Of a stretch of DNA of 64,000 bases, positions 1 through 64,000 are shown in pieces. Positions within the stretch are counted from its first letter, which is position 1, and each line of letters opens with the position of its first letter. The stretch is taken from contig NC_013523.1 of the NCBI RefSeq assembly GCF_000024985.1, positions 1 through 64,000 of the forward strand, in the 5' to 3' direction. The notes under the pieces were generated by a model, which saw only the letters and a program-made list of their open reading frames with translations, ran no database searches and was not told the origin of the DNA. This DNA is from Sphaerobacter thermophilus DSM 20745. Its GTDB lineage: Bacteria > Chloroflexota > Chloroflexia > Thermomicrobiales > Thermomicrobiaceae. The position numbers and the translations under genes are program-made.

Positions 1-1
1 A

Positions 2-1462
2 TTGTCTCAGTCGCCCAGCAAGGAAGTCCCCGGGGAGTACGTTGCGATGCAGGCCAAACAACTGTGGCAGGCCGCCCTGAGCGATCTGGAGCAGACGCTC
101 TCGCGGGCCAACTTCGAGACCTGGCTGCGCAACACGGAGATCATCAGCTTCGAGGACGACTGCGCCACCATCGGCGCGCCGAACAGCTTTGCTGTCGAGC
201 AACTCCGCAACAAGTTCGCGCTGCAGATCCAGAACACCCTGTCGCTGATCCTCGGGCGCAAGGTCGCGGTGCAGTTCACCGTGCTCAACGGTGGGCGCCG
301 GCCGGCGCGTTCCGGGCGCCGCACGGCGGCGGCCGACCGCGCGCACGCCGCGCCGCTGGGCGCACCCGGGGGCGGCGCGGCGACCGCCGTCGCGGGGGTG
401 CCACAGCAACTCGAACTGACGGCGACGCCGGAGCACGGCCTCAACCCCCGCTACGTCTTCGAGAAGTTCGTCGTCGGCTCCAACAACCGGCTGGCCCACG
501 CCGCGGCGCTGGCGGTTGCCGATCGTCCGGCCGACAAGTTCAACCCGCTCTACATCTACGGCGGCGTCGGGCTGGGTAAGACCCACCTGCTGCACGCCAT
601 CGGTCACCGCGCGCTGGCGCGCTCCCCGGAGCTGCGGATCCGCTACGTCTCCTCCGAGACGTTCACCAACGAGTTGATCAACGCCATCCGCCAGCAGCGG
701 ACCGAGGACTTCCGCAACCGCTACCGGACCATCGACATCCTGATGATCGACGACATCCAGTTCATCGCCGGCAAGGAGAGCACCCAGGAGGAGTTCTTCC
801 ACACCTTCAACGCGCTCTACCAGTCGGGCAAGCAGATCGTCATCAGCAGCGACCGGCCGCCGAAGGCGATCCCGACGCTGGCCGACCGCCTGCGCTCTCG
901 CTTCGAGGGGGGCCTGCTGGCCGACATCCAGCCGCCCGACCTGGAGACGCGCGCGGCGATCCTGGCGGAGAAGGGCCGCGAGCTGGGGGTGACCGTTCCC
1001 GACGATGTCCTGGAGTACGTCGCTCGTAAGGTGGAGAGCAACATCCGCGAGCTGGAGGGCGCGCTGAACAAGATCATCGCCCTCTCCCAGCTCTACCACC
1101 GCCCGATCTCGATGGAGCTGGCGATTGAAGCGCTGACCGACAGCGTCGGCGCCGGGCGGCGGCAGGTGACGGTCGACCAGGTGGTCGACACGGTCGTCAA
1201 CTACTACCAGATCACGCGGCGGGACATCACTGGCCCCGGCCGGCGGCGCGACATCGTGTTGCCGCGCCAGGTGGCCATGTACCTGCTGCGCGAGGAGACC
1301 GGCTCGTCGCTGGTCGAGATCGGCCAGTGCCTCGGCGGGCGCGACCACAGCACCGTGCTGCACGGGATCGAGAAGATGGAGCGCCAGATGGAGACCGACG
1401 CCCGCCTGCGCGGTGAGATCATGGCCATCCGCGAACTCCTCTACACCTCCGCGGAGTCCTGA
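2..1462 (+). CDS. dnaA: Chromosomal replication initiator protein DnaA
   Basis: DnaA binds DnaA boxes at oriC and melts the origin as an ATP-dependent oligomer. The 486-residue product has an N-terminal interaction domain (about 15-95), a low-complexity linker rich in Ala, Gly and Arg (about 96-140), the AAA+ core with Walker [12 protein letters not shown] near residue 187 and Walker [10 protein letters not shown] near 243, and a C-terminal DNA-binding domain with the signature [14 protein letters not shown]. The frame opens with TTG at base 2. An in-frame ATG at 47 begins just before the first conserved residues and is an alternative start; any ribosome site for TTG lies outside the window. 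The gene downstream is not dnaN, which is unusual. A 9-bp hairpin follows the stop directly. Confidence 0.97.
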
Positions 1463-1483
1463 GCCGGGCGATCGTCGCCCGGC
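1463..1483 (+). terminator. Hairpin immediately after dnaA
   Basis: A perfect 9-bp stem (gccgggcga / tcgcccggc, loop tcg) begins at the base after the dnaA stop. It has no T-run, so it is a candidate terminator or transcript-stabilising hairpin only. The remaining 270 bases to the next gene hold no DnaA box that I can recognise. Confidence 0.45.
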
Positions 1484-1751
1484 ACCCCATTCCGGGTTGA
1501 CATCCAGCCTCCCTGGTGACGGTGGGTGCGATTCCCGCCCCACTGGCTCGGCGGTGTTCGCCGATCACGGCGTCACACGTGACGAATCCCACCCCTCTCT
1601 GGTGTCTGAGGGGCTGAGAGGTTTGATCGTGATGGAGTGGCGAGCTCGCGGCACGTCGCTTGCCCTCTCCTCGGCGGTCGGACCTAAAGCCCCACCTGCG
1701 GGGTGATTTCTCGTGGCTGCCGTGGCGCGATGGGTCAGGGAGGGTGACACC

Positions 1752-2177
1752 ATGAGCGAACGCATGCTGACCGTGGCCGCGTTTCCGACGCCGGAGCGCG
1801 CGGCGCACGCGGTCGATGAACTGCTGCGTGCCGGGTTCGAGCGAGCCGCTATCGGATTGTTCTCCCCCGACACTGCTCCGGGTGGGAGTGGCAGGAGTCG
1901 ACAGGCGGCCGGGGCGGCCGTGGCGGATTCGCTGGCCGGGCAGGGTGTGCCGGAGGCGGCAGCGCGGCGTGCGGCCGACGCAGTAGCCCGCGGCGAGGGC
2001 GTGGTTACGGTCCGGGCCGGTGCTCGCGACCGCGATGCCGTGCAGATCTTCCGGGACTTGGGAGCGGAGTTCCTTCACGCGGAGGGGATGGACGCCGTCC
2101 CGGTCGGCACGGCATCGAGCGTAGCCGGAGTTCCTTCACGCGGAGGGGATGGACGAGCTGGGCTATCCCCTCGATGA
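1752..2177 (+). CDS. Small general-stress-type protein (GSP17M-like N-terminus)
   Basis: The 141-residue product begins MSERMLTVAAFPTPERAAHA and continues with an Ala-rich helix and a glycine-containing middle. This resembles the general stress protein 17M N-terminal domain, where a beta strand is followed by a helix marked by AAHAVDELLRAGF. The ATG at 1752 is preceded by AGGGAGGGTGACACC, a good ribosome site, so it is preferred over an upstream GTG at 1713. The last 20 or so residues lie over an out-of-frame 30-bp duplication, so the C-terminus may be recent and unlike relatives. Function unknown; stress association is family inference only. Confidence 0.6.
   Translation: MSERMLTVAAFPTPERAAHAVDELLRAGFERAAIGLFSPDTAPGGSGRSRQAAGAAVADSLAGQGVPEAAARRAADAVARGEGVVTVRAGARDRDAVQIFRDLGAEFLHAEGMDAVPVGTASSVAGVPSRGGDGRAGLSPR
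2065..2155. repeat. 30-bp direct repeat, 61-bp offset, inside the 3' end of a CDS
   Basis: The 30-base block at 2065-2094 recurs perfectly at 2126-2155. The 61-base offset is not a multiple of three, so the second copy is read in another frame and specifies the altered C-terminus of the stress-type protein. Confidence 0.85.
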
Positions 2178-2337
2178 CCTGCCGGGCGCCATCGACGACG
2201 GGGCGCGACCCGGGGACGGCCCGGGCGAACCGGCGCGTTGACGCACTGCCGGGGTGACGGAGATTACCAACGCGCTGGTCGAAGCCTTGACCTGGGTCGC
2301 AGGGACGGCGCGCACGCGCGCGTCGTGAGGGGCGTGG

Positions 2338-2426
2338 CGCGTAGTGCGCGTTGCGTACTGCGTATTGCGTATTGCTCTGCTCTTCCCTGGTGGGCTCCGT
2401 CCGAGAGGGGTTGGGGGTGAGGGGGA
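2338..2426. repeat. Composite repeat: heptad array plus C/G-rich hairpin
   Basis: The region has about four heptads (TGCGTAC, TGCGTAT, TGCGTAT) at 2344-2375. Then comes a hairpin-forming block with CCCTGGTGGGCTCCGTCCGA and GGGGTTGGGGGTGAGGGGG. It fills most of the 357-base gap before the Hsp20 gene; no gene is seen there. The same composite recurs many times in the window. Confidence 0.85.
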
Positions 2427-2534
2427 CGAGGCTGCCCCGACGCGCCACGGCACACGCCAGACGGCATAGCGTTTGCGTACCCCCAGTGCCGATATGCGAT
2501 CCGCGCCACGGTGGGGGACTGGAGGGAAAGACCG

Positions 2535-3281
2535 ATGAGCAGCGAAACATGGGAACCGAGGAGCAGTCTGCTGTCGCTGCGCGATGCGGTAGATCGGCTG
2601 CTGGAGAGCGCGCCGTTTGTCCGCCGCGGTGGGGCGTTGCTCAACCTGCGGGACCACGGTGACGAGTATGTCGTCACGGTCGCCATGCCGGGCGTGCGGC
2701 CGGAGGACATCGACGTGCGCATCAGCGGCAACATGCTCGAGATCACCGGCGAGACGCGGGAGTCGGAGGAGTATGAGACGGGTCACTGGCTGATCCGTGA
2801 GCGCCAGATCGGGCGCATCGAGCGGATCGAGTCGCTGCCGGGCCCGGTGGACGTCGATCGGGCCACGACACATTACGAGCACGGCATCCTCACCATTCGG
2901 CTGCCCAAGCTCACCCCCTCCGGCGCCCGGCGGATCCCCGTCCGCGCAGGGAGCGAAGCCGACCGGCCGCTCACCGCGGGCGGACAGGAAATGCCCGCAG
3001 GGCACATGCAGGCGAGAACGTCCTCCCCGTCATCCACACAGCAGCAGCCGCTGGATCGGACGCAGGTGCGCGAGGGGATGGAGGTCGTGGGGGCCGACGG
3101 GCAACGCGTCGGCGTCGTCAAGGAGGTCCGCGACCGGGACTTCCTCGTGGACCGCACGATGAAGCGCGATGTCTACGTCCCCTTCGATGCCGCAACGAGC
3201 GTCGAGGGCACGCGCGTCATCCTGGCCATCGGGGCGGAGCAGGTCGACGCCATGAACTGGGAAGAGCCGCGCCTCACCTGA
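2535..3281 (+). CDS. Hsp20 small heat-shock protein fused to a DUF2171 domain
   Basis: This 248-residue protein joins an alpha-crystallin domain (about 35-145, with the VTVAMPGVRPEDIDVRISG strands and HYEHGILTIRLPK, the usual A-x-x-x-n-G-V-L region) to a C-terminal DUF2171/PRC-like barrel (about 175-248: VREGMEVVGADGQRVGVVKE, then RDVYVPFDAA). A polar Gln/Ser-rich linker separates them. Hsp20 proteins are ATP-independent holdases that form oligomers in the cytoplasm. ATG at 2535 follows GGAGGG at 2521. DUF2171 function is unknown; related domains occur at 51617 and 52082. The fusion suggests that the barrel adds a docking or sensing function, which is inference. Confidence 0.85.
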   Translation: MSSETWEPRSSLLSLRDAVDRLLESAPFVRRGGALLNLRDHGDEYVVTVAMPGVRPEDIDVRISGNMLEITGETRESEEYETGHWLIRERQIGRIERIESLPGPVDVDRATTHYEHGILTIRLPKLTPSGARRIPVRAGSEADRPLTAGGQEMPAGHMQARTSSPSSTQQQPLDRTQVREGMEVVGADGQRVGVVKEVRDRDFLVDRTMKRDVYVPFDAATSVEGTRVILAIGAEQVDAMNWEEPRLT

Positions 3282-3360
3282 TGCCGGCACCACGTTGAAC
3301 GGCGCGAGCGAGAAGCCCGGGCGGGTCCACAGTGAGCGTCCGGGGGAGTGGAGTGACAGC

Positions 3361-4317
3361 ATGGCTGAGATCGGATACGCCCTCTCCAGCGAAGAGCACG
3401 ACGCGGCGACGCTGGTGCGCCTCGCCCGCGAGGCGGAAGAGGCCGGGTTCACCTTCGCCCTCATCTCCGACCACTATCATCCCTGGATCGACCGGCAGGG
3501 GCACAGCCCCTTCGTCTGGACCGTCATCGGCGCGATCGCTCAAGAAACCGAGCGCCTGCGGCTCGGCACCGGCGTCACCTGTCCCACCATGCGCATCCAC
3601 CCCGCGGTCATCGCCCACGCGGCAGCGACCGCGGCGTCGCTCATGCCCGGCCGCTTCTTCCTGGGCGTAGGCAGCGGCGAGAACCTGAACGAGCATGTCG
3701 TCGGCGTGCGCTGGCCCCCGGCGCAGGAGCGACTCGCCATGCTCGCCGAGGCGATCGAGATTATCCGCTGGCTGTGGGAAGGGGACTGGGTCACCCACGA
3801 AGGGGAGTACTACACGGTGGACCGAGCTCGCCTGTATGACCTGCCGCCGGAGCCACCGCCCCTGTACGTCGCGGCGTCCGGCCCGAACGCCGCGCGGCTG
3901 GCGGGTGAGCTGGGCGACGGCCTGATCAGCACGGCGCCGAAGCCCGAGTTGGTGGAGGCGTTCCAGGAGGCGGGCGGCGCCGGGATGCCCAGCTACGGTC
4001 AGCTCACCGTCTGCTGGGCGCCGAGCGAGGAGACGGCCCGGAAGATCGCGCGCGAGTGGTGGCCGAACGCCGCGCTGTCGGGCGACATCAGCCAGGAGTT
4101 GCCGCTGCCGCGCCACTACGAGCAGGCGACCGCGACCGTGCGCGAGGAGGACGTGGCGCAGGCCATCATCTGCGGCCCGGACCCGGAGAAGCACATTGCC
4201 GGGATTCAGCAGTTCCTCGACGCCGGGTTCGACGCGGTCTATGTCCACCAGGTCGGCACCGACCAGGCCGGCTTCTTCCGCTTCTACCAGGAGCACGTGC
4301 TCCCGGCGTTTGCCTAG
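3361..4317 (+). CDS. LLM-class F420/flavin-dependent oxidoreductase
   Basis: This is a 318-residue TIM-barrel luciferase-like monooxygenase of the F420-dependent G6PDH-like type (TIGR03557 style). Visible family features are LVRLAREAEEAGFTFALISD, the LRLGTGVTCPTMRIHPAVIA strand and FFLGVGSGENLNEHV. The substrate cannot be read from sequence. ATG at 3361 is chosen because the conserved domain begins right there; the frame extends upstream to 3295 without conserved sequence. A distant paralogue lies at 32279-33298 on the other strand. It stands alone, 79 bases after the Hsp20 gene, and is followed by hairpin repeats. Confidence 0.85.
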   Translation: MAEIGYALSSEEHDAATLVRLAREAEEAGFTFALISDHYHPWIDRQGHSPFVWTVIGAIAQETERLRLGTGVTCPTMRIHPAVIAHAAATAASLMPGRFFLGVGSGENLNEHVVGVRWPPAQERLAMLAEAIEIIRWLWEGDWVTHEGEYYTVDRARLYDLPPEPPPLYVAASGPNAARLAGELGDGLISTAPKPELVEAFQEAGGAGMPSYGQLTVCWAPSEETARKIAREWWPNAALSGDISQELPLPRHYEQATATVREEDVAQAIICGPDPEKHIAGIQQFLDAGFDAVYVHQVGTDQAGFFRFYQEHVLPAFA

Positions 4318-4376
4318 GCGTCGCGTGACCACGCGGAGCCCGCACCCGGGCGATACGGTTCCTGCCGCGCCGGTGA

Positions 4377-4800
4377 GTGCCCGGGGGTAAACCCCCGGGC
4401 TGACGAAAAAAGAGCGGCTAGAGCCGGCTGGGGGCGCAGCAGGGCGCAGAACCGGATGTTGCGGTGTCAGCAGGTCGGCCTGTGCCCGGGGGTAAACCCC
4501 CGGGCTGAAAAGGAAAAGCCCACTGAAGGGGCTCCCTTGTCCCACACTCGCGCTGACCCAATCCGGCATCCCACCAGGCGCCGTGTCCCTAGCCCGCTTC
4601 AGCGGGCTTTCGTTGTCAGCCCGGCGGCTTTAGCCCCGGGCACGGGCCACGGCGCGGGATCCTTCGTACCACCATCCCGGGCATCGACCGTGCCGCGGCG
4701 TGCCACGCACCATCCGGCCGCGGGAGCGTGTCACCAACCCGCGCCATACCAGGGCGGCGGCCCGGGAGTTCGCCCCCGGGCACGCGCCACGGCACACGCC
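4377..4800. repeat. Cluster of GC-rich double-hairpin repeats
   Basis: Hairpins of the form CCCGGGGGTAAACCCCCGGG occur at 4379-4400 and 4484-4505. Each is followed by a short A-rich spacer and a second hairpin such as agccggct or agcccactgaaggggct. A reversed copy at about 4590-4645 contains an intact ggctttagcc core (4626-4635), and a divergent copy lies at 4752-4795. No convincing gene lies in the 839-base gap between the LLM gene and the GntR regulator. Confidence 0.85.
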
Positions 4801-4908
4801 CCTTTCACCACGCGGTTCGCATCATTCCGCTGCGCAATGCGATACTGTCGCGGAGTTCAAAGGACTGTGCCCACGGCTTGTCAGGGCTGGCGGCGCCCGC
4901 GAGGGCGG

Positions 4909-4920
4909 AATGTATACATT
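4909..4920. promoter_or_regulatory. Palindrome aatgtatacatt, possible second regulator site
   Basis: A perfect 12-bp palindrome shares the GTATAC core of the operator at 5074-5089 and lies 165 bases upstream of it. It could be an auxiliary GntR site. The evidence is only core similarity and position. Confidence 0.3.
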
Positions 4921-5045
4921 GGCGCGTGTTAGCGGTTTGCGGGGCGGGCCTGAGACTGCCCAGCGGGTGGGCAGATGCCGGTGCAGCAACGTGCACACAG
5001 CCGATAGTTCGATGCCGAGGGCGCCGGTGATCCGGATGTCGCCTC

Positions 5046-5089
5046 TTGACAGTGGTGGAGGTGCTCATTAGGATGGTTGTATACAACCA
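5046..5089 (+). promoter_or_regulatory. Sigma-70-type promoter with overlapping 16-bp palindromic operator
   Basis: A perfect -35 TTGACA (5046-5051), a 17-base spacer and -10 TAGGAT (5069-5074) are followed at once by the perfect palindrome tggttgtatacaacca (5074-5089). The palindrome covers the expected transcription start. A TTGTATACAA-type site in front of a GntR/FCD gene is typical of autoregulation with release by a pathway metabolite; that mechanism is inferred. Confidence 0.75.
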
Positions 5090-5156
5090 ACGAGACAGGC
5101 ACGACGGGAGGGCTGACGCGCGGGCGCCGGGTGGCGCGGCGCGCAGCAGCGAGCGG

Positions 5157-5813
5157 GTGAGCAGCGCCGAGGTGTACCAGCAGCTCCGGCAGCTCATCCT
5201 TGGCGGGGTTTACCGTCCGGGGGAGCGGCTGGTCGAGGAGAACGTTGCTCAGCGGCTGGGCGTCAGCCGGACGCCGGTCCGACAGGCGTTGACGATGCTC
5301 GAGGCAGAGGGGCTCGTCGAGATTGTCCGGCACCGTGGGGCGACGGTCTGCGCCTTCGGCATCGACGATGTGTGGAACCTCTACGACCTGCGGGCCGTGC
5401 TTGAGGCTCACGCGGCCGCCCGAGCGGCCACGCGGATAACCGACGCGGAGCTGGAGCGGATGCAGGAGCTGGCCTCGCAGATGGAGCGCCTGAGCGAAGA
5501 GCCGCGCGCCAGTCGCGATGAGGAGGCGCGCCTGCTGGTGCAGTACAACCAGGAGTTCCACCAGATCGTCATCCAGGCCAGCCGGAATCCACACCTCGAC
5601 AAGCTCGTCCGCCGCACCGTCGAGGTGCCGCTCGTGTTCAAGTCCTTCTTCTGGTACGGCCCGCACGAGCGCGCCATCTCCAACTACTACCACCGTCAGA
5701 TCCTGCGCGCGCTGCGGGAACGTGATGCCACGCGGGCGGAGATCGTCATGCGTGAGCACATCTACGGGGGGCGAGACTTCGTGATTCAGAAGCTGAAGGA
5801 AGAGATGCCATGA
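5157..5813 (+). CDS. GntR-family (FCD) transcriptional regulator
   Basis: The product has an N-terminal winged helix (EVYQQLRQLILGGVYRPGER, then AQRLGVSRTPVRQALTMLE) and an all-helical FCD effector domain with DLRAVLEAHAAARAA and the metal-ligand-like regions NQEFHQIV and NYYHRQIL. FCD regulators usually sense small carboxylates. The frame is open back to TTG at 5046, but 5046-5089 is a promoter-operator, so GTG at 5157 (about 218 residues) is the more plausible start although its ribosome site is weak. Its stop overlaps the next start (ATGA), so it is the first gene of the operon ending at 11926. Confidence 0.85.
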   Translation: MSSAEVYQQLRQLILGGVYRPGERLVEENVAQRLGVSRTPVRQALTMLEAEGLVEIVRHRGATVCAFGIDDVWNLYDLRAVLEAHAAARAATRITDAELERMQELASQMERLSEEPRASRDEEARLLVQYNQEFHQIVIQASRNPHLDKLVRRTVEVPLVFKSFFWYGPHERAISNYYHRQILRALRERDATRAEIVMREHIYGGRDFVIQKLKEEMP

Positions 5814-7015
5814 CTGGGGCAGAGCGCCCGTTGGCCGGGGTGCGGGTGATCGAGATGGGGGTCCTGCTGGCCGGGCCCTTCTGCGGTCAGCTCCTGGCCG
5901 ACTTCGGGGCCGAGGTGATCAAGGTCGAGGCGCCCGGCGTGGGCGACCCGATGCGCGCCTGGGGCCAGCATCGGAAGGATGGCCGCTCCCTCTGGTGGCC
6001 GGTGATCGCACGCAACAAGAAGTCGATCACGCTCAACCTGCGCGAGCCGGAGGGGCAGGAGATCGCGCGGCGCCTGATCGCCACCGCCGACATCCTGGTG
6101 GAGAACTTCCGGCCGGGCACGCTGGAGCGCTGGGGGCTCGGCTGGGATCGGCTCAGCGAGATCAACCCGAAGCTGATCATGGTCCGCGTCTCGGGCTACG
6201 GCCAGACCGGCCCGTACAGCCAGCGGGCCGGGTTCGGTGTCATCGGTGAGGCCATGGGCGGGCTGCGCAACGTCACCGGCTACCCTGACCGGCCGCCGAC
6301 GCGGGTCGGGATCAGCATCGGCGACTCGCTGGCCGCCACCTTCGGCGCGCTGGGAGCGCTCGTCGCGCTCCATCACCGCGACGTCAACGGCGGGCGGGGA
6401 CAGGTCGTTGACGTCGGCATCTACGAGGCGGTCCTGGCCATGATGGAGAGCACCATCCCGGAGTACGCCCTCACCGGCTACATCCGCGGGCGCACCGGAT
6501 CGACGATACCGGGCGTGGCGCCATCCAACATCTACCCGACGAAGGATGGGGACTATGTCCTGATTGCCGGGAACGCCGACAACGTCTTCCGGCGGCTCTC
6601 CGAGGCGATCGGCCACCCGGAGTGGCCCGACGACCCGCGCTTCGCTACGCACCAGGCGCGCGGCGAGCACATGGAGGAACTGGACGGCATGATCGCCGAC
6701 TGGACCCGCCAGCGGAGCGCCGAGGAGATCCTCTCCACCATGCACGAGGCGGGGGTCCCGGCCGGGAAGGTCTACACCGCCAAGGACATGATGGAGGACC
6801 CGCAGTTCGCGGCGCGGGAGAACATCGTCTGGGTGGAGGACCCGGAGATCGGCCCGATCCCGATGCAGAACGTGGTGCCGCGCCTGAGCGAGACGCCGGG
6901 GGCCGTGCGCAGCACCGGCCCGGCACTCGGCCAGCACAACGCCGAGATCTACGGCGAGCTGCTCGGGATCAGCCCGGAGGAGCAGGCGAGCCTGCGGGAG
7001 CGGGGGGTGATCTGA
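5810..7015 (+). CDS. CaiB/BaiF-type (class III) CoA-transferase
   Basis: The 401-residue protein matches formyl-CoA transferase family enzymes, which move CoA between carboxylic acids through a glutamyl/aspartyl anhydride. Features include GVRVIEMGVLLAGPFCGQLL, the CoA-binding VENFRPGTLERWGLG, and IGDSLAA, where Asp172 corresponds to the catalytic aspartate. It overlaps the GntR gene by four bases and the lyase gene by one, so translation is coupled. Context suggests activation of a branched or hydroxylated dicarboxylic acid that is then cleaved by the neighbouring lyase; the substrate is not identified. Confidence 0.9.
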   Translation: MTGAERPLAGVRVIEMGVLLAGPFCGQLLADFGAEVIKVEAPGVGDPMRAWGQHRKDGRSLWWPVIARNKKSITLNLREPEGQEIARRLIATADILVENFRPGTLERWGLGWDRLSEINPKLIMVRVSGYGQTGPYSQRAGFGVIGEAMGGLRNVTGYPDRPPTRVGISIGDSLAATFGALGALVALHHRDVNGGRGQVVDVGIYEAVLAMMESTIPEYALTGYIRGRTGSTIPGVAPSNIYPTKDGDYVLIAGNADNVFRRLSEAIGHPEWPDDPRFATHQARGEHMEELDGMIADWTRQRSAEEILSTMHEAGVPAGKVYTAKDMMEDPQFAARENIVWVEDPEIGPIPMQNVVPRLSETPGAVRSTGPALGQHNAEIYGELLGISPEEQASLRERGVI

Positions 7016-7908
7016 TGCGGGTGACGATCGTCGAGGTCGGTCCCCGCGACGGCCTCCAGAACGAGGCGACGATCCTCGAGCCGGCGGTGCGTGCGGAGCT
7101 GTGCGACCGGCTGGCGGCGGCCGGGCTGTCGCGCATCGAGGCTGCCAGCTTCGTCAACCCCAAGCGGGTGCCGCAGATGGCCGGTGCCGAGGAGGTGTTG
7201 GCGGCGACCCAGCGTCGCCCGGGGACGACCTACGCCGGGCTCGTGCTCAACGAGCGGGGCTATGAGCGGGCCGTGGCGGCGGGCGTGGACGAGATCCACT
7301 ACGCCTTTCCCGTGACCGACACCTTCGCGCTGCGCAACCAGAACGCGACCGTGGCCGACTCGGTCGCGCTGGCCGGGCGGCTGGTCGCCCGCGCGCGGGA
7401 GGACGGCCTGCGCATCAGCGTGACGCTCAGCGTCGCCTTCGGCTGCCCCTTTGAGGGGCGGGTCGAGCCGGAGCGGGTGCTCCAGATCGCCGAGCAGGTG
7501 CAGGCGGCCGGGCCGGACGAGATCATCCTGGCCGACACCATCGGCGTCGGTGTGCCCCGGCAGGTGCGGGAGCTGGTTGAGGGCACCCGTGCCCTCGGCG
7601 CCACTGTCGGGTGCCACTTCCACAACACGCGCAATACCGGGATCGCGAACGCGCTGGCGGCGGTCGAGTCGGGGGCCATGATCCTCGACGCGTCCGTCGG
7701 CGGCACCGGTGGCTGTCCCTTCGCGCCCCGCGCCACCGGCAACATCGCGACCGAGGATCTCGTCTACCTCCTCCATGGGATGGGGTACGAGACCGGGGTG
7801 GATCTGCAGGCGCTGATCGCCTGCGCGGAATGGCTGGCCGAGCGCTTGGGACGGGAGCTGCCCGGCCAGGTCTATCGAGCCGGAGGGTTCGCGCCGGTCG
7901 CTGGGTAG
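7015..7908 (+). CDS. Hydroxymethylglutaryl-CoA lyase-like enzyme
   Basis: This 297-residue TIM barrel belongs to the HMGL-like/DRE-TIM family. It has EVGPRDGLQNE at residues 7-17 carrying the metal and catalytic Asp, the HFHNTRNTG metal-binding histidines, and GGCPFAPRATGN with Cys234, the signature cysteine loop. Family members split 3-hydroxy-3-methylglutaryl-CoA into acetyl-CoA and acetoacetate; some act on citramalyl-CoA-like substrates. TGATG overlap with the CoA-transferase indicates a shared pathway. With the transferase this gives an activate-and-cleave module. Leucine catabolism enzymes are not adjacent, so the substrate is uncertain. Confidence 0.88.
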   Translation: MRVTIVEVGPRDGLQNEATILEPAVRAELCDRLAAAGLSRIEAASFVNPKRVPQMAGAEEVLAATQRRPGTTYAGLVLNERGYERAVAAGVDEIHYAFPVTDTFALRNQNATVADSVALAGRLVARAREDGLRISVTLSVAFGCPFEGRVEPERVLQIAEQVQAAGPDEIILADTIGVGVPRQVRELVEGTRALGATVGCHFHNTRNTGIANALAAVESGAMILDASVGGTGGCPFAPRATGNIATEDLVYLLHGMGYETGVDLQALIACAEWLAERLGRELPGQVYRAGGFAPVAG

Positions 7909-7967
7909 GCCGGCGGGGGACCGGGGAGCTGACGGCCGACATCCGTCAGAGAAGTGGAGTTGGGCTC

Positions 7968-10022
7968 GTGGCGTACAACGTAGCTGTGGACGTGGGGGGC
8001 ACCTTCACCGACGTCCTCCTCTTCAACGAAGAGACCGGGGAGTTGATCCAGGGCAAGGTGCTCTCCACGCCGGAAGACCCCTCGAAAGGCATCGTTACCG
8101 GAATTCAGGCGGTCTGCGAGCGGGCCGGGATCGGGTTCTCGGACCTGCACCTCCACTTCCATGGCACGACCGTCGTGACGAACATGATCCTGACCAGCAC
8201 TGGCTCCCGGGTGGGGCTGCTCACGACGAAGGGGCACGAGCAGATCCTGCACCTGGCACGTGCCTGGACGCCGGGGCCGCTGTACGGCTGGATGTCGCTC
8301 GTCAAGCCCGATCCGCCGGCCGATCCGACCGACACGATCGGCATCAACGAGCGGATCGCCGCCGACGGCACGGTGTTGCAGCCGCTCGACGAGGATGAGG
8401 TTCGTGAGGCGATCCGGACGCTGGTCGACCGGGGCGTCGAGGCGCTCGCCATCGGCTTCCTCAACTCCTACATCAACCCCGCGCACGAGCGGCGCGCCCG
8501 CGAGATCGCGCGCGAGATGTACCCGGACCTCTCGGTGTCGATCTCGTCCGATATGGGGCAGGAGTACGGCGAGTACGAGCGGACGCTGACCACGGTGGTG
8601 AACACCGCCGTGCGACCGCGAACGATGCACTACATGCGGAACTTCGCCTCCTCGATCGGCGAGAAGGGCTTCGGTGGCACGCTCGCTGTGGTCCGTTCCG
8701 ACGGCGGCAACATGAGCACCGATGCCGTGATCGACCGCCCGATCCAGATCGCGCTCTCGGGGCCGTCCGGCGGCGTGACCGGCTCGGCTTACCTGGCGCG
8801 CGTGATCGGCGTGCCCGACGTGCTCACGCTCGACATGGGCGGGACGAGCACCGACGTCTCGCTGGTGCTCGGCGGGGAGACGATCATCCGCCGGGAGATC
8901 CAGCTCGGCTACTACCAGTTCAAGGTTCCGGCGGTGGACGTGCAGAGCGTCGGTGCCGGCGGGGGCTCGATCGCCTTCCTGTCGACCAGCGGCGCGCTGC
9001 AGGTCGGCCCGGCCAGTGCGGGAGCCGACCCCGGCCCGGCCTGCTACGGCCGCGGCGGCACCCAGCCGACCGTGACCGATGCCAACGTGGTCTTGCACCG
9101 CATCCCGCCCGGGGTGGCGCTCGGCGGCACGCTGAAACTGGACGAGGACGCTGCACGGCGTGCGGTCAAGACCATCGCCGACCCGCTGGGCATGAGCGTG
9201 GAAGAGGCGGCCTCGGCGATCCTCGACATTGTCAACGAGAACATGCACGCGGCGCTGCGGGTGGTGAGCGTCGAGCGCGGCCACGACCCGCGACGCTTCG
9301 CGCTGATCGCCTTCGGCGGCGCGGGACCGATGCACGCCAACGCGCTGGGCCGTCTGATCCACTCGCGCTCGGTGATTGTGCCGCCCAGCCCGGGCGTGAT
9401 GAGCGCCTTTGGCTTCCTCACGTCGAACATCCAGAACGAGTTCGCCGAGACGTACCTGCGCATCGCCGAGGAGACGCCGGGTTCGGAGCTGGCTGCGACG
9501 GTGCAGCGCCTGATTGCCCAGGCGAACGAGTGGCTCGAGAGTGAGGGCGTGGCGGAGGACCAGAAGGTCTTCGACCTCTACGCCGACTGCCGCTACTACT
9601 TGCAGAACATCCAGATCCCCTGCCGCTTCGATCTGGCGGAGATCGTGGACGGTGACGCCTGCACCTTCCTGCGCGAGCGGTTCGAGCAGGCGCACCGGCA
9701 GCGCTACAACTTCGACCTGCCCGACTCGCCGCTGGAGATCGCGACGATCCGCGTGGTCGGCCGGGGCACGATCCGTGGCGTGAGCCTCACGGCGAGCACC
9801 AACGGCCGGGCTTCCGGGGACGCGCAGGTCCTGCGGCACGAGCCGGTCTACTTCAACGGCACCTGGATGGACACCGGAATCTACGACCGCGCCAGCTTGC
9901 TCCCGGGCCACGTGCTGGCCGGTCCGGCGATCGTCATCCAGCACGACACCACGACCGTGATCGAGCCGGGCTACACCGGGACTGTGGACGCCTACGGCAA
10001 CATCCTGATCGAGGAGGCATAG
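7968..10022 (+). CDS. hyuA: Hydantoinase/oxoprolinase A-type subunit (HyuA)
   Basis: The 684-residue protein has the N-terminal ATP-binding signature DVGGTFTDVLLF, a central HydA domain with GGTSTDVSLVLGGE, and the C-terminal region seen in N-methylhydantoinase, 5-oxoprolinase and acetone/acetophenone carboxylase A subunits. These ASKHA-fold enzymes phosphorylate a substrate during ATP-dependent amide cleavage or carboxylation. GTG at 7968 is used because conserved sequence begins eight residues later; the upstream extension of the frame only overlays the lyase gene. It pairs with HyuB five bases downstream. Reaction within the family cannot be fixed. Confidence 0.9.
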   Translation: MAYNVAVDVGGTFTDVLLFNEETGELIQGKVLSTPEDPSKGIVTGIQAVCERAGIGFSDLHLHFHGTTVVTNMILTSTGSRVGLLTTKGHEQILHLARAWTPGPLYGWMSLVKPDPPADPTDTIGINERIAADGTVLQPLDEDEVREAIRTLVDRGVEALAIGFLNSYINPAHERRAREIAREMYPDLSVSISSDMGQEYGEYERTLTTVVNTAVRPRTMHYMRNFASSIGEKGFGGTLAVVRSDGGNMSTDAVIDRPIQIALSGPSGGVTGSAYLARVIGVPDVLTLDMGGTSTDVSLVLGGETIIRREIQLGYYQFKVPAVDVQSVGAGGGSIAFLSTSGALQVGPASAGADPGPACYGRGGTQPTVTDANVVLHRIPPGVALGGTLKLDEDAARRAVKTIADPLGMSVEEAASAILDIVNENMHAALRVVSVERGHDPRRFALIAFGGAGPMHANALGRLIHSRSVIVPPSPGVMSAFGFLTSNIQNEFAETYLRIAEETPGSELAATVQRLIAQANEWLESEGVAEDQKVFDLYADCRYYLQNIQIPCRFDLAEIVDGDACTFLRERFEQAHRQRYNFDLPDSPLEIATIRVVGRGTIRGVSLTASTNGRASGDAQVLRHEPVYFNGTWMDTGIYDRASLLPGHVLAGPAIVIQHDTTTVIEPGYTGTVDAYGNILIEEA

Positions 10023-10027
10023 GCGAG

Positions 10028-11926
10028 ATGGTGCTGCACGAGAAGCCGCTGCCGGACTTCGTCCGCGAGCACAACATCGACCAGGTCACGCTCGACATCA
10101 TCGAGAACGCGCTGAAGAACATCCGCTACGAGATGGACCGGGTCCTGGTGACCACGGCGGTGAGCCCGATCATCCGTGAGCAGGCGGACGAGTTCCCGCT
10201 GATCGCCGACCGGAAGGGCCGCATGATCGTCGGGCAGTTCGGCAGCCCGGTCGATACGGTGCTGGCGCACTCGCCCTACCGGGTCGAGGACCTCAAGGAC
10301 GGCGACGTCATCGCCACCAACGACCCGTATATGATGGACGGGTCCACCTCCCACCTGCCCGACATCCTGCTGGTGCGGCCGATCTTCTACGACGGCGACC
10401 ACATCGGCTATGCCCTCCAGTGGGGCAACCTGATGGATGTCGGTGGCAGCACTGCCGGGAGCATCCCCATCGACGCCCGCTCGATCTACGAGGAGGGCGT
10501 GCGCATGCCGCCGGTCAAGCTCTACGACGGCGGCAAACTGAATGAGGATGTCCTGCGCTTCTTCTGCCACAACTCGCGCACCCCACGCGAGACGCGGGCG
10601 GACATCATGGCCATCGCCGCCGGGACGGCGGCCGGTGCCCAGCGGGTCAAGGACATCTGCGACCGCTTCGGCAAGGACACCTACCTCGAGGCGTGCGACG
10701 CGCTGCTCGACCGGACCCGCCGCAGCGTGATCGAGCTGATCCGCAAGTACATCCCGGAGGGCCAGCGCTTCGAGTTCGAGGACTACACCGACGACGACGG
10801 CCTCGGTAATGGTCCGATCAAGCTCAAGCTGGCGATGTGGCGGGAAGGCGACACCCTGAACCTCGACTGGACCGGGACCGACGCGCAGGTGCCGGGGCCG
10901 GTGAACTTCCTGCTCAACAAGCGGATGTTCCAGATGTTCGCCGGGGTGTTCCTGATCTCCGCCTTTGACCCCACCATCCTGTTCAACGACGGCTACGAGG
11001 ACATCATCAACGTCACCATCCCGGAGGGGAGCGTGCTGCAGCCGAAGGATCCGGCGCCGCTCTCGAACCGGCTGGTGGTGATGGCGCGCCTGTTCGACGT
11101 GCTCGGCGCGGTCTACGCCAAGGCGATCGGCTTCCAGGTCTCCGGCTCCTACGGCACCAGCCCGAACTTCGTGTACTCCGGCGTCAAGCCGACGGGCGAG
11201 CCGTTCCAGACGATGGAGATCCTCTACGGCGGGATCCCGGCGATTATGGGCAAGGACGGCCTGGACGGGCACTCCTGGTGGCCCGAGTTCCTGGCCGTGC
11301 CTGCGGAGTACATGGAGACCTACTACCCGCTGATCGTCGAGGAGTACCGTGCCCGCATCGACAGCGGAGGCGCGGGGCTTTACCGCGGCGGCTGCGGCAT
11401 CAAGAAGGTCTACCGCTTCCTCGCCGACGGACGGATCACCTACCAGGACGACCGCTACCACACCTATCCCTACGGCGTGGGCGGCGGCAAGCCGGGCGCG
11501 TCGTCGAAGAAGACCCTCATCCGCGCCAACGGCGAGACGGTCGAACTGCCGTCCAAGGTACGCGACGTCCCGGTCTACGCGGGCGACCGGCTCATCTTCG
11601 AGACGGCCGGCGCCGGCGGGGTCGGCGACCCGCTGGAACGGGATCCGGAGCTGGTCGCCAAGGATGTGCGCTGGAACCTGGTCAGCCGTGAGGCCGCACG
11701 GCGCGACTACGGCGTGGTCCTGAAGGACGACGGCTCGGTTGATGCCGCGGCGACTGAGGCGGAACGAGCGAAGATCCGCGCGACCCGGGGGCCGCTGCCG
11801 GAGTTCGACCATGGCGATCTCCCGCCGCTCGAGGAGCTGAGCCGGATCGTCGCCGCGACGCGCCGCACGTTCAACGAGTGGCTCTCCCAGGAGCTTGGCA
11901 AGGCGCGCGTCAACGGGGTGAGATAG
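10028..11926 (+). CDS. hyuB: Hydantoinase/oxoprolinase B-type subunit (HyuB)
   Basis: The 632-residue protein matches the B subunit of N-methylhydantoinase/acetone carboxylase alpha-type enzymes. Key stretches are IIENALKNIRYEMDRVL at the N-terminus, VIATNDPYMMDGSTSHLPD with likely metal or active-site Asp and His, and a C-terminal GAGLYRGGCGIKKVYRF. It forms a heteromer with HyuA. The start ATG at 10028 is five bases after the hyuA stop, and it ends the GntR-led operon. The C-terminal tail after about residue 560 is more polar and less typical. The next 160 bases are hairpin repeat and then IS copy 1. Confidence 0.9.
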   Translation: MVLHEKPLPDFVREHNIDQVTLDIIENALKNIRYEMDRVLVTTAVSPIIREQADEFPLIADRKGRMIVGQFGSPVDTVLAHSPYRVEDLKDGDVIATNDPYMMDGSTSHLPDILLVRPIFYDGDHIGYALQWGNLMDVGGSTAGSIPIDARSIYEEGVRMPPVKLYDGGKLNEDVLRFFCHNSRTPRETRADIMAIAAGTAAGAQRVKDICDRFGKDTYLEACDALLDRTRRSVIELIRKYIPEGQRFEFEDYTDDDGLGNGPIKLKLAMWREGDTLNLDWTGTDAQVPGPVNFLLNKRMFQMFAGVFLISAFDPTILFNDGYEDIINVTIPEGSVLQPKDPAPLSNRLVVMARLFDVLGAVYAKAIGFQVSGSYGTSPNFVYSGVKPTGEPFQTMEILYGGIPAIMGKDGLDGHSWWPEFLAVPAEYMETYYPLIVEEYRARIDSGGAGLYRGGCGIKKVYRFLADGRITYQDDRYHTYPYGVGGGKPGASSKKTLIRANGETVELPSKVRDVPVYAGDRLIFETAGAGGVGDPLERDPELVAKDVRWNLVSREAARRDYGVVLKDDGSVDAAATEAERAKIRATRGPLPEFDHGDLPPLEELSRIVAATRRTFNEWLSQELGKARVNGVR

Positions 11927-11962
11927 GCCGGCAGGCGGAGCGGCGGCTTTGGTATCGGGCGG

Positions 11963-12087
11963 CGTCGCGTGCCCGGGGCTGAAGCCGCCGGGCTAACGAG
12001 GAAAGCCGGCTCTAGCCGGCTGGGGCGACGCAGGGCTGGCGCCTCGGCGTTAGGGACCGCGCCGCCCGGCATATGCCCGGGGCTAAA
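11963..12087. repeat. GC-rich hairpin repeats flanking IS copy 1 (left)
   Basis: A double-hairpin repeat (gtgcccggggctgaagccgccgggct split over 11970-11995, then gccggctctagccggct) is followed by half of another repeat, gcccggggc plus taaa, which IS copy 1 interrupts at 12088. The other half resumes at 13148. Confidence 0.8.
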
Positions 12088-13147
12088 ACGCTTGGTGTGA
12101 GTTAGCCGGGGCATGCTGTGCCCTCTTGACACAGGAAGGTGCCCACTTCCATACGGGAGATAGCTCGTATCCGTCTCCCACGAAAGGAGCACCCGATGGA
12201 TGTGGACACCTTCCTGATTACAGTCTATGTCCTGGTCGACACCTTCTGCCAGACCCACCTGCCCCCGGAGCCCCACCGCCCCGGCCCCGCGCCGGCCCTG
12301 AGCCGCAGCGAGGTCTTGACCCTGGCCATCTTCGGGCAGTGGATGAGGTTCTCCAGTGAGCAGGACTTCTACCGCTACGCCGAGCGCCACCTGCGCCCCT
12401 ACTTCCCGACCCTGCCCCACCGCAGCCAATACAACCGGCTGCTGCGGCGGCATCAGGTCGCCCTGGCCCAGTTCGCCCTCTACCTGGCAGACCAACTTGG
12501 CCGGGGGCCAGTGGCGGTGGATGTGCTCGATGTGGCGCCGGCTCCGGTGCGCAACGCCAAGCGCCGCGGGCGGGGCTGGCTGGCCGGCGAGGCCAACATC
12601 GGCTTCAGCTTGCGCCTGGGCTGGTTTGCCGGCTTCCGCGTGCTGACCGCCGTCAGCCTGGAGGGGGCGATCACCGGCTGGGGCGTGGCCCCGGCCAGCA
12701 CCAATGAGCGGTCCCTCGCCGAGACCCTGATTGCCTGTCGGGCCCACCCCGATCCCCGCCTGCCCAGTGTCGGCACGCCGGTGGCGACCTATCTGGCGGA
12801 TAGTGGCTTTGCCGGCGAGGACTACGAGGCGCACCTGGCGGCCACCTACGGGGTGACGCTGGTGGCCACCCCGCAGCGAGGCAGTCGGCGGCGCTGGCCC
12901 AAGGCGGTCCGCCGCTGGGCGGCCCGGCATCGCCAGATCGTGGAGACGGTCATCGGGCGGCTGCTGCACACCTTCGGGCTGGAGCGCGAGCGGCCGCACA
13001 CGCTGGCGGGCTTCCAGGCGCGGCTGGCGGCCCGGGTGGCGCTGCACAATCTCTGCTGCTGGCTAAATCGGCAGCGGGGACGGCCGCTGCTGGCGGTGGC
13101 GAACCTGATCACCTGGTAGCCACGGCGCCCTAACTCACACCAAGCGT
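12088..13147 (+). mobile_element. IS copy 1, IS982-like, intact, 1060 bp
   Basis: The ends are perfect 18-bp inverted repeats acgcttggtgtgagttag (12088-12105) and its complement (13130-13147). TAAA lies on both sides (12084-12087 and 13148-13151), giving a 4-bp target duplication. Removing the element restores ggctaaagcc inside a GC-rich hairpin repeat. A TTGACA at 12126-12131 near the left end may drive the transposase. An element of the same length is at 53386 on the opposite strand. Family assignment rests on the transposase. Confidence 0.95.
12196..13119 (+). CDS. IS transposase, DDE type, IS982-like
   Basis: This 307-residue transposase begins MDVDTFLITVYVLVDTFCQ, the style of IS982-family N-termini. 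It contains likely catalytic acidic positions in VAVDVLDVAP and LADSGFAGEDYEAH, and the C-terminal block RQIVETVIGRLLHTFGLE followed by LAGFQARLAARVALHNLCCW, where Glu is the expected third catalytic residue. ATG at 12196 has AAAGGAG eight bases upstream. It differs from copy 2 at about five residues (for example Glu/Lys after EDY, Ala/Val before RHRQ). It appears functional; the family call is from recall, not a search. Confidence 0.88.
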   Translation: MDVDTFLITVYVLVDTFCQTHLPPEPHRPGPAPALSRSEVLTLAIFGQWMRFSSEQDFYRYAERHLRPYFPTLPHRSQYNRLLRRHQVALAQFALYLADQLGRGPVAVDVLDVAPAPVRNAKRRGRGWLAGEANIGFSLRLGWFAGFRVLTAVSLEGAITGWGVAPASTNERSLAETLIACRAHPDPRLPSVGTPVATYLADSGFAGEDYEAHLAATYGVTLVATPQRGSRRRWPKAVRRWAARHRQIVETVIGRLLHTFGLERERPHTLAGFQARLAARVALHNLCCWLNRQRGRPLLAVANLITW

Positions 13148-13310
13148 TAAAGCCACCGGGCTAGGAAGCGAAGCCCACTGAAGGGGCTGGGGACGCGGCG
13201 CCCGGCGTGAGGCCGGATCGGATCAGCGCGCGGTGGGACAAGGGAGCCCCTTTAGTGGGCTTATCCGTATTCAGCCCGGCGGCTTTAGCCCCGGGCACAG
13301 ACCTCAATGC
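13148..13310. repeat. GC-rich hairpin repeats flanking IS copy 1 (right)
   Basis: The interrupted repeat resumes with taaagccaccgggct and continues into a second hairpin with agcccactgaaggggct. A reversed copy near 13240-13300 contains an unoccupied ggctttagcc site at 13281-13290. The remaining bases up to the LeuC-type gene at 13466 show no clear promoter. Confidence 0.8.
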
Positions 13311-13465
13311 GAGATCCTCCGGAGCTGGTCCTACAGGTGGTGCTGGGCGGCGCCCCGGCCGCCGCCCGCGGTCCTGAGCCGGCGCTCCCGCGGCGTCCGG
13401 TCTTGACGTAAACTACACGCACAAGGCCGCCGTTTTCCCGCCGCTCGCTGACCTGGAGGGAACCC

Positions 13466-14740
13466 ATGCCACACACGCTCGCGGAGAAGATCCTCCTGGC
13501 CCATAGCGACGTTGCCGACCTGGCGCCCGGGGACATCGTCATGGTCCGCTGCGACCTCGTCATGGCGAACGATGTCTCCGGCCCGGTAGCCTTCCGCATG
13601 ATGGAGAAGATGGGCGCCAGCACCGTCTTCGACCCGACGAAAATCGTGATGGCCGCCGATCATTTCGCCCCGGCCAAGGACGCCCGCTCGGCCGACCTGC
13701 AGCGCCAGTTGAAGGAATGGTCCGACCGGCACGGCGTGACCTACTACGGGCAGGGGCGGGGCGGCATCGAACACACCGTGCTGGTGGAGGACGGCTGGAT
13801 CGTCCCCGGCACGGTCATTGCCGGGGGCGACTCGCACACCTGCACCTACGGCGCCCTCGGCGCCTTCGGCTCTGGGCTGGGGTCGACCGACATCGCTGCC
13901 TGCCTCGTCTTCGGTAGCTTCTGGCAGACGGTTCCAGCAACGATCGAGGTGACGTTCACCGGCGCCAAGCGCCCCTTCGTGACCGGCAAGGACCTCATCC
14001 TGGCCGTGATCGACGCGATCGGCGTCGGCGGTGGGACGAACACGGTGCTGGAGTTCGTCGGCCCCGGCGCAGCGGCGCTCACCATCGACGAGCGGCTGGC
14101 GGTCGCCAACATGGCGGTTGAGGCCGGGGCGGAGACCGGCCTCTTCCCTGCCGATGAAGTCACCGCCGCCTATCTGGCCGGACGCACCGACCGGCCCTGG
14201 CAGCCGGAGCGCTCAGACCCGGATGCCTCGTTCGCCCGCCGGGTCCGGATCGACCTCGACGGCGTGCCGCCGCTGATCGCGTTGCCCCACTCGCCGGGCA
14301 ACGTCGTGCCGGTGGCTGAGGCCGCCGGGCGGAAGATCGATCAGGTCTACATCGGCAACTGCGCCAACGGCACGATGACCGACCTGCGGCAGGCGGCATC
14401 GATCCTGGCTGGCAACCGGGTGCACCCGGACGTCCGGGCCATCATCGTGCCCGCGTCGCAGAAGGTCTACCGGGAGGCGTTGGCGGAGGGGCTGATCGAC
14501 CAGTTCGTCGCGGCGGGCGCGATTGTCTCGACCCCCACCTGCGGCGCCTGCTTCGGTGGGCACATGGGGGTACTGGCGGCCGGGGAGCGTGCCGTGGCTA
14601 CCACCAACCGCAACTTCAAGGGGCGCATGGGCTCGGCCGACGCGGAGGTCTACCTGGCGAACGCCTACGTGGCCGCCGCGGCGGCCGTTGCCGGTGAGAT
14701 CATCGATCCCAGCGCGGTCGCGGAGGGAGTGCCGGCATGA
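13466..14740 (+). CDS. LeuC/aconitase-family hydro-lyase large subunit
   Basis: The 424-residue protein is of the archaeal-type 3-isopropylmalate dehydratase/homoaconitase class, a [4Fe-4S] enzyme that isomerises hydroxy acids by dehydration and rehydration. It has GGDSHTCTYGALGAFGSGLG with active-site His and Cys, and cluster ligands Cys299 (IGNC), Cys359 and Cys362 (TCGAC). The small subunit starts four bases before its stop. Leucine synthesis is the simplest role, but the same family includes 2,3-dimethylmalate dehydratase and homoaconitase. The other leu genes are not here, and the neighbouring operon is catabolic. Confidence 0.88.
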   Translation: MPHTLAEKILLAHSDVADLAPGDIVMVRCDLVMANDVSGPVAFRMMEKMGASTVFDPTKIVMAADHFAPAKDARSADLQRQLKEWSDRHGVTYYGQGRGGIEHTVLVEDGWIVPGTVIAGGDSHTCTYGALGAFGSGLGSTDIAACLVFGSFWQTVPATIEVTFTGAKRPFVTGKDLILAVIDAIGVGGGTNTVLEFVGPGAAALTIDERLAVANMAVEAGAETGLFPADEVTAAYLAGRTDRPWQPERSDPDASFARRVRIDLDGVPPLIALPHSPGNVVPVAEAAGRKIDQVYIGNCANGTMTDLRQAASILAGNRVHPDVRAIIVPASQKVYREALAEGLIDQFVAAGAIVSTPTCGACFGGHMGVLAAGERAVATTNRNFKGRMGSADAEVYLANAYVAAAAAVAGEIIDPSAVAEGVPA

Positions 14741-15234
14741 TCCTGGAAGGCGCCGCTGTTGTTATCCGGCAGGACAACGTCGACACCGACGTGCTCTACC
14801 CTGGCTCGTACCTCAACATCGCCGACCCCGAGCAGATGAAGCCGTACCTGTTCGAGGGGTTGGACCCGAGCCTGCGCGACCAGCTCGGCGGACCGACGAT
14901 CCTGGTCGTGGGCGAGAACTTCGGCACCGGCTCGTCGCGCGAGCACGTGCCGCACGCGATGCTCGCCTGGGGCATCCGCTGCGTGCTGGGCAAGAGCTTC
15001 GCCCGCATCTTCTACCGCAACTGCATCAACCTGGGCTTGCCCGCCATCGTCTGCCCGGAGGCGGTCGAGGCCGCCGAGCCCGGGGTCACCGTGCGCATCG
15101 ACACCGACACCGGGGCGGTCCAGGTGGGCGACGCGACGTTCCGGGCGGCGCCGCTGCCGCCCTTCATGCGGGACATGCTCGCCTCCGGCGGCCTCGTCGA
15201 CTGGGCCCGCCGCCGCCTCGCCGAAGCAGGGTAG
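14737..15234 (+). CDS. LeuD/aconitase-family hydro-lyase small subunit
   Basis: The 165-residue swivel-domain subunit has NVDTDVLYPGSYLNI at its N-terminus, where the YLNI loop influences substrate choice, and the catalytic ENFGTGSSREHVPHA serine loop. Length fits archaeal-type small subunits. ATG at 14737 overlaps the large-subunit stop (ATGA), so the two form one enzyme. Leucine versus catabolic substrate is not resolved from sequence. Confidence 0.88.
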   Translation: MILEGAAVVIRQDNVDTDVLYPGSYLNIADPEQMKPYLFEGLDPSLRDQLGGPTILVVGENFGTGSSREHVPHAMLAWGIRCVLGKSFARIFYRNCINLGLPAIVCPEAVEAAEPGVTVRIDTDTGAVQVGDATFRAAPLPPFMRDMLASGGLVDWARRRLAEAG

Positions 15235-15723
15235 GGCGGGCCTTTGGAGTGCGGTGGTCCAGGCCGTCGCAATGGTATGGCGTGGGATGGTGACCCGCGC
15301 CCGCGGTGGGTGGTGAGAGGAGCTCACCGCCCGGCACGTGACCGGGGTGGGTGGCGTGAAGGATCCGGTGCCGCGGGCACGCACCACGCGCGCCGGCCCG
15401 TTGCGCACGGCCGGCGCCGGTCGGGGTAAGATGAACGAGGGCTGCTAGTGGCTCGCGCCGCGGGTGGCTCCGATCGGGGTGAGAGGCGGGGGCTGCCGCG
15501 CACGCTACTATTGGTGAACCGCCGCACGTACGTTACACTCATTGCTGCGGCGCGGCCCGACGGTCGTCCGGAGGGCACCGGAACTCCGCCCCGTGGGTGA
15601 GGGCGGGGGTATCCGCTTGCCCTGCCGCTGGCTGTACTCTTGCGAACGATGCACGTACGTTGGTCGGCCGGCTTCGCTGGGCCGTGTGCGGCCATGCAGC
15701 GGGAGCGGAGAGAGGGAGCGTAG
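15235..15723. other. Non-coding gap before the phosphate transport pair
   Basis: I see no supported gene in these 489 bases. The 11-mer gcacgtacgtt, containing the palindrome acgtacgt, occurs at 15524-15534 and again at 15651-15661, the second copy 63 bases upstream of the DUF47 start. These might be paired regulator sites. No clear -10/-35 pair was found. Confidence 0.4.
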
Positions 15724-16362
15724 ATGGTACTGGCGCGGTTTCTGCCCCGTGATGCGCAGTTCTTCACCCTCTTCCGCGAAGCCGCGGCCAACGCTGTCGA
15801 GACCGCCCAGGTGCTCGCCGACATGCTCGCCACGATGGAGGACGTGGACCGCAAGGCCCGGCGCCTGCGCGACCTCGAGCATCGGGGCGACGAGATCACC
15901 CACCAGGTTTTCCACTCCCTCAACAGCACCTTCGTCACACCGATCGACCGGGAAGACATCCGCGACCTGGCCAGCCAGATCGACGACTTCGTCGATTACA
16001 TCGAAGAGGCGGGCCGGCGCATTTACCTCTACCGCATCAGCGAACGCAACGAGCGGGCGACGCTCTTCGGCAAGGTCCTGTTAGAACAGGCTCAGATCCT
16101 CGCCGAGGCGGTCCCGCGGCTGGAGCATTCGAAGGAGCGGGACCGTGTCCTGCGTTACACGGTCGAGATCAACCGGCTGGAGAACGAGGCGGACGACGCG
16201 CTGAGCCAGGCACTCGCCGTCCTCTACGATGGCGTTGAGGATATCCCGGCCCTCATCCGAGCGATCCGCTGGGGCGAGTTGTACCAGTTGCTCGAGGACG
16301 CGACCGATCGCGCCGAGAGCGTGGCGAACACGATGGAGGGAATCGTACTCAAGAATGCCTGA
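15724..16362 (+). CDS. DUF47 family PhoU-like phosphate transport accessory protein
   Basis: This 212-residue all-helical protein matches the DUF47/Pit accessory family: it begins MVLARFLPRDAQFFTLFREA, and includes RRLRDLEHRGDEITHQVF with the E-x-x-x-D pattern typical of PhoU-like metal binding, and PIDREDIRDLASQIDDFVDY. Such proteins are cytoplasmic and are thought to modulate a partner PiT transporter. It overlaps the transporter gene by eight bases. Confidence 0.92.
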   Translation: MVLARFLPRDAQFFTLFREAAANAVETAQVLADMLATMEDVDRKARRLRDLEHRGDEITHQVFHSLNSTFVTPIDREDIRDLASQIDDFVDYIEEAGRRIYLYRISERNERATLFGKVLLEQAQILAEAVPRLEHSKERDRVLRYTVEINRLENEADDALSQALAVLYDGVEDIPALIRAIRWGELYQLLEDATDRAESVANTMEGIVLKNA

Positions 16363-17365
16363 TCCGGCTCTCCTGGCGTTGATCGTCGTTGTCGCCCTGG
16401 CGCTGGCCTTCGACTTCATCAATGGGTTCCATGACACGGCGAACGCCATCGCCACGTCGGTGGCGACGCGGGTGCTCACCCCCGGCAAGGCCGTCGCCAT
16501 GGCGGCCATCCTCAACGTCGTCGGTGCGCTGACAGGCACAGCGGTAGCCAACACGGTTGGCCGGGGGATCGTGCCTCCGGAAGTGGCCACCCAGCTCCTC
16601 GTGATCTCGGCGCTGATCTCGGCCATCACCTGGAACCTCGTCACGTGGTACTTCGGCATTCCCTCCAGCTCGAGTCACGCCCTCATCTTCTCGATCGTCG
16701 GCGCGGGCGTAGCCGCAGCCGGCTTTCAGTCGATCATCCTCGGCGGCCTGTCCCGCACCTTCGAGGGGCTGTTCTTCTCGCCGCTGTTCGGCTTCCTGGG
16801 CGCCTTCGCGCTGATGGTGCTCCTGTTCTGGATCTTCGCGCGGGTGCGGCCCCGCGTGGTCTCCCGCATCTTCGGGCGGCTCCAGGTCCTCTCGGCCGCG
16901 TACATGGCCTACAGCCACGGTCTGGGCGACGCTCAGAAGACGATGGGCGTGATCACCATGGCATTGGCCAGCTACTACGGCTGGACGGGTGACGAGTGGG
17001 AGGTGCCGCTCTGGGTGATCCTGGCGGCGGCAGGTGCGATGGGCGCGGGCACCGCGGTCGGCGGTTGGCGCATCATCGAGACGATGGGGCTGAAGGTGGT
17101 TGAGCTGCGGCCGATCCACGGCTTCGCTGCCGAGACCGCGGCGGCGACGGTGATCGAGGTCGCCAGCCGCCTCGGCATCCCGGTCTCGACCACGCACGTC
17201 ATCTCCTCGGCCATCATGGGCGTCGGCTCGACGCGGCGCCTGTCCGCCGTGCGCTGGGGCGTGGCCGGGCGGATCGTCTCCGCCTGGGTGATCACCCTCC
17301 CCATCTGCACGATCCTCGGCTGGCTGGTCTACTCCGCGTTACACCTGATCACCGGCGTACAGTGA
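16355..17365 (+). CDS. pit: PiT-family inorganic phosphate transporter
   Basis: The 336-residue integral membrane protein has the two inverted family signatures: DFINGFHDTANAIATSVATR near the N-terminus and MAYSHGLGDAQKTMGVITMA in the second half, both carrying the conserved Asp and Asn/Gln residues for Pi and cation binding. About ten membrane helices are apparent, plus GIPVSTTHVISSAIMGVG near the C-terminus. ATG at 16355 with GGAGGG upstream is chosen over upstream starts because the membrane domain begins there. Length is shorter than E. coli PitA, as is common for bacterial PiT proteins paired with DUF47. Confidence 0.93.
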   Translation: MPDPALLALIVVVALALAFDFINGFHDTANAIATSVATRVLTPGKAVAMAAILNVVGALTGTAVANTVGRGIVPPEVATQLLVISALISAITWNLVTWYFGIPSSSSHALIFSIVGAGVAAAGFQSIILGGLSRTFEGLFFSPLFGFLGAFALMVLLFWIFARVRPRVVSRIFGRLQVLSAAYMAYSHGLGDAQKTMGVITMALASYYGWTGDEWEVPLWVILAAAGAMGAGTAVGGWRIIETMGLKVVELRPIHGFAAETAAATVIEVASRLGIPVSTTHVISSAIMGVGSTRRLSAVRWGVAGRIVSAWVITLPICTILGWLVYSALHLITGVQ

Positions 17366-17380
17366 GGAACGACTGAAGTC

Positions 17381-17545
17381 GTACGTCATACGTCATGCGT
17401 CATACGTCACCCGTCCCCCTCACTCTCGCCCCCTCTCAGACGGAGTCCACCAGGGGAGAGGGAAGACGTACGCAATACGGAATACGCAGTACGCAGTACC
17501 GGTGACGCATGACGGATGACGCATCACGCATGACGCATTACGTCA
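17381..17545. repeat. Composite heptad and C/G-rich hairpin repeat
   Basis: Heptads with TACGTCA and TGCGTCA (17381-17410) lead into an inverted form of the C-rich hairpin (CCCCTCACTCTCGCCCCCTC to CACCAGGGGAGAGGG). More heptads follow, of the TACGCAG and TGACGCA types (17467-17545). The array runs up to the stop codon of the acetyltransferase gene. Confidence 0.85.
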
Positions 17546-17546
17546 C

Positions 17547-18029
17547 TCACCGCCGCTTTTGCATCAGAATCCCGTGCCGGTTGCGGCCGTAATAGTTGCG
17601 GAGGTCGGCGACCGGGATATACCCGGCGCGACGATAGAGTTCCTGCGCTCCGGTATTCTTGTCCTCCACCATGAGCGTCACGTTGGGGGCGCCGAGCATC
17701 TCCTCCGCCGTCTTGAGGAGGAACCCGCCGATGCCGCGGCGGCGGAAGTCAGGGTCGACACAGAGGTTGAGGATACGGGCGCGGTCGCCGTTGCGGTCGG
17801 CGACGACGCAGCCGGCGATGCGTCCCTCGGCCCAGGCGACGAGGATCTGTGCCCGCGGCCAGAGATAGAGGACCAAGAGCGTGGCGATGCCGTAGGCCTG
17901 GCCCTCGCTGAAGCAACGGCGCTGGAGGGCGTGCAACGCGGGCAGGTCGCGTAGGCTCGCCAACGCGATCTCCACGCGCGCCGTACCGGTATCGACGCTG
18001 CGCACGATCTCTAGTGCTCGCCCCGCCAC
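17547..18029 (-). CDS. GNAT family N-acetyltransferase (RimI-like)
   Basis: The 160-residue product has a GNAT fold with the acetyl-CoA pyrophosphate loop in LCVDPDFRRRGIGGFLLKTA (about 92-111) and the downstream motif VEDKNTGAQELYRRAGYIPV, where N and Y are typical of RimI-like enzymes. The likely start is GTG at 18029. It lies just downstream of the holin-like gene on the same strand, 70 bases away, but probably is not part of the phage-derived island. The acceptor (protein N-terminus or small molecule) is unknown. Confidence 0.82.
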   Translation of the reverse strand: MAGRALEIVRSVDTGTARVEIALASLRDLPALHALQRRCFSEGQAYGIATLLVLYLWPRAQILVAWAEGRIAGCVVADRNGDRARILNLCVDPDFRRRGIGGFLLKTAEEMLGAPNVTLMVEDKNTGAQELYRRAGYIPVADLRNYYGRNRHGILMQKRR

Positions 18030-18099
18030 CTCGTGCTCCCTGCCGTCCGGCCACGCTCTCCGTGGCCTCCGTGGCGCCGCACGCCCGATTATAGTCCGG

Positions 18100-18405
18100 T
18101 CAATCCCGGCCGTGGTCGGCGGCCTGGCCCCGGCGGTAGGCTCGGGTCTGGGAGTAGACCCCGCTGGCGCCGAAACCCAGCACGATCGCGGCCAGCAGGA
18201 TGCGCACGCCCGGCGCGATCTCCGGCCAGATGGCCAGCGCCTCAGCCAGCGCCGCGATCAGCGCCCCGGCGACGACCGCCGCGGGCGTGGCCCATTGCGA
18301 CGGCATTCCGAGCCGCTTCAGCCCCTCTACGAGCAGTGGCACCAGCACCACTGCCGGCACGCCGAGCAGCACGATCCCGTTGGCGAAGTCGCTCGCACCG
18401 TCCAT
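18100..18405 (-). CDS. Small multi-pass membrane protein, holin-like
   Basis: This 101-residue protein has hydrophobic stretches at about 9-30, 40-60 and 66-85, a short N-terminus and a basic C-terminal tail (RAYRRGQAADHGRD). Size, topology and position directly after an endolysin gene are what is expected of a phage holin, which permeabilises the membrane so that endolysin reaches the wall. No holin family signature is recognised, so this rests on context. It is the last gene of the phage-derived island. Confidence 0.6.
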   Translation of the reverse strand: MDGASDFANGIVLLGVPAVVLVPLLVEGLKRLGMPSQWATPAAVVAGALIAALAEALAIWPEIAPGVRILLAAIVLGFGASGVYSQTRAYRRGQAADHGRD

Positions 18406-18466
18406 GGTCGTCTCCCTTCAACCCATGTCTGTTGAAACGTGGGTGTCGTACCGTATCCCACACGAG

Positions 18467-18590
18467 TTCTCCCCTCTCCCAACCTTGGGACAGGGGTCGG
18501 GGGTGAGGGCCGCTCTATCCGGCCAGGTTGACGCGCCAGAGCGGCGGTCGCGACCGCCGCGTACCAATGCGGCGGCTCGGTTTGCCGCAC
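18467..18590. repeat. C/G-rich hairpin repeat plus perfect 20-bp palindrome
   Basis: A C-rich/G-rich hairpin (CCCCTCTCCCAACCTTGGGA and following G-rich arm) spans 18467-18510. Next come the perfect palindrome gcggcggtcgcgaccgccgc at 18541-18560 and a second stem, tgcggc to gccgca, at 18569-18590. The block separates the endolysin and holin-like genes and could act as a terminator or processing site. Confidence 0.7.
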
Positions 18591-18615
18591 TCCAACGTTG
18601 TTTCTAGGAGTGAGG

Positions 18616-19428
18616 TCAGGAGGTGGGAGTGGTCTCCCGTGCTGCCAGCGCCGCGGCGCCGAGGCGGCGCAGCAGCACCTGGTACGGCGGCCGGTTCTCC
18701 GGCCACCACTCGAAGACGGCGCGCTCGAAGTACTGCACGGTGCGGCCGTCCTCCACGATCTCCTCGGTGAGGGGGTAGCCGAAGATCATCAGGCCGCCGT
18801 GCCGCTGCCAGTACTCCCAGAAGGCGCCGCCTACGAAGTGTCCCGTCTCGGTGAAGTAGTGTCCGTAGGCCACCCCGATCCGCCTCCCTTCCCGGTACGG
18901 CAAGACGAAGTCGGCCATCAGCGTGCCGGGGCAGCTCGTCGGTTGCAGCTCCTGATGGCCCCAAACCTCGTCGCCGTGCCCCAGATCCCGCCAGGTGTCG
19001 CAGAGGCGGCGCAGCGCCGCGAGCTGGGCGGCGGTCGCGTGCTGGTCACCGCCGATGAGGACCAGCACGGCCAGCGCCTCGGCGTTGGCCGGCCAGGCGC
19101 CGCAGTGCCAGAGCACGGCCTCGACGTCGCGGCACCAGTAGAGTGCGCCGGTCCGCCCCACCGCGAGGTGGTACATCAGCCCGTCCCCGGCGGTGTGGAG
19201 CCCGTTGCCGGGCATCTCGTCCCAGTCTCTGGCGACGTGGTAGCGCGCGGCCGCCTGGAGCACAGCCACCTCGTCCGCGTCCGGGGGAATCGCCGGGCCG
19301 TGGTAGTGGATCACGATGCCCCGCTTGCGGGCGAGCGGCACCGTCGTGGCCGGGCCACCGTGCGGGTTGGTCGCGAGCCGGGCGCGGAGGTCGATGAGCG
19401 GGAGTCGCTGCAGGCCGCCGGCGGTCAT
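18616..19428 (-). CDS. Peptidoglycan amidase (PGRP/Amidase_2) endolysin with Chloroflexota-type C-terminal repeat
   Basis: The 270-residue protein has an N-acetylmuramoyl-L-alanine amidase domain (about 25-165). Likely zinc ligands are His in GIVIHYHGP, His in AVLWHCGAW, and Cys in ELQPTSCPG preceded by GHQ. The C-terminal domain (about 180-255) with GHYFTETGHFVGGAFWEYWQ, FGYPLTEE and VQYFERAVFEW resembles the LGFP-like motif of secreted Chloroflexota proteins and probably binds wall. No signal peptide is seen, as expected for a holin-dependent endolysin. ATG at 19428 lies two bases from the upstream gene's stop. Confidence 0.85.
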   Translation of the reverse strand: MTAGGLQRLPLIDLRARLATNPHGGPATTVPLARKRGIVIHYHGPAIPPDADEVAVLQAAARYHVARDWDEMPGNGLHTAGDGLMYHLAVGRTGALYWCRDVEAVLWHCGAWPANAEALAVLVLIGGDQHATAAQLAALRRLCDTWRDLGHGDEVWGHQELQPTSCPGTLMADFVLPYREGRRIGVAYGHYFTETGHFVGGAFWEYWQRHGGLMIFGYPLTEEIVEDGRTVQYFERAVFEWWPENRPPYQVLLRRLGAAALAARETTPTS

Positions 19429-19430
19429 GC

Positions 19431-21179
19431 CTACACCTCCACCAGCGTCAGCGCGACCGTGCCGTCTCCCCAGCGTCCGGCGTCGTGCGGCTTCGGCACC
19501 TCCTCGCGGATCGCCGCGATCCGCACGGTGTACTCCACGCCGGTCCGGTCGTAGTCGATATCCCGGAACGTCACCACTCCGCCCGCCTCCCACGCCGCCC
19601 ACAGCGTCCGGGCGAGATCGCGTGCGTCGGCCTGCTCGACCGACCCGTCCCGTCGCACCACCTGGTCCTTACACTGCACCGCGAAGCTCCACCGACGCCG
19701 GCGCGACTCCGGGTCCACCGTCGAATGCTCCGCCCACACGCCCGCGATCACGGGACACCAGTCCGTGACATCCGAGAGCGTCACCCGTACTTGTAGCCAC
19801 CGCGACCGGGCACTCGGCGGCAGCGTCCCCACCACGACGTGCGTCCGTTTCTCGTCTCCATGGATCGTTGACGTCGCCACCGCGGTCCAGCTCAGCCCGC
19901 CGTCGACGCTGGCTTCGAGCGTCACGGTTACCGGGGAGGACGTCGCCCGCTCGTCCGGCCACGCCAGCTCCACGCCGACGAGGCGCCAGACTTTCTCAAC
20001 GTCCCGCGCCCCCGCGTCGAGCAGCGGCGTCACCAGCGTCACGGTGTCCCGCAGCCCCGGCCTGCCGGCGCGCGGGACCAGTTGCCACACCGCCGTTTGG
20101 TTGACGTTGCCACTCCGGCCGGCCAGCACATCCGCATCTTCCGCCGGCCCGGCGATCGCCACCGGATACCGGAACGCCGGCCCCTCATCCAGCAGCCACC
20201 AGCCCCGGCCATCCCACGCCCACAGGTCCGTCCCGTCGCCGTGTTCGTCTTCCACTGCCACGATCAGCCAGCGGCCAAGCCCGCACGCCCCGTACGTCGC
20301 ACGACCGCGCAGCCCCAGCGGCGCAAACACCTTGTCGCCGGGGTCGTACCGGTGCACTTCCTTGCCCAGCCAGGCGTACAGCGCTCCGTTGTGCCCAATC
20401 ATCCACGCGAAGTCATCGGCAAACCCCGCCTGCGGCGCAGTCGTCACGACGTCGGCGTCGACCCCCACTTCCGTCGCCACCGCCCGCCAGATCGCACCCC
20501 GCGTCACGATCCACACTTCCCCGTTGAACGGCGCCACGGCCACGATCTCCTGATCAAGGCTCACCGGCGTCCCCGCCAGCGCGTCCAGCCACGGCTCCCA
20601 CGCACACAGTTCCGGCTCACCACCGGTCGGCTGATCGATCAGCAGCGCCCCACGACCCGGCGCCACGATCGTTGCCGGCTCCGCGGCCGATGCCGTATAC
20701 GTGCCCGTCGCCAGGTCGTAGATCGTCGGCCGCTCCCCCGGCCCGTGCACGAACCCCACGAAACCCCGGCTCACCGCCAGCCCCGTGCACGGCGCCGCCA
20801 GCGCCTGCACCAGCGCCAGCCCGTCATAGGCCCCACCGGCCGACGTCACCCGATACAACCCCGTCCCGTTCGCCACGTAGGTGGTCCCGCCGTGCACAAA
20901 GGAGAAGCTGGGCCGCTCCGGATCAAACGCCGGCGTCACGCTCTCCGTCCGATCCTGCCGCCGCGGCCCTGCCTGCACCCCTTGACTGTCCAGCGCCGGC
21001 CACGCGCCTACACCCCGCCAGAACCGATCCCGCTCCAGTTGCGCCGCCCGACCACCACCGCCGTAGAAGTCGAACAGGCGCACCCGTCCCGTCTGCGCCG
21101 GGTCCGGTGCCGACTGCCGCCGCTCGTACGTCCCGGCGCGCACCATGTAGCCCCGGCCCGCGATCACCACGTCATACAT
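19431..21179 (-). CDS. Phage-type structural protein, propeller-like, function unknown
   Basis: I do not recognise a named family for this 582-residue protein. The central part (about 90-400) is built of short beta repeats with aromatic and Gly-Asp turns (TYVANGTGLYRV, GEVWIVTRGAIWRA, GALYAWLGKEVHRYD), like a beta-propeller. The C-terminal 150 residues are beta-rich and end in a domain with VTFRDIDYDRTGVEYTV. AAGGAG precedes ATG at 21179. Its place between the MuF-like gene and the endolysin suggests a minor structural, stopper or receptor-facing protein. No tape-measure or tail tube gene accompanies it. Confidence 0.6.
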   Translation of the reverse strand: MYDVVIAGRGYMVRAGTYERRQSAPDPAQTGRVRLFDFYGGGGRAAQLERDRFWRGVGAWPALDSQGVQAGPRRQDRTESVTPAFDPERPSFSFVHGGTTYVANGTGLYRVTSAGGAYDGLALVQALAAPCTGLAVSRGFVGFVHGPGERPTIYDLATGTYTASAAEPATIVAPGRGALLIDQPTGGEPELCAWEPWLDALAGTPVSLDQEIVAVAPFNGEVWIVTRGAIWRAVATEVGVDADVVTTAPQAGFADDFAWMIGHNGALYAWLGKEVHRYDPGDKVFAPLGLRGRATYGACGLGRWLIVAVEDEHGDGTDLWAWDGRGWWLLDEGPAFRYPVAIAGPAEDADVLAGRSGNVNQTAVWQLVPRAGRPGLRDTVTLVTPLLDAGARDVEKVWRLVGVELAWPDERATSSPVTVTLEASVDGGLSWTAVATSTIHGDEKRTHVVVGTLPPSARSRWLQVRVTLSDVTDWCPVIAGVWAEHSTVDPESRRRRWSFAVQCKDQVVRRDGSVEQADARDLARTLWAAWEAGGVVTFRDIDYDRTGVEYTVRIAAIREEVPKPHDAGRWGDGTVALTLVEV

Positions 21180-21182
21180 GGC

Positions 21183-21566
21183 TCACTCCTTCGGCCGGCC
21201 GCCTCCGCCGCTCGGCCGACTCGGGTCGGCCCGGCTCACGCACTCCGAGTACGCGTAAACACGCCGGCAGCGGCACCCTGGATGCAGCGGCGGCTGCGGC
21301 CCCACGCCCTCGATGTACCGCGTCCCGTGCAGCGGCCCGCACACCGGGCAGACCCGCTCGTCCTGCGCCGTCCGGTACTCCTCCCAGTGGAGCCACCGCG
21401 TACATGGCCGCGTCGTCGGCGGCGCCGGCGGCCCGGGATCCGGCCCCACGATCGGCGTCGGCGGGTTGCCCGGCACGGCGCCGGTGCCGGGGTCGAGCAA
21501 GGCAGCTTCGTAGCGCGCCCAGCCGCCTCCCGGGCGGCTGGACGGCGCGGGTTCGCTTGGTGTCAT
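21183..21566 (-). CDS. MuF-like Cys/His C-terminal domain, probable truncated minor head protein
   Basis: The 127-residue product is Pro-rich up to about residue 60 and then carries CPVCGPLHGTRY followed by PPLHPGCRCRR. The C-x-x-C plus H-P-x-C-x-C pattern is the hallmark of the C-terminal zinc-like region of Mu gpF/SPP1 gp7 minor head proteins. Full-length relatives are over 250 residues, so this looks like a C-terminal remnant. The start at 21566 has no strong ribosome site and lies beside a heptad repeat, consistent with repeat insertion having replaced the 5' part. Confidence 0.6.
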   Translation of the reverse strand: MTPSEPAPSSRPGGGWARYEAALLDPGTGAVPGNPPTPIVGPDPGPPAPPTTRPCTRWLHWEEYRTAQDERVCPVCGPLHGTRYIEGVGPQPPLHPGCRCRRVYAYSECVSRADPSRPSGGGGRPKE

Positions 21567-21579
21567 AGGTATGGTCCCG

Positions 21580-21703
21580 TCATGCGTGATGCGTGTTCCG
21601 TATTGCGTATTGCGTGTTTCTCCCCTCTCCCCTGGTGGGCTCCGTCCGAGCGGGGCCGGGGGTGAGGGGGACGGATGACGCACGACGCATGACGCATCAC
21701 GCA
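21580..21703. repeat. Composite repeat between MuF-like and terminase genes
   Basis: Heptads (TGCGTGA, TGCGTAT) at 21583-21615 are followed by the hairpin CCCTGGTGGGCTCCGTCCGA with its G-rich arm, then TGACGCA/ACGCATC heptads at 21674-21703. The repeat ends at the terminase stop codon. Confidence 0.88.
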
Positions 21704-23197
21704 TCATCTCCCCCTCCCCCGCGCCAGGCGCGGGCGCCAGTCCTGCTCGTCGAGGACGACGCAGAGCGCCGCGGAGATGAGCAGGTCGTCGTGGGTCCGT
21801 GGGTCGGGCACCGACCAGCTCATCAGGCGGTGCGAGCCGGGCCGCACCGTGTAGGTGCAGGCCCGGACCTGCCGCCAGAAGAGCGCGGCGAGCGCGCTCG
21901 CTTCGGGATCGTCCGGAGCCGGGGCGTGGTCTTTGAAGCGGCCGCTGTCCACGGCGCTGAGGAAGGACCAGCCGAGCTGGCTCTTGCTGGTGAGGGAGAA
22001 GATAAAGGGGAGCACCGCCCGGTCGCCGAGCGATGCGCGGAGGAAGCTCGCGAGGCCCGCCCCGACTCCGGTCGCATCCACGACGACGTAGCGGGCACGC
22101 CAGACATGGCGCGCCAGGTCGACCAACTGCGCGTGCAGCGCGGTGTGCTTGACGCCGGTCCAGAGGTAGCGCCGCACGACCTCGTAGCGCGGGCGCGCGT
22201 CCTGGTGCACCACCCGCACGACCGTCAATGCCGTGCTGTCCCGCCGCGCGGCCGGGTCGTAGGCCCGGCCGGGATCGACGCTCTCCTCTTCCTCGCCCGC
22301 GACATCGAGCAGGAGCGCATACTCCTCACCCGGCACGGCACGGGTGAGCGGCGGGTGGTCGCCCTGCATCTGCCCCTGGCGGCTGGGTGGGAAGAGCCCG
22401 CCCTGGCCGTCCAGTTCCAGTAGCTCGTACTCCGTGCGGATGAACGGGTGGTCGGCCCCCAGCAGAGCGATCTGGCGCTCCACGTAGCGCCCGTAGCTGG
22501 GCACCTCCTGCGCGACGACCTGCCAGGGAACGCGGAAGAGCCGTCGCCGACCGTCCTCGGCCTCCAGCGCCGCCAGGTGGCGCATCTGGCGGGCGAGCAG
22601 CGTGTCGGCGGTCCACACCGTCCCCATGGAGAGGGTCACGGCATCGGTCGATGCCGCCATCGGCGCGAAGACGCTGTCCCAGCGCTCCGGCCTGATGTCC
22701 TGGCACTCGTTGGCGACGAGCAGTAGCGAGGCGGTCTGCCCGCGCGCGTTGCTCTGCGGTCCGGCTGAGACGAAGTGGCAGGCTGCGCGGCCGAGCCGCA
22801 CGATGGTGCCGTCTTGCACCCGTGGCCGGAGTCCGAGAGCGCGGGCACGCTCGCACGTCAGCCGCTCGATGAGCCGGTCCCGCGCCAGGATGCCCTGGGG
22901 CCGCAGGGTGGGGAGCGCCACGACGATTGAGCCGCCCGCGCGCTGGAACAGGGTCAGCAGGTAGGCGATGAGCTGGGCGAGCGCCTCGTCCTTGCCCGCC
23001 TGGCGGGAGAAGACGATGCCGAAGTCGGCGGGGTGCGAGCGGTCGCCGCGGGCGCGGGCCACAACGGCCGCCGCCACGGCGCGCATCGGCTCCGCCTGGT
23101 AGCGCCGCGGGCGGCGGGAGGGGAAGAGCGCGCGGGCGAAGGCCACCGGGTCCGCCAGGAGCGCCCGCATCCCGGCGATCGTCGCCCGCTCGATCAC
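21704..23197 (-). CDS. Phage terminase large subunit (TerL-like)
   Basis: The 497-residue DNA-packaging motor has an N-terminal ATPase with Walker A SRQAGKDEA (residues 64-72), Walker B LLLVANECQDI, and a coupling-motif region LSMGTVW. The C-terminal RNase H-like nuclease has acidic positions in LLLDVAGEEEE, VVDATGVGAGLA and THDDLLISAAL. All catalytic motifs appear intact and the length is normal. GTG at 23197 overlaps the upstream stop (GTGA) and starts at the conserved region. In phages TerL docks on the portal and fills the capsid with DNA; here it follows the portal and connector genes. Confidence 0.88.
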   Translation of the reverse strand: MIERATIAGMRALLADPVAFARALFPSRRPRRYQAEPMRAVAAAVVARARGDRSHPADFGIVFSRQAGKDEALAQLIAYLLTLFQRAGGSIVVALPTLRPQGILARDRLIERLTCERARALGLRPRVQDGTIVRLGRAACHFVSAGPQSNARGQTASLLLVANECQDIRPERWDSVFAPMAASTDAVTLSMGTVWTADTLLARQMRHLAALEAEDGRRRLFRVPWQVVAQEVPSYGRYVERQIALLGADHPFIRTEYELLELDGQGGLFPPSRQGQMQGDHPPLTRAVPGEEYALLLDVAGEEEESVDPGRAYDPAARRDSTALTVVRVVHQDARPRYEVVRRYLWTGVKHTALHAQLVDLARHVWRARYVVVDATGVGAGLASFLRASLGDRAVLPFIFSLTSKSQLGWSFLSAVDSGRFKDHAPAPDDPEASALAALFWRQVRACTYTVRPGSHRLMSWSVPDPRTHDDLLISAALCVVLDEQDWRPRLARGRGR

Positions 23198-23802
23198 CCG
23201 CTGACCTCCACGGTGCGCGTCCGCAGGCGCCGCCGCAGGTCGCGCTGCAGGGCCTGGTAGTCGCGCCGCGCAGCCTCCAGCCGGCTCTCGTAGCGGGGCG
23301 GCAGCGGCCCACGCTTCCACTCCTCGCGCGCCCGGAACTCAAGCGCCCACACCAGCGCCCCGGTCAGGATCAACGCCTCCGCGGCCGGCGGCACCGGGAA
23401 CGGCTCATCGCCGGTCGCCGGAAAGGTCCGGGTCGCGGCGTAGTAGACCGTGTAGCTGCCCGCTACCAATGGCTGTGTGAACCGGAGCGCACCCGCGAAC
23501 TGCTCCCAGGCCAGCTCCTCCCCGGCCACGACGCGCGCCGGGGCTGCCGCGCGCCGCGGGATGACCTGCCCGCCCGGGGCAACGACCCGCGCCACGTCCA
23601 GTGTGTCCTCCGGCAGGGCGATCTCGGTTACTCCCGCGTCGACCGTCGCGGTCAGGACCCGTTCCGCCGGCTCCCACCGGCTGTACCGCTCCAGCGACCA
23701 GCGCAACGCCTCGTCCAGCTCTGCATCGGTCCACAGCCCCACCGTGCCGTCGTCCTCCAGCCACAGCCGGAGCCGGTCGCGCATCTGGCTCAGTGTCGGC
23801 AT
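23194..23802 (-). CDS. Head-tail connector-like protein
   Basis: The 202-residue protein begins MPTLSQMRDRLRLWLEDDGT and has WTDAELDEALRWSLERYSRW, a helical pattern seen in phage head completion/connector proteins (gp6-like adaptors). A beta-rich middle follows, then a C-terminal basic helix (SRLEAARRDYQALQRDLRRR). It lies between portal and terminase and overlaps terminase by four bases. The assignment is from pattern and context; no catalytic motif is present. Confidence 0.6.
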   Translation of the reverse strand: MPTLSQMRDRLRLWLEDDGTVGLWTDAELDEALRWSLERYSRWEPAERVLTATVDAGVTEIALPEDTLDVARVVAPGGQVIPRRAAAPARVVAGEELAWEQFAGALRFTQPLVAGSYTVYYAATRTFPATGDEPFPVPPAAEALILTGALVWALEFRAREEWKRGPLPPRYESRLEAARRDYQALQRDLRRRLRTRTVEVSG

Positions 23803-23806
23803 ATAC

Positions 23807-23920
23807 CCCTCACCCCCGACCCCTCTCCCCTTGTGGGAGAGGGGAGCATGACGCAATACGCAGTACGGCTTACGTTCCCCCTCTCCCGGAGTTGGGTAAG
23901 GGGGCTAGGGGGTGAGGGCC
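23807..23920. repeat. Two C/G-rich hairpins and heptads overlapping the portal 3' end
   Basis: One hairpin (CACCCCCGACCCCTCTCCCC to GGGAGAGGGG) lies at 23810-23847, heptads (ACGCAAT, ACGCAGT) at 23850-23868, and a second hairpin at 23876-23920. The portal stop codon and its last few codons (Ala-Leu-Thr-Pro) are formed by the second copy. Confidence 0.85.
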
Positions 23921-25263
23921 GCTCCCTCTTCCCCCAATGCCTCCCGTTCCTCCAGCACCCGGGACCACTCGGCATCAGGTTCGGCGTCGCCGAGGAGGGT
24001 CATGGCCGTGCGGCGACTGTGTATCCCGGCGTGGACCAGGGCCGTCTCGCTGCGGACCAGCGCCTCGCGGTCGCTCGGCAGGATCGGGCCCCAGATGACG
24101 CCGGTGCGCCGCACCCCGCCGAAGTCCATCCCGCCGAAGCGCTCCATCAGGTCCAGCAGCATCCGGTTGCGGCGGCGGTAGACGCTGTCCCACACCCGCC
24201 GCTTGCGCTGGACCTTTTGCACCAGCGGCTGGATCTCCACCTCCAGCGCCGTGCCGGACAGGTTGCGCCCCGAGTCGCCGAAGGCGCTCCGCGGCGTTTC
24301 GGCCAGGTCGTAGAGGGCGCGGTACAGCAGCTCCACGTAGTCGATATGCAGCCGCACCCCACCGCCGCTCAGCATGTCGAGCAGGTAGGCCTTGCTGTCT
24401 TCCGGGAGCTCCCAGACGGCGCCTTCGTCGGCGCGGATGCCGTCCGACCCAGTGACGTTCTCGAGCACGACGATCGGGTTGCCCGACACCTGCAAGATGC
24501 GGCTGATGACCGTCATCCGCCGGTTGAGTTCCCGGCACACGTCCAGCAGGTCGGCCAGGTCGCTCTCGCCCCAGAGCGAGTGCGGCTTGGCGATGTTGGG
24601 GAAGATGACATAGGGAATCCACCCGTAGGGGTTCGGCTCGTCGCGGACGATCACGCCCGCGACCTCGAAGCGCACCCGCTCGGCCGTCCAGTCCTCGACG
24701 ACGCGCACCGCGCCGGGACCGGCGCCGACGTCGACGCCGAACAGGTCGGACGCCTCTTCGGCCGGCAGCGTGTAGAGCTGCACCACGCGGCGCACGGCGC
24801 GGACGTTGTCGGGCGCCGACCAGGCCCACAGTGTCGCGGGGTCGACCGAGACCACCAGCGGCCGGCCGGCGTCGCGGTCCCAGGTCACCTTGAAGGCGCC
24901 GTCGCCCAGGACGCTGGCGTCGATGAGGGTTTGGGTATCGAGCCCGTGCAGGTCCTGCTCGGCCGCCAGGTCGTTCAGCGCCGTCTCGGCCCGCCGCGCC
25001 TGCTCCGGGCTGACGCCGTCGACCGGCGGGACGGTGAACACCACCGGTTCCGGGAAGACGTAGCTGGCGGCTTTGCGCACCAGGGCGCGGGCGTAGTTGA
25101 TGGTCAACTGGGTTTCCCCGGCCCGGCGTCGCCGATCCCACTGCCGCCCTTCGTAGAAGTCGAGCAGTTCCCGGTAGCGGGTCATCCGGTCGACATCGTG
25201 GGCCTGCACCCAGTCGGCCAGCGTCGCGGGGACCACCTCGCCGCTGATCGGCATAAGCGTCAC
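23905..25263 (-). CDS. Phage portal protein (SPP1 gp6-like)
   Basis: The 452-residue portal forms the dodecameric DNA gate at a capsid vertex. Recognisable parts are the N-terminal YRELLDFYEGRQWDRRRR, the helical TQLTINYARALVRKAASYVF, the wing domain, and the clip/stem region with VQKVQRKRRVWDSVYRRRN. Length fits this portal family. GTG at 25263 has AAGGAGG six bases upstream. Its extreme C-terminus is encoded by an inserted repeat. It follows the capsid gene across a repeat-filled gap. Confidence 0.88.
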   Translation of the reverse strand: MTLMPISGEVVPATLADWVQAHDVDRMTRYRELLDFYEGRQWDRRRRAGETQLTINYARALVRKAASYVFPEPVVFTVPPVDGVSPEQARRAETALNDLAAEQDLHGLDTQTLIDASVLGDGAFKVTWDRDAGRPLVVSVDPATLWAWSAPDNVRAVRRVVQLYTLPAEEASDLFGVDVGAGPGAVRVVEDWTAERVRFEVAGVIVRDEPNPYGWIPYVIFPNIAKPHSLWGESDLADLLDVCRELNRRMTVISRILQVSGNPIVVLENVTGSDGIRADEGAVWELPEDSKAYLLDMLSGGGVRLHIDYVELLYRALYDLAETPRSAFGDSGRNLSGTALEVEIQPLVQKVQRKRRVWDSVYRRRNRMLLDLMERFGGMDFGGVRRTGVIWGPILPSDREALVRSETALVHAGIHSRRTAMTLLGDAEPDAEWSRVLEEREALGEEGAALTP

Positions 25264-25295
25264 GGATACCTCCTTGGGGATGATGTGTGGCGACG

Positions 25296-25399
25296 GCCCT
25301 CACCCCCTGGTCCCCTCTCCCAACTCTGGGAGATGGGGAACAGGACGACGAATCACTCCCCTCTCTCAAACTTGGGAGAGGGGCCGGGGGTGAGGGCGG
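25296..25399. repeat. Two C/G-rich hairpin repeats between portal and capsid genes
   Basis: One copy (CCCTCACCCCCTGGTCCCCT onward, 25297-25338) and a second copy (CTCCCCTCTCTCAAACTTGG onward, 25355-25399) are arranged in opposite sense. Together they fill the gap between the portal start and the capsid stop. Confidence 0.88.
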
Positions 25400-25407
25400 T
25401 CCCCGCC

Positions 25408-26295
25408 TCACGCCCCTTCGATGCCACGCAGGCGGGCGACGCCCAGCTCGCTGAAGAGGGCGAGGCCCGCGTACCACTTGATGCGGTGCCGGCTGGCGTC
25501 CTTGGTTTCCAGTTCACCGATCGCCTCGATCTGGATGCCGCCGTTCTCGATCCCCATCACGCCGGATGGACCGAACTTGACGGCGTAGATGCTGGAGAGG
25601 TTGCTGCCGGCGCCTAGCGTCTCGTCGATCGGGATGAAGTCGTCGACGATGATCGGGATGCCGTCGTAGAAGAGGGCACGGCGACCGAAGGCGTCGACGT
25701 CCGTCTCGAGCAGGTTGCCGCTGGTGCGGCGGAGCTGCGAGAGCTTGCGCCGCGTGCGCTTGTGCATCAGCAGCGCGTCCGGCCGCCCGGGCCGGACGAG
25801 GTCGATCAGCTCGTCCATCAGGTCGAGGGTGAGAGCACCGCCGTCGGGCCCGGGCTCCAGCGTCTGGGATGCCGGGACGAGCGTCGCGAGGCCGTCGAAT
25901 GCCTTGGGATTGGCAGTGCTGTCGCCGTTGAAGAAGGTGTCGCTGAAGAGGTGCGCGACGGCCTTGGCTCGGCTCTCGATGACGATCGCCTCCAGGTCGT
26001 TCGGGTCGGCGTACGTCTGCTGCAGAAAGTTGTCGACATCCGCGTCGCCGCCCAGGATCTTGAGCGCGACCGTGACCTGCGTGAACTCAGGCGTCGCCTC
26101 CTGCCAGGTGTCGCCGACGTCGTAGAACTGCGCGGCGGGCATCGTCTTCTCGCGGTTGTAGGTGAGCGCGGTGCCGGTGACGTTCATGAAGGGGAGCAGC
26201 GTCAGCACGCTCGACTCCATCACGATCGTCTCGATCACGCCGCGCAGCAACATGTCGTTCGTCAGCTTTGCCGCTTCCACCTTGGTCAGTGCCAT
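25408..26295 (-). CDS. HK97-fold major capsid protein
   Basis: This 295-residue protein begins MALTKVEAAKLTNDMLLRGV and contains TYNREKTMPAAQFYDVGDTW, KILGGDADVDNFLQQTYAD and a C-terminal region with GIENGGIQIEAIGE. This pattern is typical of short HK97-type coat proteins of siphovirus-like prophages that lack a long delta domain. ATG at 26295 follows GAGGGGAGGG. An encapsulin is less likely because the portal, terminase and scaffold-like genes are adjacent. Confidence 0.85.
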   Translation of the reverse strand: MALTKVEAAKLTNDMLLRGVIETIVMESSVLTLLPFMNVTGTALTYNREKTMPAAQFYDVGDTWQEATPEFTQVTVALKILGGDADVDNFLQQTYADPNDLEAIVIESRAKAVAHLFSDTFFNGDSTANPKAFDGLATLVPASQTLEPGPDGGALTLDLMDELIDLVRPGRPDALLMHKRTRRKLSQLRRTSGNLLETDVDAFGRRALFYDGIPIIVDDFIPIDETLGAGSNLSSIYAVKFGPSGVMGIENGGIQIEAIGELETKDASRHRIKWYAGLALFSELGVARLRGIEGA

Positions 26296-26332
26296 TGGAA
26301 ATCCCTCCCCTCGTGGTACGTCATGGCGGGAC

Positions 26333-26421
26333 GGCCCTCACCCCCGCTCCGTACTGCGTATTGCGTACTTCCCCCTCTCCCCTTGTGGGCTCCGTCCGAG
26401 AGGGGCCGGGGGTGAGGGGTT
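26333..26421. repeat. Composite repeat between capsid and scaffold-like genes
   Basis: CCCTCACCCCCGCTCCGTAC is followed by heptads TGCGTAT/TGCGTAC, then CCCCTTGTGGGCTCCGTCCG and the G-rich arm. Here the heptads sit inside the hairpin unit, showing that the two parts are physically linked. Confidence 0.88.
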
Positions 26422-26427
26422 CTCCCG

Positions 26428-26805
26428 CTACCCCCGCCGCCGTCGCAGTCCCTCGGCGATCTTGGCGCTCGCCGACAGGCGCTCGACGTGGGCGGGAGAT
26501 GGCTGCCGGCCGGGCTGGCCGGCCGGGATACCGGGCGCGTTGCTCGGCTGGCTCCGGATGCTCTCGGCGATGCGGGCGTAGGCGGCCCGAGCCGGCTCGA
26601 TGCTCTCCATCAGTTCGTCGAAGGTGGTTCCCTTGATCATGTCTGGCACCACGTCGGGGTGCGCCGCCAGGATCAACTCGCGGATGCGCTCCAGGTCGAA
26701 CCCCTCCGTGCCGTCCGCGCCCTGCTCCGAGTGCTTCCCAGGCTCCGTGTGCTCCGGGCTCTCGCTCTCCGGGGGGCGCTCGACCACGTCATCCGGCCGT
26801 TCCAT
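26428..26805 (-). CDS. Acidic scaffold-like protein
   Basis: The 125-residue product is acidic and Glu/Pro-rich for the first 35 residues, then helical (FDLERIRELILAAHPDVVPD, TTFDELMESIEPARAAYARI), and ends with a basic tail GLRRRRG. An acidic N-terminus with a basic helical C-terminus directly upstream of the major capsid gene is the usual profile of a phage scaffolding protein, which shapes procapsids. AGGAGGAACC precedes ATG at 26805. No sequence family is recognised. Confidence 0.55.
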   Translation of the reverse strand: MERPDDVVERPPESESPEHTEPGKHSEQGADGTEGFDLERIRELILAAHPDVVPDMIKGTTFDELMESIEPARAAYARIAESIRSQPSNAPGIPAGQPGRQPSPAHVERLSASAKIAEGLRRRRG

Positions 26806-26820
26806 GGTTCCTCCTGTTCC

Positions 26821-26993
26821 GTGAGTCGTGTTGCGTGTTTCGTGTTCCGTATTGCGTAGTGCGTATTGCGTGCGGTCTAGTCCATGTTCCGTGTCGCGAG
26901 CGATAACTCACGCATCACGCATCACGCATCACGCATGACGCATGACGGGGCACGGAGCACGGAACACGCAACACGCAATACTCACCACGCACC
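26821..26993. repeat. Long heptanucleotide array in the phage-derived island
   Basis: Heptads of the TGCGTAT/TGCGTGT kind (26830-26872) and then of the ATCACGC/ATGACGC kind (26909-26947) and ACACGCA/ATACTCA kind (26963-26990) occupy almost the whole 193-base gap. No hairpin unit is present in this copy. Confidence 0.85.
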
Positions 26994-26998
26994 TTGCC

Positions 26999-27250
26999 TC
27001 ACCCCACTCCGGCCAGCCGGAGCAGGACCTCGATCGCGATCGACCCGATCACCAGCGTGAAGAGGTAGTTGATCCGCGTCTTGATCTCCCGCAGCTCGGC
27101 TGTGAGATCCTCGACGTGGGCGCGGGTGACGGCGCCGTAGGCGCAGCCGGGTTCCAGATCGACCCCTGCGCGGCGCCCGGCGCGCGTCACGATCTCCCGC
27201 AGGGTCGCCCCGCTGCGCAGCGCGGCCTGCCGGGACTCCTCGCTGCTCAT
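26999..27250 (-). CDS. Small single-pass membrane protein, XhlA-like
   Basis: The 83-residue protein has an amphipathic helix (VEDLTAELREIKTRINYLF) followed by one C-terminal membrane span (TLVIGSIAIEVLLRLAGVG). This is the layout of phage-associated XhlA/haemolysin-type holin accessory proteins. ATG at 27250 has GGAGGTGATCC upstream and overlaps the upstream stop. A role in lysis is inferred from topology and context only. Confidence 0.55.
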   Translation of the reverse strand: MSSEESRQAALRSGATLREIVTRAGRRAGVDLEPGCAYGAVTRAHVEDLTAELREIKTRINYLFTLVIGSIAIEVLLRLAGVG

Positions 27251-27663
27251 GGATCACCTCCGAGTCCAAGTTCGAGCAGCACCTGCGTCATCGCCGCTGT
27301 CAACCCCTCTGCCGTCCCGGCCGCCAGCGTCCGCTGGGTGCGGATTGCGCGGACCACGGCATCGACGATCCGCGGGATGCTCGCGGCCAGCCGCGCCGGG
27401 TCGTCCTCTTCGGCCAGCACCCGCGCCAGGACCAGCCGGAGCGCGCTGATCTCCTCCGCCAGCGACTCCTCGGTTCCCGACTGCGCTAGCAGCTCGGCCA
27501 CCCGCTGCTCGATCAACTCGCGAACGCCCGGTGCCAGAACCGGCGCGTTCTGCGCGGCCGGACCGGCCCGGATGCGCGTCGGGTCGTGTGCCCAGCAGTA
27601 GTCCCGCCCTCGCATGGCCCAGGCGCGGCAGCCGGGCCGGGCGCAGGGTCGTCCTCGTCCCAT
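27247..27663 (-). CDS. First gene of the phage-derived island, Cys/His-motif protein
   Basis: The 138-residue product starts with a compact CARPGCRAWAMRGRDYCWAH motif (C-x4-C-x10-C-x2-H), a likely zinc knuckle, followed by helices (VRELIEQRVAELLAQ, EEISALRLVLARVLAEEDD). A DNA-binding small terminase-like role would fit its position ahead of the head genes, but I do not recognise a family. GAGGGGAG precedes ATG at 27663. It lies 69 bases downstream of a LexA-type box and overlaps the next gene by four bases. Confidence 0.55.
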   Translation of the reverse strand: MGRGRPCARPGCRAWAMRGRDYCWAHDPTRIRAGPAAQNAPVLAPGVRELIEQRVAELLAQSGTEESLAEEISALRLVLARVLAEEDDPARLAASIPRIVDAVVRAIRTQRTLAAGTAEGLTAAMTQVLLELGLGGDP

Positions 27664-28094
27664 CCCCAGCTCCCCTCGTTTCGTGTTCGACTACCCGTCT
27701 ACTGATGCGTACACATCGGCGGCCGGAAAAGCGAACAAATGTTCTGGTTCGAGGGTGGAGATAGTCAGTTCGACCCATTTCCGATCAGGACCAATCGTTC
27801 ATGCTGACAATGATTGGCCTGTATACGCTAGTGCCCGTGCTGGACGAGAGTGGGTGATGGGCGGGAGCCTGTCCGCACCGTCTCTCTGGTTCCGGCGCAC
27901 GTGTTGGATGTCGAACGGCGGTGACGCGGCGCAGACGCCTGCGGGAGCGAGCGCTCGAGCGGCTGAGCACCCGGGCGACTGGGCCGGGGAGTGAGGGGCA
28001 CCGGCGGCGCGCAGGCGCAGGTGTGATGGTCCTCTTCAGCGTCTTCTTGTTCGTCGCCTGGTAGCTGACCGAGTTGGGCGGTCGGACCGCGGAG
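27664..28094. other. Divergent intergenic region upstream of the phage-derived island
   Basis: These 431 bases separate the island (minus) from the diguanylate cyclase (plus). The part from about 27680 to 27840 is noticeably richer in A and T than its surroundings and carries a LexA-type box. The rest, to 28094, holds no gene I can support; a 13-codon frame at 28026 is too short to call. Confidence 0.5.
27732..27745 (-). promoter_or_regulatory. LexA/SOS-box-like site upstream of the phage-derived island
   Basis: cgaacaaatgttct contains the perfect inverted core GAAC-AAAT-GTTC and matches the Gram-positive SOS consensus CGAACRNRYGTTCG at 13 of 14 positions. It lies 69 bases upstream of the first island gene. 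LexA binding would keep the island silent until DNA damage; this is inferred, and no confident -10/-35 was found beside it. Confidence 0.6.
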
Positions 28095-29927
28095 ATGGCG
28101 ATCGGCCATATCTTGTTCAGTCTTATTTCCACGCTCCCGGCGCTGGTGCTCTGGCGCCTGGTTGCCCGCGTCCCGCTCGCGGGGAACGAGCGGCGTGCCT
28201 GGTTGCTCCTCGCGCTCGGCATGACCCTGAACGCCGCCGCCGACTGGATGTGGGCGTGGTACGAACTCGTCGCCCAGGCGGCGCCTTTCCCGTCCGCCGC
28301 CGACGTTGGCTACCTGCTCTCCTATCCCCCGATCGTTGCGGGACTGCTCCTCATGCCCGGTGTCTCGCCGCAACGGGGCGGTCGCGCGGAGCTGTGGCTC
28401 GACGCGCTGATGGTCGTGGTCGGCGGCTTCATGGTCCTGTGGTACGTCGTGCTCTACCCTACGGCGACGGCCGAGAACGCGTCGCTGCTGGAGTGGGTGC
28501 TCTCCGTGGCGTATCCCCTCGCCGACGTGCTGGTGCTCTTCGGTGCCGCCGTGGCGCTCGTCCGGTTGCCCGATGCCCGGCGCACGACCGCCCACATCCT
28601 CCTCTGCGTCGGCTTCATCGCCTTCCTGGTGGCGGACACCGGCTGGTCCCGCCTGTGGTTGGCCGGAGCCTACAACCCCGAGTCCTGGCCCGGCATTGCC
28701 TACGTGCTGTGCTACCTGTTGGTCGTCGCGGCTGCGCACGTGCGCGAACGGGTCGAGCGTATGCCGCCCGATGTGGTGCCCCGCCCCGGCACGCGTGGCT
28801 GGCGCTGGCGGCTGAGCATCTCGAGCGCGGCGTCCCTGCTCGGCGTCGGCTTTCTGCTTCTCGCCGGGCTACGGCAGGGGAGTCTATCCCTCGCGGGAAT
28901 GCTCTTCGGCGTCGCGGCCCTCCTGACCCTGGTGCTTCTGCGCCAGGGGCTGATCATCCGCGAGAACGCCGCGCTGCTCGCGCGAACTGTGGCCCTCGCG
29001 CAGGCGCTCCGGCGGAGCGAACGGCGATTCCGCGCGCTGGTCCAGAATGTGTCGGACCTGATCGTGATCCTCGGCCCCGACGGCACGATCCGCTACGTCA
29101 GCCCCGCTGCGGAGCACCTCCTCGGCTACCCGCCGGACGAGCTCCAGGGCACCGTCGTCTACCCGCTGGTGCATCCGGACGACCTGTCGCTCCTGAGGCG
29201 CGAGCTGGCGCACATCCTGAAGCAGCCCGGTGTGGTGAGGCGCGTCGAGCTCCGGGCGCGGCACCGCGACGGATCCTGGCATCACCTGGAGGCCGCCGTC
29301 AGCAACCTCCTGACCGACCCGGATGTCGGCGGCGTCGTCGCAGTCATGCGCGACATCTGCGAGCGGAAGGAGCTGGAGGCCCAACTTCGCCACCAGGCGT
29401 TCCATGATCCGCTGACTGGTCTGCCGAACCGGACCCTCTTCATGCACCGGGTCGATCTCGCGTTCGCCGAGGCTGAGCGCAACGGCCGGACCGCCGCCCT
29501 CGTCTTCATCGACCTCGATGACTTCAAGTCCGTGAACGACACGTTCGGGCATGAGGTCGGCGACTTGCTCCTGGTCAAGGTCGGTCAGCGGCTGGCCGCC
29601 ACGCTGCGCGACGGCGACATCGCGGCGCGCCTGGGTGGCGACGAGTTTGCCGTTCTCTTCGACGATGTCGAGAGTCACGCGGACGCCGTTGCCGCGGCGA
29701 ACCGGCTGCTCGCCGCGCTGAGTCAGCCCATCCGCGCGGCCGGGCGGGACTTCACCGTGACCCCCAGTATCGGGCTTGCGGTGCACAACCCCGGTATCTC
29801 TCCCCGGGAGATGCTGCGCCGTGCCGATCATGCCATGTACCATGCGAAGGCGCGCGGGCGCGGCTGCCTGGAGATCTACACGGCCGGGTTGAACGTGGCC
29901 GGCTGGAAGCAGGTGGCACAGGTGTAA
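28095..29927 (+). CDS. Membrane-bound PAS-GGDEF diguanylate cyclase
   Basis: The roughly 610-residue protein makes cyclic di-GMP from two GTP. About eight N-terminal membrane helices (1-300) resemble a MASE-type sensor. A PAS domain follows (about 315-425, FRALVQNVSDLIVILGPDG and a PAC end RDICERKELE), then the GGDEF domain with DPLTGLPNRTLF, intact LGGDEFAV and an inhibitory RxxD site (RDGD) exactly five residues before GGDEF, so product inhibition is expected. No EAL domain is present. Start is ATG 28095 or TTG 28074; neither has a strong ribosome site. Confidence 0.92.
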   Translation: MAIGHILFSLISTLPALVLWRLVARVPLAGNERRAWLLLALGMTLNAAADWMWAWYELVAQAAPFPSAADVGYLLSYPPIVAGLLLMPGVSPQRGGRAELWLDALMVVVGGFMVLWYVVLYPTATAENASLLEWVLSVAYPLADVLVLFGAAVALVRLPDARRTTAHILLCVGFIAFLVADTGWSRLWLAGAYNPESWPGIAYVLCYLLVVAAAHVRERVERMPPDVVPRPGTRGWRWRLSISSAASLLGVGFLLLAGLRQGSLSLAGMLFGVAALLTLVLLRQGLIIRENAALLARTVALAQALRRSERRFRALVQNVSDLIVILGPDGTIRYVSPAAEHLLGYPPDELQGTVVYPLVHPDDLSLLRRELAHILKQPGVVRRVELRARHRDGSWHHLEAAVSNLLTDPDVGGVVAVMRDICERKELEAQLRHQAFHDPLTGLPNRTLFMHRVDLAFAEAERNGRTAALVFIDLDDFKSVNDTFGHEVGDLLLVKVGQRLAATLRDGDIAARLGGDEFAVLFDDVESHADAVAAANRLLAALSQPIRAAGRDFTVTPSIGLAVHNPGISPREMLRRADHAMYHAKARGRGCLEIYTAGLNVAGWKQVAQV

Positions 29928-30022
29928 GGCCCACCGGCCGTCACCCGCGCGATCGGATTCGTCCGGCCGGGAGTCGGTTGCACACCCGCCGGTGGGCTGC
30001 AGCCGCCCGGAGGAGGTGACCA

Positions 30023-30580
30023 GTGACAATGGAGCCGACGCGCATCACGGCCCCGCTCGACGCGGAAACGGCGTCCCGCCTGCGTGCCGGGGATGCCGTG
30101 CTCATCAGCGGCACGCTGCTCACCGCGCGCGATGCTGCCCACAAGCGGCTCACGGAGGCCCTGGCCAGCGGTGAGCCGCTGCCGGTGGACCTGCGAGACC
30201 AGATTGTCTACTACGTCGGACCCGCCCCGGCGCGGCCCGGCGCCATCATCGGCTCAGCCGGCCCGACCACCAGCGGTCGAATGGACCCGTATACCCCCGC
30301 GCTGCTGGCAGCGGGGCTGCGCGGCATGATCGGTAAGGGCCACCGCTCCCCGGACGTGCGCGAAGCCATCGTCCGCTACGGCGCGGTCTACTTCGCCGCC
30401 GTCGGGGGCGCCGGGGCACTGCTGGCGCGGCGCATCACCGCCGCCGAGGTCGTGGCCTACCCCGACCTCGGCCCCGAGGCGATCCACCGCCTGACCGTCG
30501 TCGACTTCCCTGCCATCGTCGTCAACGACGCGCACGGCGGCGACCTCTACGCCGATGCCGCGGGGCGGTATAGGGAGTGA
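30023..30580 (+). CDS. Class I fumarase/tartrate dehydratase beta subunit
   Basis: The 185-residue product matches the beta subunit or C-terminal domain of class I hydro-lyases: RAGDAVLISGTLLTARDAAHKRL, GPTTSGRMDPYTPALL and GMIGKGHRSPDV are family blocks. The alpha subunit with the iron-sulfur cysteines is not next to it. It must be encoded elsewhere or this copy is an orphan. GTG at 30023 follows GGAGGTGACC; ATG at 30029 is possible. A composite repeat follows the stop. Confidence 0.88.
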   Translation: MTMEPTRITAPLDAETASRLRAGDAVLISGTLLTARDAAHKRLTEALASGEPLPVDLRDQIVYYVGPAPARPGAIIGSAGPTTSGRMDPYTPALLAAGLRGMIGKGHRSPDVREAIVRYGAVYFAAVGGAGALLARRITAAEVVAYPDLGPEAIHRLTVVDFPAIVVNDAHGGDLYADAAGRYRE

Positions 30581-30597
30581 TGCGTCACCCGCTGAGC

Positions 30598-30701
30598 TCC
30601 CCCTCTCCCCTGGTGGGAGAGGGGGCCGGGGGTGAGGGGAACGTGTGACGCATGACGCATGACGCATAACGCATGACGCATAACGCATGACGTGTGACGT
30701 C
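30598..30701. repeat. Composite repeat: hairpin and seven-unit heptad array
   Basis: The hairpin CCCCTGGTGGGAGAGGGGGC with CCGGGGGTGAGGGG (30600-30640) is followed by a clean tandem of TGACGCA and TAACGCA heptads (about 30648-30700). It ends exactly at the queF stop codon. Confidence 0.9.
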
Positions 30702-31058
30702 CTACTCCCGCGTATATTCCGCCTTCACGACCGTATGCAGGCCGCCGCGGATGTTGAAGTCGCCGATAACGGTCGCCCGGCGCGGGTCGACCGCGGCGAC
30801 CAGGTCGTCGAGGATCTGGTTGGTGACCTTCTCGTGGAAGGCGCCCTCGTTGCGGTACGACCAGAGGTACAGCTTGAGCGACTTCAACTCCACGATCTTC
30901 TGGTCCGGGACATAGCGGATGGTGATCGTGGCGAAGTCGGGTTGGCCGGTTACCGGGCAGACGCAAGTGAACTCCGGCGTCGAGATCTCGATCTCGTAGT
31001 CCCGCTCCGGCTTGGGGTTGGGCACCGTCTCAAGATTCTTGCTGGGCTGCGTTGGCAT
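30702..31058 (-). CDS. queF: NADPH-dependent 7-cyano-7-deazaguanine reductase QueF
   Basis: QueF reduces preQ0 to preQ1 in queuosine synthesis for tRNA. The 118-residue short (unimodular) form has the catalytic Cys region [15 protein letters not shown] and the family substrate-binding motif [20 protein letters not shown] at 31058 ([14 protein letters not shown]) starts the conserved protein; the frame extends upstream only through sequence without homology. It is alone; other queuosine genes are not nearby, and I see no preQ1 riboswitch. Confidence 0.93.
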
Positions 31059-31263
31059 GCAGTATCGCCTCCTGGATAGAAATGGCGTGCGTGCGCGGTC
31101 GGCTGCGTCACCGGGCGCGTCTGTGTAAGTATACGAGGGGCAGGCGCCGGAGCCGTCGCGCGGCGCCCTTGACGCAGGGCCGCCTGTGGGCGATGCTCTA
31201 GGGTGCATCGGCGGCGGGGGCGGAGCCGTGCCTCACGCCGCGAGGAGGATCGCTGGAGGAAAC

Positions 31264-31416
31264 ATGCAGGGGTTTGAGCCACATCGCCTCACGCCGCGGG
31301 AGCGCCGGATCGTCCTGACGGTGCTCGCGCTGTCGCTCATCGTCCTGGCGGTCTGGATCGGGGTCCTCATCTTCATGCTGCCGGATCCCAGCCACGGGAC
31401 GTTCGTCGCCCCGTAG
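31264..31416 (+). CDS. 50-residue single-span membrane protein
   Basis: The product is a basic N-terminus (QGFEPHRLTPRERRIV), one hydrophobic span (LTVLALSLIVLAVWIGVLIF) and a short polar tail. Two purine-rich candidate ribosome sites lie upstream of ATG 31264 (aggagg, then ctggagg). The hairpin at 31465 may terminate it. No family recognised. Confidence 0.55.
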   Translation: MQGFEPHRLTPRERRIVLTVLALSLIVLAVWIGVLIFMLPDPSHGTFVAP

Positions 31417-31464
31417 CCGGGCAACCTCGCGCCGCGGGCCGGGGCACGCGGTGCACAGAACACG

Positions 31465-31494
31465 CGCCGGACGGGTTTCGTGCCCGGTCCGGCG
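31465..31494. terminator. Hairpin between convergent genes
   Basis: An 8-bp stem cgccggac/gtccggcg is extended by inner GGG/CCC pairs. It lies between the small membrane protein gene (plus) and the response regulator gene (minus). There is only a weak T-rich tail. Confidence 0.5.
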
Positions 31495-31592
31495 TCTTGC
31501 TGTGCGCTCTTCGGGGCGCGGCGTGCCAGGCCGGGCTCTGCGGCACCCCGGCAATGCCGCCGCCGGCCGACCACCGGCGTGCCGCGGCGGGG

Positions 31593-31994
31593 TCACCCTT
31601 CCCCATGGGAATCTGCTAGTGCCCGCGCCACGCTCTCCAGGAATTGATCAATCCCGAAGGGCTTCGGGATGAACTCCTTGCAGCCAAGTTCTTCCAGTTG
31701 CTCCCACACCACCGGGCGCACGTCGGCGCTGATCGCCACCACCGGGAGTTGGGAGAAGCGCGGATCGGCCCGCAGATCCCGCAGGATGTCGATCCCGTTC
31801 CGGTGTGGCAGCAGGAGGTCGAGCACCACCAGGTCGGGTTGCTCTTCCTCCACGCGCTGCATCACCAGCCCGCCGTCCGCTTCGCTGACCACGCGGTAGC
31901 CGCCGAACTCGGTCAGCGTGCTGGCGATGACCTCATTATTTGACGGATCGTCCTCGGCGATCAGGATCAGTGGGCGCGCCGCAGACTGGTCCAT
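31593..31994 (-). CDS. Stand-alone response regulator receiver protein
   Basis: The 133-residue CheY-like domain has the acidic pair in ILIAEDDPSNN, the phospho-acceptor Asp in DLVVLDLLLPHRNG, the switch Ser in VVAISAD and the conserved Lys in EFIPKPFG. No output domain is present, so it signals by protein contact. No histidine kinase is adjacent. ATG at 31994. Confidence 0.9.
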   Translation of the reverse strand: MDQSAARPLILIAEDDPSNNEVIASTLTEFGGYRVVSEADGGLVMQRVEEEQPDLVVLDLLLPHRNGIDILRDLRADPRFSQLPVVAISADVRPVVWEQLEELGCKEFIPKPFGIDQFLESVARALADSHGEG

Positions 31995-32194
31995 GTCTGT
32001 TTCCTACACTGCCCAGGTGCGGCGCCGAGTGCGCCGCGGACGATGAACCGTAGCGCCTGCTGCCGTTCACACGGTGCTCCCCCTTCTGACCGGAGAGGAG
32101 CCCGAGACACGCGAGCAATGGAGCACCAGCTCCCCGACCTGGTCGTTCTGCCCTCAACAGCCCTGGCTCGATACTCTTCAATTAGCACGAACGC

Positions 32195-32251
32195 AGGAAA
32201 AAATCTAGAGCAGATCGGCCCGACGTGCGTGATTCGTGCACGCCGGGCCGG
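32195..32251 (-). terminator. Terminator after the LLM oxidoreductase
   Basis: On the minus strand a 13-bp stem with one mismatch (cggcccggcgtgc / gcacgtcgggccg) at 32217-32251 is followed about 12 bases later by GATTTTTTCC. It lies downstream of the stop at 32279. Confidence 0.6.
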
Positions 32252-32278
32252 CCAGTCTCACGGTGCTGCGTTGGATGG

Positions 32279-33298
32279 TCAGGCGGAGGCGGTCGACGCC
32301 AGCGCGCTGCCGTCGGGCCAGCGGAGGTGCGGGATGACCTTCTCCCCGTAGGCGCGGATGAACTCCTCCTGGTTCCGCCCGACGTTGTGCACGTAGACCT
32401 CGGTGAAGCCGAGGTCGATGTAATGCTGGATATGCGCGCGGTGGGCGTCAAGATCTGCCGACATGAACACCCGGCCGGTGAAGTGCTCCGGCCGGACCAG
32501 CCGGGCCATCGCGGCGAAGTGCTCCGGATCGCGGATGTCCTGCTTGGGGAAGTTCATCCCGCCGTTCGGCCACTCCCGCACGGCCTGCTCCACCGCCTCC
32601 TCGTCGGTCTCCGCCCAGGAGACGTGCAGTTGGATCATGCGCGGCATGGTCGCCGGGTCCTTGCCCGCCTCACGGGCGCCCTTCTCGAAGCGACCCATCA
32701 GCATCTGGATCTTCTCATCCGCCGCGCCGACGGTGATGATCCCGTCGCACAGCCGCCCCGTCCGCTCGCTCATGATCGGGCCGGAGGTTGCCACCAGGAT
32801 GGGTGGCGGCGTCTCGGGCATCGTCCAGAGCCGTGCCGACTCCATCTTGATGTGCTTGCCCCAGTACTTCACCGTCTTTCCCGTGAAGAGCTTGCGGATG
32901 ACTTCGATCGACTCGATGAGCCGTTCCAGCCGCTGCGGCGGCTCGGGCCAGTACTCGGCCACGATGTGCTCGTTGAGCGCCTCCCCCGCGCCCAAACCGA
33001 GCCAGAAGCGGCCGGGGAACATCGCCTCGAGCGTGGCCGCCGCCTGGGCCACGATGGCGGGATGGTAGCGGTAGCCGGGCGGCGTCACCCCGGTGCCGAA
33101 GCGCAGGTTGGTCGTGGCGCCCAGCGCGCCCAGCCACGACCAGACGAAGGCGCTCTGCCCCTGCTGCGGCGTCCAGGGTTGGAAGTGGTCCGAGGCCATG
33201 ACCGAGTCGAAGCCCACCTGCTCAGCGAGCTGACACCAGCGCAGGAGGTCGGTCGGGTGGAACTGCTCGAACATCGCCGCGTAGCCCAGTCGGCTCAT
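32279..33298 (-). CDS. LLM-class F420/flavin-dependent oxidoreductase
   Basis: This 339-residue luciferase-like barrel starts MSRLGYAAMFEQFHPTDLLR and carries LRFGTGVTPPGYRYHPAIVA and FWLGLGAGEALNEHI, parallel to the blocks of the protein at 3361. The two therefore belong to one F420-dependent G6PDH-like group, though identity is modest. ATG at 33298 is preferred because GGAGAGAGGGGTG lies upstream and conserved sequence begins there. Substrate unknown; coenzyme F420 use is inferred from family. Confidence 0.85.
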   Translation of the reverse strand: MSRLGYAAMFEQFHPTDLLRWCQLAEQVGFDSVMASDHFQPWTPQQGQSAFVWSWLGALGATTNLRFGTGVTPPGYRYHPAIVAQAAATLEAMFPGRFWLGLGAGEALNEHIVAEYWPEPPQRLERLIESIEVIRKLFTGKTVKYWGKHIKMESARLWTMPETPPPILVATSGPIMSERTGRLCDGIITVGAADEKIQMLMGRFEKGAREAGKDPATMPRMIQLHVSWAETDEEAVEQAVREWPNGGMNFPKQDIRDPEHFAAMARLVRPEHFTGRVFMSADLDAHRAHIQHYIDLGFTEVYVHNVGRNQEEFIRAYGEKVIPHLRWPDGSALASTASA

Positions 33299-33436
33299 GT
33301 GGTACACCCCTCTCTCCGTTGACTCCACGGCAGACAATAGCCGTATTCACCCCTCTTGCCAACACTCTCGCCCCCATTGCACTTCCCGAGCCGGGCGGCA
33401 CAGGAGCGCCGGCATGCCGCCGGCTTCGGTATGCGA

Positions 33437-33474
33437 CTCCCTCTCCCAAAGTTGGGAGAGGGGGCGGGGGTGAA
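33437..33474. repeat. C/G-rich hairpin repeat, single unit
   Basis: CCCTCTCCCAAAGTTGGGAG plus GGGGGCGGGGGTGA forms the same hairpin as elsewhere, without adjacent heptads. Confidence 0.8.
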
Positions 33475-33560
33475 GTCCTCGCTCGCGGGGACTGGCACGA
33501 CGCCGGCGCTCGTGGCCATTGAGCCGTCACGGGGGTGCGGCTCCCGCCCAAGATAGGAAC

Positions 33561-33591
33561 GACCCCTGCCGGCTTGCTCCCGGCAGGGGTC
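33561..33591 (-). terminator. Perfect 12-bp hairpin after small gene
   Basis: The stem gacccctgccgg / ccggcaggggtc with a 7-base loop lies 30 bases beyond the stop of the 64-residue protein gene. On the minus strand it is followed by gttcctatctt, a modest T-rich tail. Confidence 0.6.
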
Positions 33592-33619
33592 GATGTGAAC
33601 CGCGGAATCGGTGCAGACG

Positions 33620-33814
33620 CTAGCGGATGTCAAGCAGCCGCAGACGGCGGATGCGCCGCAGGATCGACTCATCCCGCCTAGCCGGCGCCTGCTGGCGCTC
33701 GCCGCGCGCAGCAGCCTGCACCAGCGAGTCGTTCAGCCGGCTCGGCACCGGTACCGCCCGGATCACCGGCCGGCCATCCTGGTTGATCACGGTGTAGCGC
33801 ACGGAGGTCTGCAT
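33620..33814 (-). CDS. 64-residue basic protein, function unknown
   Basis: The product MQTSVRYTVINQDGRPVIRA continues with a Pro-rich turn and a strongly basic helix (ILRRIRRLRLLDIR). GGAAAGGTGG precedes ATG at 33814, and the gene is bracketed by hairpins at 33846 (upstream) and 33561 (downstream), so it looks like an independent unit. No family recognised. Confidence 0.5.
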   Translation of the reverse strand: MQTSVRYTVINQDGRPVIRAVPVPSRLNDSLVQAAARGERQQAPARRDESILRRIRRLRLLDIR

Positions 33815-33845
33815 TGCGTACCACCTTTCCAGGCCGTCATTGGCA

Positions 33846-33871
33846 CAAAAATCCCCCGGCTGAACCGGGGG
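33846..33871 (-). terminator. Rho-independent terminator, minus strand
   Basis: On the minus strand cccccggttcagccggggg is followed by ATTTTT. It could end transcription from the PLP enzyme gene 230 bases upstream. The same hairpin form is common at 3' ends of IS200/IS605-type elements. Confidence 0.7.
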
Positions 33872-34101
33872 CGTGGCACGCATGGCAACACGCTGGCCCC
33901 GGTCAGCCGCTGAGAACGGTGACTCCCTTGTGAGTACTACCGGGTTCCAACGTTGACCCTTTCACGAGGCCGAGTGCGGCAGTCGTCAATCCCCAGAAGG
34001 GGAGAGCCGCACACCACAGGCCCAGGACGCCCCGCGTCCCGGACCCCATTAACCTAACACGACGCTGCCTCACCGTCAACCCGCAACGCGGGCGATGCGG
34101 C
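33872..34101. other. Gap with possible remnant or non-coding RNA
   Basis: This stretch reads on the minus strand into the cccccggttcagccggggg hairpin. It has no coding sequence I can support. Its composition is less repetitive than the other gaps. A decayed IS605-type right end or a small RNA are possibilities without direct proof. Confidence 0.25.
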
Positions 34102-35331
34102 CTAGCGGGACGTCCCCGCCGCTGCCCGCAGTGCCTGGTCGAGGTCGGCCAGGATGTCCTCCGGCGCCTCGATCCCGACGGAGATGCGCACCAGTCCATC
34201 CCCGATGCCGTAGGCGGCGCGCTCCTCGGGTGTCAACGCGCGGTGCGACGACATCGCCGGGTAGAGAGCCAGCGAATAGACGTCGCCGAGCGAGGTGGCC
34301 GGGACAATCAGCTCCAGCGCCGACAGGAAGGCGAAGACCTGCTCTCGCCCGCCGTCCTTGATCTCGAAGGAGATCATGCCCCCATAGCCGCGCTCGCCGA
34401 AGAGCCGCCGTGCCGTCGCATGGCTCGGGTGGCTGGTGAGGCCGGGATAGTTGACGTGTGCGACCAGGGGATGCTCGACCAGTGCGCTCGCGATCGCCGC
34501 CGCGTTGGCGCAGTGCCGCTCCATCCGCAGCGGTAGCGTCTTGAGCCCACGCAGCGCCAGCCAGGCCTCGAAGGGGCCGATCGTCGCGCCGGTCGTGCGG
34601 GCGAAGGTTGCCAGGCGCTCCCGTCGCTCCTTGCTCGTCGCCACGATGCCGCCGGTGACATCCCCATGCCCGCCGATGTACTTGGTCAGCGAGTGGATGA
34701 CCAGATCTGCCCCGTCCGCGGCGGGCGCGTAGAGTGTCGGGCAGAAGGTCGCGTCGACCATTACCGTCGCCCCGACACGGTGCGCCATCTCCACCACGGC
34801 CGGCACGTCGGTCACCCGCAGCAGCGGGTTCGAGATCACCTCGCAGACGACGAGGGCCGGGCGCAGTCGCTCGATTGCCGCGCCCACCGCCTCCAGGTCG
34901 AGCATGTCCACGAACTCGACGCGGCAGCCCCACTCGCGTAGCTGCCCGTTCAGCATGGCGTAGGTCGCGCCGTAGAGGTCGCGGGACGCCACGATGGCGT
35001 CGCCCGGCGCGATGCTGGTCATGATCGCCGCATGCAGCGCCCCCATGCCGGAAGCAAAGGCGAAGGCCGTCTCCGTTCCCTCCAGGTCGGCAACGGCGAC
35101 CTCCAGGGCACGGGTCGTCGGGTTCCCATAGCGGGTGTAGACAAAGGCGTCCTCGGCACCGCCGAGGGCCTGGTCCATCACATCCAGATCCTCGTACACG
35201 AACGAGGCGCTCGGGTAGATCGGCGTGGTGACCGGAACGAAGTCCGGGCGTGCCGGACGCTCGCCGGTGTGGACCACGCGGGTTGCGATATCGAGCTTGC
35301 GCGGACCCCGGCTCGGGGATGGCGACTGCAT
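34102..35331 (-). CDS. Cys/Met metabolism PLP-dependent enzyme
   Basis: The 409-residue fold-type I enzyme belongs to the cystathionine gamma-synthase/gamma-lyase/O-acylhomoserine sulfhydrylase group. It has YTRYGNPTTRALEVAVADLE, FASGMGALHAA (cofactor phosphate loop), MVDATFCPTLYAP and the PLP-lysine motif HSLTKYIGGHGD. A Phe-Cys-Pro-Thr stretch replaces the usual N-T-F-A/S-TP. ATG at 35331 follows GGGAGGGAACC. Which of the four family reactions it performs cannot be decided from sequence alone; a gamma-lyase or sulfhydrylase is plausible. Confidence 0.88.
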   Translation of the reverse strand: MQSPSPSRGPRKLDIATRVVHTGERPARPDFVPVTTPIYPSASFVYEDLDVMDQALGGAEDAFVYTRYGNPTTRALEVAVADLEGTETAFAFASGMGALHAAIMTSIAPGDAIVASRDLYGATYAMLNGQLREWGCRVEFVDMLDLEAVGAAIERLRPALVVCEVISNPLLRVTDVPAVVEMAHRVGATVMVDATFCPTLYAPAADGADLVIHSLTKYIGGHGDVTGGIVATSKERRERLATFARTTGATIGPFEAWLALRGLKTLPLRMERHCANAAAIASALVEHPLVAHVNYPGLTSHPSHATARRLFGERGYGGMISFEIKDGGREQVFAFLSALELIVPATSLGDVYSLALYPAMSSHRALTPEERAAYGIGDGLVRISVGIEAPEDILADLDQALRAAAGTSR

Positions 35332-35467
35332 GCTGGTTCCCTCCCGTCCCACGGCTGACGCAACAATGCCGGGCCAACCTCTCCAGCCGCATCCTACCGC
35401 CGCCGGACCCTCTGCGCCACCCGGCTGTCCCGGAGCGCGGGCATCCTTCCCGACCCCTCGTGTGTGG

Positions 35468-35510
35468 CTCCCCTCTCCCAACGTTGGGAAAGGGTTGGGG
35501 GGTGAGAGCC
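35468..35510. repeat. C/G-rich hairpin repeat
   Basis: CTCCCCTCTCCCAACGTTGG plus GAAAGGGTTGGGGGGTGAGA. It lies in the 390-base divergent gap between the PLP enzyme and the 15-residue-repeat protein; apart from the promoter at 35604 nothing else is seen there. Confidence 0.8.
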
Positions 35511-35603
35511 GCGTCCGCTGGGCGCGACTCCCGGTGACGCCCGCGCTCCGTGTGACCTACTATCCCTGCTTCACGGCGAGCGAGGATCTACCGGGCCGTT
35601 TGT

Positions 35604-35633
35604 TTGACACTGGCAGCATGTGGCCCGTACCAT
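35604..35633 (+). promoter_or_regulatory. Sigma-70-type promoter for the repeat-protein pair
   Basis: A perfect -35 TTGACA (35604-35609), an 18-base spacer and -10 TACCAT (35628-35633) lie about 85 bases ahead of ATG 35722. Confidence 0.6.
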
Positions 35634-35721
35634 GGACGCTGCGGGCATGGTGGCGCGGATTTGACGGTGCGCCCCGCTCGCGACTGATGAGCCTGAGGTT
35701 GAGACTGGTGGGGGCTGCGTC

Positions 35722-36237
35722 ATGGCGGAGGGGCCGGAGAGCGGGATCCGGGAGACGGTCTATAAGCAACCGGCGGGAAAGGTGCCGACTCCAGCCACGG
35801 AGGTCAGCGGGACGCGCGTCGGGTCGGTCGAGGCGCAGACGGTCCTGATGAACCGCAGCTCGGCCGATGGCGTGACCGCCGAGCGCGTGAGCATGGAGCA
35901 GTCGGCAGCGCGGGGGATCGACGCGCGCAGCGCGCAGCTCGATCGCTCCGCGGCGATGTCGGTCCGGAGCGAGCGCGCCGTGCTCCAGCGCAGCCAGGTA
36001 ACGCAGGTCTCGGCCGACGACGTGCGGATGGTGCGCAGCCGGGCTGGACTGGTGCGCGCCGAGCGGGCGCATCTGGAAGACGGCTCGCGGGTGCTGGTGC
36101 TGGCGGGCCAGGCGGAAGGTGATGTCCGCCCGACGTTCGACCTGCCCGGCGCAGCGGCTTTCGGTGCGGCCGCGGGCGTGGCGCTCGCGATCGCCGCCGC
36201 GCTGCTGCGGCGGCTGTTCGGGAGGGGGACGCGATGA
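35722..36237 (+). CDS. Membrane-anchored protein with six 15-residue repeats
   Basis: The 171-residue protein has six consecutive 15-residue repeats at residues 37-126, with the consensus x-A-x-x-A/V-x-L/M-x-R/Q-S-x-x-x-x-V/I (for example DARSAQLDRSAAMSV at 67-81). Such regular rungs suggest a beta-solenoid like bactofilins. A C-terminal span (about 141-160) ends in a basic tail. No family is recognised. It overlaps the next gene by four bases (ATGA). Confidence 0.65.
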   Translation: MAEGPESGIRETVYKQPAGKVPTPATEVSGTRVGSVEAQTVLMNRSSADGVTAERVSMEQSAARGIDARSAQLDRSAAMSVRSERAVLQRSQVTQVSADDVRMVRSRAGLVRAERAHLEDGSRVLVLAGQAEGDVRPTFDLPGAAAFGAAAGVALAIAAALLRRLFGRGTR

Positions 36238-36479
36238 TGGGCCTACTCCGCGGAATCCTCAAGTTCGGTGGCGGCGCGCTGCTCGGCGCCGCGGTCGGGG
36301 CGGCAGTCGCCTCGCTGCTGGCGCCGGAGAGCGGACCGGAGCTGCAGGAACGCGTCCGCGAGCGGCTCGAAGAGGCGAAGAAGGCGCGTGCCGAGGCCGA
36401 GGCCGAGACGGAGCGGCAACTGCGCGAGCAGTTCCGCCAGGCGGTGAACGACCCGGACGCGCTCTCCGGCAAGCCGTAG
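36234..36479 (+). CDS. YtxH-like small membrane protein with coiled coil
   Basis: The 81-residue protein has a Gly/Ala-rich membrane segment (FGGGALLGAAVGAAVASLLA) followed by APESGPELQERVRERLEEAK, the typical YtxH transition, and a charged coiled coil. It overlaps the repeat-protein gene, so the two are probably partners at the membrane. YtxH-type proteins are loosely linked to general stress in other bacteria. Confidence 0.75.
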   Translation: MMGLLRGILKFGGGALLGAAVGAAVASLLAPESGPELQERVRERLEEAKKARAEAEAETERQLREQFRQAVNDPDALSGKP

Positions 36480-36571
36480 AGCCCGCGTCGTGCCACCTTC
36501 CGGCCGGCTTTCGTCTCTTCCCTCCCGGTCCGGCGTGGAGCCGGTTCCACGCCGTCGCGCCTGATCGGTGT

Positions 36572-37117
36572 CTACCGCACCGCGTCGTTGGGCTGCTGCT
36601 TCGGCTCCCCCTGTTTCTCGCGTGGGATCGCGGTGATGATCCCGTTGCTCTCCATGTAAGCCTCTTTGACGTCCTCGATCCGCTCCACCCCCTGCGCGCG
36701 CAGTTGTCCCATGATCTCGTCGCGCGTCAGCAACTCGCTGGCGGCGTTCTTTGGGAGCAATCTCCCGTCCTTGATCAGCAGCAGCGGCTGCGGCTCGATC
36801 ACCCGGCGGACACGGGGGAAGCGGTAGGAGACGAAGGACAGTAGCATGCTCCAGCCGACGATTGTCGCGGCCAGCACCAGTGCGTCCGGGACGGCGGTGT
36901 ACTCACCCGCCATACCGTTCTGTACCGCGTCGGCAATCAGCACGACGACCAGCAGGTCGGTGAGCCGGATTCCGGCGGCTTCACGCTTCAGCAGGAACCG
37001 GAGCCCGAAGAAGAGCACTAAATAGATGACGCTGCCCCGCACGACGATCTCCAGGATCGGCGTCGAGGGCAGGAAGATCGCGCCCCAGTCAGCGGGCAAC
37101 CAGAATGAGAGCAGCAT
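36572..37117 (-). CDS. DUF421 (YetF-like) membrane protein
   Basis: The 181-residue product has three N-terminal membrane helices (VIYLVLFFGLRFLL, LLVVVLIADAVQNGMAG, LVLAATIVGWSMLLSFVSYR) and a cytoplasmic domain with PQPLLLIKDGRLLPKNAAS and LRAQGVERIEDVKEAYMESN, the recognisable DUF421 blocks. Function is poorly known. It stands alone on the minus strand, convergent with the YtxH-like gene. Confidence 0.88.
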   Translation of the reverse strand: MLLSFWLPADWGAIFLPSTPILEIVVRGSVIYLVLFFGLRFLLKREAAGIRLTDLLVVVLIADAVQNGMAGEYTAVPDALVLAATIVGWSMLLSFVSYRFPRVRRVIEPQPLLLIKDGRLLPKNAASELLTRDEIMGQLRAQGVERIEDVKEAYMESNGIITAIPREKQGEPKQQPNDAVR

Positions 37118-37266
37118 CGCCGGACGTCCCCTGACCGTTTCCCGGCTCGCACCGGGCGGTCCGCGAGGGCACCCCGGTATCGGCAGCGGGCGGGGTGCCT
37201 GCCACTGTCCGGACGATGCAATCCAGGGGCCACGGCCGAACCCGCGTCCGAACGGAGGCGCCGCCG

Positions 37267-37965
37267 CTACCCGGCCAGGATCTCAAGGTTGTCGGCGATC
37301 TCCTCGGGAGGTGTTCCCGAGCGCAGCAGGACGCGCCAGTTGCCGTCGCGGTCAATGAGGAAGATCGCGTCGGTGTGGGTGAACTGCTGGCCGTCGCCCG
37401 CCGCGGGCGTGGCTTCGTGGTCGGCGTGATCGCCGTGCTCGCCTTGCCCGCCGTGCGCGTCCGCTCCGGCATGGTCGTCGGCCATCATCGCGCCCGAATC
37501 GACATAATAGCTCGCCCAGACGGGCTCAAGCGTGGCGGCGTCGGCGGTCAGCGCGAACCAGGCCGGGTTCTCCGCCAGCCCGTGCCGCTCAGAGTACTCC
37601 TGGAGCACCTCCGGCGTGTCGCGTGCCGGATCGACGGTGATCGCCACCAGCGCGACCCGTTCCTGCGCGTCCTCCGGCAACTGCTCGTACGCCTGCCGCA
37701 GGTGCTGGGTGATCAGGGGGCAGATGTCCGGGCAGTGGGTGTAGATGAAGGTGAGCGCGACCGCCTTGCCCCGCAACTGCGACAGGCTGACGGTCTGCCC
37801 GCGGTGATCCGTGAGCGTGAAGTCCGGCGCCGGCTCCTGGCCTAGGTCGGTGCCGGTCAACTCCCGCGACCCGCCGCACGCCGCGAGCAGGGTGACGAGC
37901 CCCAGAAACAGGACGAGCGTCAGCGTGGGACCGATGCGGCGGCGACTGGCTGGACGGGTGGGCAT
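37267..37965 (-). CDS. SCO1/SenC-type copper chaperone lipoprotein with His-rich loop
   Basis: SCO proteins deliver copper to the CuA site of cytochrome oxidase. The 232-residue product has a lipoprotein signal (LVTLLAACGG, lipid Cys at about 30), a thioredoxin fold with CPDIC copper ligands in YTHCPDICPL and the third ligand His in FTHTDAIFLID. Between the last strands an extra His/Asp/Gly-rich loop (seven His within about 25 residues, near 165-190) may store or pass copper. No oxidase genes are adjacent. Confidence 0.92.
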   Translation of the reverse strand: MPTRPASRRRIGPTLTLVLFLGLVTLLAACGGSRELTGTDLGQEPAPDFTLTDHRGQTVSLSQLRGKAVALTFIYTHCPDICPLITQHLRQAYEQLPEDAQERVALVAITVDPARDTPEVLQEYSERHGLAENPAWFALTADAATLEPVWASYYVDSGAMMADDHAGADAHGGQGEHGDHADHEATPAAGDGQQFTHTDAIFLIDRDGNWRVLLRSGTPPEEIADNLEILAG

Positions 37966-38180
37966 GCGGTAGTCTCCTCCTCGCTGTCGATGTCGTGGTG
38001 CCGGGCACCGGTCCGTCCGGGGTCGGCGCGGCCCTTGAATGCTACCACCCGCGTCCGCGGCGCCACCCGACCAGCGGCTGGCATGTGTTCTGCATCACGC
38101 AAGCACGCTGCCCGCTGGGGCGGGGTGGCGTTTCCTGACACCGGCATCTCGATCAGTGCTGGAACACATCCGCTCGGCGG

Positions 38181-39389
38181 ATGGAGGCCCGCACGGTGGC
38201 GATGGTCAAGGTACAGTTCGATCGCGTGGCGGAGGTGGTCCTGGAGCGGACTGCCGAGTTGCTCGCAGCCGATGTCGCTGTGGTCGATGATCGCGGGGTG
38301 ACGCGTGCCAGTACCGACCCCGACCTCGTCGGCCTCCCATTCGATGCGGTTCAGCCGGACCCCACCGGGCACTTCCTGCGTGTTCCCCTGCGGGTCGACT
38401 CCCATGAGGGACAGGTAATCGTCGGCCCGCCGGTCACCGGCGAAGCGACGTCGCCGCGGCTGGTGCAGGCTCTGGTGGAGCTGGTGATCAACCAGGCGGC
38501 GGTGCTGGAGCAGATTCCCAAGCGCCACGAACTGAAGGACAAGTTCATCCACGATCTGCTCCGCGGGCAGTTCGGCGACGAGGCCGACGTGCTGCGCGTG
38601 GCCCAGATCCTGGGGATGGACTTCACCCGACCGCGCGCGGTGATCCTGATCGACGCCGCGGAGTTTATCCTCAGCGCGAGTGGTCCCGACCGGCCCGAGG
38701 CGGCCGAGGTGCAGCGGCGGCGGCGCGCCCAGCTCGTGATCGCCAGCGTCGTCGGCTTCTTCGACCTGCCGAACGACAGCATCTGCGCCTACATCGGCGA
38801 CGGCGACATCGCGGTGCTCAAGGCCAGCAGCACGCAGGATCTGGTGGCCTGGACCGATGAGGACAGCCCTGACCAGCCCGCCGCCTCGTGGGCCAACCTC
38901 AGCGCGCTCAAGCGCGCCGCGGACGCCTTGCTCGCCCGGCTGCGGCGGGACACCGGCGCCCATGTCAACGTCGGGATCGGCCGCTACCATCCCGGCATCC
39001 GCGGGCTGGCCCGCTCGTACCAGGACGCGCGGGCGGCGCTCTTCCTCGGCCGCCGCTTCCACGGCCAGAACCGGGTCCACTGCCTGGACGGGCTGGGTAT
39101 GGCGGCCTTCGTCGGCGTGGCCGACGAGCGGACGAAGATCGACCTGGCGCGACACCTCCTCAGCCCGCTCGACCACGCTCCGGAGCTGCTGGAAACGCTG
39201 GATGCCTTCTTCGCTGCGGACTGCTGCCTCTCCGACGCCGCCGCGCGCCTCGCGATCCACCGCAACACCCTCAGCTACCGGCTCGACAAGGTCGCGTTGC
39301 TGACCGGCCTCGACCCCCGCCGCTTCGACGACGCCGTCCAGGTCCGCCTCGCCCTCCTCGTCCGCTCCCTCCGTTCCGCCACGGAGTGA
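38181..39389 (+). CDS. PucR/CdaR-type transcriptional regulator
   Basis: The 402-residue protein resembles sugar-diacid regulators: an N-terminal diacid-recognition-like domain (about 10-140), a GGDEF-like middle, and the C-terminal PucR helix-turn-helix (LLETLDAFFAADCCLSDAAA, then LAIHRNTLSYRLDKV). IGRYHPGIRGLARSYQDARA is also typical of CdaR. Start is ATG 38181 or ATG 38202. The target is unknown. The following 724-base gap holds only repeats. Confidence 0.85.
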   Translation: MEARTVAMVKVQFDRVAEVVLERTAELLAADVAVVDDRGVTRASTDPDLVGLPFDAVQPDPTGHFLRVPLRVDSHEGQVIVGPPVTGEATSPRLVQALVELVINQAAVLEQIPKRHELKDKFIHDLLRGQFGDEADVLRVAQILGMDFTRPRAVILIDAAEFILSASGPDRPEAAEVQRRRRAQLVIASVVGFFDLPNDSICAYIGDGDIAVLKASSTQDLVAWTDEDSPDQPAASWANLSALKRAADALLARLRRDTGAHVNVGIGRYHPGIRGLARSYQDARAALFLGRRFHGQNRVHCLDGLGMAAFVGVADERTKIDLARHLLSPLDHAPELLETLDAFFAADCCLSDAAARLAIHRNTLSYRLDKVALLTGLDPRRFDDAVQVRLALLVRSLRSATE

Positions 39390-39401
39390 GGGGGACCTGG
39401 C

Positions 39402-39912
39402 CCTCACCCCCGGCCCCGCTCCCACCCCTCGGTCAGGCGCTCGGGAGCGGGGCGCATGGACGGCGGGGCATAGCGTTCGTCTCACGCAAAGCAAATGGCG
39501 CGCAACGTCCTTCGTTCCCCTTTCCCAACATTGGGCGACAGGGACGAGAAGTTCGAAATACTGTTTGCTCACCTCTTGCGTTTCTCGCGGTATCCCCGGT
39601 TGACTGAAGTGCCTGCCGTCCGTGATCGCCAGCTCATCCCTCCTGTGTATTTCGAGGTGGTTGCGTCGTAGCGCCGTCACATCTGCCTGACGCGCCAAGG
39701 CAGCGTCCCCCGGGCAACCGGGGGCGCTGTCGTGTCCGGTGGGGGTGAGGGCCGTCTCCCGGCCCTCACCCCCTGACCCCCTCTCCCAACCTTGGGAGCG
39801 GGGAACGTCCCGCCTCATGCGTCGTGCGTCACACGTCATGCGTACTGCGTAGTGCGTATCTCTCCCCTCTCCCCTTGTGGGCTCCGTCCGAGAGGGGTCG
39901 GGGGTGAGGGGT
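39402..39912. repeat. Cluster of C/G-rich hairpins and heptads in a 724-base gap
   Basis: Units lie at 39402-39454 (divergent), 39515-39540 (half), 39739-39805 (hairpin flanked by inverted G- and C-rich arms) and 39813-39912 (TGCGTCA, TGCGTAT heptads and a CCCTCTCCCC hairpin). No gene is supported between 39390 and 40113. Confidence 0.82.
39701..39729. terminator. Terminator-like hairpin
   Basis: The stem cagcg-t-cccccgg / ccggggg-cgctg with loop gcaa. It lacks a clear T-run. It lies 310 bases downstream of the CdaR-like gene. Confidence 0.45.
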
Positions 39913-40113
39913 CCCCAGCCAGATCTCTTCCCCACCCCGCCGTTGTGCACCTGCACAAACCCGCTTCTCCAGAACCCAAAGCGGCTTGGGCAGATGCCCG
40001 ATGAAGCCTGACTGGCAAACTCGTTAGCCTGGGAAAAGGAAATAGCCCCCGCGCATTCAAGTGCGCCGGCGCGCCTATGGGCTCGGCGTGTGCGAGCGAT
40101 CGGGAGCAAACGC

Positions 40114-40770
40114 ATGATCGATGATGACGTGCAGGTCGCAGCGTGGGCTCCGTCGACCAACGGCGGGCCGTACGGGGCGGTGCTCGCCCACGCGCTGGCC
40201 GGGCGCAGACGCGACCTGGCGGCGGCACTGACCCGGTTGGAGTCACAGAGCGCCCGCCTCGCCGCCGTGGCGGACATGCTCATCGCGACGCTGCGAGCCG
40301 GGCGCACGGTGCTGGTCGCCGGGAACGGCGGCAGCGCGGCCGGGGCCCAGCACTTCGCGGCCGAACTGGTCGGGCGCTTCCGGCGCGAGCGGGAGCCGTA
40401 TCCCGTCGTGGCGCTGTGTACCGACAGCGCCGTCGTGACGGCGGTCGCCAACGACTACGGCTACGAGCAGGTCTTTGCCCGGCAGGTGGCGGCCTTCGGC
40501 CGGGCGGGCGATCTCCTGGTCGTGATCAGCACGAGCGGGGAGTCGGAGAACCTGGTGCGGGCGGCCGTGACCGCGCGCCGGCGCGGTCTCACCGTGCTCG
40601 CCGTCACCGGCGAGCGCGACAGCCGGCTGGCCGCGCTGGCTGACCTCGCGGTGCGGGTCCCCACCGACGACACCGCTCTCGTGCAGGAACTGCACCTGAT
40701 CGTCACCCACGTCCTCTGTGATCTGGTCGAGGCTGAACTGGCGATCCGGGAAGGAGCCGGTGGCCCATGA
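40114..40770 (+). CDS. gmhA: Sedoheptulose-7-phosphate isomerase (GmhA-like SIS protein)
   Basis: GmhA turns sedoheptulose 7-phosphate into D-glycero-D-manno-heptose 7-phosphate, the first step to ADP-heptose. The 218-residue protein has the SIS core: [20 protein letters not shown], the lower loop VVISTSGESENLV, and a C-terminal VQELHLIVTHVLCDLVE with Glu and His at catalytic positions. GGGAGC lies six bases before ATG 40114; GTG 40090 is an alternative. It is the first gene of an overlapping operon with gmhB and hldE, which supports the assignment. Confidence 0.88.
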   Translation: MIDDDVQVAAWAPSTNGGPYGAVLAHALAGRRRDLAAALTRLESQSARLAAVADMLIATLRAGRTVLVAGNGGSAAGAQHFAAELVGRFRREREPYPVVALCTDSAVVTAVANDYGYEQVFARQVAAFGRAGDLLVVISTSGESENLVRAAVTARRRGLTVLAVTGERDSRLAALADLAVRVPTDDTALVQELHLIVTHVLCDLVEAELAIREGAGGP

Positions 40771-41411
40771 CCGGCCCGCGTCGCGCGATCTTCCTCGACC
40801 GGGACGGCACCCTGGTCCACCGGCGCCACTACCCCTCCCGGCCCGAGCACCTGCGCCTCTACGAGGGGATCGGCCCGGAGTTGCGCCGGTTGCAGGCGGC
40901 CGGCTTCCGGCTGGTGGTGGTGACGAACCAGTCCGGGATCGCCCGCGGCTACTTTACCGAGGAGGACCTGCACCGGATGCACGAGCACCTGGCGGCCAGC
41001 CTGGACCGCTCCGGGGTGCGGCTCGACGCGATCTACTACTGCCCGCACCACCCGGACGGGGCGATTCCCGAGCTTGCCCGGCGCTGCGACTGCCGCAAGC
41101 CCGCCCCCGGGATGCTGTGGCGCGCGGTGCACGATCTGGGCGTCGACCCGGCGCGCTCCTGGCTCGTTGGCGACGTCCTGGACGACGTGGAGGCGGGCCG
41201 CCGCGCCGGGTGCCGCACCGTCCTCGTCGATCTCGCCACCGAGTCGCCGCCGGTCACGGCGCGGCGCCGGCCGGACTTCGTCGCCCGCGACACGCCGCAC
41301 GCGCTGCGGATCATCAGTGCGGTCGAGGGCCTGGCGGCGGCACCGGAGCTGGACTACCGGCCGCCGGGCTGGCCGGCGGCCAGCCTGAGCGGCGCGGGAG
41401 GAGACCGGTGA
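40767..41411 (+). CDS. gmhB: D-glycero-D-manno-heptose 1,7-bisphosphate phosphatase (GmhB-like)
   Basis: The 214-residue HAD phosphatase removes the C7 phosphate of heptose bisphosphate. It has the nucleophile motif FLDRDGTLV, VVTNQSGIARGYF, zinc-loop cysteines and histidines in CPHHPDG and RCDCRKPAPGML, and WLVGDVLDDVEAG. The zinc loop is diagnostic for the GmhB/HisB-N group. It overlaps gmhA by four bases and hldE by one. Confidence 0.92.
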   Translation: MTGPRRAIFLDRDGTLVHRRHYPSRPEHLRLYEGIGPELRRLQAAGFRLVVVTNQSGIARGYFTEEDLHRMHEHLAASLDRSGVRLDAIYYCPHHPDGAIPELARRCDCRKPAPGMLWRAVHDLGVDPARSWLVGDVLDDVEAGRRAGCRTVLVDLATESPPVTARRRPDFVARDTPHALRIISAVEGLAAAPELDYRPPGWPAASLSGAGGDR

Positions 41412-42934
41412 TGGTGCGCGCAGTCGAGGTGGTGCGGCGCTTCCGGCGCCTGCGGGCATTGGTCATCGGCGACGCCATGCTCGATAGCTACCTGGAGGGG
41501 ACCGCCGCGCGGCTCTGCACCGAGGGGCCGGTGCCGGTGGTGCGCAAGACGGCCGAGGAGCGCGTGCCCGGGGGCGCCGCCAACACGGCCGCCAACCTGC
41601 GCGCCCTAGGGGCCGAGGTCGTCTTCCTGGGGCTGGTGGGCGAGGATGTGCCGGGCGATCTACTGCGGGCGGCGCTGGCCGCGCGCGGCGTCGACGACCG
41701 TTGGCTGGTGGCCGACCCGGCGGTCAGCACGCTCCACAAGCTGCGCATCCTGGCTGACGGGCAGTACGTGGTCCGCTTCGACGAGGGAGACTCCCGCGCC
41801 GCCTCGCCCGCGGCCCACGCCCGGCTGCTGGAGCATCTGGAACACGCCGTCCCCACCTGCGACGTGGTGGTCGTCTCCGACTACGCCTACGGAGCCGTCG
41901 CCGACGACCTCATCGCCCAGTTGCGGACGCTGCGTGCCGCGCGGCACTGCCCGCTGGTGGTCGACTCCAAGGCGCTGCACCGCTTCCATGCTGCCGGGGC
42001 GACGGTTGTCACGCCCAACTACCTGGAGGCACGTCTGGCCGTTGCGCCGGGGGCGGAGGAGCCGGGCCCGCTCGACCTGGCGGAGGTCAAGCGGATCGGC
42101 CGCGGCCTGCTGGAGCAGGTCGACGCGGCCTATGCGGCGATCACCCTGGGCGCCGACGGTGTGTTCCTGCTCGGGCGCGACGGGGCCGGCCGGCACCTTC
42201 CGGTTCACCCGCCCGCGCAGGCCAGCGACATCGGCGCCGGCGACACGTTCGCCGCCGCGCTCGGGCTCGCGCTCGCGGCCGGGGCTGATGTAGTGGAGGC
42301 CAGCCGGATCGGCATCGACGCCGCCGGGATCGCCGTTGCCTGCCAGCGGACCGCCGCCGTGCCCTACCAGGATCTCCTGCGCCGCGTCAGCCTGTGCGAC
42401 CTGGACGGGCGGCCCGCCAGTATGGCCGCGGCTCGCCGTGACGTCGTCGCCCGGCTCGACGTTGCCCGACTCGCGGGCAGGACCATCGTCTTCACCAACG
42501 GCGTCTTCGACATCCTCCACGCCGGGCACGTCGAGTTCCTGCGCCGTGCCAGGGCACTCGGCGACCTCCTCATCGTCGGGGTGAACAGCGACCGCTCTGC
42601 CCGGCGGCTCAAGGGGGCGGGCCGGCCGATCAACAGCGAGCGCGACCGGCTGGCGCTGGTGGCCGCGCTCGACGCGGTGGACGAGGCGCTGCTGTTCGAC
42701 GAGGCGACCCCGGCCGAGCTGATCCGCGCGCTGCGCCCGCACATCCACGCCAAGGGAGGCGACTACTCCGACGTTCGGCTGCCCGAGGCCGAGGCGGTCC
42801 GTGCCGTCGGCGGACGGGTGGTGATCCTGCCGCTCGTCAGCCGTTTGAGCACCAGTGGCGTGATCGACCGCATCGTGGCGCTGGCCGGGACCGCCGACTC
42901 TGCCGGGATTGGCACGAACGGAGCGGAGCCGTGA
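41411..42934 (+). CDS. hldE: Bifunctional heptose 7-phosphate kinase / heptose 1-phosphate adenylyltransferase
   Basis: The 507-residue protein fuses a PfkB-type kinase (about 1-325, GGAANTAANLRALGAEV and GAGDTFAAALGLAL) to a cytidylyltransferase-like adenylyltransferase (about 350-490, FTNGVFDILHAGHVEFLRRA with HAGH nucleotide site, and KGGDYSDVRLPEAEAV). It phosphorylates heptose 7-phosphate at C1 and, after GmhB, makes ADP-D-glycero-beta-D-manno-heptose. ATG at 41411 shares its A with the gmhB stop. No HldD epimerase is recognised in the operon. Confidence 0.94.
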   Translation: MVRAVEVVRRFRRLRALVIGDAMLDSYLEGTAARLCTEGPVPVVRKTAEERVPGGAANTAANLRALGAEVVFLGLVGEDVPGDLLRAALAARGVDDRWLVADPAVSTLHKLRILADGQYVVRFDEGDSRAASPAAHARLLEHLEHAVPTCDVVVVSDYAYGAVADDLIAQLRTLRAARHCPLVVDSKALHRFHAAGATVVTPNYLEARLAVAPGAEEPGPLDLAEVKRIGRGLLEQVDAAYAAITLGADGVFLLGRDGAGRHLPVHPPAQASDIGAGDTFAAALGLALAAGADVVEASRIGIDAAGIAVACQRTAAVPYQDLLRRVSLCDLDGRPASMAAARRDVVARLDVARLAGRTIVFTNGVFDILHAGHVEFLRRARALGDLLIVGVNSDRSARRLKGAGRPINSERDRLALVAALDAVDEALLFDEATPAELIRALRPHIHAKGGDYSDVRLPEAEAVRAVGGRVVILPLVSRLSTSGVIDRIVALAGTADSAGIGTNGAEP

Positions 42935-44076
42935 GCCCGCTGGACGCCCGCTGGGCCGCCGCGCGCCGGGTGCTGGCCATCCGGCTGGACAACCTGGGCG
43001 ACGTCCTGCTGACGACCCCGGCGATCCACGCCATCCGCGCGTCGCTGCCTGAGGCGGAGATCACGCTGCTGGCCGGACCGGTCGGGGCCCAGGCAGGGCG
43101 GCTGAACCCCGACCTGGACGACGTCGTCGTCTACCAGGCGCCCTGGATGGACCCCTGGTCCCGCCTGCCGCACGACAGCCGGCGCGAGCAGCACATGATC
43201 GCGCGGCTCAAGGCCCGCCGGTTCGATGGCGCGATCATCTTCACCTCGTTCCGCCAAAGCCCCCTGCCCGCGGCGTACCTCTGCTACCTGGCCGACATCC
43301 CGCTGCGCGTCGCCGTCTCGATCGACGGCCCCGGCTCGCTCCTCACCACGCGCCACAAGCACCCGGAGCGGATGATGCACGAGGTGGAGCGTGGTCTGGA
43401 CCTCGTCGGCGCCATCGGCATGTACACCGCCGAGCGCGACCTCGTGCTCTCGGTCCCCGACAGCGCCCGCGCGGCCGTCGCCGACCGGCTGGCGGACATT
43501 GGCGCGCTGGGCGACCGCCCGCTCGTCGTGCTCCACCCCGGCTGCTCGATGCCGGCCCGGACCTACTCCTGGGAGCAGTACGCCGAGGTGACCGCATTGC
43601 TGATCGGGCGCCTAGGCGCCACCGTGGCGCTGACCGGCGTTGCCGAGGAGCGGCCGCTGGTCGAGCGTATCCGGGCCCGCCTGCGCCCCGCGCTGCGCGA
43701 GCGGGCGCTGCCGCTGGCGGGGGATCTCGACTTCCCCGGCCTCTGCGCCCTGATCGCCGCGGCGGACCTGACGATCACCAACAACACCGGGCCGATGCAC
43801 GTCTCGGCCGCGGTCAAGACGCCGGTGGTCGCCCTCTTCGCACTGACCAACCCGCCGGAGCAGTGGGGGCCGTGGCGCGTGCCGCACCGGCTGCTCTTCT
43901 ACGACGTTCCCTGCCGCATCTGCTACAGCCGAGTCTGCCCGTATGGGCACGAGTGCCTGCGCCTGGTCCCACCGGCCATGGTGCTCGATGCCGCGCGCGA
44001 CCTCCTGTCCGGGGCGGAGCCCGCGGCGACCAATGGGGCGACCGCCTCGGTCGCACAGGGTGGGAAGCGGCCATGA
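42931..44076 (+). CDS. Glycosyltransferase family 9 (heptosyltransferase-like) 1
   Basis: The 381-residue GT-B enzyme starts GTG at 42931, overlapping hldE (GTGA). It has VLAIRLDNLGDVLLTTPAIH, LVVLHPGCSMPARTYSWEQY and ITNNTGPMHVSAAVKTPVVA, the GT9 nucleotide-sugar site. A C-terminal Cys cluster (CRICYSRVCPYGHEC) recurs in all three GT9 proteins here. It probably transfers heptose from ADP-heptose to a cell-surface acceptor; acceptor unknown. Confidence 0.9.
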   Translation: MSPLDARWAAARRVLAIRLDNLGDVLLTTPAIHAIRASLPEAEITLLAGPVGAQAGRLNPDLDDVVVYQAPWMDPWSRLPHDSRREQHMIARLKARRFDGAIIFTSFRQSPLPAAYLCYLADIPLRVAVSIDGPGSLLTTRHKHPERMMHEVERGLDLVGAIGMYTAERDLVLSVPDSARAAVADRLADIGALGDRPLVVLHPGCSMPARTYSWEQYAEVTALLIGRLGATVALTGVAEERPLVERIRARLRPALRERALPLAGDLDFPGLCALIAAADLTITNNTGPMHVSAAVKTPVVALFALTNPPEQWGPWRVPHRLLFYDVPCRICYSRVCPYGHECLRLVPPAMVLDAARDLLSGAEPAATNGATASVAQGGKRP

Positions 44077-45158
44077 GCGGCTGGCGAGAGGCACGCACCA
44101 TCGCCGCGCTGCGGCTCGACAACATCGGCGACGTCATCATGCTGGGTCCCGCGCTGCGGGCCATCAAGGAAGCGTCGCCCGCGGGGCGCATCACCCTGAT
44201 CGCCAGCCGCGCGGGTGCTGCGGCCGCCTCGCTCCTCCCCTGGGTCGACGACGTCATGGTCTGGCGGCCGGTCTGGCAGGACGTCGGCGGGCGAATCCCG
44301 TTCGACCCGGCGCGCGAGCGGGCGATGATCGCCGACCTGGCAGCTCGTCGCTTCGACGCCGCGCTCATCTTCACTTCCTTCAGCCAGACACCGCACGTGC
44401 CCGGCTATGTTTGCTACCTGGCGGGAATTCCGCTGCGGGCGGGGGAGTCGAAGGAGTTCGGCGGCAGCACCTTGACCGACGAGCAGCGCGGCGCGCCGGA
44501 CGACCTGCACCAAGCCGAGCGCAACGTGCGCCTCGTCGAACACCTCGGCTTCCCGGTGCGCGACCGCCGCCTGGCGGTGGCCCTGCCTCCGGAGGCGCAC
44601 GCGGCCGTGCCCCGGCTGGCGGCTGCAGCGGGCCTGGACCCCGGCGCGCCCTTCGTCCTGCTCCACCCCGGCGCGAGCGCCGCGGCGCGGCGGGTGCCGG
44701 TCGCGCTGGCGGCGGGCCTCGCCCGGCTGCTGACCGCGGCCGGCTGGCCGGTGTTGGTCACGGGTCAGGCGCGCGAGGCGGGTCTTGTCGCCGCGGTCGT
44801 CGATGGGGCCGGGCCGCGGGTGCGGCCGCTGGTCGGGCGGACGACGCTGGGGGAGTTCGCCGCGCTGGTGGACCGGGCCGCGCTCGTCGTCTGCGGCAAC
44901 ACGCTGCCGCTCCACCTGGCTGACGCGCTCGACACGCCCGTGCTGGCGCTCTACTCCGGCACCGACCTCGACGCGCAGTGGCGCCCGCGGCACACCCGCT
45001 CCCGCCTGCTGCGGCGGCCGACCGCCTGCCACCCCTGCTACCGCTTCGATTGCCCGATCGGCCAGCCGTGCCTCGACATCCCGCCCGAGGAGGCAACCGC
45101 GGCGGCGCTGGAGCTACTGGTCGGCGCCGGCGTGGGTGTACCGGGAGGTGGGCGATGA
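44073..45158 (+). CDS. Glycosyltransferase family 9 (heptosyltransferase-like) 2
   Basis: The 361-residue paralogue of the upstream GT9 has IAALRLDNIGDVIMLGPALR, FVLLHPGASAAARRVPVAL and VVCGNTLPLHLADALDTPVL. In the last block C-G-N-T-L-P-L-H replaces the usual N-D/N-T-G-P-x-H, so the donor site has changed. It carries the CHPCYRFDCPIGQPC cluster. ATGA overlap with both neighbours. Confidence 0.88.
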   Translation: MSGWREARTIAALRLDNIGDVIMLGPALRAIKEASPAGRITLIASRAGAAAASLLPWVDDVMVWRPVWQDVGGRIPFDPARERAMIADLAARRFDAALIFTSFSQTPHVPGYVCYLAGIPLRAGESKEFGGSTLTDEQRGAPDDLHQAERNVRLVEHLGFPVRDRRLAVALPPEAHAAVPRLAAAAGLDPGAPFVLLHPGASAAARRVPVALAAGLARLLTAAGWPVLVTGQAREAGLVAAVVDGAGPRVRPLVGRTTLGEFAALVDRAALVVCGNTLPLHLADALDTPVLALYSGTDLDAQWRPRHTRSRLLRRPTACHPCYRFDCPIGQPCLDIPPEEATAAALELLVGAGVGVPGGGR

Positions 45159-46222
45159 GCGCGCCGCTCGTCACCCCGCCGCGCCGCATCGCCGTGCTGC
45201 GCGCACTGCACCTCGGCGACCTGCTGCTCGCGGTGCCCGCCCTCCGCGCGCTCCGGGCCGGGTTCCCCGGGGCCGAGATCACTCTGATTGGCCTGCCCTG
45301 GGCCGAGGCGTTCGCCCGGCGATTCGACCGCTACCTTGACCGCTTCGTCCCCTTCGAGGGCTACCCCGGCATCGCGGAGGTACAGATCGATCCGGCGCGC
45401 ACCGCCCGCTTCGTCGCCGCCCAGCGTGCCGCGGGCTACGACCTGGTGATCCAGTTGCACGGCAGCGGCCGGACGAGCAACGCCTGCGCGCTGGCGCTCG
45501 GCGGGCGGGTGACGGCCGGGTACTACGACGGCGCACGTCCAGCCGGGCTGGACATCGGCGCCCCCTACCCGGACGACTGCTCTGAGATCGAGCGTAACCT
45601 GCGGCTGGCCCGGCTGCTCGGCTGCCCCGACCTGGGGCCGGCGCTGGAGTTCCCGCTGAGTGCCGCCGACCGGGCCGAGGCAGCCGCGCTGCTTGACCGG
45701 CTACCGCCCGGCGGGCCGCTGGTCGGCATCCACCCCGGCGCACGCTACCCCGCGCGGCGCTGGCCGCCCGAGCGCTTCGCCGCGGCGGGCGACCTGCTGG
45801 CCGAGCGCTTCGGCGCGCGGGTGGTCCTGACTGGCAGCACGGAGGAGGTCGCGACGGTTCAGCAGGTCGCGAGGGCCATGCGCGCCGCGCCGCTGGTGCT
45901 GGCCGGGCGGACCTCGCTCGGCGGGCTGGCGGCACTGATCGCCCGGCTCGACTTCTTCATCAGCAACGACACCGGCCCGGCCCACATCGCCGACGCGCTG
46001 GGCACGCCCAGCGTCACCCTCTTCGGCCCGGCCGATCCGATCCGCTGGGCACCGCTCGACCGGGAGCGGCACCCCGTCGTGCGCGTCCCGGTCGCGTGCA
46101 GCCCCTGCGCCCACCGGGAGTGCCCGATCGATCACCGGTGCCTGCACCGAATCACGCCGGAGATGGTCGCCGCGGCCGCGATGCGGCTGCTGGGGGCGGG
46201 AGCGATCGCATGCGACGACTGA
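45155..46222 (+). CDS. Glycosyltransferase family 9 (heptosyltransferase-like) 3
   Basis: The 355-residue protein has IAVLRALHLGDLLLAVPALR, LVGIHPGARYPARRWPPERF and FISNDTGPAHIADALGTPSV, a canonical GT9 donor site. The CSPCAHRECPIDHRC cluster matches its neighbours. It overlaps GT9-2 by four bases and extends 13 bases into the next gene. Three GT9 genes in a row suggest sequential additions to one glycan. Confidence 0.9.
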   Translation: MSAPLVTPPRRIAVLRALHLGDLLLAVPALRALRAGFPGAEITLIGLPWAEAFARRFDRYLDRFVPFEGYPGIAEVQIDPARTARFVAAQRAAGYDLVIQLHGSGRTSNACALALGGRVTAGYYDGARPAGLDIGAPYPDDCSEIERNLRLARLLGCPDLGPALEFPLSAADRAEAAALLDRLPPGGPLVGIHPGARYPARRWPPERFAAAGDLLAERFGARVVLTGSTEEVATVQQVARAMRAAPLVLAGRTSLGGLAALIARLDFFISNDTGPAHIADALGTPSVTLFGPADPIRWAPLDRERHPVVRVPVACSPCAHRECPIDHRCLHRITPEMVAAAAMRLLGAGAIACDD

Positions 46223-47271
46223 GGATCCTGATCTGGCACATCCACGGCAGCTACCTCAACGCGCTCGCGCGCATCGAGCACGATTGGTACCTGCCGGTCA
46301 AGCCGGGGCGCCCCGAAGGCTACAGCGGGCGTGGCCCGACCTTCGATCTGCCCGGCTCCGTACGCGAGGTTCCGGCTGGGCGGGTGCGCCACCTCGACTT
46401 TGACTTGGTCATCTACCAGACGCCGAAAAACTGGTTCGAGGACCGCTTCGAGATCCTCTCCGCCGAGCAGCGCGACCTCCCCGGCATCTACCTGGAGCAC
46501 AACACGCCCAGGCCGGACGCGGTCCATTCCCGTCACCCGGTCGACGATCCGCGCGTGCTTCTGGTCCACGTCACGCACTACAACCGCGTGATGTGGGACA
46601 ACGGCCGCACACCCACGGCCGTCATCGAGCACAGCGTGGCCATCGACCCGGCGGCGCGCTACACCGGCCGGTTGCCGCGCGGCGTCTTCGTCGCCAACGG
46701 CGTCCAGCGTCGCCCGCGCATCGCCGGGTTCGACCTCTTCCTCCAGGCGCGGGAGCAGGTTCCGATCGATGCGATCGGCATGGAGACCGAGGCGTTCGGC
46801 GGCCTGGGCGACGTGCCCTACCGTGAGTTGCACCGCCGCGTGGCCGCGTACCGCTTCGTCTTCAGCCCGATGCGCTACACCAGCCTGCCGCTATCCGTCA
46901 TCGAGGCGATGACCCTCGGCGCGCCGGTGGTGGCGCTGGCCACGACCGAGTTGCCGAACGTGATCCAGGACGGCGTCAACGGCTTCGTGTCTTGCGACCT
47001 GGACTATCTGATCGACCGCATGCTCTTCCTCCTCGACCACCCGGCGGAGGCTGCCCGCATCGGCGCAGCCGCCCGCCGCACCGCCGAGGAGCGCTTCGGG
47101 CTCGATCGCTTCCGGCGCGACTGGAACGCCGCGTTTGCGCGGGTGTTGGGAGAGACACCCCTCACTTCCCTACCCCCCTCTCCCCTTGTGGGAGAGGGGG
47201 AAGACAACGGAACGCGCAATACGCAGTACGCACCACGCCCGGCTGAGGACCAGGGAAGGACGGTGCCCTGA
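46210..47271 (+). CDS. GT-B glycosyltransferase with repeat-encoded C-terminus
   Basis: The 353-residue protein shows a GT4-like C-terminal half: FSPMRYTSLPLSVIEAMTLG, with the acidic Glu of the donor site, and TTELPNVIQDGVNGFV. The N-terminal half (RILIWHIHGSYLNALARIEH) is unusual. The last about 35 residues are encoded by a C/G-rich hairpin and heptads, so the natural end was near residue 318 and the repeat has supplied a new tail and stop. It shares one base with the next start (TGATG). Confidence 0.82.
   Translation: MRRLRILIWHIHGSYLNALARIEHDWYLPVKPGRPEGYSGRGPTFDLPGSVREVPAGRVRHLDFDLVIYQTPKNWFEDRFEILSAEQRDLPGIYLEHNTPRPDAVHSRHPVDDPRVLLVHVTHYNRVMWDNGRTPTAVIEHSVAIDPAARYTGRLPRGVFVANGVQRRPRIAGFDLFLQAREQVPIDAIGMETEAFGGLGDVPYRELHRRVAAYRFVFSPMRYTSLPLSVIEAMTLGAPVVALATTELPNVIQDGVNGFVSCDLDYLIDRMLFLLDHPAEAARIGAAARRTAEERFGLDRFRRDWNAAFARVLGETPLTSLPPSPLVGEGEDNGTRNTQYAPRPAEDQGRTVP
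47170..47239. repeat. Composite repeat inside the 3' end of a glycosyltransferase gene
   Basis: CCCCCCTCTCCCCTTGTGGG plus AGAGGGGG (47174-47200) is followed by heptads ACGCGCA, ATACGCA and GTACGCA (47211-47232). The frame stays open through the unit. Confidence 0.88.
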
Positions 47272-48704
47272 TGGCTGCCGGTCATCTGCCACCGCTCCGC
47301 ATCGCGTTCCTGAGTGAGCACGCCAGCCCGGCTGCGCTCCTCGGTGGGCAGGATGCGGGCGGGCAGAACGTCTACGTGGACGAGGTGAGCCGCGCGCTCG
47401 GCCGGATGGGCCACGCGGTCGACATCTTCACCCGGCGTGACGCGCCGGACCTGCCCGAGACGCTCGACTGGGCGCCCGGCGTCCGCATCGTCCACGTCTC
47501 GGCCGGCCCGCCGCGCTTCCTGCCGAAGGACGACCTGTGGCCGTTGATGCCCGCGTTCCGCGACGAGATCCTCCGCTTCGCAGTCCGCGAGGGGGCGCGC
47601 TACGACCTGATCCACGGCAACTTCTGGATGTCCGGCTGGGTGGCAGGCGAGCTGCGCCGGGCGCTCGGCGTGCCCGTCGTCCAGATCTTCCACGCGACGG
47701 GTATCACCAAGCGGCGGCACCAGGGTGCGGCTGACACCAGCCCGCCGGAGCGCATCTGGGTCGAGACCGACATCGTCCGGCAGGTCGATCGCCTCATCGC
47801 GCAGTGTCCCGCCGAGCAGGCGGAGCTGGTGGACGACTACGGTGCTGACCCGGCGCGCGTGGTCGTCATCCCCTCGGCGGTGGACACCGCGCAGTTCTTC
47901 CCGATGGACCGCGCCGAGGCGCGTCGCCGGATCGGGCTGGACACCGACGGCCCGGTCGTCGTCTACGTTGGGCGGATGTTGCCCCGCAAGGACGTGCGCA
48001 ACGTCGTGCGCGCCGTCGCCCTGCTCGCCCGGTGGACCGGTCTGCCGGTCCGCCTCCTCGCCGTCGGCGGGGAGAAGGAGGAGCCGGACCCGGAGGCGAC
48101 GCCCGAAATCGGCGTGCTGCAGCGTCTCGCCGCCGATTTGGGGATTGCCGACCGGGTGATCTTCACCGGCAAGCGACAGCCCGGCGAGCTGACCGCCTAC
48201 TACGGCGCGGGCGATGTGGCCGTCACCACGCCCTGGTACGAGCCGTTCGGCCTCACGCCGCTGGAGGCGATGGCCTGCGGCCGGCCGGTGATCGGCTCGG
48301 CCGTCGGCGGCATCGCCTTCACCGTGCGCCACGGTGAGACCGGCTTCCTCGTCCCGCCGCGCGATCCCGAGGCGCTGGCCCGGCGCCTGGCTGAGGTGCT
48401 GGCCGACCCGGCGCTCCGGGACCGAATGGGCCGGGCGGCCCGGGCGCGCGTCGAGCGCGCCTTCACCTGGCAGACGGTCGCCGAGCGGACCCAGGCACTC
48501 TACGGCGCCGTGCTGGCCGAGCGGGCGCGCCCGGCTGTTGCACCGTCGCCCGCGGCGCCCGACCTCACCGCCAGAGCGACGATGGTGGGAGAGGAGGTCG
48601 TCACCGAGTTCCCGCTGATCCGCTACCACAGCGGCTGCTGCATCTCGCCGAGCGGTGACCTTCACCACCCCGGCCGGGGTGGGCTGGAAGAGGAGCACTC
48701 ATGA
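47271..48704 (+). CDS. GT4-family glycosyltransferase (sucrose-phosphate-synthase-like)
   Basis: The 477-residue protein has GGQDAGGQNVYVDEVSRALG, typical of GT4 proteins related to sucrose phosphate synthase and MshA, VVYVGRMLPRKDVRNVVRAV, and the donor motif TPWYEPFGLTPLEAMACGRP (E-x7-E). The tail after about residue 425 is not conserved and has HSGCCISPSGDLHHPG. It overlaps both neighbours, so it belongs to the heptose operon. Confidence 0.9.
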   Translation: MAAGHLPPLRIAFLSEHASPAALLGGQDAGGQNVYVDEVSRALGRMGHAVDIFTRRDAPDLPETLDWAPGVRIVHVSAGPPRFLPKDDLWPLMPAFRDEILRFAVREGARYDLIHGNFWMSGWVAGELRRALGVPVVQIFHATGITKRRHQGAADTSPPERIWVETDIVRQVDRLIAQCPAEQAELVDDYGADPARVVVIPSAVDTAQFFPMDRAEARRRIGLDTDGPVVVYVGRMLPRKDVRNVVRAVALLARWTGLPVRLLAVGGEKEEPDPEATPEIGVLQRLAADLGIADRVIFTGKRQPGELTAYYGAGDVAVTTPWYEPFGLTPLEAMACGRPVIGSAVGGIAFTVRHGETGFLVPPRDPEALARRLAEVLADPALRDRMGRAARARVERAFTWQTVAERTQALYGAVLAERARPAVAPSPAAPDLTARATMVGEEVVTEFPLIRYHSGCCISPSGDLHHPGRGGLEEEHS

Positions 48705-49459
48705 GCCTGGATGGACCAACGGGGATCGACCTGCGCGGGAAAGTGGCGCTCGTGACCGGTGCCGGCAGCGGCCTCGGCGCCGCCACCGCGCGAGCCTTCG
48801 CCCGCGAGGGCTGCGCGGTCGCATGTCTCGACATCAACGTCGAGGCCGCAGCCAATGTCGCGCGCGAGATCGCCGCGGCCGACATCGAGTCGCTGCCGCT
48901 CGGCTGTGACGTCAGCGACGCCGACGCGGCCGCCCACGCCGTCGGTCAGGTGGTCGCCCGTTTCGGTCGCCTCGACGTGCTGGTCAACTGCGCCGCCGTC
49001 GACCACACCCTGGCGGCCGAGGAGATGTCGGTTGCCCAGTGGGATCAGGTCATCGGTGTGAACCTGCGTGGGCCGTTCCTTTTCTCCCGGCTCGCCTTCC
49101 CGGTCATGAAGCGGCAGGGCGGCGGGCACATCGTCAACGTCGCGTCGACCGCAGCCACACGTGCCTGGGCCAACGCCGCGGCTTACCACGCCTCCAAGTG
49201 GGGGCTGATCGGCTTCAGCCGCGGGCTGGGGGTCGAAGGACGGCCGCACGGCATCCGCGTCACCGCGGTGATCCCGGGCGGGATGCGCACCCACTTCTTC
49301 GACCGCTTCATCGAGCAGGGCATCCCAATGCCGGACGAGGCAAACCTGCAGGACCCGGCGGTCGTCGCGGCGACTATCGTCTTCGCCGTCAAGATCCCGC
49401 CCGAGTCCGCCCTCCAGGAGGTCATTGTGACCCCGCTGACGGAGACGAGCTGGCCGTGA
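48701..49459 (+). CDS. Classical short-chain dehydrogenase/reductase
   Basis: The 252-residue SDR has the cofactor motif TGAGSGLGAATARAFA near residue 19, the Asp in ACLDINVEAA that favours NAD, NCAAVD, and the catalytic YHASKWG with the preceding Ser in NVASTAAT. Classical SDRs reduce ketones or oxidise alcohols; it is not an extended SDR of the HldD type. ATGA overlap with the glycosyltransferase suggests sugar modification. Substrate unknown. Confidence 0.9.
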   Translation: MSLDGPTGIDLRGKVALVTGAGSGLGAATARAFAREGCAVACLDINVEAAANVAREIAAADIESLPLGCDVSDADAAAHAVGQVVARFGRLDVLVNCAAVDHTLAAEEMSVAQWDQVIGVNLRGPFLFSRLAFPVMKRQGGGHIVNVASTAATRAWANAAAYHASKWGLIGFSRGLGVEGRPHGIRVTAVIPGGMRTHFFDRFIEQGIPMPDEANLQDPAVVAATIVFAVKIPPESALQEVIVTPLTETSWP

Positions 49460-49462
49460 GGC

Positions 49463-49540
49463 GGTGCGTGATGCGTCATGGGTCAACCGTAGTGCGTACT
49501 GCGTATTGCGTAAATCTACCCTCTCCCGTCGTGGGCTCGG
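49463..49540. repeat. Heptads with partial C/G-rich hairpin
   Basis: TGCGTGA, TGCGTCA, TGCGTAC and TGCGTAT heptads (49465-49512) are followed by CCCTCTCCCGTCGTGGGCTC and a divergent arm. It lies between the SDR gene and the second SIS gene and breaks the run of overlapping genes. Confidence 0.8.
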
Positions 49541-49695
49541 TTCGAATCGAAGAACCTCGCGTCAGACTCGCCACGCAGCAGGGAAATCTTTCGACTCCGC
49601 CGCCCACCGCCTCGCGGCGGACGGCTCTGCTCAGGATCAAATCTGCGAACGCGTCTGTCCGAAGGCGGTATAGGGCGGCATAGACAAGGAGCGTG

Positions 49696-50325
49696 ATGAT
49701 GCGAGACGAGATCGAACGGTACTGGCGCGAGATCGCGCTCCTGGTCCATGCGATGCCGGGTGCTGTGGTGGCGCGAGTCGCCGAGATGCTGGACGACTGC
49801 CGTGCCCGCGGTGGCACCGTGTTCATCGCCGGCAACGGCGGGAGCGCCGCGACTGCGTCGCACTTCGCCTGCGACCTCGTCAAGGGAACGCACCTATCCG
49901 GGCGGCGACCCTTCCGGGTCGTGCCGCTGACCGACAACATGCCGCTCGTAACCGCCTGGGCCAACGACACCAGCTACGAGCGCGTCTTCGCCGAGCAGTT
50001 GGAGCCGCTGGTGCGGCCGGGCGACGTGTTGATTGCGATCAGTGCCAGCGGCAACTCGCCCAACGTCCTCGCCGCCGCGCGCGTGGCGCGCCGTGCCGGG
50101 GCGGTGACCGTCGCCCTGACCGGGCGGACCGGCGGCAAGCTGCGTCGCCTGGCGGACCTGGCCGTCTGCGTGCCGTCGGAGACGATCGAGCAGGTCGAGG
50201 ACGCCCACATGATCGTGGCCCACAGCCTCTGCGTGGCCCTGCGGCAGCACCTCCGTGTCTCGGCTCCTGCCCGCCGAGTGCTCACCGACCCGGCGCCTCA
50301 CCCCGCCGTAGCCGACCTCGATTGA
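49696..50325 (+). CDS. Second GmhA-like SIS isomerase
   Basis: The 209-residue SIS protein has [40 protein letters not shown] and a C-terminal [19 protein letters not shown] with Glu and His at the GmhA-like positions. It is only distantly similar to the first copy. AAGGAG at 49686-49691 supports ATG 49696 or 49699; GTG 49693 is less likely. It could be a second heptose isomerase or act on another phosphosugar. Confidence 0.82.
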
Positions 50326-50496
50326 TCCGGGCGCGCCACGCCGCCTGACGACGCGGCGGTAACCCAGGAGCGCGGGCGTCGCACGGAGCCTCGCCCAACC
50401 CCTTCGTCAGGAGCGCCGGCATCCTGCCGCCCCCCGTCGCGTTCGCGCGTGCCAGGGGCGAATGGGCCTCTTGGCACCTTTGGGTGAGCACGGTAG

Positions 50497-50525
50497 TTGC
50501 GTTTGTTTCGAATATGCGCTATGAT
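50497..50525 (+). promoter_or_regulatory. Sigma-70-type promoter of the excisionase-like/PIN pair
   Basis: TTGCGT (50497-50502), a 17-base spacer and TATGAT (50520-50525). A ribosome site GGAGGAGG lies 30 bases upstream of the first start. Confidence 0.7.
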
Positions 50526-50554
50526 GCGTCCACGCAGGCGGGAGGAGGTACCCC

Positions 50555-51004
50555 ATGCAGTCAGCTACATTGAAGCCGAGCAAGCCGGTAATGGCGGCTG
50601 ACGACGAGCGCGCGTCGCTTGAAGATATCGACCGCTTGCTGGAGAGCCGTTGGACGGACCGCCCCGCCCTCATCGGCGACGATGGCACGCGCATCGCGTT
50701 GCCTCCGTCGCTGTTTCGGGTGCTTCGCGAGGCAGTGCACGCCTTAGCCGAAGGCGCTGCGGTCACGATTGTCCCCATTGACAAAGAATTGACGACCCAG
50801 CAAGCGGCGAATATCCTAAACGTGTCACGGCCTTATTTAATCCGGCTCCTTGAGCGTGGTGAGATCCCGTACCATACGGTCGGCCGGCACCGGCGTATTC
50901 GTTTCGGGGACGTCCTCGCATACCGCCAGAAGCGCTACGAACGTCGTAAGGAAGCTATCCGGCGCATGATCGAGGCGAGCGAGGAGTCGGGCGACTATAC
51001 CTAG
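50555..51004 (+). CDS. Excisionase-family helix-turn-helix protein, probable antitoxin
   Basis: The 149-residue protein has an acidic N-terminal region (about 15-75) and a C-terminal MerR/excisionase-like HTH: LTTQQAANILNVSRPYLIRL, then GEIPYHTVGRHRRIRFGDVL. Directly upstream of a PIN-domain gene, this layout is that of HTH antitoxins that neutralise and autoregulate a PIN toxin. The pair is less GC-rich than the surroundings, suggesting acquisition. Confidence 0.82.
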   Translation: MQSATLKPSKPVMAADDERASLEDIDRLLESRWTDRPALIGDDGTRIALPPSLFRVLREAVHALAEGAAVTIVPIDKELTTQQAANILNVSRPYLIRLLERGEIPYHTVGRHRRIRFGDVLAYRQKRYERRKEAIRRMIEASEESGDYT

Positions 51005-51014
51005 GCGGTGAGGT

Positions 51015-51590
51015 TTGCCCGATCTTGGCTTGGCAGCGTTCGTTGCTGTACTCGACACGTGCGTCCTTGTGCCCGACTCGCTGCGGCATCTCTTGATCGG
51101 TGCCGCCGTGGAAGAACTCTACACGCCGCGTTGGAGCGTTAAGACCCTGGGTGAGTTGCACAACACCCTGGTCAGGCGCGGCAGGACGAGGGCCTACGCG
51201 CAGCAGGTCTGCATTGAACTGCGGGACGTGTTTGAAGACGCGACGGTCCAAGTCGAGGGCATCGAGGTTTCCGGAATGGACGCCGCACCTGACGATCGAC
51301 ACGTGGTCGCTGCGGCTCTGCGCAGCGGTGCCGATCTCATCGTGACGGCGAACACTCGTCACTTCCCAGCTGCCGTGCTAGACCCACTCCAGATACAAGT
51401 CAAGACACCAGATGAATTTCTCTGCGATCTCTTCGACCTTGATTCGATTCGGCTAGCGCGACTTATCCAGGAGCAAGCAGCTTGTCTCCGGAATCCCCCG
51501 ATGAGTGCTGTTGAGCTGGCCGAGCAGAAGCTCATCAAACACGCTCCGACGTTTGTGGCAGCGGTGCGGCCCCTGCTGTCTTCTGACTAG
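51015..51590 (+). CDS. PIN-domain protein, probable RNase toxin
   Basis: The 191-residue protein has PIN acidic residues in VAVLDTCVLVP (first Asp), SVKTLGELHNTL (Glu), and DDRHVVAAALRSGADLIVTAN (Asp pair), followed by TRHFPAAVL. PIN toxins are Mg-dependent RNases. It is longer than VapC (about 130 residues) because of a C-terminal helical extension from about 140. TTG at 51015 is the only reasonable start, ten bases after the antitoxin stop. Confidence 0.82.
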   Translation: MPDLGLAAFVAVLDTCVLVPDSLRHLLIGAAVEELYTPRWSVKTLGELHNTLVRRGRTRAYAQQVCIELRDVFEDATVQVEGIEVSGMDAAPDDRHVVAAALRSGADLIVTANTRHFPAAVLDPLQIQVKTPDEFLCDLFDLDSIRLARLIQEQAACLRNPPMSAVELAEQKLIKHAPTFVAAVRPLLSSD

Positions 51591-51616
51591 GTTTGCCCGC
51601 TCACCTACCCTTCCCC

Positions 51617-51934
51617 CTACGGGTCCTGGAGGTAGGCGGGGCGCTGCTCCCAGCCCATGCGGTCCACTCGATCCCAGGTGACGTTCAGCACGACGCAGTC
51701 GTTGGTGACGTCGCTGAGTGATCCGATCGGCACGAAGAGGCGCGTTCCGCTGCCTGCTCGTTCCACCTCAAGGTACGGCTCAACCTCGGTGGGGTAGGCG
51801 GCGGGTGGAGGCGTCCCGTAGGTGGCGGCGCGATACACCTTGACCACGCGGCCGATCGGCTGGTGCTCGCTGTCGCAGACGTTCATGCCCCAGCGGATGC
51901 GCTCCAGCAGGAGCAGGTTCGGATCGGTGGTCAT
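51617..51934 (-). CDS. DUF2171-like small barrel protein
   Basis: The 105-residue protein begins with ERIRWGMNVCDSEHQPIGRV, like the PRC/DUF2171 barrel entry GMxVxdxxGxxIG, and has RLFVPIGSLSDVTNDCVVLN and a C-terminal RMGWEQRPAYL that parallels MNWEEPRLT in the Hsp20 fusion. Function unknown. GGAGAAGGAG precedes ATG 51934. Confidence 0.7.
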   Translation of the reverse strand: MTTDPNLLLLERIRWGMNVCDSEHQPIGRVVKVYRAATYGTPPPAAYPTEVEPYLEVERAGSGTRLFVPIGSLSDVTNDCVVLNVTWDRVDRMGWEQRPAYLQDP

Positions 51935-52081
51935 CGCGGTCTCCTTCTCCCGCGCCTCACGGGCCTGTGGTTCCTACCGATCGGTTGCACGGGGCATACC
52001 AGCCGGCATCGGCATGATCCTTGCACGGCAGAGGGGATGCCGGAAACAGCTCGGAACGAGCGAGCAGGAGAGGGATCGCCG

Positions 52082-52360
52082 ATGAGCGAGCACAGGGCAG
52101 ACATCCACCGGGGCGTGCCGGTCGTCGACTCCGACGGGCGCGGTGTGGGCATCGTCGCCGGGGTACGTGAGGACGACTTCCTGGTGCACCGGCTGGAGGC
52201 GTGCGGCATCTACATCCCGAAGGACGCAGTTGCGCGGGTCGAGAGCGACCGCGTCGTGCTCAGCCGCGGCGTCACCGACATCGAGCTGGAGCGCTGGCCG
52301 CGCGAGATGCACTGGCCGATCTCCGCGGGGGCCGGTGGAGCGGACGATTTCCCGTCCTAG
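52082..52360 (+). CDS. DUF2171-like small barrel protein
   Basis: The 92-residue protein has DIHRGVPVVDSDGRGVGIVA, GIYIPKDAVARVESDRVVLS and a Trp-rich end (LERWPREMHWPIS), matching the C-terminal domain of the Hsp20 fusion in length and order of elements. AGGAGAGGG precedes ATG 52082. It diverges from the other DUF2171 gene across 147 bases. Confidence 0.75.
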   Translation: MSEHRADIHRGVPVVDSDGRGVGIVAGVREDDFLVHRLEACGIYIPKDAVARVESDRVVLSRGVTDIELERWPREMHWPISAGAGGADDFPS

Positions 52361-52547
52361 TGTCCGGAATCGGACGCACGACCAGGGCGGGGGCGCGCTC
52401 GGTGCCACTGGGCCGGGACGGCGGTCCGGTATGGTCGCGGCGGGCAGCGCCCGCCTCCCGCCAGTGCCGGGGAAGCGTCCGAGCCGAATGACCCCGATGT
52501 CGCACCACGACCACATAGCCACGAACGACATTCGGGAGGGGCGGTCC

Positions 52548-53054
52548 ATGGATAAGCGGACGTTCGTGAATAAGGTGCGCGAGCGGCTGGGCGACCGCTT
52601 CGCGTCGACGCCCGAGGAGAGCATCCGTGCCGTCTTCCAGACGCTCCACGAGCGCCTCCCCGAGGGACAGGCAGGGCATATTGCCTCGCACCTGCCCAAG
52701 GAGTTAAAGACCGAGTGGGAACTGGGCAGGGGCGCGACGCTCCGGCGCCAGATCAGCGGCACCGGTGCGTCGTTTGACCGGGACGAGTTCCTGGAGCGGG
52801 TCCGCCAGCGGGCCGGGCTCCCGACGCGCGACGACGCGGTCCACGCCACCCGCGCGGTCTTCGCCACCCTGCAGGAAGCGCTCCCGGAGAAAGATCGGCA
52901 GGATACCGCCGGTGCCCTCCCGCAGCCCCTCCGCGGCCTCTGGGAGACGGCGGCGGTGCAGGGTACCGGTCCGCGGCCAGACCCCGCCGGACAGCGGTAC
53001 GAGGATCAATGGCTCCCCAGCGAGCACGTCGAGACGCCGGACCAGCTCGTCTAG
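52548..53054 (+). CDS. DUF2267 protein
   Basis: The 168-residue protein contains two similar helical halves, FVNKVRERLGDRFASTPEES with VFQTLHERLPEGQAGHIASH, and FLERVRQRAGLPTRDDAVHA with VFATLQEALPEKDRQDTAGA, the arrangement of DUF2267. Function unknown; often found among stress-related genes. GGGAGGGG precedes ATG 52548, with earlier in-frame ATGs possible. Confidence 0.82.
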   Translation: MDKRTFVNKVRERLGDRFASTPEESIRAVFQTLHERLPEGQAGHIASHLPKELKTEWELGRGATLRRQISGTGASFDRDEFLERVRQRAGLPTRDDAVHATRAVFATLQEALPEKDRQDTAGALPQPLRGLWETAAVQGTGPRPDPAGQRYEDQWLPSEHVETPDQLV

Positions 53055-53099
53055 CGTCCCCAGCCCAGGCCGTCCTGCGTGGTCGCCGGGCGGGCGCCC

Positions 53100-53385
53100 G
53101 CCCCCAGGTGATACGGTGTCTGCCACCTGGTGGGGACCCGGGCTCAAGCTGCTGGACTCACAGCGGAAGCCGGCTGCAGCCGGCTGAGGCGGAGCATAGC
53201 TCACTCCCCGGCGTGAGGTCTCGCCGCCCGGTACGTGCCCGGGGGGTTTACCCCCGGGCTGACACGGCGAAGCCCACGAAAGGGGCTGGGGACACGGTGC
53301 CCGGCGGACTGCCGAACCGGATACGCCTGCACGTGGCCATCGCAGCCCCTTCAGTGGGCTTCCCCTCTTCAGCCCGGCGGCTTTA
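53100..53385. repeat. GC-rich hairpin repeats flanking IS copy 2 (left)
   Basis: Hairpins agccggctgcagccggct (53168-53185), cccggggggtttacccccggg (split across 53228-53255) and agcccacgaaaggggct are followed by the half repeat agcccggcggc plus ttta, at which IS copy 2 begins. Confidence 0.8.
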
Positions 53386-54445
53386 ACGCTTGGTGTGAGT
53401 TAGGGCGCCGTGGCTACCAGGTGATCAGGTTCGCCACGGCCAGCAGCGGCCGCCCCTGCTGCCGATTCAGCCAGCAACAGAGGTTGTGCAGCGCCACCTT
53501 GGCCGCCAGTCGCGCCTGGAAGCCCGCCAGGGTGTGCGGGCGCTCCCGCTCGAGGCCGAAGGTGTGCAGCAGTCGTCCAACGACCGTCTCCACGATCTGG
53601 CGATGGCGGGCCACCCAGCGGCGGACCGCCTTGGGCCAGCGCCGCCGACTGCCCCGCTGCGGGGTGGCCACCAGCGTCACGCCATAGGTGGCCGCCAGGT
53701 GCGCCTTGTAGTCCTCGCCGGCAAAGCCACTGTCGGCCAGATAGGTCGCCACCGGCGTGCCGACACTGGGCAGGCGGGGATCGGGGTGGGCCCGACAGGC
53801 AATCAGGGTCTCGGCGAGGGACCGCTCATTGGTGCTGGCCGGGGCCACGCCCCAGCCGGTGATCGCCCCCTCCAGGCTGACGGCGGTCAGCACGCGGAAG
53901 CCGGCAAACCAGCCCAGGCGCAAGCTGAAGCCGATGTTGGCCTCGCCGGCCAGCCAGCCCCGCCCGCGGCGCTTGGCGTTGCGCACCGGAGCCGGCGCCA
54001 CATCGAGCACATCCACCGCCACTGGCCCCCGGCCAAGTTGGTCTGCCAGGTAGAGGGCGAACTGGGCCAGGGCGACCTGATGCCGCCGCAGCAGCCGGTT
54101 GTATTGGCTGCGGTGGGGCAGGGTCGGGAAGTAGGGGCGCAGGTGGCGCTCGGCGTAGCGGTAGAAGTCCTGCTCACTGGAGAACCTCATCCACTGCCCG
54201 AAGATGGCCAGGGTCAAGACCTCGCTGCGGCTCAGGGCCGGCGCGGGGCCGGGGCGGTGGGGCTCCGGGGGCAGGTGGGTCTGGCAGAAGGTGTCGACCA
54301 GGACATAGACTGTAATCAGGAAGGTGTCCACATCCATCGGGTGCTCCTTTCGTGGGAGACGGATACGAGCTATCTCCCGTATGGAAGTGGGCACCTTCCT
54401 GTGTCAAGAGGGCACAGCATGCCCCGGCTAACTCACACCAAGCGT
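53386..54445 (-). mobile_element. IS copy 2, IS982-like, intact, 1060 bp
   Basis: It has the same 18-bp terminal repeats as copy 1 (53386-53403 and 54428-54445) and flanking TTTA at 53382-53385 and 54446-54449. Excision restores ggctttagcc within a GC-rich hairpin repeat. Orientation is opposite to copy 1, as is the orientation of the target repeat. Confidence 0.95.
53414..54337 (-). CDS. IS transposase, DDE type, IS982-like
   Basis: The 307-residue protein is nearly identical to copy 1. Differences include Lys for Glu after EDY, Val for Ala before RHRQIVE, Val for Ile in ETVVGRLL, Lys for Arg in LAAKVAL and Gln for Arg in NRQQGR. The reading frame is intact, so it is probably active or recently active. 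Confidence 0.88.
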   Translation of the reverse strand: MDVDTFLITVYVLVDTFCQTHLPPEPHRPGPAPALSRSEVLTLAIFGQWMRFSSEQDFYRYAERHLRPYFPTLPHRSQYNRLLRRHQVALAQFALYLADQLGRGPVAVDVLDVAPAPVRNAKRRGRGWLAGEANIGFSLRLGWFAGFRVLTAVSLEGAITGWGVAPASTNERSLAETLIACRAHPDPRLPSVGTPVATYLADSGFAGEDYKAHLAATYGVTLVATPQRGSRRRWPKAVRRWVARHRQIVETVVGRLLHTFGLERERPHTLAGFQARLAAKVALHNLCCWLNRQQGRPLLAVANLITW

Positions 54446-54499
54446 TTTAGCCCCGGGCACGCGCCACGGCGCTCGGGTCCTCACGCCACCCACCGCGGC

Positions 54500-54537
54500 A
54501 AAAACAACAGGCCCCGGGGGTTATGCCCCAGGGCCTG
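54500..54537 (-). terminator. Rho-independent terminator of the peptide-transport/M24 operon
   Basis: On the minus strand, a stem caggccc...gggcctg with inner CCCC/GGGG pairs is followed by TTGTTTTTG. It lies 23 bases beyond the M24 gene stop and ends the operon before IS copy 2. Confidence 0.8.
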
Positions 54538-54559
54538 CGGGTTGGCAGAGACGTGCTGC

Positions 54560-55747
54560 CTAGACCGGGACGATCTGGTCTTCCAGGCGCTTGGAGCGCT
54601 TGGTGATGACCTCCGGCTTCTCCTTGCCGACGATCACGGTGTCGTCGTGGCGGAAGCCGCCGACGCCGTAGATGTAGATGCCCGGCTCACAGGAGTAGAC
54701 CTCGTTCTCCCGGAAGGCCCGGTAGTTGAACGCCATGTCCTCCGGGTAGCCGTGGCCCTTAATCCCCATGCCGTGCCCGGTCCGGTGGTTGATGTACTCG
54801 CCGAAGCCAGCCTCCTCGTAGACTCGCTGCGCTGCGGCGTCGGCGTTGGCGACGGTGTTGCCGGCCACCATCTGCGCCGCAGCCGCCTCGCAGGCCTCCC
54901 GCGCGGCCTCGAAGGCCCGGCGCTGCAGGTCGGTCGGCTCCCCAAGGAACAGGGTCCGCTCGTTCTCGACCACCAGCCCGGCCAGCCGGCCGACGATGAT
55001 GTTGACGACGCCGTGCCCCTTCTCGAAGCGCGCGCCGCAGTCGGCGCCGGTCCCGTGCGGCGCGGCGGAGGCCGGCCCGCTCAGGGAGAAGACCTTCGCC
55101 TCGAAGCGGGCGTCCGGGTAGCGGCGAGCCGCTTCCTCTGCCATCAGCGCGGCGATGCGGAGGTCGAATGCGGCGACCAGTTCGCCCGGCTTGACCAGTT
55201 CCATGTAGCGGTCCTGCGCCCAGTCGGTCAGCTCGGCGCACTTCCGCATGATGTCCAGCTCTTCGGGGTACTTGTCCTCACGCATCCGAATCAGCCGCGG
55301 CCAGACGTCGACGAACTCCACGTCGGGCATGACCGCCTTGAGCGCGGCCGGGCCGCTGCCCTCGACGCCGAACCGCCCGCGCTTGATTCCCCGCGCGCGG
55401 AGCTTGTCCGCCAGGAGGTGCGCCCAGTAGTCGCGCGTGTAGGTGCGCGGGAACGAGCGCGGGTGCTCCAGGTAGATCCCGTAGTCACGGATGAAGAGGG
55501 TTCCCCGCTCCTCGGCCATGCGGAGGTGGTTGGTGGAGAGTTCGTTCATGACCAGGAACGGCTCGGCCTCGCGCGGGATGACCAGCGCGACTGGACGCTC
55601 CCAGGGCTCGACGTCCAGGTGGAAGCCGGACAACATGTAGAAGTTGTTCGGCTCCGACACGATCAGCGCCTCGAGGCCCTCCTCCGCGAGATACTCGCGG
55701 ATCAGGCGGTGGCGGTCCTCGAAGACGCGCTGCGGTACGAAGACCAT
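54560..55747 (-). CDS. M24-family peptidase-like protein with altered metal site
   Basis: The 395-residue protein has an N-terminal creatinase-like domain and a C-terminal pita-bread domain of the Xaa-Pro peptidase family. HRTGHGMGIKGHGYPED keeps the His ligand and YSCEPGIYIYGVGG a Glu. The usual first two Asp ligands are replaced in GVVNIIVGRLAGLVVENERT (Asn and Glu), and the final R-x-E-D is RHDD. It may be metal-poor and creatinase-like rather than a peptidase. It follows the permease gene by 26 bases, suggesting a role on an imported peptide or amidine. Confidence 0.85.
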   Translation of the reverse strand: MVFVPQRVFEDRHRLIREYLAEEGLEALIVSEPNNFYMLSGFHLDVEPWERPVALVIPREAEPFLVMNELSTNHLRMAEERGTLFIRDYGIYLEHPRSFPRTYTRDYWAHLLADKLRARGIKRGRFGVEGSGPAALKAVMPDVEFVDVWPRLIRMREDKYPEELDIMRKCAELTDWAQDRYMELVKPGELVAAFDLRIAALMAEEAARRYPDARFEAKVFSLSGPASAAPHGTGADCGARFEKGHGVVNIIVGRLAGLVVENERTLFLGEPTDLQRRAFEAAREACEAAAAQMVAGNTVANADAAAQRVYEEAGFGEYINHRTGHGMGIKGHGYPEDMAFNYRAFRENEVYSCEPGIYIYGVGGFRHDDTVIVGKEKPEVITKRSKRLEDQIVPV

Positions 55748-55773
55748 GGAGGAGAGCTCCTTCCTCTGCCGAA

Positions 55774-56652
55774 TCAGACTTTCAAACGCGGATCAAGCAC
55801 GTCGCGCAACCAGTCTCCCGCGATGTTGACGGCGAGCGCGACGAGGGCGAGGGCCAGCCCTGGGATGGTGACGAGCCACCAGGCCGCGAAGATGTACTCC
55901 ATGCCCTCACTGATCATGCTCCCCCAGGCGGGGGTGGGCGGCTGCACGCCGAAGCCGAGGAAGCTGATGCTCGCCTCGGCCACGATGAAACGCGCCACCT
56001 GGAGCGTGCTGATCACGATGATTGGCGTCACGATGTTCGGGAGAAGGTGGCGCAGCATGATTCGCCCGTTCCCGGCCCCCACGACCCGGGCGGCTTCGAC
56101 GAACTCGCGTTCGCGGAGGGCGAGGATCTCCCCGCGGGCGATGCGGGCATACTCGACCCAGCCGGCGATCACCAGCGTGATGATGATGTTGCGCAGGCCC
56201 AGGCCGATGATCGCGTTGATCACCAGCGCCAGCAGGATGAACGGGAACGAGAGCTGCACGTCGGCCAGGCGCATCAGGACGCTGTCGATCCAGCCGCCGT
56301 AGTAGGCCGCGATGACCCCGATCAGTGTCCCGATGACCCCGGCGATGACGACGGAGGCGAAGCCGACCGTCACGGAGATCCGCGAGCCGAGGATGAGCCG
56401 GTCGAACACGTCCCGTCCGAGCTGATCGGTCCCCAGCGGGTGACCCGCGGTGAGGGGCGGCTTGAGGCGCACGCCGTAGTCCGGCTTGTTGACGTCGCCC
56501 GATACCAGCAGCGGTGCTGCGATCGCCGCCAGGACGACCAGGGCAAGGAAGGCTACGGCGGCCAGCGCCCAGTAGTCCTGGAAGAGTGAGCTTCGGAAGC
56601 GGGTCCACTTGCCGCGCGTCGCGGCGCGCGGGAGCGCTTGTGCTGTCGTCAT
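55774..56652 (-). CDS. Peptide-type ABC transporter permease (DppC/OppC-like)
   Basis: The 292-residue membrane protein has six predicted spans and the inner-membrane coupling loop EFVEAARVVGAGNGRIMLRH with downstream LPN, typical of DppC permeases; GTDQLGRDVFDRLI is the family periplasmic signature. ATG at 56652 overlaps the DppB-like stop. With DppB it forms the channel for peptides or related solutes. No ATPase genes are adjacent. Confidence 0.93.
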   Translation of the reverse strand: MTTAQALPRAATRGKWTRFRSSLFQDYWALAAVAFLALVVLAAIAAPLLVSGDVNKPDYGVRLKPPLTAGHPLGTDQLGRDVFDRLILGSRISVTVGFASVVIAGVIGTLIGVIAAYYGGWIDSVLMRLADVQLSFPFILLALVINAIIGLGLRNIIITLVIAGWVEYARIARGEILALREREFVEAARVVGAGNGRIMLRHLLPNIVTPIIVISTLQVARFIVAEASISFLGFGVQPPTPAWGSMISEGMEYIFAAWWLVTIPGLALALVALAVNIAGDWLRDVLDPRLKV

Positions 56653-57566
56653 GATAGTCGCACCTGCGGGTTCACCCATGCGTAGGCGATGTCAGTCAGG
56701 AGGTTCGCCACCGTGTAGATGACGGCGAACAGCACCACCGCCGCCGTGACGACCGCGAAGTCGCGGTTCAGCAGGGCCTGCACCGTCACCCGGCCGATGC
56801 CGGGCCAGGCAAAGATTTGCTCGATGACGACGGCACCGCCCAGGAGGCGCCCGATCTCGAGCCCCGTGGTCGTGATCAGCGAGATGCTGGCGTTCTTGAA
56901 GGCGTGCCGCCACAGGACCGTGTGGCCGGCCAGACCTTTGGCGTGCGCGGTGCGGATGTAGTCTTGCCGCAGCACGTCGAGCATCGTCGAGCGGGCCAGC
57001 CGGGCGTAGCGGGCGATACTGGCCGCGGCCAGGGCTGTCGCCGGCATGATGAGCTGTTGCCAGCTCCCCCGACCACTGGTCGGGAGCCAGTGGAGCGCGA
57101 CCGCGAACAGAAGGATGAGGAGCAGGCCGAGCCAGAAGTTCGGCACGGCCTGCCCGATCACCGCCAGCAGTCCCGCGAGCCGGTCCCAGACCGATCCGTG
57201 GCGCACCGCTGCCAGCACGCCGAGTGGGATGCCGACCACCAGCGAGATGACCAGAGCGGTCATCCCCAGCTCCATCGTGGCCGGCATCCGCTCCAGCACG
57301 ACCTCAAGCGCGGGGCGATGCAGGCGCGTTGACTCGCCGAAGTCGCCTTGGAGTGCGTCCCGCATGTAGCGGCCGTACTGGACCCACAACGGGTCGTTGA
57401 ACCCCAGCCGCTCGCGGATCTCGTCGAGATCCTTGGCGGAGGTGTCCATCGGCGCGAACAGCAGGACGGGGTCGCCCGTCAGGCGGAGCATGAAGAACAC
57501 CGCCGTGACGGCCAGGAAGACGACGATGACGCCGTGGAACAGTCGTCTGATGATGAAGCGCTGCAT
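56649..57566 (-). CDS. Peptide-type ABC transporter permease (DppB/OppB-like)
   Basis: The 305-residue protein has the N-terminal anchor span, DEIRERLGFNDPLWVQYGRY and the coupling loop YIRTAHAKGLAGHTVLWRHA followed by KNA, canonical for DppB. It overlaps dppC by four bases and lies 15 bases after the binding protein gene. Confidence 0.93.
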   Translation of the reverse strand: MQRFIIRRLFHGVIVVFLAVTAVFFMLRLTGDPVLLFAPMDTSAKDLDEIRERLGFNDPLWVQYGRYMRDALQGDFGESTRLHRPALEVVLERMPATMELGMTALVISLVVGIPLGVLAAVRHGSVWDRLAGLLAVIGQAVPNFWLGLLLILLFAVALHWLPTSGRGSWQQLIMPATALAAASIARYARLARSTMLDVLRQDYIRTAHAKGLAGHTVLWRHAFKNASISLITTTGLEIGRLLGGAVVIEQIFAWPGIGRVTVQALLNRDFAVVTAAVVLFAVIYTVANLLTDIAYAWVNPQVRLS

Positions 57567-57581
57567 GTCCCCGCCTCGCGA

Positions 57582-59288
57582 CTAGCTCTCGCGCGGCTTG
57601 GCACCACCCATGAACAGCGACTCGTCGACGCGCGGCGTCCAATCAACGCGATTGGAGACACCATAGATGTCGTGCTGCTGCCACAGGAAGAGCCAGCCGG
57701 CGTCCTCCCAGACCATCTGCTGCACCTGGTTCCACAGTTCCTGCGCCTTCTCGGGGTCGACGGTCTGCGACGCCTCCGCGATGACCGCCTCGACCTCCGG
57801 GTTGGTGTAGCCGCTGTAGGTCGAGTCGCCCACGAACAGGTAGCGCAGCGTCCCCTCGGCGTCGAGCGCCGGGCCCCAGCCGAGGTAGAAGATGTCGCCG
57901 GTGCGGCGGTTCACGATCTTGTCGAGGTGGGTGCCCCACTCGTTGTACTGGACCGTGACGCGGAAGCCGAGCTGCTCCAGTTCCGCCGCGATCGCCTGCG
58001 CCGCGTCGGTGTCCATCGGGTAGCGCCCCTGGGGCGAGTCGAAGATGATCTCGGTCCCCGGCTGGATCCCGGCCTCCTCCAGCAGTTGCTTGGCCTTCTC
58101 CGGGTCGTACGGGTAGGGCTGGATGCTCGGATCGACCTGCGGGTTGATCTTGGACAGCGCGCCGGCCATGCGGGTCGCGTGGCCCTGGAACACCCCGTCG
58201 ATGATGGCATCGACGTTCACGCCGTAGTTGATCGCCTGGCGCACCCGCTTGTCAGCCATGATGCTGCCCTCGCGGTTGTTGACCAGCGCCACGTAGTTGA
58301 TGCGCGACGAGGGGATCTCCTCCGCCCGGGCGATGCCGCTGCTGTTGACGCGCTCGATCGCATCGACCGGGACGTCCTTGATGATGTCCACCTCACCCGC
58401 CAGCAGCGCCGACAGCCGCGAGGAGAACTCCGGGATGTAGCGGAACTCGAGCGTCTCCACCGCCACCGGGCCGCGCCAGTAGTCCGGGTTCCGCTCGAGG
58501 AGCAGGTACTCGTCCCGCACCCACTCCTTGAACTTGAAGGGTCCCGTCCCCACCGGGTTCTGGGAGACGTACTCGATGCCCTTCTCCTCCAGGTACTTCG
58601 GCGGGATCGGGTAGAGGTCCGCCAGGCGGGTCGGCAGGATCGGGTACGGCTCGGAGGTGGTGAGCCGCACCGTCATCGGGTCGACCACCTCGATGTTGGT
58701 GATGGGCTGGTAGCGCTCCAGGTAGTGGCTGTTGTTGTCGGGGTTCAGCGCGTACTCAAGCGAGACCTTGATCGACTCGGCGTCGAACGGCTCACCGTTG
58801 TGGAACTTGATGTCGTCGCGGACGATCTTGATCTCCCAGGTGAGGTCGTCGATCGAGGTCAATTCACCCAGCCAGGGGCCGACGCGGAAGTCGTTGTTCG
58901 GGTCGCGCCGCAGCACCGGGTCGAAGATGTTCTCGATCTGCCAGTTGGTCGTGGCGTCGACGACCGTGTTGGGGATCAGGGTCCGGGCGTCGGCGCCGAG
59001 CGCGATGACCAGGCGATCAAGCGTGCCGCCGCTGCCGCCGCTGCCCGACGAGCCATCCCCGGTCGGAGTCCCGGAGCCGGTCGGCGTCTGTGCGCTGCCA
59101 CCCGTGCCAGACCCACCGGCCGGGGTGGTCGCCTCGTCGTCGCTGCCGCCGCCGCACGCTGCCAGGATCGCCGCGATTGCGCTGGCGCTCAGCCCGAGCG
59201 CCGCGGCGCGCTTGATGAACTCGCGGCGGCTCGTCCGACCGGTGAGCAGGTCGTAGACGATCCCATTGAAGTCGCGAGGGCTCGACAT
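57582..59288 (-). CDS. Family 5 solute-binding lipoprotein (peptide ABC transporter)
   Basis: The 568-residue protein has a Tat-type motif (SRREFIKRAA, about 21-30) and a lipobox IAAILAACGGG, so it is probably exported folded and lipid-anchored. A Gly/Thr/Ser-rich linker follows to about residue 90, then the SBP_bac_5 fold with YPIPPKYLEEKGIEYVSQNP and VRQAINYGVNVDAIIDGVFQ. ATG at 59288. It delivers oligopeptides or similar ligands to the DppB/C-like permeases. Confidence 0.93.
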   Translation of the reverse strand: MSSPRDFNGIVYDLLTGRTSRREFIKRAAALGLSASAIAAILAACGGGSDDEATTPAGGSGTGGSAQTPTGSGTPTGDGSSGSGGSGGTLDRLVIALGADARTLIPNTVVDATTNWQIENIFDPVLRRDPNNDFRVGPWLGELTSIDDLTWEIKIVRDDIKFHNGEPFDAESIKVSLEYALNPDNNSHYLERYQPITNIEVVDPMTVRLTTSEPYPILPTRLADLYPIPPKYLEEKGIEYVSQNPVGTGPFKFKEWVRDEYLLLERNPDYWRGPVAVETLEFRYIPEFSSRLSALLAGEVDIIKDVPVDAIERVNSSGIARAEEIPSSRINYVALVNNREGSIMADKRVRQAINYGVNVDAIIDGVFQGHATRMAGALSKINPQVDPSIQPYPYDPEKAKQLLEEAGIQPGTEIIFDSPQGRYPMDTDAAQAIAAELEQLGFRVTVQYNEWGTHLDKIVNRRTGDIFYLGWGPALDAEGTLRYLFVGDSTYSGYTNPEVEAVIAEASQTVDPEKAQELWNQVQQMVWEDAGWLFLWQQHDIYGVSNRVDWTPRVDESLFMGGAKPRES

Positions 59289-59879
59289 GGAGTCCTTCCT
59301 CCTCCTCGAATGAGTCAAGGACGTGCGAGACGTCCTCCTCTTCCTGTACCGCGCACCGTTGCGTGGTCAGCCATCGCCCCCGGAAGTCTGGCGGCGCAGC
59401 TTCCTACGCCGGTTTCTTCCGCAGCCCAACCCAGGGCCCGGTGCCGCGCTACGGCCGGCGAGCCCCAGTTCGTGCTCTCTTGAATGCTATCACCGTGGTG
59501 TCACTCGGGATGGTGTGCGATTCGCGTCGCTTTGTGCCGGCACCCTGATCAGCAATCCGGTCCACGCCTCTCCCTTCGTGGCCGACTCTTGCCTGGGCGA
59601 AGTGGGTGGAGGTGGTAGATGAAAGATCCGGCAATCCCTGGCGAGTGAGATAGCGGCGTTCGCTACCCCAACCCAAGACAACGAGTCACATATCAGGCCG
59701 CATGTTAGCAATCGGGAGGCATGTGTGTCAATGAACGACCCCTCTCGGTACGGCCTGTTTCTGTCATCCAGCCGATTCCGTCTCTCCTATCCGGTCAGAA
59801 CATCCAGCCGATCGCGCATCTCCCGGCATATATAATTGGGCGTCAACGGATCCCGCTCGACGATGCCGGTGAGGGTTGG
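59289..59879. other. Divergent gap between binding protein and CpXC genes
   Basis: No gene or dispersed repeat is supported here. The part after 59640 is AT-richer and ends in the promoter-like element at 59831. Upstream open frames lack ribosome sites and homology. Confidence 0.5.
59831..59836 (+). promoter_or_regulatory. Consensus -10 element TATAAT ahead of the CpXC gene
   Basis: A perfect TATAAT sits 44 bases before the ATG. No good -35 lies 16-18 bases upstream, so an activator or alternative recognition may be needed. Confidence 0.5.
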
Positions 59880-60395
59880 ATGGTGCTGCAGACACAGTAC
59901 GCGTCAGTCGATATCCGCTGCCCCCACTGCCGGGCCACCTGGGAAGTACCCGTCGCTCGGTACGTCAACGTCGGGACGGATCCCGATGCCCGGCTCGGCA
60001 TCCTCCTCGGCACCATGCATCGCAGCCGCTGCCCGGTCTGCAAGCGCGAGCAGGCGGTTGACTTCATATTTGACTACTACGACCCTGAGCAGAACCTCGT
60101 CGTGCAGGTCCGACCGGAATGGGAGATCCGGGCGGGCGGCGGTGAGGACTGGTACTGGCAGCGGTACGAAGACCTCGTCCAGGCGTACGCGTCACATGAC
60201 GTGCGGGTCGACGTCGTCTTCGGCTTCCAGGAGATGATTGACAAGTACCTGGGCGGCGAAGAGGCAGTCGCGGCCGCCAAGCGGGAGTGGGACGCGCGGA
60301 AGGCGGGCGCCAAACCCGCTTCCGAGCAGGACGCTCCACCGGAGGAGCCCGCGGGCGAATCCGGCAGTTCGACCACGGAGGATAACCACGCATGA
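59880..60395 (+). CDS. CpXC-domain zinc-ribbon protein
   Basis: The 171-residue protein has IRCPHCRATWEVPVARYVN and HRSRCPVCKREQAVDFIF, two C-P-x-C pairs that define the CpXC domain, followed by YDPEQNLVVQVRPEWE and an acidic disordered tail. ATG at 59880 is chosen because the domain begins ten residues later and the promoter lies just upstream. Function unknown. It overlaps the DUF488 gene by four bases. Confidence 0.82.
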   Translation: MVLQTQYASVDIRCPHCRATWEVPVARYVNVGTDPDARLGILLGTMHRSRCPVCKREQAVDFIFDYYDPEQNLVVQVRPEWEIRAGGGEDWYWQRYEDLVQAYASHDVRVDVVFGFQEMIDKYLGGEEAVAAAKREWDARKAGAKPASEQDAPPEEPAGESGSSTTEDNHA

Positions 60396-60748
60396 TCCGA
60401 CTCAAGCGTGCCTATGATCCCCCCAGCCCGGACGACGGCGTCCGCGTGCTGGTTGATCGCTTCTGGCCGCGGGGCAAGTCCCGTGAGGCGCTGGCGCTCG
60501 ACCGCTGGGAGCGCGACCTGGCGCCGAGCGCCGAGCTGTGCAAGTGGTTCAACCACGACCTCGAGCGCTGGCAGGAGTTCCAGGAGCGATACGCGCAGGA
60601 GTTGAGCGATCCCGGCAAGCAGGCCGCATTGCAGCAACTCGTGGAACAGGCGCGCAACGGCACGGTGACCCTGGTTTACGGCGCGCGCGATGAGGAACAC
60701 AACCAGGCGGCCGCCCTCAAACGCTACATTGAGGAGCACGTCGCCTGA
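60392..60748 (+). CDS. DUF488 family protein (YeaO-like)
   Basis: The 118-residue protein has the family blocks RAYDPPSPDDGVRVLVDRFW, PRGKSREALALDRWERDLAP and TVTLVYGARDEEHNQAAALK. Length fits YeaO-like DUF488 proteins, whose biochemical role is not settled. Overlap with the CpXC gene implies co-expression. Confidence 0.92.
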   Translation: MIRLKRAYDPPSPDDGVRVLVDRFWPRGKSREALALDRWERDLAPSAELCKWFNHDLERWQEFQERYAQELSDPGKQAALQQLVEQARNGTVTLVYGARDEEHNQAAALKRYIEEHVA

Positions 60749-60839
60749 GCGGCCACTGGTTTGCGACAACGTTGCAGCGAGGTTAGCATCCTACCGAGTC
60801 GCCGGGTGGCGTGGGGACAGGCGGAGTTAGGAGGACCGC

Positions 60840-61289
60840 ATGAGCCGAAATCTACCGGCACTGCCGTCGCGGGTTGAGATCGAGCCGGTATCGGCCGGCG
60901 GGCGCCTGCGTCGCTGGCTCCGATCGCCGCTGGGCGCTGCTGCCTCGGAGGTCGCGCCCGACTTGGTACGGCTGGCAGCCGAGCGCGTGGGGCGGCGCGG
61001 CAACTCCCACCAGACACCTCCCGGGGCGAGCGGCGTGGACGTATCCGAGGTGGAGATCGATCTGGCGGCGCCGTTCGTCCGCCGTGTGGTCGTGCGCACT
61101 GCCAGCTCCTGGTCGGTATCGCCGGAGGTCCTCCAACCATCGCGCCGTCGTCGCCGGGCGGGGCGCCTGGGCCTCCGCGCGGCGATGCTCGCCGCGCTGG
61201 CGATGCTCGGCCTGGCCGCCTCCCGTCGGTTCCCGCTGAGCCTGCCGGATGGCCTGCCTGGCACCCGCCCGCGCGACGGCGGGAACTGA
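60840..61289 (+). CDS. Basic protein with one membrane span, function unknown
   Basis: The 149-residue product has a soluble N-terminal part without a recognisable fold, an Arg-rich patch (PSRRRRRAGRLGLRA), a hydrophobic segment (AMLAALAMLGLAASRRF) and a polar end. GGAG is visible ahead of ATG 60840. It lies 91 bases after DUF488. Coding is supported by position and codon pattern only. Confidence 0.5.
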   Translation: MSRNLPALPSRVEIEPVSAGGRLRRWLRSPLGAAASEVAPDLVRLAAERVGRRGNSHQTPPGASGVDVSEVEIDLAAPFVRRVVVRTASSWSVSPEVLQPSRRRRRAGRLGLRAAMLAALAMLGLAASRRFPLSLPDGLPGTRPRDGGN

Positions 61290-61321
61290 CTGTCCTCCGC
61301 ATGAGATGAGCAGACCCCGCT

Positions 61322-61344
61322 AGGGCGAGCTATGTGCTCGCCCT
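61322..61344. terminator. Hairpin between convergent genes
   Basis: A 9-bp perfect stem agggcgagc/gctcgccct with a 5-base loop lies between the genes ending at 61289 and 61384. No T-run. Confidence 0.5.
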
Positions 61345-61383
61345 CACTGTTGCTGCCCCGGGAAGGGATCCGGCCGCGGGGTG

Positions 61384-62523
61384 CTACTCGGATGCCTTGG
61401 TTCGCTTGTCGGGCAGATCGCTCCTGCGGATGACACCGACGAGCCGCGAGCGCCAATCCACGACCGGGAGCATGTCGGTGCCGTGCTCGCGCATCAGCCG
61501 CTCCGCCTCCTCCAGCGTTGCTCCCTCGCGCACGGCCATCACCGGCGGGCTCATGACCTCGCTCACGAGCCGCGGCTGGGATGGGGCAGCCGTCGCTTCC
61601 GCCGGACGCGCTGCCTCGACCTGCACGGCTTCCATCGGGCGGTGCAGGAAGAGCGGGACATGCGACTCGCTCAGGACTCGCTGTGCCACCGAGCCGAAGA
61701 CGACCCGCTGCAGCCCGCGGCGCGAGTGCGTCGCCATCGCGATCATGTCGGCTCCGATATCCCGCGCCGCGCGCTGAATCTCCTCCGCGATGCGCCCCGT
61801 CCGCACCTCTGCCACGGCGGTGATCCCGCGGCTGCTCAGACGCTCGGTGACGCCCGCCAGGTACTCGATCGCCCAATCGCGAGCCTCCGACATGTATTCC
61901 AGCGCCGTGAAGTCCGGGTGGAGGGCTGGTGGTTCGATCACGTGGAGGAGGTGCAGTTCGAGTCCCTCCGTCCCGAGCACCGCCAGCATCCGCTCAAGCG
62001 CCTGCTCGCAGAAGCTCGAGCCGTCCAGCGGGACAAGAATCCGCTGGAGCCGTGCGGTCTCCGCGCCGCTGACCTCGCTGCTGGCTGGTACGACGATCGT
62101 CGGCCACTCCGACTCATGGACCACCCGGTAGGTGACACTACCGAGTAGCGCCCGCTGCAGCCCCGTCCGAACGTGGCTGGTCATCACCACGACCGGATCG
62201 TCGATATCCCGCGCCAGATCCAGCAGCTCCGACGCCGGGTCGCCGACGCGCACCACGACCGTCGCGCGTCCCTCGGGGAACGTGCGGGCGATCTGCTCCA
62301 GGAACTCACGCCGCTCCTCGATCCAATCCTGCTGCACGGAGGACTCGAGGCCCAGTGCGCCCACCAACGCGGCGTACTCGCGCGGCACTTCGATAACCGA
62401 CACCAGCGTCACCAGCGCGTCGGTCCGGGCCATGAGAGCGCGGGCGATGGGCAACGCCTGTTGCGACACCTTGTTGACGTCCAGATGCGGCGCAACTAGG
62501 GGGACGACGATCGTCTTGCTCAT
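61384..62523 (-). CDS. Tandem universal stress protein with C-terminal CBS motif
   Basis: The 379-residue protein carries two Usp domains (about 1-146 and 158-298) and one CBS motif (about 320-372, VSEVMSPPVMAVREGATLEE with LPVVDWRSRLVGVIRRSDL). Usp ATP-binding-type ends are visible as GSVTYRVVHESEWPTIVVP and GSVAQRVLSESHVPLFLHR. CBS motifs work in pairs and bind adenine nucleotides, so a dimer is likely needed for a complete CBS module. ATG at 62523. Stress or energy sensing is inferred. Confidence 0.9.
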   Translation of the reverse strand: MSKTIVVPLVAPHLDVNKVSQQALPIARALMARTDALVTLVSVIEVPREYAALVGALGLESSVQQDWIEERREFLEQIARTFPEGRATVVVRVGDPASELLDLARDIDDPVVVMTSHVRTGLQRALLGSVTYRVVHESEWPTIVVPASSEVSGAETARLQRILVPLDGSSFCEQALERMLAVLGTEGLELHLLHVIEPPALHPDFTALEYMSEARDWAIEYLAGVTERLSSRGITAVAEVRTGRIAEEIQRAARDIGADMIAMATHSRRGLQRVVFGSVAQRVLSESHVPLFLHRPMEAVQVEAARPAEATAAPSQPRLVSEVMSPPVMAVREGATLEEAERLMREHGTDMLPVVDWRSRLVGVIRRSDLPDKRTKASE

Positions 62524-62721
62524 CTCTACCAGCCCTCCCGAGAACGCTCGGCCGCTCGTGCCACGCGACCAGCGGCATCGCCCCCAGGCTACCGCATGTC
62601 AGTGGCCATGTCGCTGCATTGACGCGCGGAATTGTCGCAGAAATGTGCCAGATCATAGCAGGGACAAAGGGCAAGCGGGCTGATGGAGCTGGACGAGTGG
62701 CGCACGGGTTCCAGGGTCGTG

Positions 62722-63084
62722 GCACGTGCCCGGGGGTGAACCCCCGGGCTCACAATGAAAGCCCGCTAAAGCGGACTGGGGTGGAGCAGGGCACACATCC
62801 CGGTGTGACGGTGTTCACGTTCCGGTGAGGTGCCCGGGAGTAAACTCCCGGGCTGACAACGAAAAGCCCACTAAAGGGGCTAGGGACGCTCGACCCAGCG
62901 GGATGCCGGATCAGCCCCGCTCCCGGTTGGGGAAAGGGAGCCCCTTCAGTGGGCTTTCCCCTAATCAGCCCGGGGGTTTACCCCCGGGCGCGTGGTACCG
63001 ACGAAGGACACCATGTCAACTGGGTCTGACGGCAATGTCCCAGCCGGCTCTAGCCGGCTTCGCCTTGTCAGCCCGGCGGCTTTA
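62722..63084. repeat. Cluster of GC-rich hairpin repeats up to IS copy 3
   Basis: Hairpins cccgggggtgaacccccggg (62729 on), cccgggagtaaactcccggg (62832 on), agcccactaaaggggct, an inverted cccgggggtttacccccggg (62970-62989) and agccggctctagccggct (63042-63059) are followed by the half site gcccggcggc plus ttta. No gene is seen between 62524 and 63084. Confidence 0.85.
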
Positions 63085-64000
63085 ACGCTTGGTGTGAGTT
63101 AGGGCGCCGTGGCTACCAGGTGATCAGGTTCGCCACGGCCAGCAGCGGCCGCCCCTGCTGCCGATTCAGCCAGCAACAGAGGTTGTGCAGCGCCACCTTG
63201 GCCGCCAGTCGCGCCTGGAAGCCCGCCAGGGTGTGCGGGCGCTCCCGCTCGAGGCCGAAGGTGTGCAGCAGCCGCCCGATGACCGTCTCCACGATCTGGC
63301 GATGGCGGGCCACCCAGCGCCGTACGGCCGTGGGCCACCCCGCCGACTGCCCCGCGGCGGGGTGGCCACCAGCCGCACCCCAGAGGTGGCCGCCAGATGG
63401 GCCTCAACGTCCGCGCCGGCAAAGCCACTGTCCGCCAGATAGGTGGCGACGGGTGTGCCGACACGGGGCAGACGCGGATCGGGCTGGGCGCGGACGGCTA
63501 TCAGCGTCTCGGCCAGGGACCGCTCGGTGGTGCTGGCCAGGGCCACGCCCCAGCCGGTGATCACGCCCTCCAGGCTGACGGTGGTCAGCACGCGGAAGCC
63601 CGCGAACCAGCACAGGCGCAGACTGCGACCGATGTCCGCTATCCCCGCCAGCCAGCCCCGCCCCCGCCGCTTGGCGTTGCGCACCGGGGCCGGGGCCACA
63701 TCGAGGACGTCACAGACGACGGGACCCCGTCCGAGCTGCTCGGCCAGATACAGGGCGAACTGGGACAGGGCGGCCTGGTGCCGCCGCAGCAGCCGTTGGT
63801 CTTGGCTGCGGTGGGGCAGGGTCGGGAAGTAGGGGCGCAGGTGGCGCTCGGCGTAGCGGTAGAAGTCCTGCTCACTGGAGAACCTCATCCACTGCCCGAA
63901 GATGGCCAGGGTCAAGACCTCGCTGCGGCTCAGGGCCGGCGCGGGGCCGGGGCGGTGGGGCTCCGGGGGCAGGTGGGTCTGGCAGAAGGTGTCGACCAGG
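63085..64000 (-). mobile_element. IS copy 3, IS982-like, cut by window end
   Basis: It begins with the same 18-bp terminal repeat at 63085, next to ttta (63081-63084) in a GC-rich hairpin repeat. Compared with copy 2 the visible 916 bases are one base shorter. Both outer parts are nearly identical to the other copies, while about 63321-63797 differs strongly. Confidence 0.93.
63113..64000 (-). pseudogene. IS982-like transposase, frameshifted and partial
   Basis: The C-terminal part (63113-63340) and the rest (about 63340-64000) lie in different frames because one base is missing near 63337-63341, where ccaccccgcc replaces ccagcgccgcc. The N-terminal 40-odd residues are outside the window. 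The central protein diverges (for example AGIADIGRSLRLCWFAGFRV versus AGEANIGFSLRLGWFAGFRV). It is probably non-functional unless the shift is a sequencing error. Confidence 0.85.

Follow-up and report, generated by a model that had tools for sequence, protein, structure and literature searches.

The 64,000-nt stretch of DNA analyzed here (the window; all coordinates are positions within it) carries a phage-derived gene cluster, the island, most of whose gaps contain short repeats. We propose that two layers are superimposed, namely an ancient, vertically inherited island of phage origin and host elements that settled in its gaps later, and we assign this reading a probability of about 0.7. 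In the first layer, a head, packaging and lysis cluster of a short-tailed phage would have been retained by the host under selection, most likely as the source of a gene-transfer-agent-like particle. In the second, host intergenic elements would have entered the island gaps much later, in the Sphaerobacter lineage. Such an element would consist of two inverted arrays with a 7-bp period, whose loop often contains a C-rich hairpin, and would lie directly past a stop codon, within a gap that is transcribed. Its full form would bear a gene for a 23S-rRNA-IVP four-helix-bundle protein in the loop, while the gap copies would be cargo-less. As RNA, the copies would form long stems between cistrons, and an effect at this level, as RNase III or mRNA-end structures, is plausible.

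Gene content of the island

Genes and repeats are compiled in Table 1; G000 designates the reference genome used for comparisons. In other families, g1, g2 and the gene encoding the terminase large subunit (TerL) form one block. The Walker A/B-like motifs and the nuclease acids of TerL were invariant in an alignment of 10 genomes of 7 genera. When the model of the β-propeller protein was searched with Foldseek, the tails of Pa223, Pan3, P22, T7 and Pam1 were the top PDB matches, and P22 Gp10 was among the matches in a viral structure library. Judged by its predicted fold, the protein is a putative nozzle of the P22/T7 type. No tail spikes were found in the island cluster, and neither integrase nor replication genes were detected among the genes in or beside it. 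A long-tailed particle was rejected, as PhageMin_Tail was absent from G000 and four other searched genomes and present only in the congener G002. A search against Rfam yielded no match in the window.

Table 1. Genes and repeats in and around the phage-derived island.
Feature	Position	Strand	Characteristics
g1	27247..27663	-	138 aa, Cys/His N-terminal motif; orthologues in 17/21 genomes examined and in others beyond these; no family match above cut-off
g2	26999..27250	-	83 aa, C-terminal membrane helix; orthologues in 10 genera; holin/XhlA-like as judged by eye; nothing above cut-off in Pfam search
Gap repeat	26806..26998	-	stem-forming inverted heptad arms without C-rich hairpin; RNA fold z -3.9
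Scaffold-like protein	26428..26805	-	125 aa; precedes capsid gene, conserved in 9 genera; no family match
Gap repeat	26296..26427	-	C-rich hairpin and heptads; fold z -2.7
Major capsid protein (MCP), HK97 fold	25408..26295	-	phrog_212 3e-80, Phage_capsid 2e-12
Gap repeat	25264..25407	-	two nested C-rich hairpins without heptads; fold z -7.4
Portal protein, SPP1 Gp6-like	23905..25263	-	phrog_64 4e-35, SPP1_portal 4e-20
Gap repeat	23803..23920	-	two C-rich hairpins, few heptads between; overlaps portal 3' end; fold z -5.2
SU10-type head-tail adaptor	23194..23802	-	PF24175 1e-12
TerL	21704..23203	-	PF17289, phrog_2
Gap repeat	21569..21703	-	heptad arm, C-rich hairpin, heptad arm; fold z -4.9
Short MuF-like protein (CPxC...HPxCRC)	21183..21568	-	Phage_Mu_F 5e-4, under family cut-off
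β-propeller protein, putative podovirus tail nozzle/hub	19431..21179	-	582 aa; AlphaFold pLDDT 73
N-acetylmuramoyl-L-alanine amidase (endolysin)	18616..19428	-	Amidase_2 3e-12
C-rich hairpin, amidase-holin gap	about 18466..18510	-	from sequence; unlisted in the earlier note
Holin-like protein	18100..18405	-	PF06946 7e-4, slightly under cut-off
GNAT acetyltransferase, host-type, island edge	17547..18029	-	PF00583; same position in G002
Full composite, convergent gap	17366..17546	.	outer heptads, inner heptads, C-rich hairpin; fold z -6.7
Host-gap composite	30581..30701	.	between fumarase C-terminal gene and queF

Abundance, position and folding of the repeats

An earlier note on this DNA had placed repeats of the kind found around host genes in five gaps (at 21580, 23807, 25296, 26333 and 26821), and all five were confirmed from the sequence. 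Two further sites absent from that list are the C-rich hairpin at about 18466-18510 and the full composite at 17366-17546. Its statement that they fill most island gaps also holds: among non-divergent gaps of at least 50 bp, 6/8 carry repeats by pattern, or 7/8 when a hairpin missed by the search pattern is added. For comparison, we used a 1.2 Mb sample (30% of the same genome) and, as a control, 1.2 Mb of second-order Markov sequence. The sample contained 58 heptad arrays (57 non-coding) compared to none in the Markov sequence, and 78 C-rich hairpins (72 non-coding) compared to one. Repeats are nearly absent from genes and occupy 74/515 non-divergent host gaps (54/415 co-directional and 20/100 convergent), but only 4/152 divergent ones. 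They also abut stop codons as claimed, starting a median of 20 bp past the upstream stop genome-wide. Among co-directional gene pairs, 5/11 in the island bear a repeat versus 54/697 in the sample (Fisher p = 0.001; p = 0.005 against the repeat-rich genome part only). The island is the densest stretch seen, its maximum being 6 clusters in 10 kb; this density is not unique, since the menaquinone operon (second replicon) reaches 5.

All 35 heptad clusters with both orientations have them in stem-forming order (p = 6e-11), and RNA fold z-scores of repeat gaps in G000 range from -2.2 to -7.4. The reversed heptad pattern is an invalid control, because reversal turns it into a match for a different heptad belonging to this family. 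One test pattern for heptads gave 310, 275 and 152 matches in three Sphaerobacter genomes and 0-4 in each of 38 other genomes of the order. Heptads are genus-specific, whereas the C-rich hairpin occurs order-wide. The first hairpin arm (CCCTCACCCCCTAG) encodes the portal residues ALTP plus the stop codon, which bears out the proposal that a repeat forms the portal C-terminus; the hairpin search pattern misses the degenerate arm at this site. The hairpin-encoded terminus recurs in G001 and G002 and was seen in no other genus examined.

Island gaps in related genomes

In three Sphaerobacter species, repeats lie in the same island gaps with different content. The counterpart of gap 26806..26998 carries heptads in G002 and a hairpin in G001-type DNA. 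G002 also carries a repeat in the amidase-holin gap, and two host gaps likewise differ between G000 and G001. Whole element types are also exchanged within a gap, hairpins standing against an IVP-bearing heptad element. The repeat-bearing gaps measure 98-193 bp, whereas the MCP-portal and portal-adaptor junctions of repeat-free relatives are mostly at most 65 bp or overlapping: the counterpart of gap 25264..25407 spans 3-65 bp in repeat-free other genera, and the portal and adaptor genes of G004, G005, G009 and G017 either overlap or are separated by 3 bp.

Because heptads are genus-specific and the island is order-wide, the repeats entered a pre-existing island; on this comparison, heptads arrived after it, in the Sphaerobacter lineage. 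The long residence read from the repeats by the earlier note is upheld by order-wide orthology and vertical inheritance, which are strong evidence of age; the repeats alone are weak evidence, because their content differs between species with 98% identical capsids. The suggestion that repeats displaced the 5' portion of the gene for the MuF-like protein is not supported: G001, G002 and other genera, some of them free of heptads, have the same short protein (about 94-130 aa) next after TerL or the adaptor, and the short form is ancestral.

Association of heptad arrays with IVP genes

Unexpectedly, the Sphaerobacter heptads, as inverted arms, also flank a single 23S-rRNA-IVP (PF05635) gene, whose locus differs between G000 and G001. 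Among 29 new IVP loci examined prospectively (58 flanks), period-7 arrays were detected in 13/58 flanks, compared to 0-2/58 for other periods and 1/58 control flanks. At least three inverted 9-mers were shared at 17/29 loci versus 2/29 for control flanks, the remaining 12/29 having fewer than three; at plasmid IVP loci this held for 7/8. Inverted arrays of period 7, sometimes 8, are common beside IVP genes of Chloroflexota and in the cyanobacterial and Azospirillum plasmids examined. Gap repeats and the arms of the IVP element share their heptad vocabulary; neither a tie of the C-rich hairpin to IVP nor a target-site duplication was shown. From these sequences, the element that bears IVP probably gave the gap repeats as MITE-like forms lacking cargo, and such forms may be mobile. 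At somewhat less than even odds, we further propose a class whose defining trait is the inverted arrangement of short-period arrays (7, sometimes 8) on both sides of the 23S-rRNA-IVP gene and not the arm sequence. Equally tentative is the wider suggestion that bacterial heptad repeats are largely arms or cargo-less copies of this one class, which would have colonized even an ancient, still-used gene-transfer particle of Chloroflexota.

A distinctly possible, if less favored, view is that the arrays are not mobile: replication slippage or hairpin-templated copying would lengthen and alter them where they are, and a stem past the stop codon would be kept since it ends or protects the mRNA. The different content of the same gaps in three congeners, the strong stems, the location at gene 3' ends and the avoidance of divergent gaps all fit it, as do the GGGAATC heptads of Xanthomonas, which behave alike and for which no role was found (PMC4692102). 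As each Sphaerobacter genome has one IVP gene and hundreds of heptad units, slippage might indeed suffice without a mobile element. Change in place accounts less readily for the exchange of whole element types within a gap, for one heptad vocabulary scattered genome-wide, and for the IVP-bearing form residing at different loci in two species.

Inheritance of the island

Among complete genomes of the order, capsid was found in 20/28 and TerL in 24/28, normally in one copy; their absence from the other 8/28 and 4/28, respectively, may reflect true loss or assembly gaps. Capsid/rpoB identities to G000 run in parallel (0.98/0.98, 0.88/0.93, 0.80/0.79, 0.79/0.79, 0.66/0.73), capsid and rpoB distances are correlated (Mantel, 0/2000 permutations), and the capsid, TerL and rpoB trees show a similar grouping of families. 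Sphaerobacter has the genes together in one cluster. In other genera this arrangement is broken up or reordered, with TerL and capsid lying apart or on separate contigs in several. The closest relatives in phage records reach 42% for capsid and 29% for TerL. An active prophage does not agree with the same locus in G002, the lack of a close phage in the searched records and the absence of an integrase among the island genes seen. These comparisons indicate an ancient island, vertically inherited across a bacterial order. The island is under purifying selection, the dN/dS (NG86) of its main genes being 0.13-0.19, compared to 0.16 for a host phosphate transporter.

Decay of the island as an unused prophage relic, in which repeats gather without counter-selection, is unlikely. 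That no integrase or replication genes were seen and that repeat density is the highest of the sampled regions would agree with decay, and authors working on Thermomicrobium roseum named similar genes prophage relics (PMC2615216). Against this stand dN/dS values as low as that of the host transporter, uninterrupted reading frames, TerL catalytic motifs that do not vary over 10 genomes, retention across an order, and core operons, such as menaquinone synthesis, that are nearly as repeat-dense.

Since the cluster is inherited with its host across the order, we regard it as a candidate for a host-owned DNA-transfer particle and not a recent virus. As in gene transfer agents, it originates from a phage head/packaging module, shows long-term vertical inheritance with the host and, in relatives, has its genes over several loci. 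It looks like a domesticated short-tailed particle and gene-transfer-agent candidate, for which particle production and DNA transfer are predicted.

For the repeats, two further origins were rejected. RAYT genes are flanked by REPs. Movement of the repeats as REP elements by a RAYT (Y1) transposase is very improbable: they are palindromic and intergenic, and G000 and G001 have one Y1_Tnp gene each, yet neither heptads nor C-rich hairpins border the Y1 genes, and G002 has the same repeats with different Y1 genes. Least credible of all is a phage-borne origin. Free phages with these repeats at the same places, which the earlier note named as refuting its reading, did not turn up: a search of 50,697 phage records gave no nucleotide match. 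Heptads are also absent from the islands of other genera, and the one IMG/VR contig whose corresponding gaps contain the repeats matches a Sphaerobacter MAG contig at 99.98% identity.

Significance

A domesticated short-tailed particle, if true, would extend gene transfer agents to Chloroflexota, where we found none described, and the candidate is testable in a cultured strain. The pairing of inverted short-period arrays with IVP genes suggests where heptameric intergenic repeats, so far without an explained role, may come from, and gives a context for IVP proteins, which to our knowledge have no known function.

Comparison with known systems

In Xanthomonas and Nostoc, heptameric intergenic repeats have the unit GGGNATC. 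They resemble ours in the 7-base unit, the intergenic position near the upstream gene and the rarity in divergent gaps; two species often have them in corresponding gaps, though differing in length and sequence, and they are sometimes inverted. The Sphaerobacter repeats differ in their unit, in often being nested inverted pairs around a C-rich hairpin and in also residing inside a phage-derived cluster, and the available part of the earlier description reports no IVP link (PMC4692102). In the Coxiella 23S rRNA IVS, tandem heptads (GACAGAT) precede the S23/IVP gene, and a PF05635-type gene lies within a stem of inverted ends (PMC4990558). A gene within such a stem is shared by the gene-bearing copies of G000 and G001 only, the island copies being gene-free. 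Unlike an IVS, which RNase III excises from 23S rRNA, the Sphaerobacter element lies between protein genes, its arms are built with a 7-bp period and the majority of its copies are gene-free.

With podoviruses P22, T7 and SU10, the island shares a predicted nozzle propeller fold, the SU10 adaptor family and a portal, while tail spikes, replication and integration genes were not found in it and it has no close sequence relatives in phage records. It differs from RcGTA and CcGTA as an unrelated Chloroflexota cluster with a short-tailed plan of P22/T7-type nozzle and SU10-type adaptor. No sign of self-propagation genes was seen among the genes in or beside it. Like these agents, it occupies more than one locus in relatives and combines vertical inheritance with lysis genes and phage-derived head and packaging genes (PMC11841831).

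Host-type repeats are enriched in the gaps of the island

The source genome (G000) comprises 3,993,764 bp on two contigs of 2,741,033 and 1,252,731 bp. As host sample, we used 1.2 Mb (30% of the genome), taken as 60 stretches of 20 kb at even spacing, with gene calls from a simple codon model. The sample contained 58 arrays of tandem heptads that match ACG[C/G/T]A[A/T/G]N, 57 of them non-coding, and 78 C-rich hairpins of the form CCCTCACCCC...CCCCTCTCCC...GGGAGAGGGG, of which 72 were non-coding; a second-order Markov sequence of equal size yielded no array and one hairpin. Repeats were held by 54/415 co-directional, 20/100 convergent and 4/152 divergent gaps. Median distances were 20 bp from the upstream stop codon to the repeat and 86 bp from the repeat to the next start. 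Heptad clusters containing both orientations were in stem-forming order in 35/35 cases (p = 6e-11), with the C-rich hairpin in the loop of 26, and another 34 clusters had a single orientation. Gap transcripts in the window gave fold z values of -2.2 to -7.4. The stem-forming order, the hairpin in the loop and the strong folds thus make the full composite a single long nested stem. On the main replicon, clusters were scarce in one section (Table), where 20 stretches held 10, compared to 49 in the remaining 21.

The earlier note had assigned the repeats in five gaps of the phage-derived island (21580-26993) to this host type, and this was confirmed; the repeats are host-wide, largely non-coding and stem-forming. 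Six of the eight non-divergent island gaps hold a repeat, compared to 74/515 in the host sample, and seven when a hairpin missed by the search pattern is included. For co-directional gene pairs the values were 5/11 and 54/697, respectively (p = 0.001), and the island was also enriched relative to the repeat-rich part of the genome only (p = 0.005). Repeat density in the island was the highest among the stretches sampled, with the second replicon's menaquinone operon close behind; such density is therefore not peculiar to foreign DNA alone. The portal C-terminus, ALTP, is indeed repeat-derived, as had been proposed; it is common to the three Sphaerobacter genomes (G000, G001, G002) and absent from the other genera examined. 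The idea that repeats displaced the 5' part of the MuF-like gene had to be abandoned, because the short form (CPxC...HPxCRC) also occurs in G001 (96% identity), G002 (60%) and other genera.

Features of the island and its genomic setting. Positions are those of the window, except for the repeat-poor section, which is given on the main replicon of G000.
Feature	Position	Strand	Remarks
Island	18100-27663	minus	in order: g1, g2, scaffold-like, HK97 capsid, SPP1-type portal, SU10-type adaptor, TerL, short MuF-like, 582-aa gene, amidase, holin
Hairpin	18466-18510		missed by search pattern
PAS-GGDEF gene	28095-29927		separates island from host neighbours in G000; absent there in G002
Repeat-poor section	~0.66-1.93 Mb		stretches L118-L137; surrounds GC-skew switch at ~1.3 Mb

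The island is a long-term resident

The 582-aa protein is predicted to form a beta-propeller (AlphaFold, seven homologues, pLDDT 73), and the best PDB matches of the model are the podovirus tail proteins Pa223, Pan3, P22, T7 and Pam1. Together with this podovirus-type nozzle model, the gene set points to a particle that is compact and short-tailed, accompanied by lysis genes. The TerL motifs SRQxGKDE and VANExQDI and the nuclease aspartates are kept in 10/10 aligned sequences from seven genera.

Long residence, previously read from the gap repeats, is borne out by order-wide presence, capsid divergence tracking rpoB, matching trees and the same locus in G002. Of the 28 complete genomes sampled from the order, 20 have the capsid gene, normally as a single copy, and 24 have TerL. 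Capsid/rpoB identities for five relatives were 0.98/0.98, 0.88/0.93, 0.80/0.79, 0.79/0.79 and 0.66/0.73, and in a Mantel test 0/2000 permutations attained the observed correlation; TerL diverges more quickly. Trees of capsid, TerL and rpoB gave identical family groupings. The relatives compared were mostly draft MAGs, those of Sphaerobacter being the nearest with names. In G002 the island is flanked on either side by the same host genes as in G000, and in other genera its genes are shuffled or scattered among host genes. Several other genera have large proteins with PAS-GGDEF-like domains beside their capsid cluster. Between G000 and G002, dN/dS (NG86) was 0.13 for capsid, 0.14 for portal, 0.15 for the nozzle, 0.16 for TerL and 0.19 for amidase, compared to 0.16 for the phosphate transporter and 0.06 for QueF of the host; dS was alike for most genes compared.

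No integrase was seen at the island, and phage records held no close relatives (best identity 42% for capsid and 29% for TerL). Capsid relatives occur throughout Chloroflexota, Tepidiforma included. We interpret the island as encoding a domesticated particle, a candidate gene-transfer agent with a presumed transfer function. Phage genes of T. roseum were termed relics by its genome authors (PMC2615216), and a text search of the Sphaerobacter genome paper (PMC3035262) found one CRISPR mentioned and no mention of phage. Our literature search returned no gene-transfer-agent reports for Thermomicrobia or Dehalococcoidia.

Later arrival and turnover of the repeats

Sequence comparison indicates that the repeats entered after the island and are still changing. 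A single heptad test pattern matched 310, 275 and 152 times in the genomes of the three Sphaerobacter species, compared to 0-4 times in 38 other genomes. G001 and G002 also have repeats in these island gaps, but of different make-up: the capsid-portal gap of G000 has two hairpins, that of G001 three, and that of G002 heptads on both sides of one hairpin. The g2-scaffold gap holds heptads in G000 and G002 and a hairpin alone in G001-type DNA. Elements were likewise swapped between G000 and G001 in two host gaps compared. In 4/6 repeat-free relatives, portal and adaptor overlap or lie 3 bp apart; in Sphaerobacter, 98-117 bp separate them. Between capsid and portal, the gap measures 3-65 bp in repeat-free relatives versus 130-193 bp where repeats are present. 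An IMG/VR contig that is listed as viral and carries the same repeats (IMGVR_UViG_3300005135_000010, L299) turned out to belong to a Sphaerobacter MAG, which it matches at 99.98% over 5.9 kb. Islands of this kind are probably misfiled as viruses.

Short-period arrays commonly flank 23S-rRNA-IVP genes

In one gap, heptad arms of G001 enclose a 145-aa gene for a 23S-rRNA-IVP (PF05635), a four-helix bundle (locus L374), and the G000 counterpart holds hairpins. G000 has exactly one IVP gene, at a different locus (L373) in the menaquinone operon, inside inverted heptad arms. IVP genes of two further relatives, G022 and G031, have inverted short-period flanking arrays (thresholds were our own choice), mostly of period 7 and with a distinct heptad per copy. 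As this association was noticed post hoc, it was tested on new loci. At 29 new IVP loci from the phylum, period 7 was detected in 13/58 flanks, other periods in 0-2/58, and displaced control flanks scored 1/58; at least three inverted 9-mers were present at 17/29 loci versus 2/29 control flanks. Among eight IVP loci of cyanobacterial and Azospirillum plasmids, seven had at least three inverted 9-mers common to both flanks, with period 7 in most and period 8 in two, and several interrupt operons, e.g. between cas6 and cas4. Three cyanobacterial plasmid loci (L419, L420, L423) lie within CRISPR operons, between cas6/cas4 or cas10/cmr3. Across the IVP genes outside rRNA (L370-L415, L416-L423), inverted period-7 or period-8 flanks are common, the unit being particular to each locus. 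Judging from a search of open-access literature, the link between IVP genes and arrays may be new.

We propose, from the IVP flank arrays and likenesses to two known systems, that the island gap repeats are cargo-less forms of IVP-bearing elements. They may also have arisen by slippage in place, and no tie to IVP was seen for the C-rich hairpin itself. In the Coxiella 23S IVS, tandem heptads precede the S23 gene and the stem is cleaved by RNase III (PMC4990558). Xanthomonas heptads resemble the Sphaerobacter repeats in their preference for gaps and in their variation between species (PMC4692102).

Follow-up and report, generated by a model that had tools for sequence, protein, structure and literature searches.

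What does the gene at positions 35722-36237 (+ strand) of the window encode: an accident of composition, a relative of a known solenoid, or a membrane protein family of its own? The window is the whole 64,000-nucleotide stretch that we analyzed, at the beginning of contig C1 of Sphaerobacter thermophilus, whose genome comprises 3,993,764 bases in two contigs; the available part of PMC3035262 places strain S 6022T in the phylum Chloroflexi. The gene runs from ATG to stop and specifies 171 residues with a tail anchor, and an earlier note, made from the letters alone, had read residues 37-126 as six exact, gap-free 15-residue repeats, each probably one rung of a beta-solenoid. Repeat analysis, structural modeling and the alignment of relatives all place six ungapped 15-residue units there (35830-36099, + strand). 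In a BLOSUM62 autocorrelation over residues 31-130, z is 6.6 at lag 15 and 6.5 at lag 30, and none of 5000 shuffles reached either the lag-15 value or the maximum over lags 2-40, so the six gap-free units stand as described. They are exact in length, but not in sequence, where the units are degenerate copies of one another. In an alignment of 30 relatives, the region contains 11 gaps in 2700 cells. In a GC-rich genome where open frames often overlap, a compositional or low-complexity periodicity could in principle arise in a spurious reading frame, but the shuffles, the near-absence of gaps, and the conservation of both a promoter-like site and a gene pair (below) leave that explanation with next to no probability.

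The repeat follows a simple code. Unit positions 2, 5, 7, 10, 12 and 15 hold small or aliphatic residues in 82-99% of cases across the 30 relatives, against at most 68% at each of the other nine. Since these inward positions make up two residue classes modulo five, each rung can be read as three sides of five residues; by arithmetic, 10 of the 5005 possible choices of six positions from 15 form two such classes. Residues 22-36 (35785-35829, + strand) may form one more rung, which we number 0: the model has strands at residues 22-29 and 32-37, and A25 is present in 29 of 30 relatives. At the other end, residues 127-140 (36100-36141, + strand) comprise the end of the last strand, modeled at 123-133, and a linker to the membrane helix, with pLDDT below 50 at residues 139-144. 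Outward-facing residues are more variable than the core (mean entropy 1.88 versus 1.32 bits), with four exceptions: when the 30 closest relatives are filtered at 80% identity to 25 rows, R55 and S70 are kept in all 25 and Q72 and R102 in 24. R55 and S70 sit at position 4 of the unit, Q72 and R102 at position 6, which suggests that they lie on one face, and these outward, nearly invariant residues make the strongest candidate binding face, in the close branch of the family only.

Far from being an orphan, the protein belongs to a large family found across the Chloroflexota. A search with the single protein (E 0.01) finds it in 52 of 101 related genomes, and a profile search (E 0.001) of 400 genomes sampled evenly across the phylum, a set that overlaps with the first, detects relatives in 91; in a scan of genome contigs, the matches listed were to a Sphaerobacter MAG at 96% identity. 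We measured periods between 8 and 30 in 101 focal proteins, 25 near and 76 distant, which were chosen with a near-member profile and thus carry some selection for a 15-residue register: the strongest period is 15 in 84, 30 in 12 and 16 in 5, so that 15 or its double leads in 96 of 101, and the lag-15 z exceeds 3 in 99. One focal open frame (L187) has a clear period of 16 instead of 15 (lag-16 z 7.6, lag-15 z -0.4). Judged by eye, distant members keep the plan: after an N-terminus that varies come several rungs of 15 residues, then a terminal stretch of the form LLLAxxVxGxVxxxxDxRxAxxxGxxxG, the membrane helix and arginines. Four members of family f13 (L117, L119, L127 and L147), also judged by eye, carry a C-terminal extension and a second hydrophobic segment after the usual helix.

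The lack of any described family with this layout, also claimed from the letters alone, is borne out for Pfam, NCBIfam and PHROGs, none of which gave a significant match to the members scanned. Even at E 10, neither Pfam nor NCBIfam yields a match to the window protein; 30 near members searched against Pfam and 29 mixed members searched against NCBIfam and Pfam gave weak matches only, never in more than three members per scan (best E 0.0048); against Pfam, nine distant members reached E 0.027 at best, and against PHROGs, five proteins reached no better than E 0.064. The pentapeptide Pfam profile matches neither the window protein at E ≤10 nor the 30 near, 29 mixed and nine distant members at E ≤1, and the DUF883 Pfam profile matches neither the window protein nor the 30 near and 29 mixed members. 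A tblastn search with the window protein found no match in phage and plasmid sequences. Searched against the sequences of the PDB, profile A1 gave no match, and profile A4 gave ten weak hits, the best a dihydrolipoamide dehydrogenase at E 0.003, that we take to be chance. A viral structure library returned nothing at E 0.001, its best match (E 1.2e-3, TM-score 0.29) being unconvincing, and no description of the family appears among the titles and abstract openings listed in searches of open-licence papers. The Knotted Solenoid fold, which we considered as one exclusive to a single bacterial group, stands under a Brevundimonas heading in the available part of PMC13123833, where Chloroflexota go unmentioned, and we rejected it as a description of this family. 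As far as sequence comparison can tell, the family is absent from the curated libraries searched.

Predicted structures give the repeat a shape. AlphaFold models the window protein at pLDDT 95-98 over residues 31-110 and 91 over residues 111-120, and a distant member that is 24% identical to it (L112) adopts the same architecture, at pLDDT 97-98 over residues 31-120; these two confident models support the suggestion of one beta-solenoid rung per unit. Against the PDB, Foldseek finds no match at E 0.001 for either model, while a second aligner ranks the bactofilin 6rib_A first for both, at Z 11.0 and an rmsd of 1.6 Å over 91 residues for the window protein, and Z 12.2 and 1.7 Å over 90 residues for the second member. 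The match list also contains gamma-carbonic anhydrases, LpxA, LpxD, GlmU and ice-binding proteins, which we take to be left-handed helices, and which superpose at 8.5-13.3 Å only, with Z-scores close behind that of bactofilin. Tapirin, an adhesin, SepA and ChiW, which we take to be right-handed, superpose at 2.0-2.5 Å, the first on the window protein and the other three on the second member, although ChiW lies at 8.7 Å from the window protein. From these superpositions, we infer that the predicted solenoid is right-handed. Since beta-helices other than bactofilin also superpose at 2.0-2.5 Å, and since Foldseek finds nothing, the likeness to bactofilin may be a generic one.

Two further comparisons help to define the fold. 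The spruce budworm antifreeze protein 1m8n is listed at Z 10.0 and 11.0, but at an rmsd of about 10 Å both times; we take this insect protein to have a 15-residue coil, as the solenoid protein does, and to be left-handed. Pentapeptide repeat proteins place two inward residues in every five, as the solenoid protein does, and have four sides and 20 residues per turn. The solenoid protein differs from them in its three sides and 15 residues per turn and in having no Pfam match. No pentapeptide-repeat structure is named among the matches listed for the two aligners, an absence that excludes nothing.

Bactofilins polymerize without nucleotide into non-polar filaments, and those represented by PF04519, 6rib and 2n3d share with the predicted solenoid a three-sided, right-handed beta-helix and an association with membranes. 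S. thermophilus has canonical bactofilins of its own: a PF04519 search of its genome finds two adjacent matches at C1:1910635-1911398, and the solenoid protein is not among them. Two neighboring bactofilin matches occur in many related genomes as well. PF04519 matches none of the members scanned (the window protein, 30 near, 29 mixed and nine distant members), and profile-profile comparison with 16 bactofilins of relatives gives a probability of 0.3%, or 0.6% with a wider profile. Whereas the solenoid family keeps strict 15-residue rungs, these 16 bactofilins have no 15-residue period (lag-15 z -1.7 to 0.0), and whereas its membrane helix is C-terminal, bactofilins use an N-terminal peptide or helix; according to the part of PMC12448750 available to us, bactofilin membrane helices are N-terminal and rare, at about 3.2%. 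A match to bactofilin or another solenoid family, the outcome that the earlier note had named as telling against its reading, therefore exists in predicted fold, where 6rib_A comes first, and is lacking in sequence. The models thus describe a protein that appears bactofilin-like in shape, with membership of the bactofilin family not supported.

The solenoid is followed by a membrane helix at residues 141-167 (36142-36222, + strand), marked by the small-residue motif G148-A-A-A-G152. The model, hydropathy and conservation all point to it: model confidence is low (pLDDT blocks 52, 76 and 68), the best 19-residue mean hydropathy is 2.21, G148 and G152 are conserved in most of 30 relatives, and the corresponding helix of L112, at residues 135-160, is better defined. 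A positively charged tail at residues 163-171 (36208-36234, + strand) carries a net charge of +4 after the hydrophobic core, and in 100 of 101 members the final 12 residues have a positive net charge. Across the 30 relatives, hydrophobicity peaks near the C-terminus, the best window being followed by a median of 7 residues (two relatives, L018 and L028, end at contig ends), and no signal or membrane segment appears at the N-terminus, where 19-residue windows that begin within residues 1-15 have a mean of 0.85 at most, with start codons chosen by the analyst. Read from these sequences, the protein is C-tail-anchored, with a single C-terminal membrane segment and no signal peptide.

Charge bears on the side of the membrane that the solenoid faces. 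The median charge in the 30 relatives is +3 after the helix and 0 before it, and by the positive-inside rule alone the arginine tail would be cytoplasmic and the solenoid outside. A comparable plan exists in ElaB and YqjD, whose tail anchors are described in the available part of PMC5525287 as Gly-rich, with a positive patch ending in di-arginine, and the N-terminus of YqjD associates with the 30S ribosomal subunit (PMC10502375, available part). These DUF883 proteins share the Gly-rich C-terminal membrane helix and positive tail, but differ from the solenoid protein in its predicted beta-helical soluble part and its lack of a DUF883 Pfam match.

The gene is probably transcribed together with its downstream neighbor. 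A promoter-like site, TTGACA-18 nt-TACCAT (35604-35633, + strand), matches at 10 of 12 positions, and no second one turned up in 35330-36640, where shuffled sequence gave a mean of 0.0 sites (sd 0.2). Two further genomes of the genus (L003 and L004) carry the same two hexamers, three Sphaerobacter genomes in all, though much of the flanking sequence differs. Downstream, a gene for an 81-residue YtxH-domain membrane protein (36234-36479, + strand) begins with a start that overlaps the solenoid stop by 4 bases, and its product passes the Pfam PF12732 cut-off at 45.5 bits against 37.5; it is this neighbor, and not the solenoid protein itself, that belongs to the YtxH-like proteins. The next genes beyond the pair, for a Cys/Met-metabolism enzyme and a DUF421 protein, are both on the other strand, so the transcription unit probably consists of just the solenoid and YtxH genes. 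Of 51 related genomes in which the solenoid search gives a hit, 46 have a YtxH match next to it; among the exceptions, three (G019, G021 and G053) have their solenoid match at the end of a contig, and two (G063 and G092) have no adjacent YtxH. The earlier suggestions of a good promoter and of coupling to a YtxH-like membrane protein are thus both upheld.

Most YtxH partners share a C-terminal motif, FRxxVxDPxAL, which we considered as a solenoid-docking peptide and rejected, since the motif or variants of it occur in YtxH proteins of relatives with no solenoid hit (G023 and G024; partly G031) and it is thus not tied to the solenoid. YtxH proteins of the same type do persist in some genomes that lack a solenoid hit, and at nine such loci a search for a hidden solenoid found no open frame of at least 70 residues on the YtxH strand with a strong 15-residue period. 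We likewise rejected a tie between the candidate binding face and YtxH: among four more divergent YtxH-linked members, L197 keeps R55, S70, Q72 and R102, but L198, L199 and L200 each change three of them, which is why we claim the face for the close branch only.

In distant branches, the solenoid gene keeps other company. A gene for ribosomal protein bL25 (general stress protein Ctc) lies 3' on the same strand at 18 of 76 distant loci, in families f19, f73, f77, f85 and f88 (for example L121:7393-8136 and L113:7243-7914), and starts 7-202 bases past the solenoid stop in the 16 of these loci where the distance can be measured; NCBIfam names two representatives bL25, and the bL25 gene of S. thermophilus itself is sited elsewhere, at C1:2304322. 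At another count of 18 of 76, a LarC-like gene (nickel pincer cofactor) lies 5' on the same strand (for example L129:5492-7306), within 136 bases of the solenoid frame or overlapping it in 16 and at 725-933 bases in two; NCBIfam names one LarC and one LarB representative. At the LarC loci, a LarB-like gene lies further upstream in 14 and an enolase-like gene, recognized by eye, in 13. At 15 loci of family f33, a conserved gene cluster lies downstream, one representative of which is PseC-like, below the NCBIfam cut-off. The bL25 and LarC counts show that YtxH is no universal partner and is linked in one branch only, and because YtxH, bL25, LarC/LarB and sugar-nucleotide genes each neighbor a different branch, no single function follows from gene order.

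Within the reach of computation, the anatomy of this widespread family, a tail-anchored beta-helix with strict 15-residue rungs, is firm. For the mechanism we propose, as a reading that we hold to be evenly poised between right and wrong, that the protein is a C-tail-anchored, bactofilin-like beta-helix that acts from the cytoplasmic side of the membrane as a scaffold or docking platform, in complex with its YtxH partner. Its soluble part would be a right-handed, three-sided beta-helix with six or seven rungs, each exactly 15 residues long; since no signal peptide is seen, this domain would most likely be cytoplasmic and stand against the inside of the cell membrane, held there by one Gly/Ala-rich membrane helix whose end is rich in arginine. 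The YtxH gene, which overlaps the solenoid gene and is probably coupled to it in translation, would add a second helix rich in small residues to the same membrane, and the two proteins would probably form one complex. By analogy with bactofilins, the rigid beta-helix would most likely serve as a scaffold or docking platform. More tentatively, and with a somewhat less than even chance, the family may constitute an undescribed class of membrane-anchored beta-helix scaffolds in the Chloroflexota, with the three-times-five code as its minimal plan, that evolved independently of bactofilin and serves beside it as a second nucleotide-free scaffold under the cell membrane, with branch-specific partners such as YtxH.

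A closer relationship to bactofilin, in which the protein would be an extremely diverged but true homolog that forms filaments and uses a C-terminal membrane helix, draws on the first rank of 6rib_A for both members and on the existence of bactofilins with membrane helices, N-terminal ones in the available part of PMC12448750; we consider it improbable, given that PF04519 finds two other genes and none of the members scanned, that profile-profile probabilities are so low, and that the 16 bactofilins of relatives lack the period. To a solenoid exposed outside the cell (N-out, C-in), where it would act at the surface or in association with envelope glycans, we assign a similarly small probability: the charge bias around the helix and the f33 cluster with its PseC-like representative speak for it, but the protein has no signal peptide or second membrane segment to export about 140 folded residues, and the available parts of PMC5525287 and PMC10502375 describe tail anchors that combine terminal arginines with an N-terminus that binds ribosomes. 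The same tail-anchor plan (PMC5525287, in part), together with the bL25 gene at 18 of 76 distant loci in five families, would by analogy with YqjD and ElaB fit a ribosome-stress factor or a protein that tethers ribosomes to the membrane. This we think a shade less probable still, as bL25 lies elsewhere in S. thermophilus, LarC takes its place at equally many distant loci, and no ribosome-binding feature was identified.

If the proposed membrane-face scaffold is real, it would represent a conserved membrane-bound family, missing from the curated libraries searched, in a phylum whose envelope is poorly understood. Its strict three-times-five code would offer a simple natural template for the study and design of right-handed beta-helices, and the family would make it possible to test whether scaffolds like bactofilin evolved on more than one occasion. 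Elsewhere in the window, positions 40090-44073 hold a run of ADP-heptose pathway genes (GmhA-, GmhB- and HldE-like) and then a heptosyltransferase-like gene, mostly below equivalog cut-offs. To our knowledge, Chloroflexota are usually described as lacking lipopolysaccharide, and this run is worth a look.
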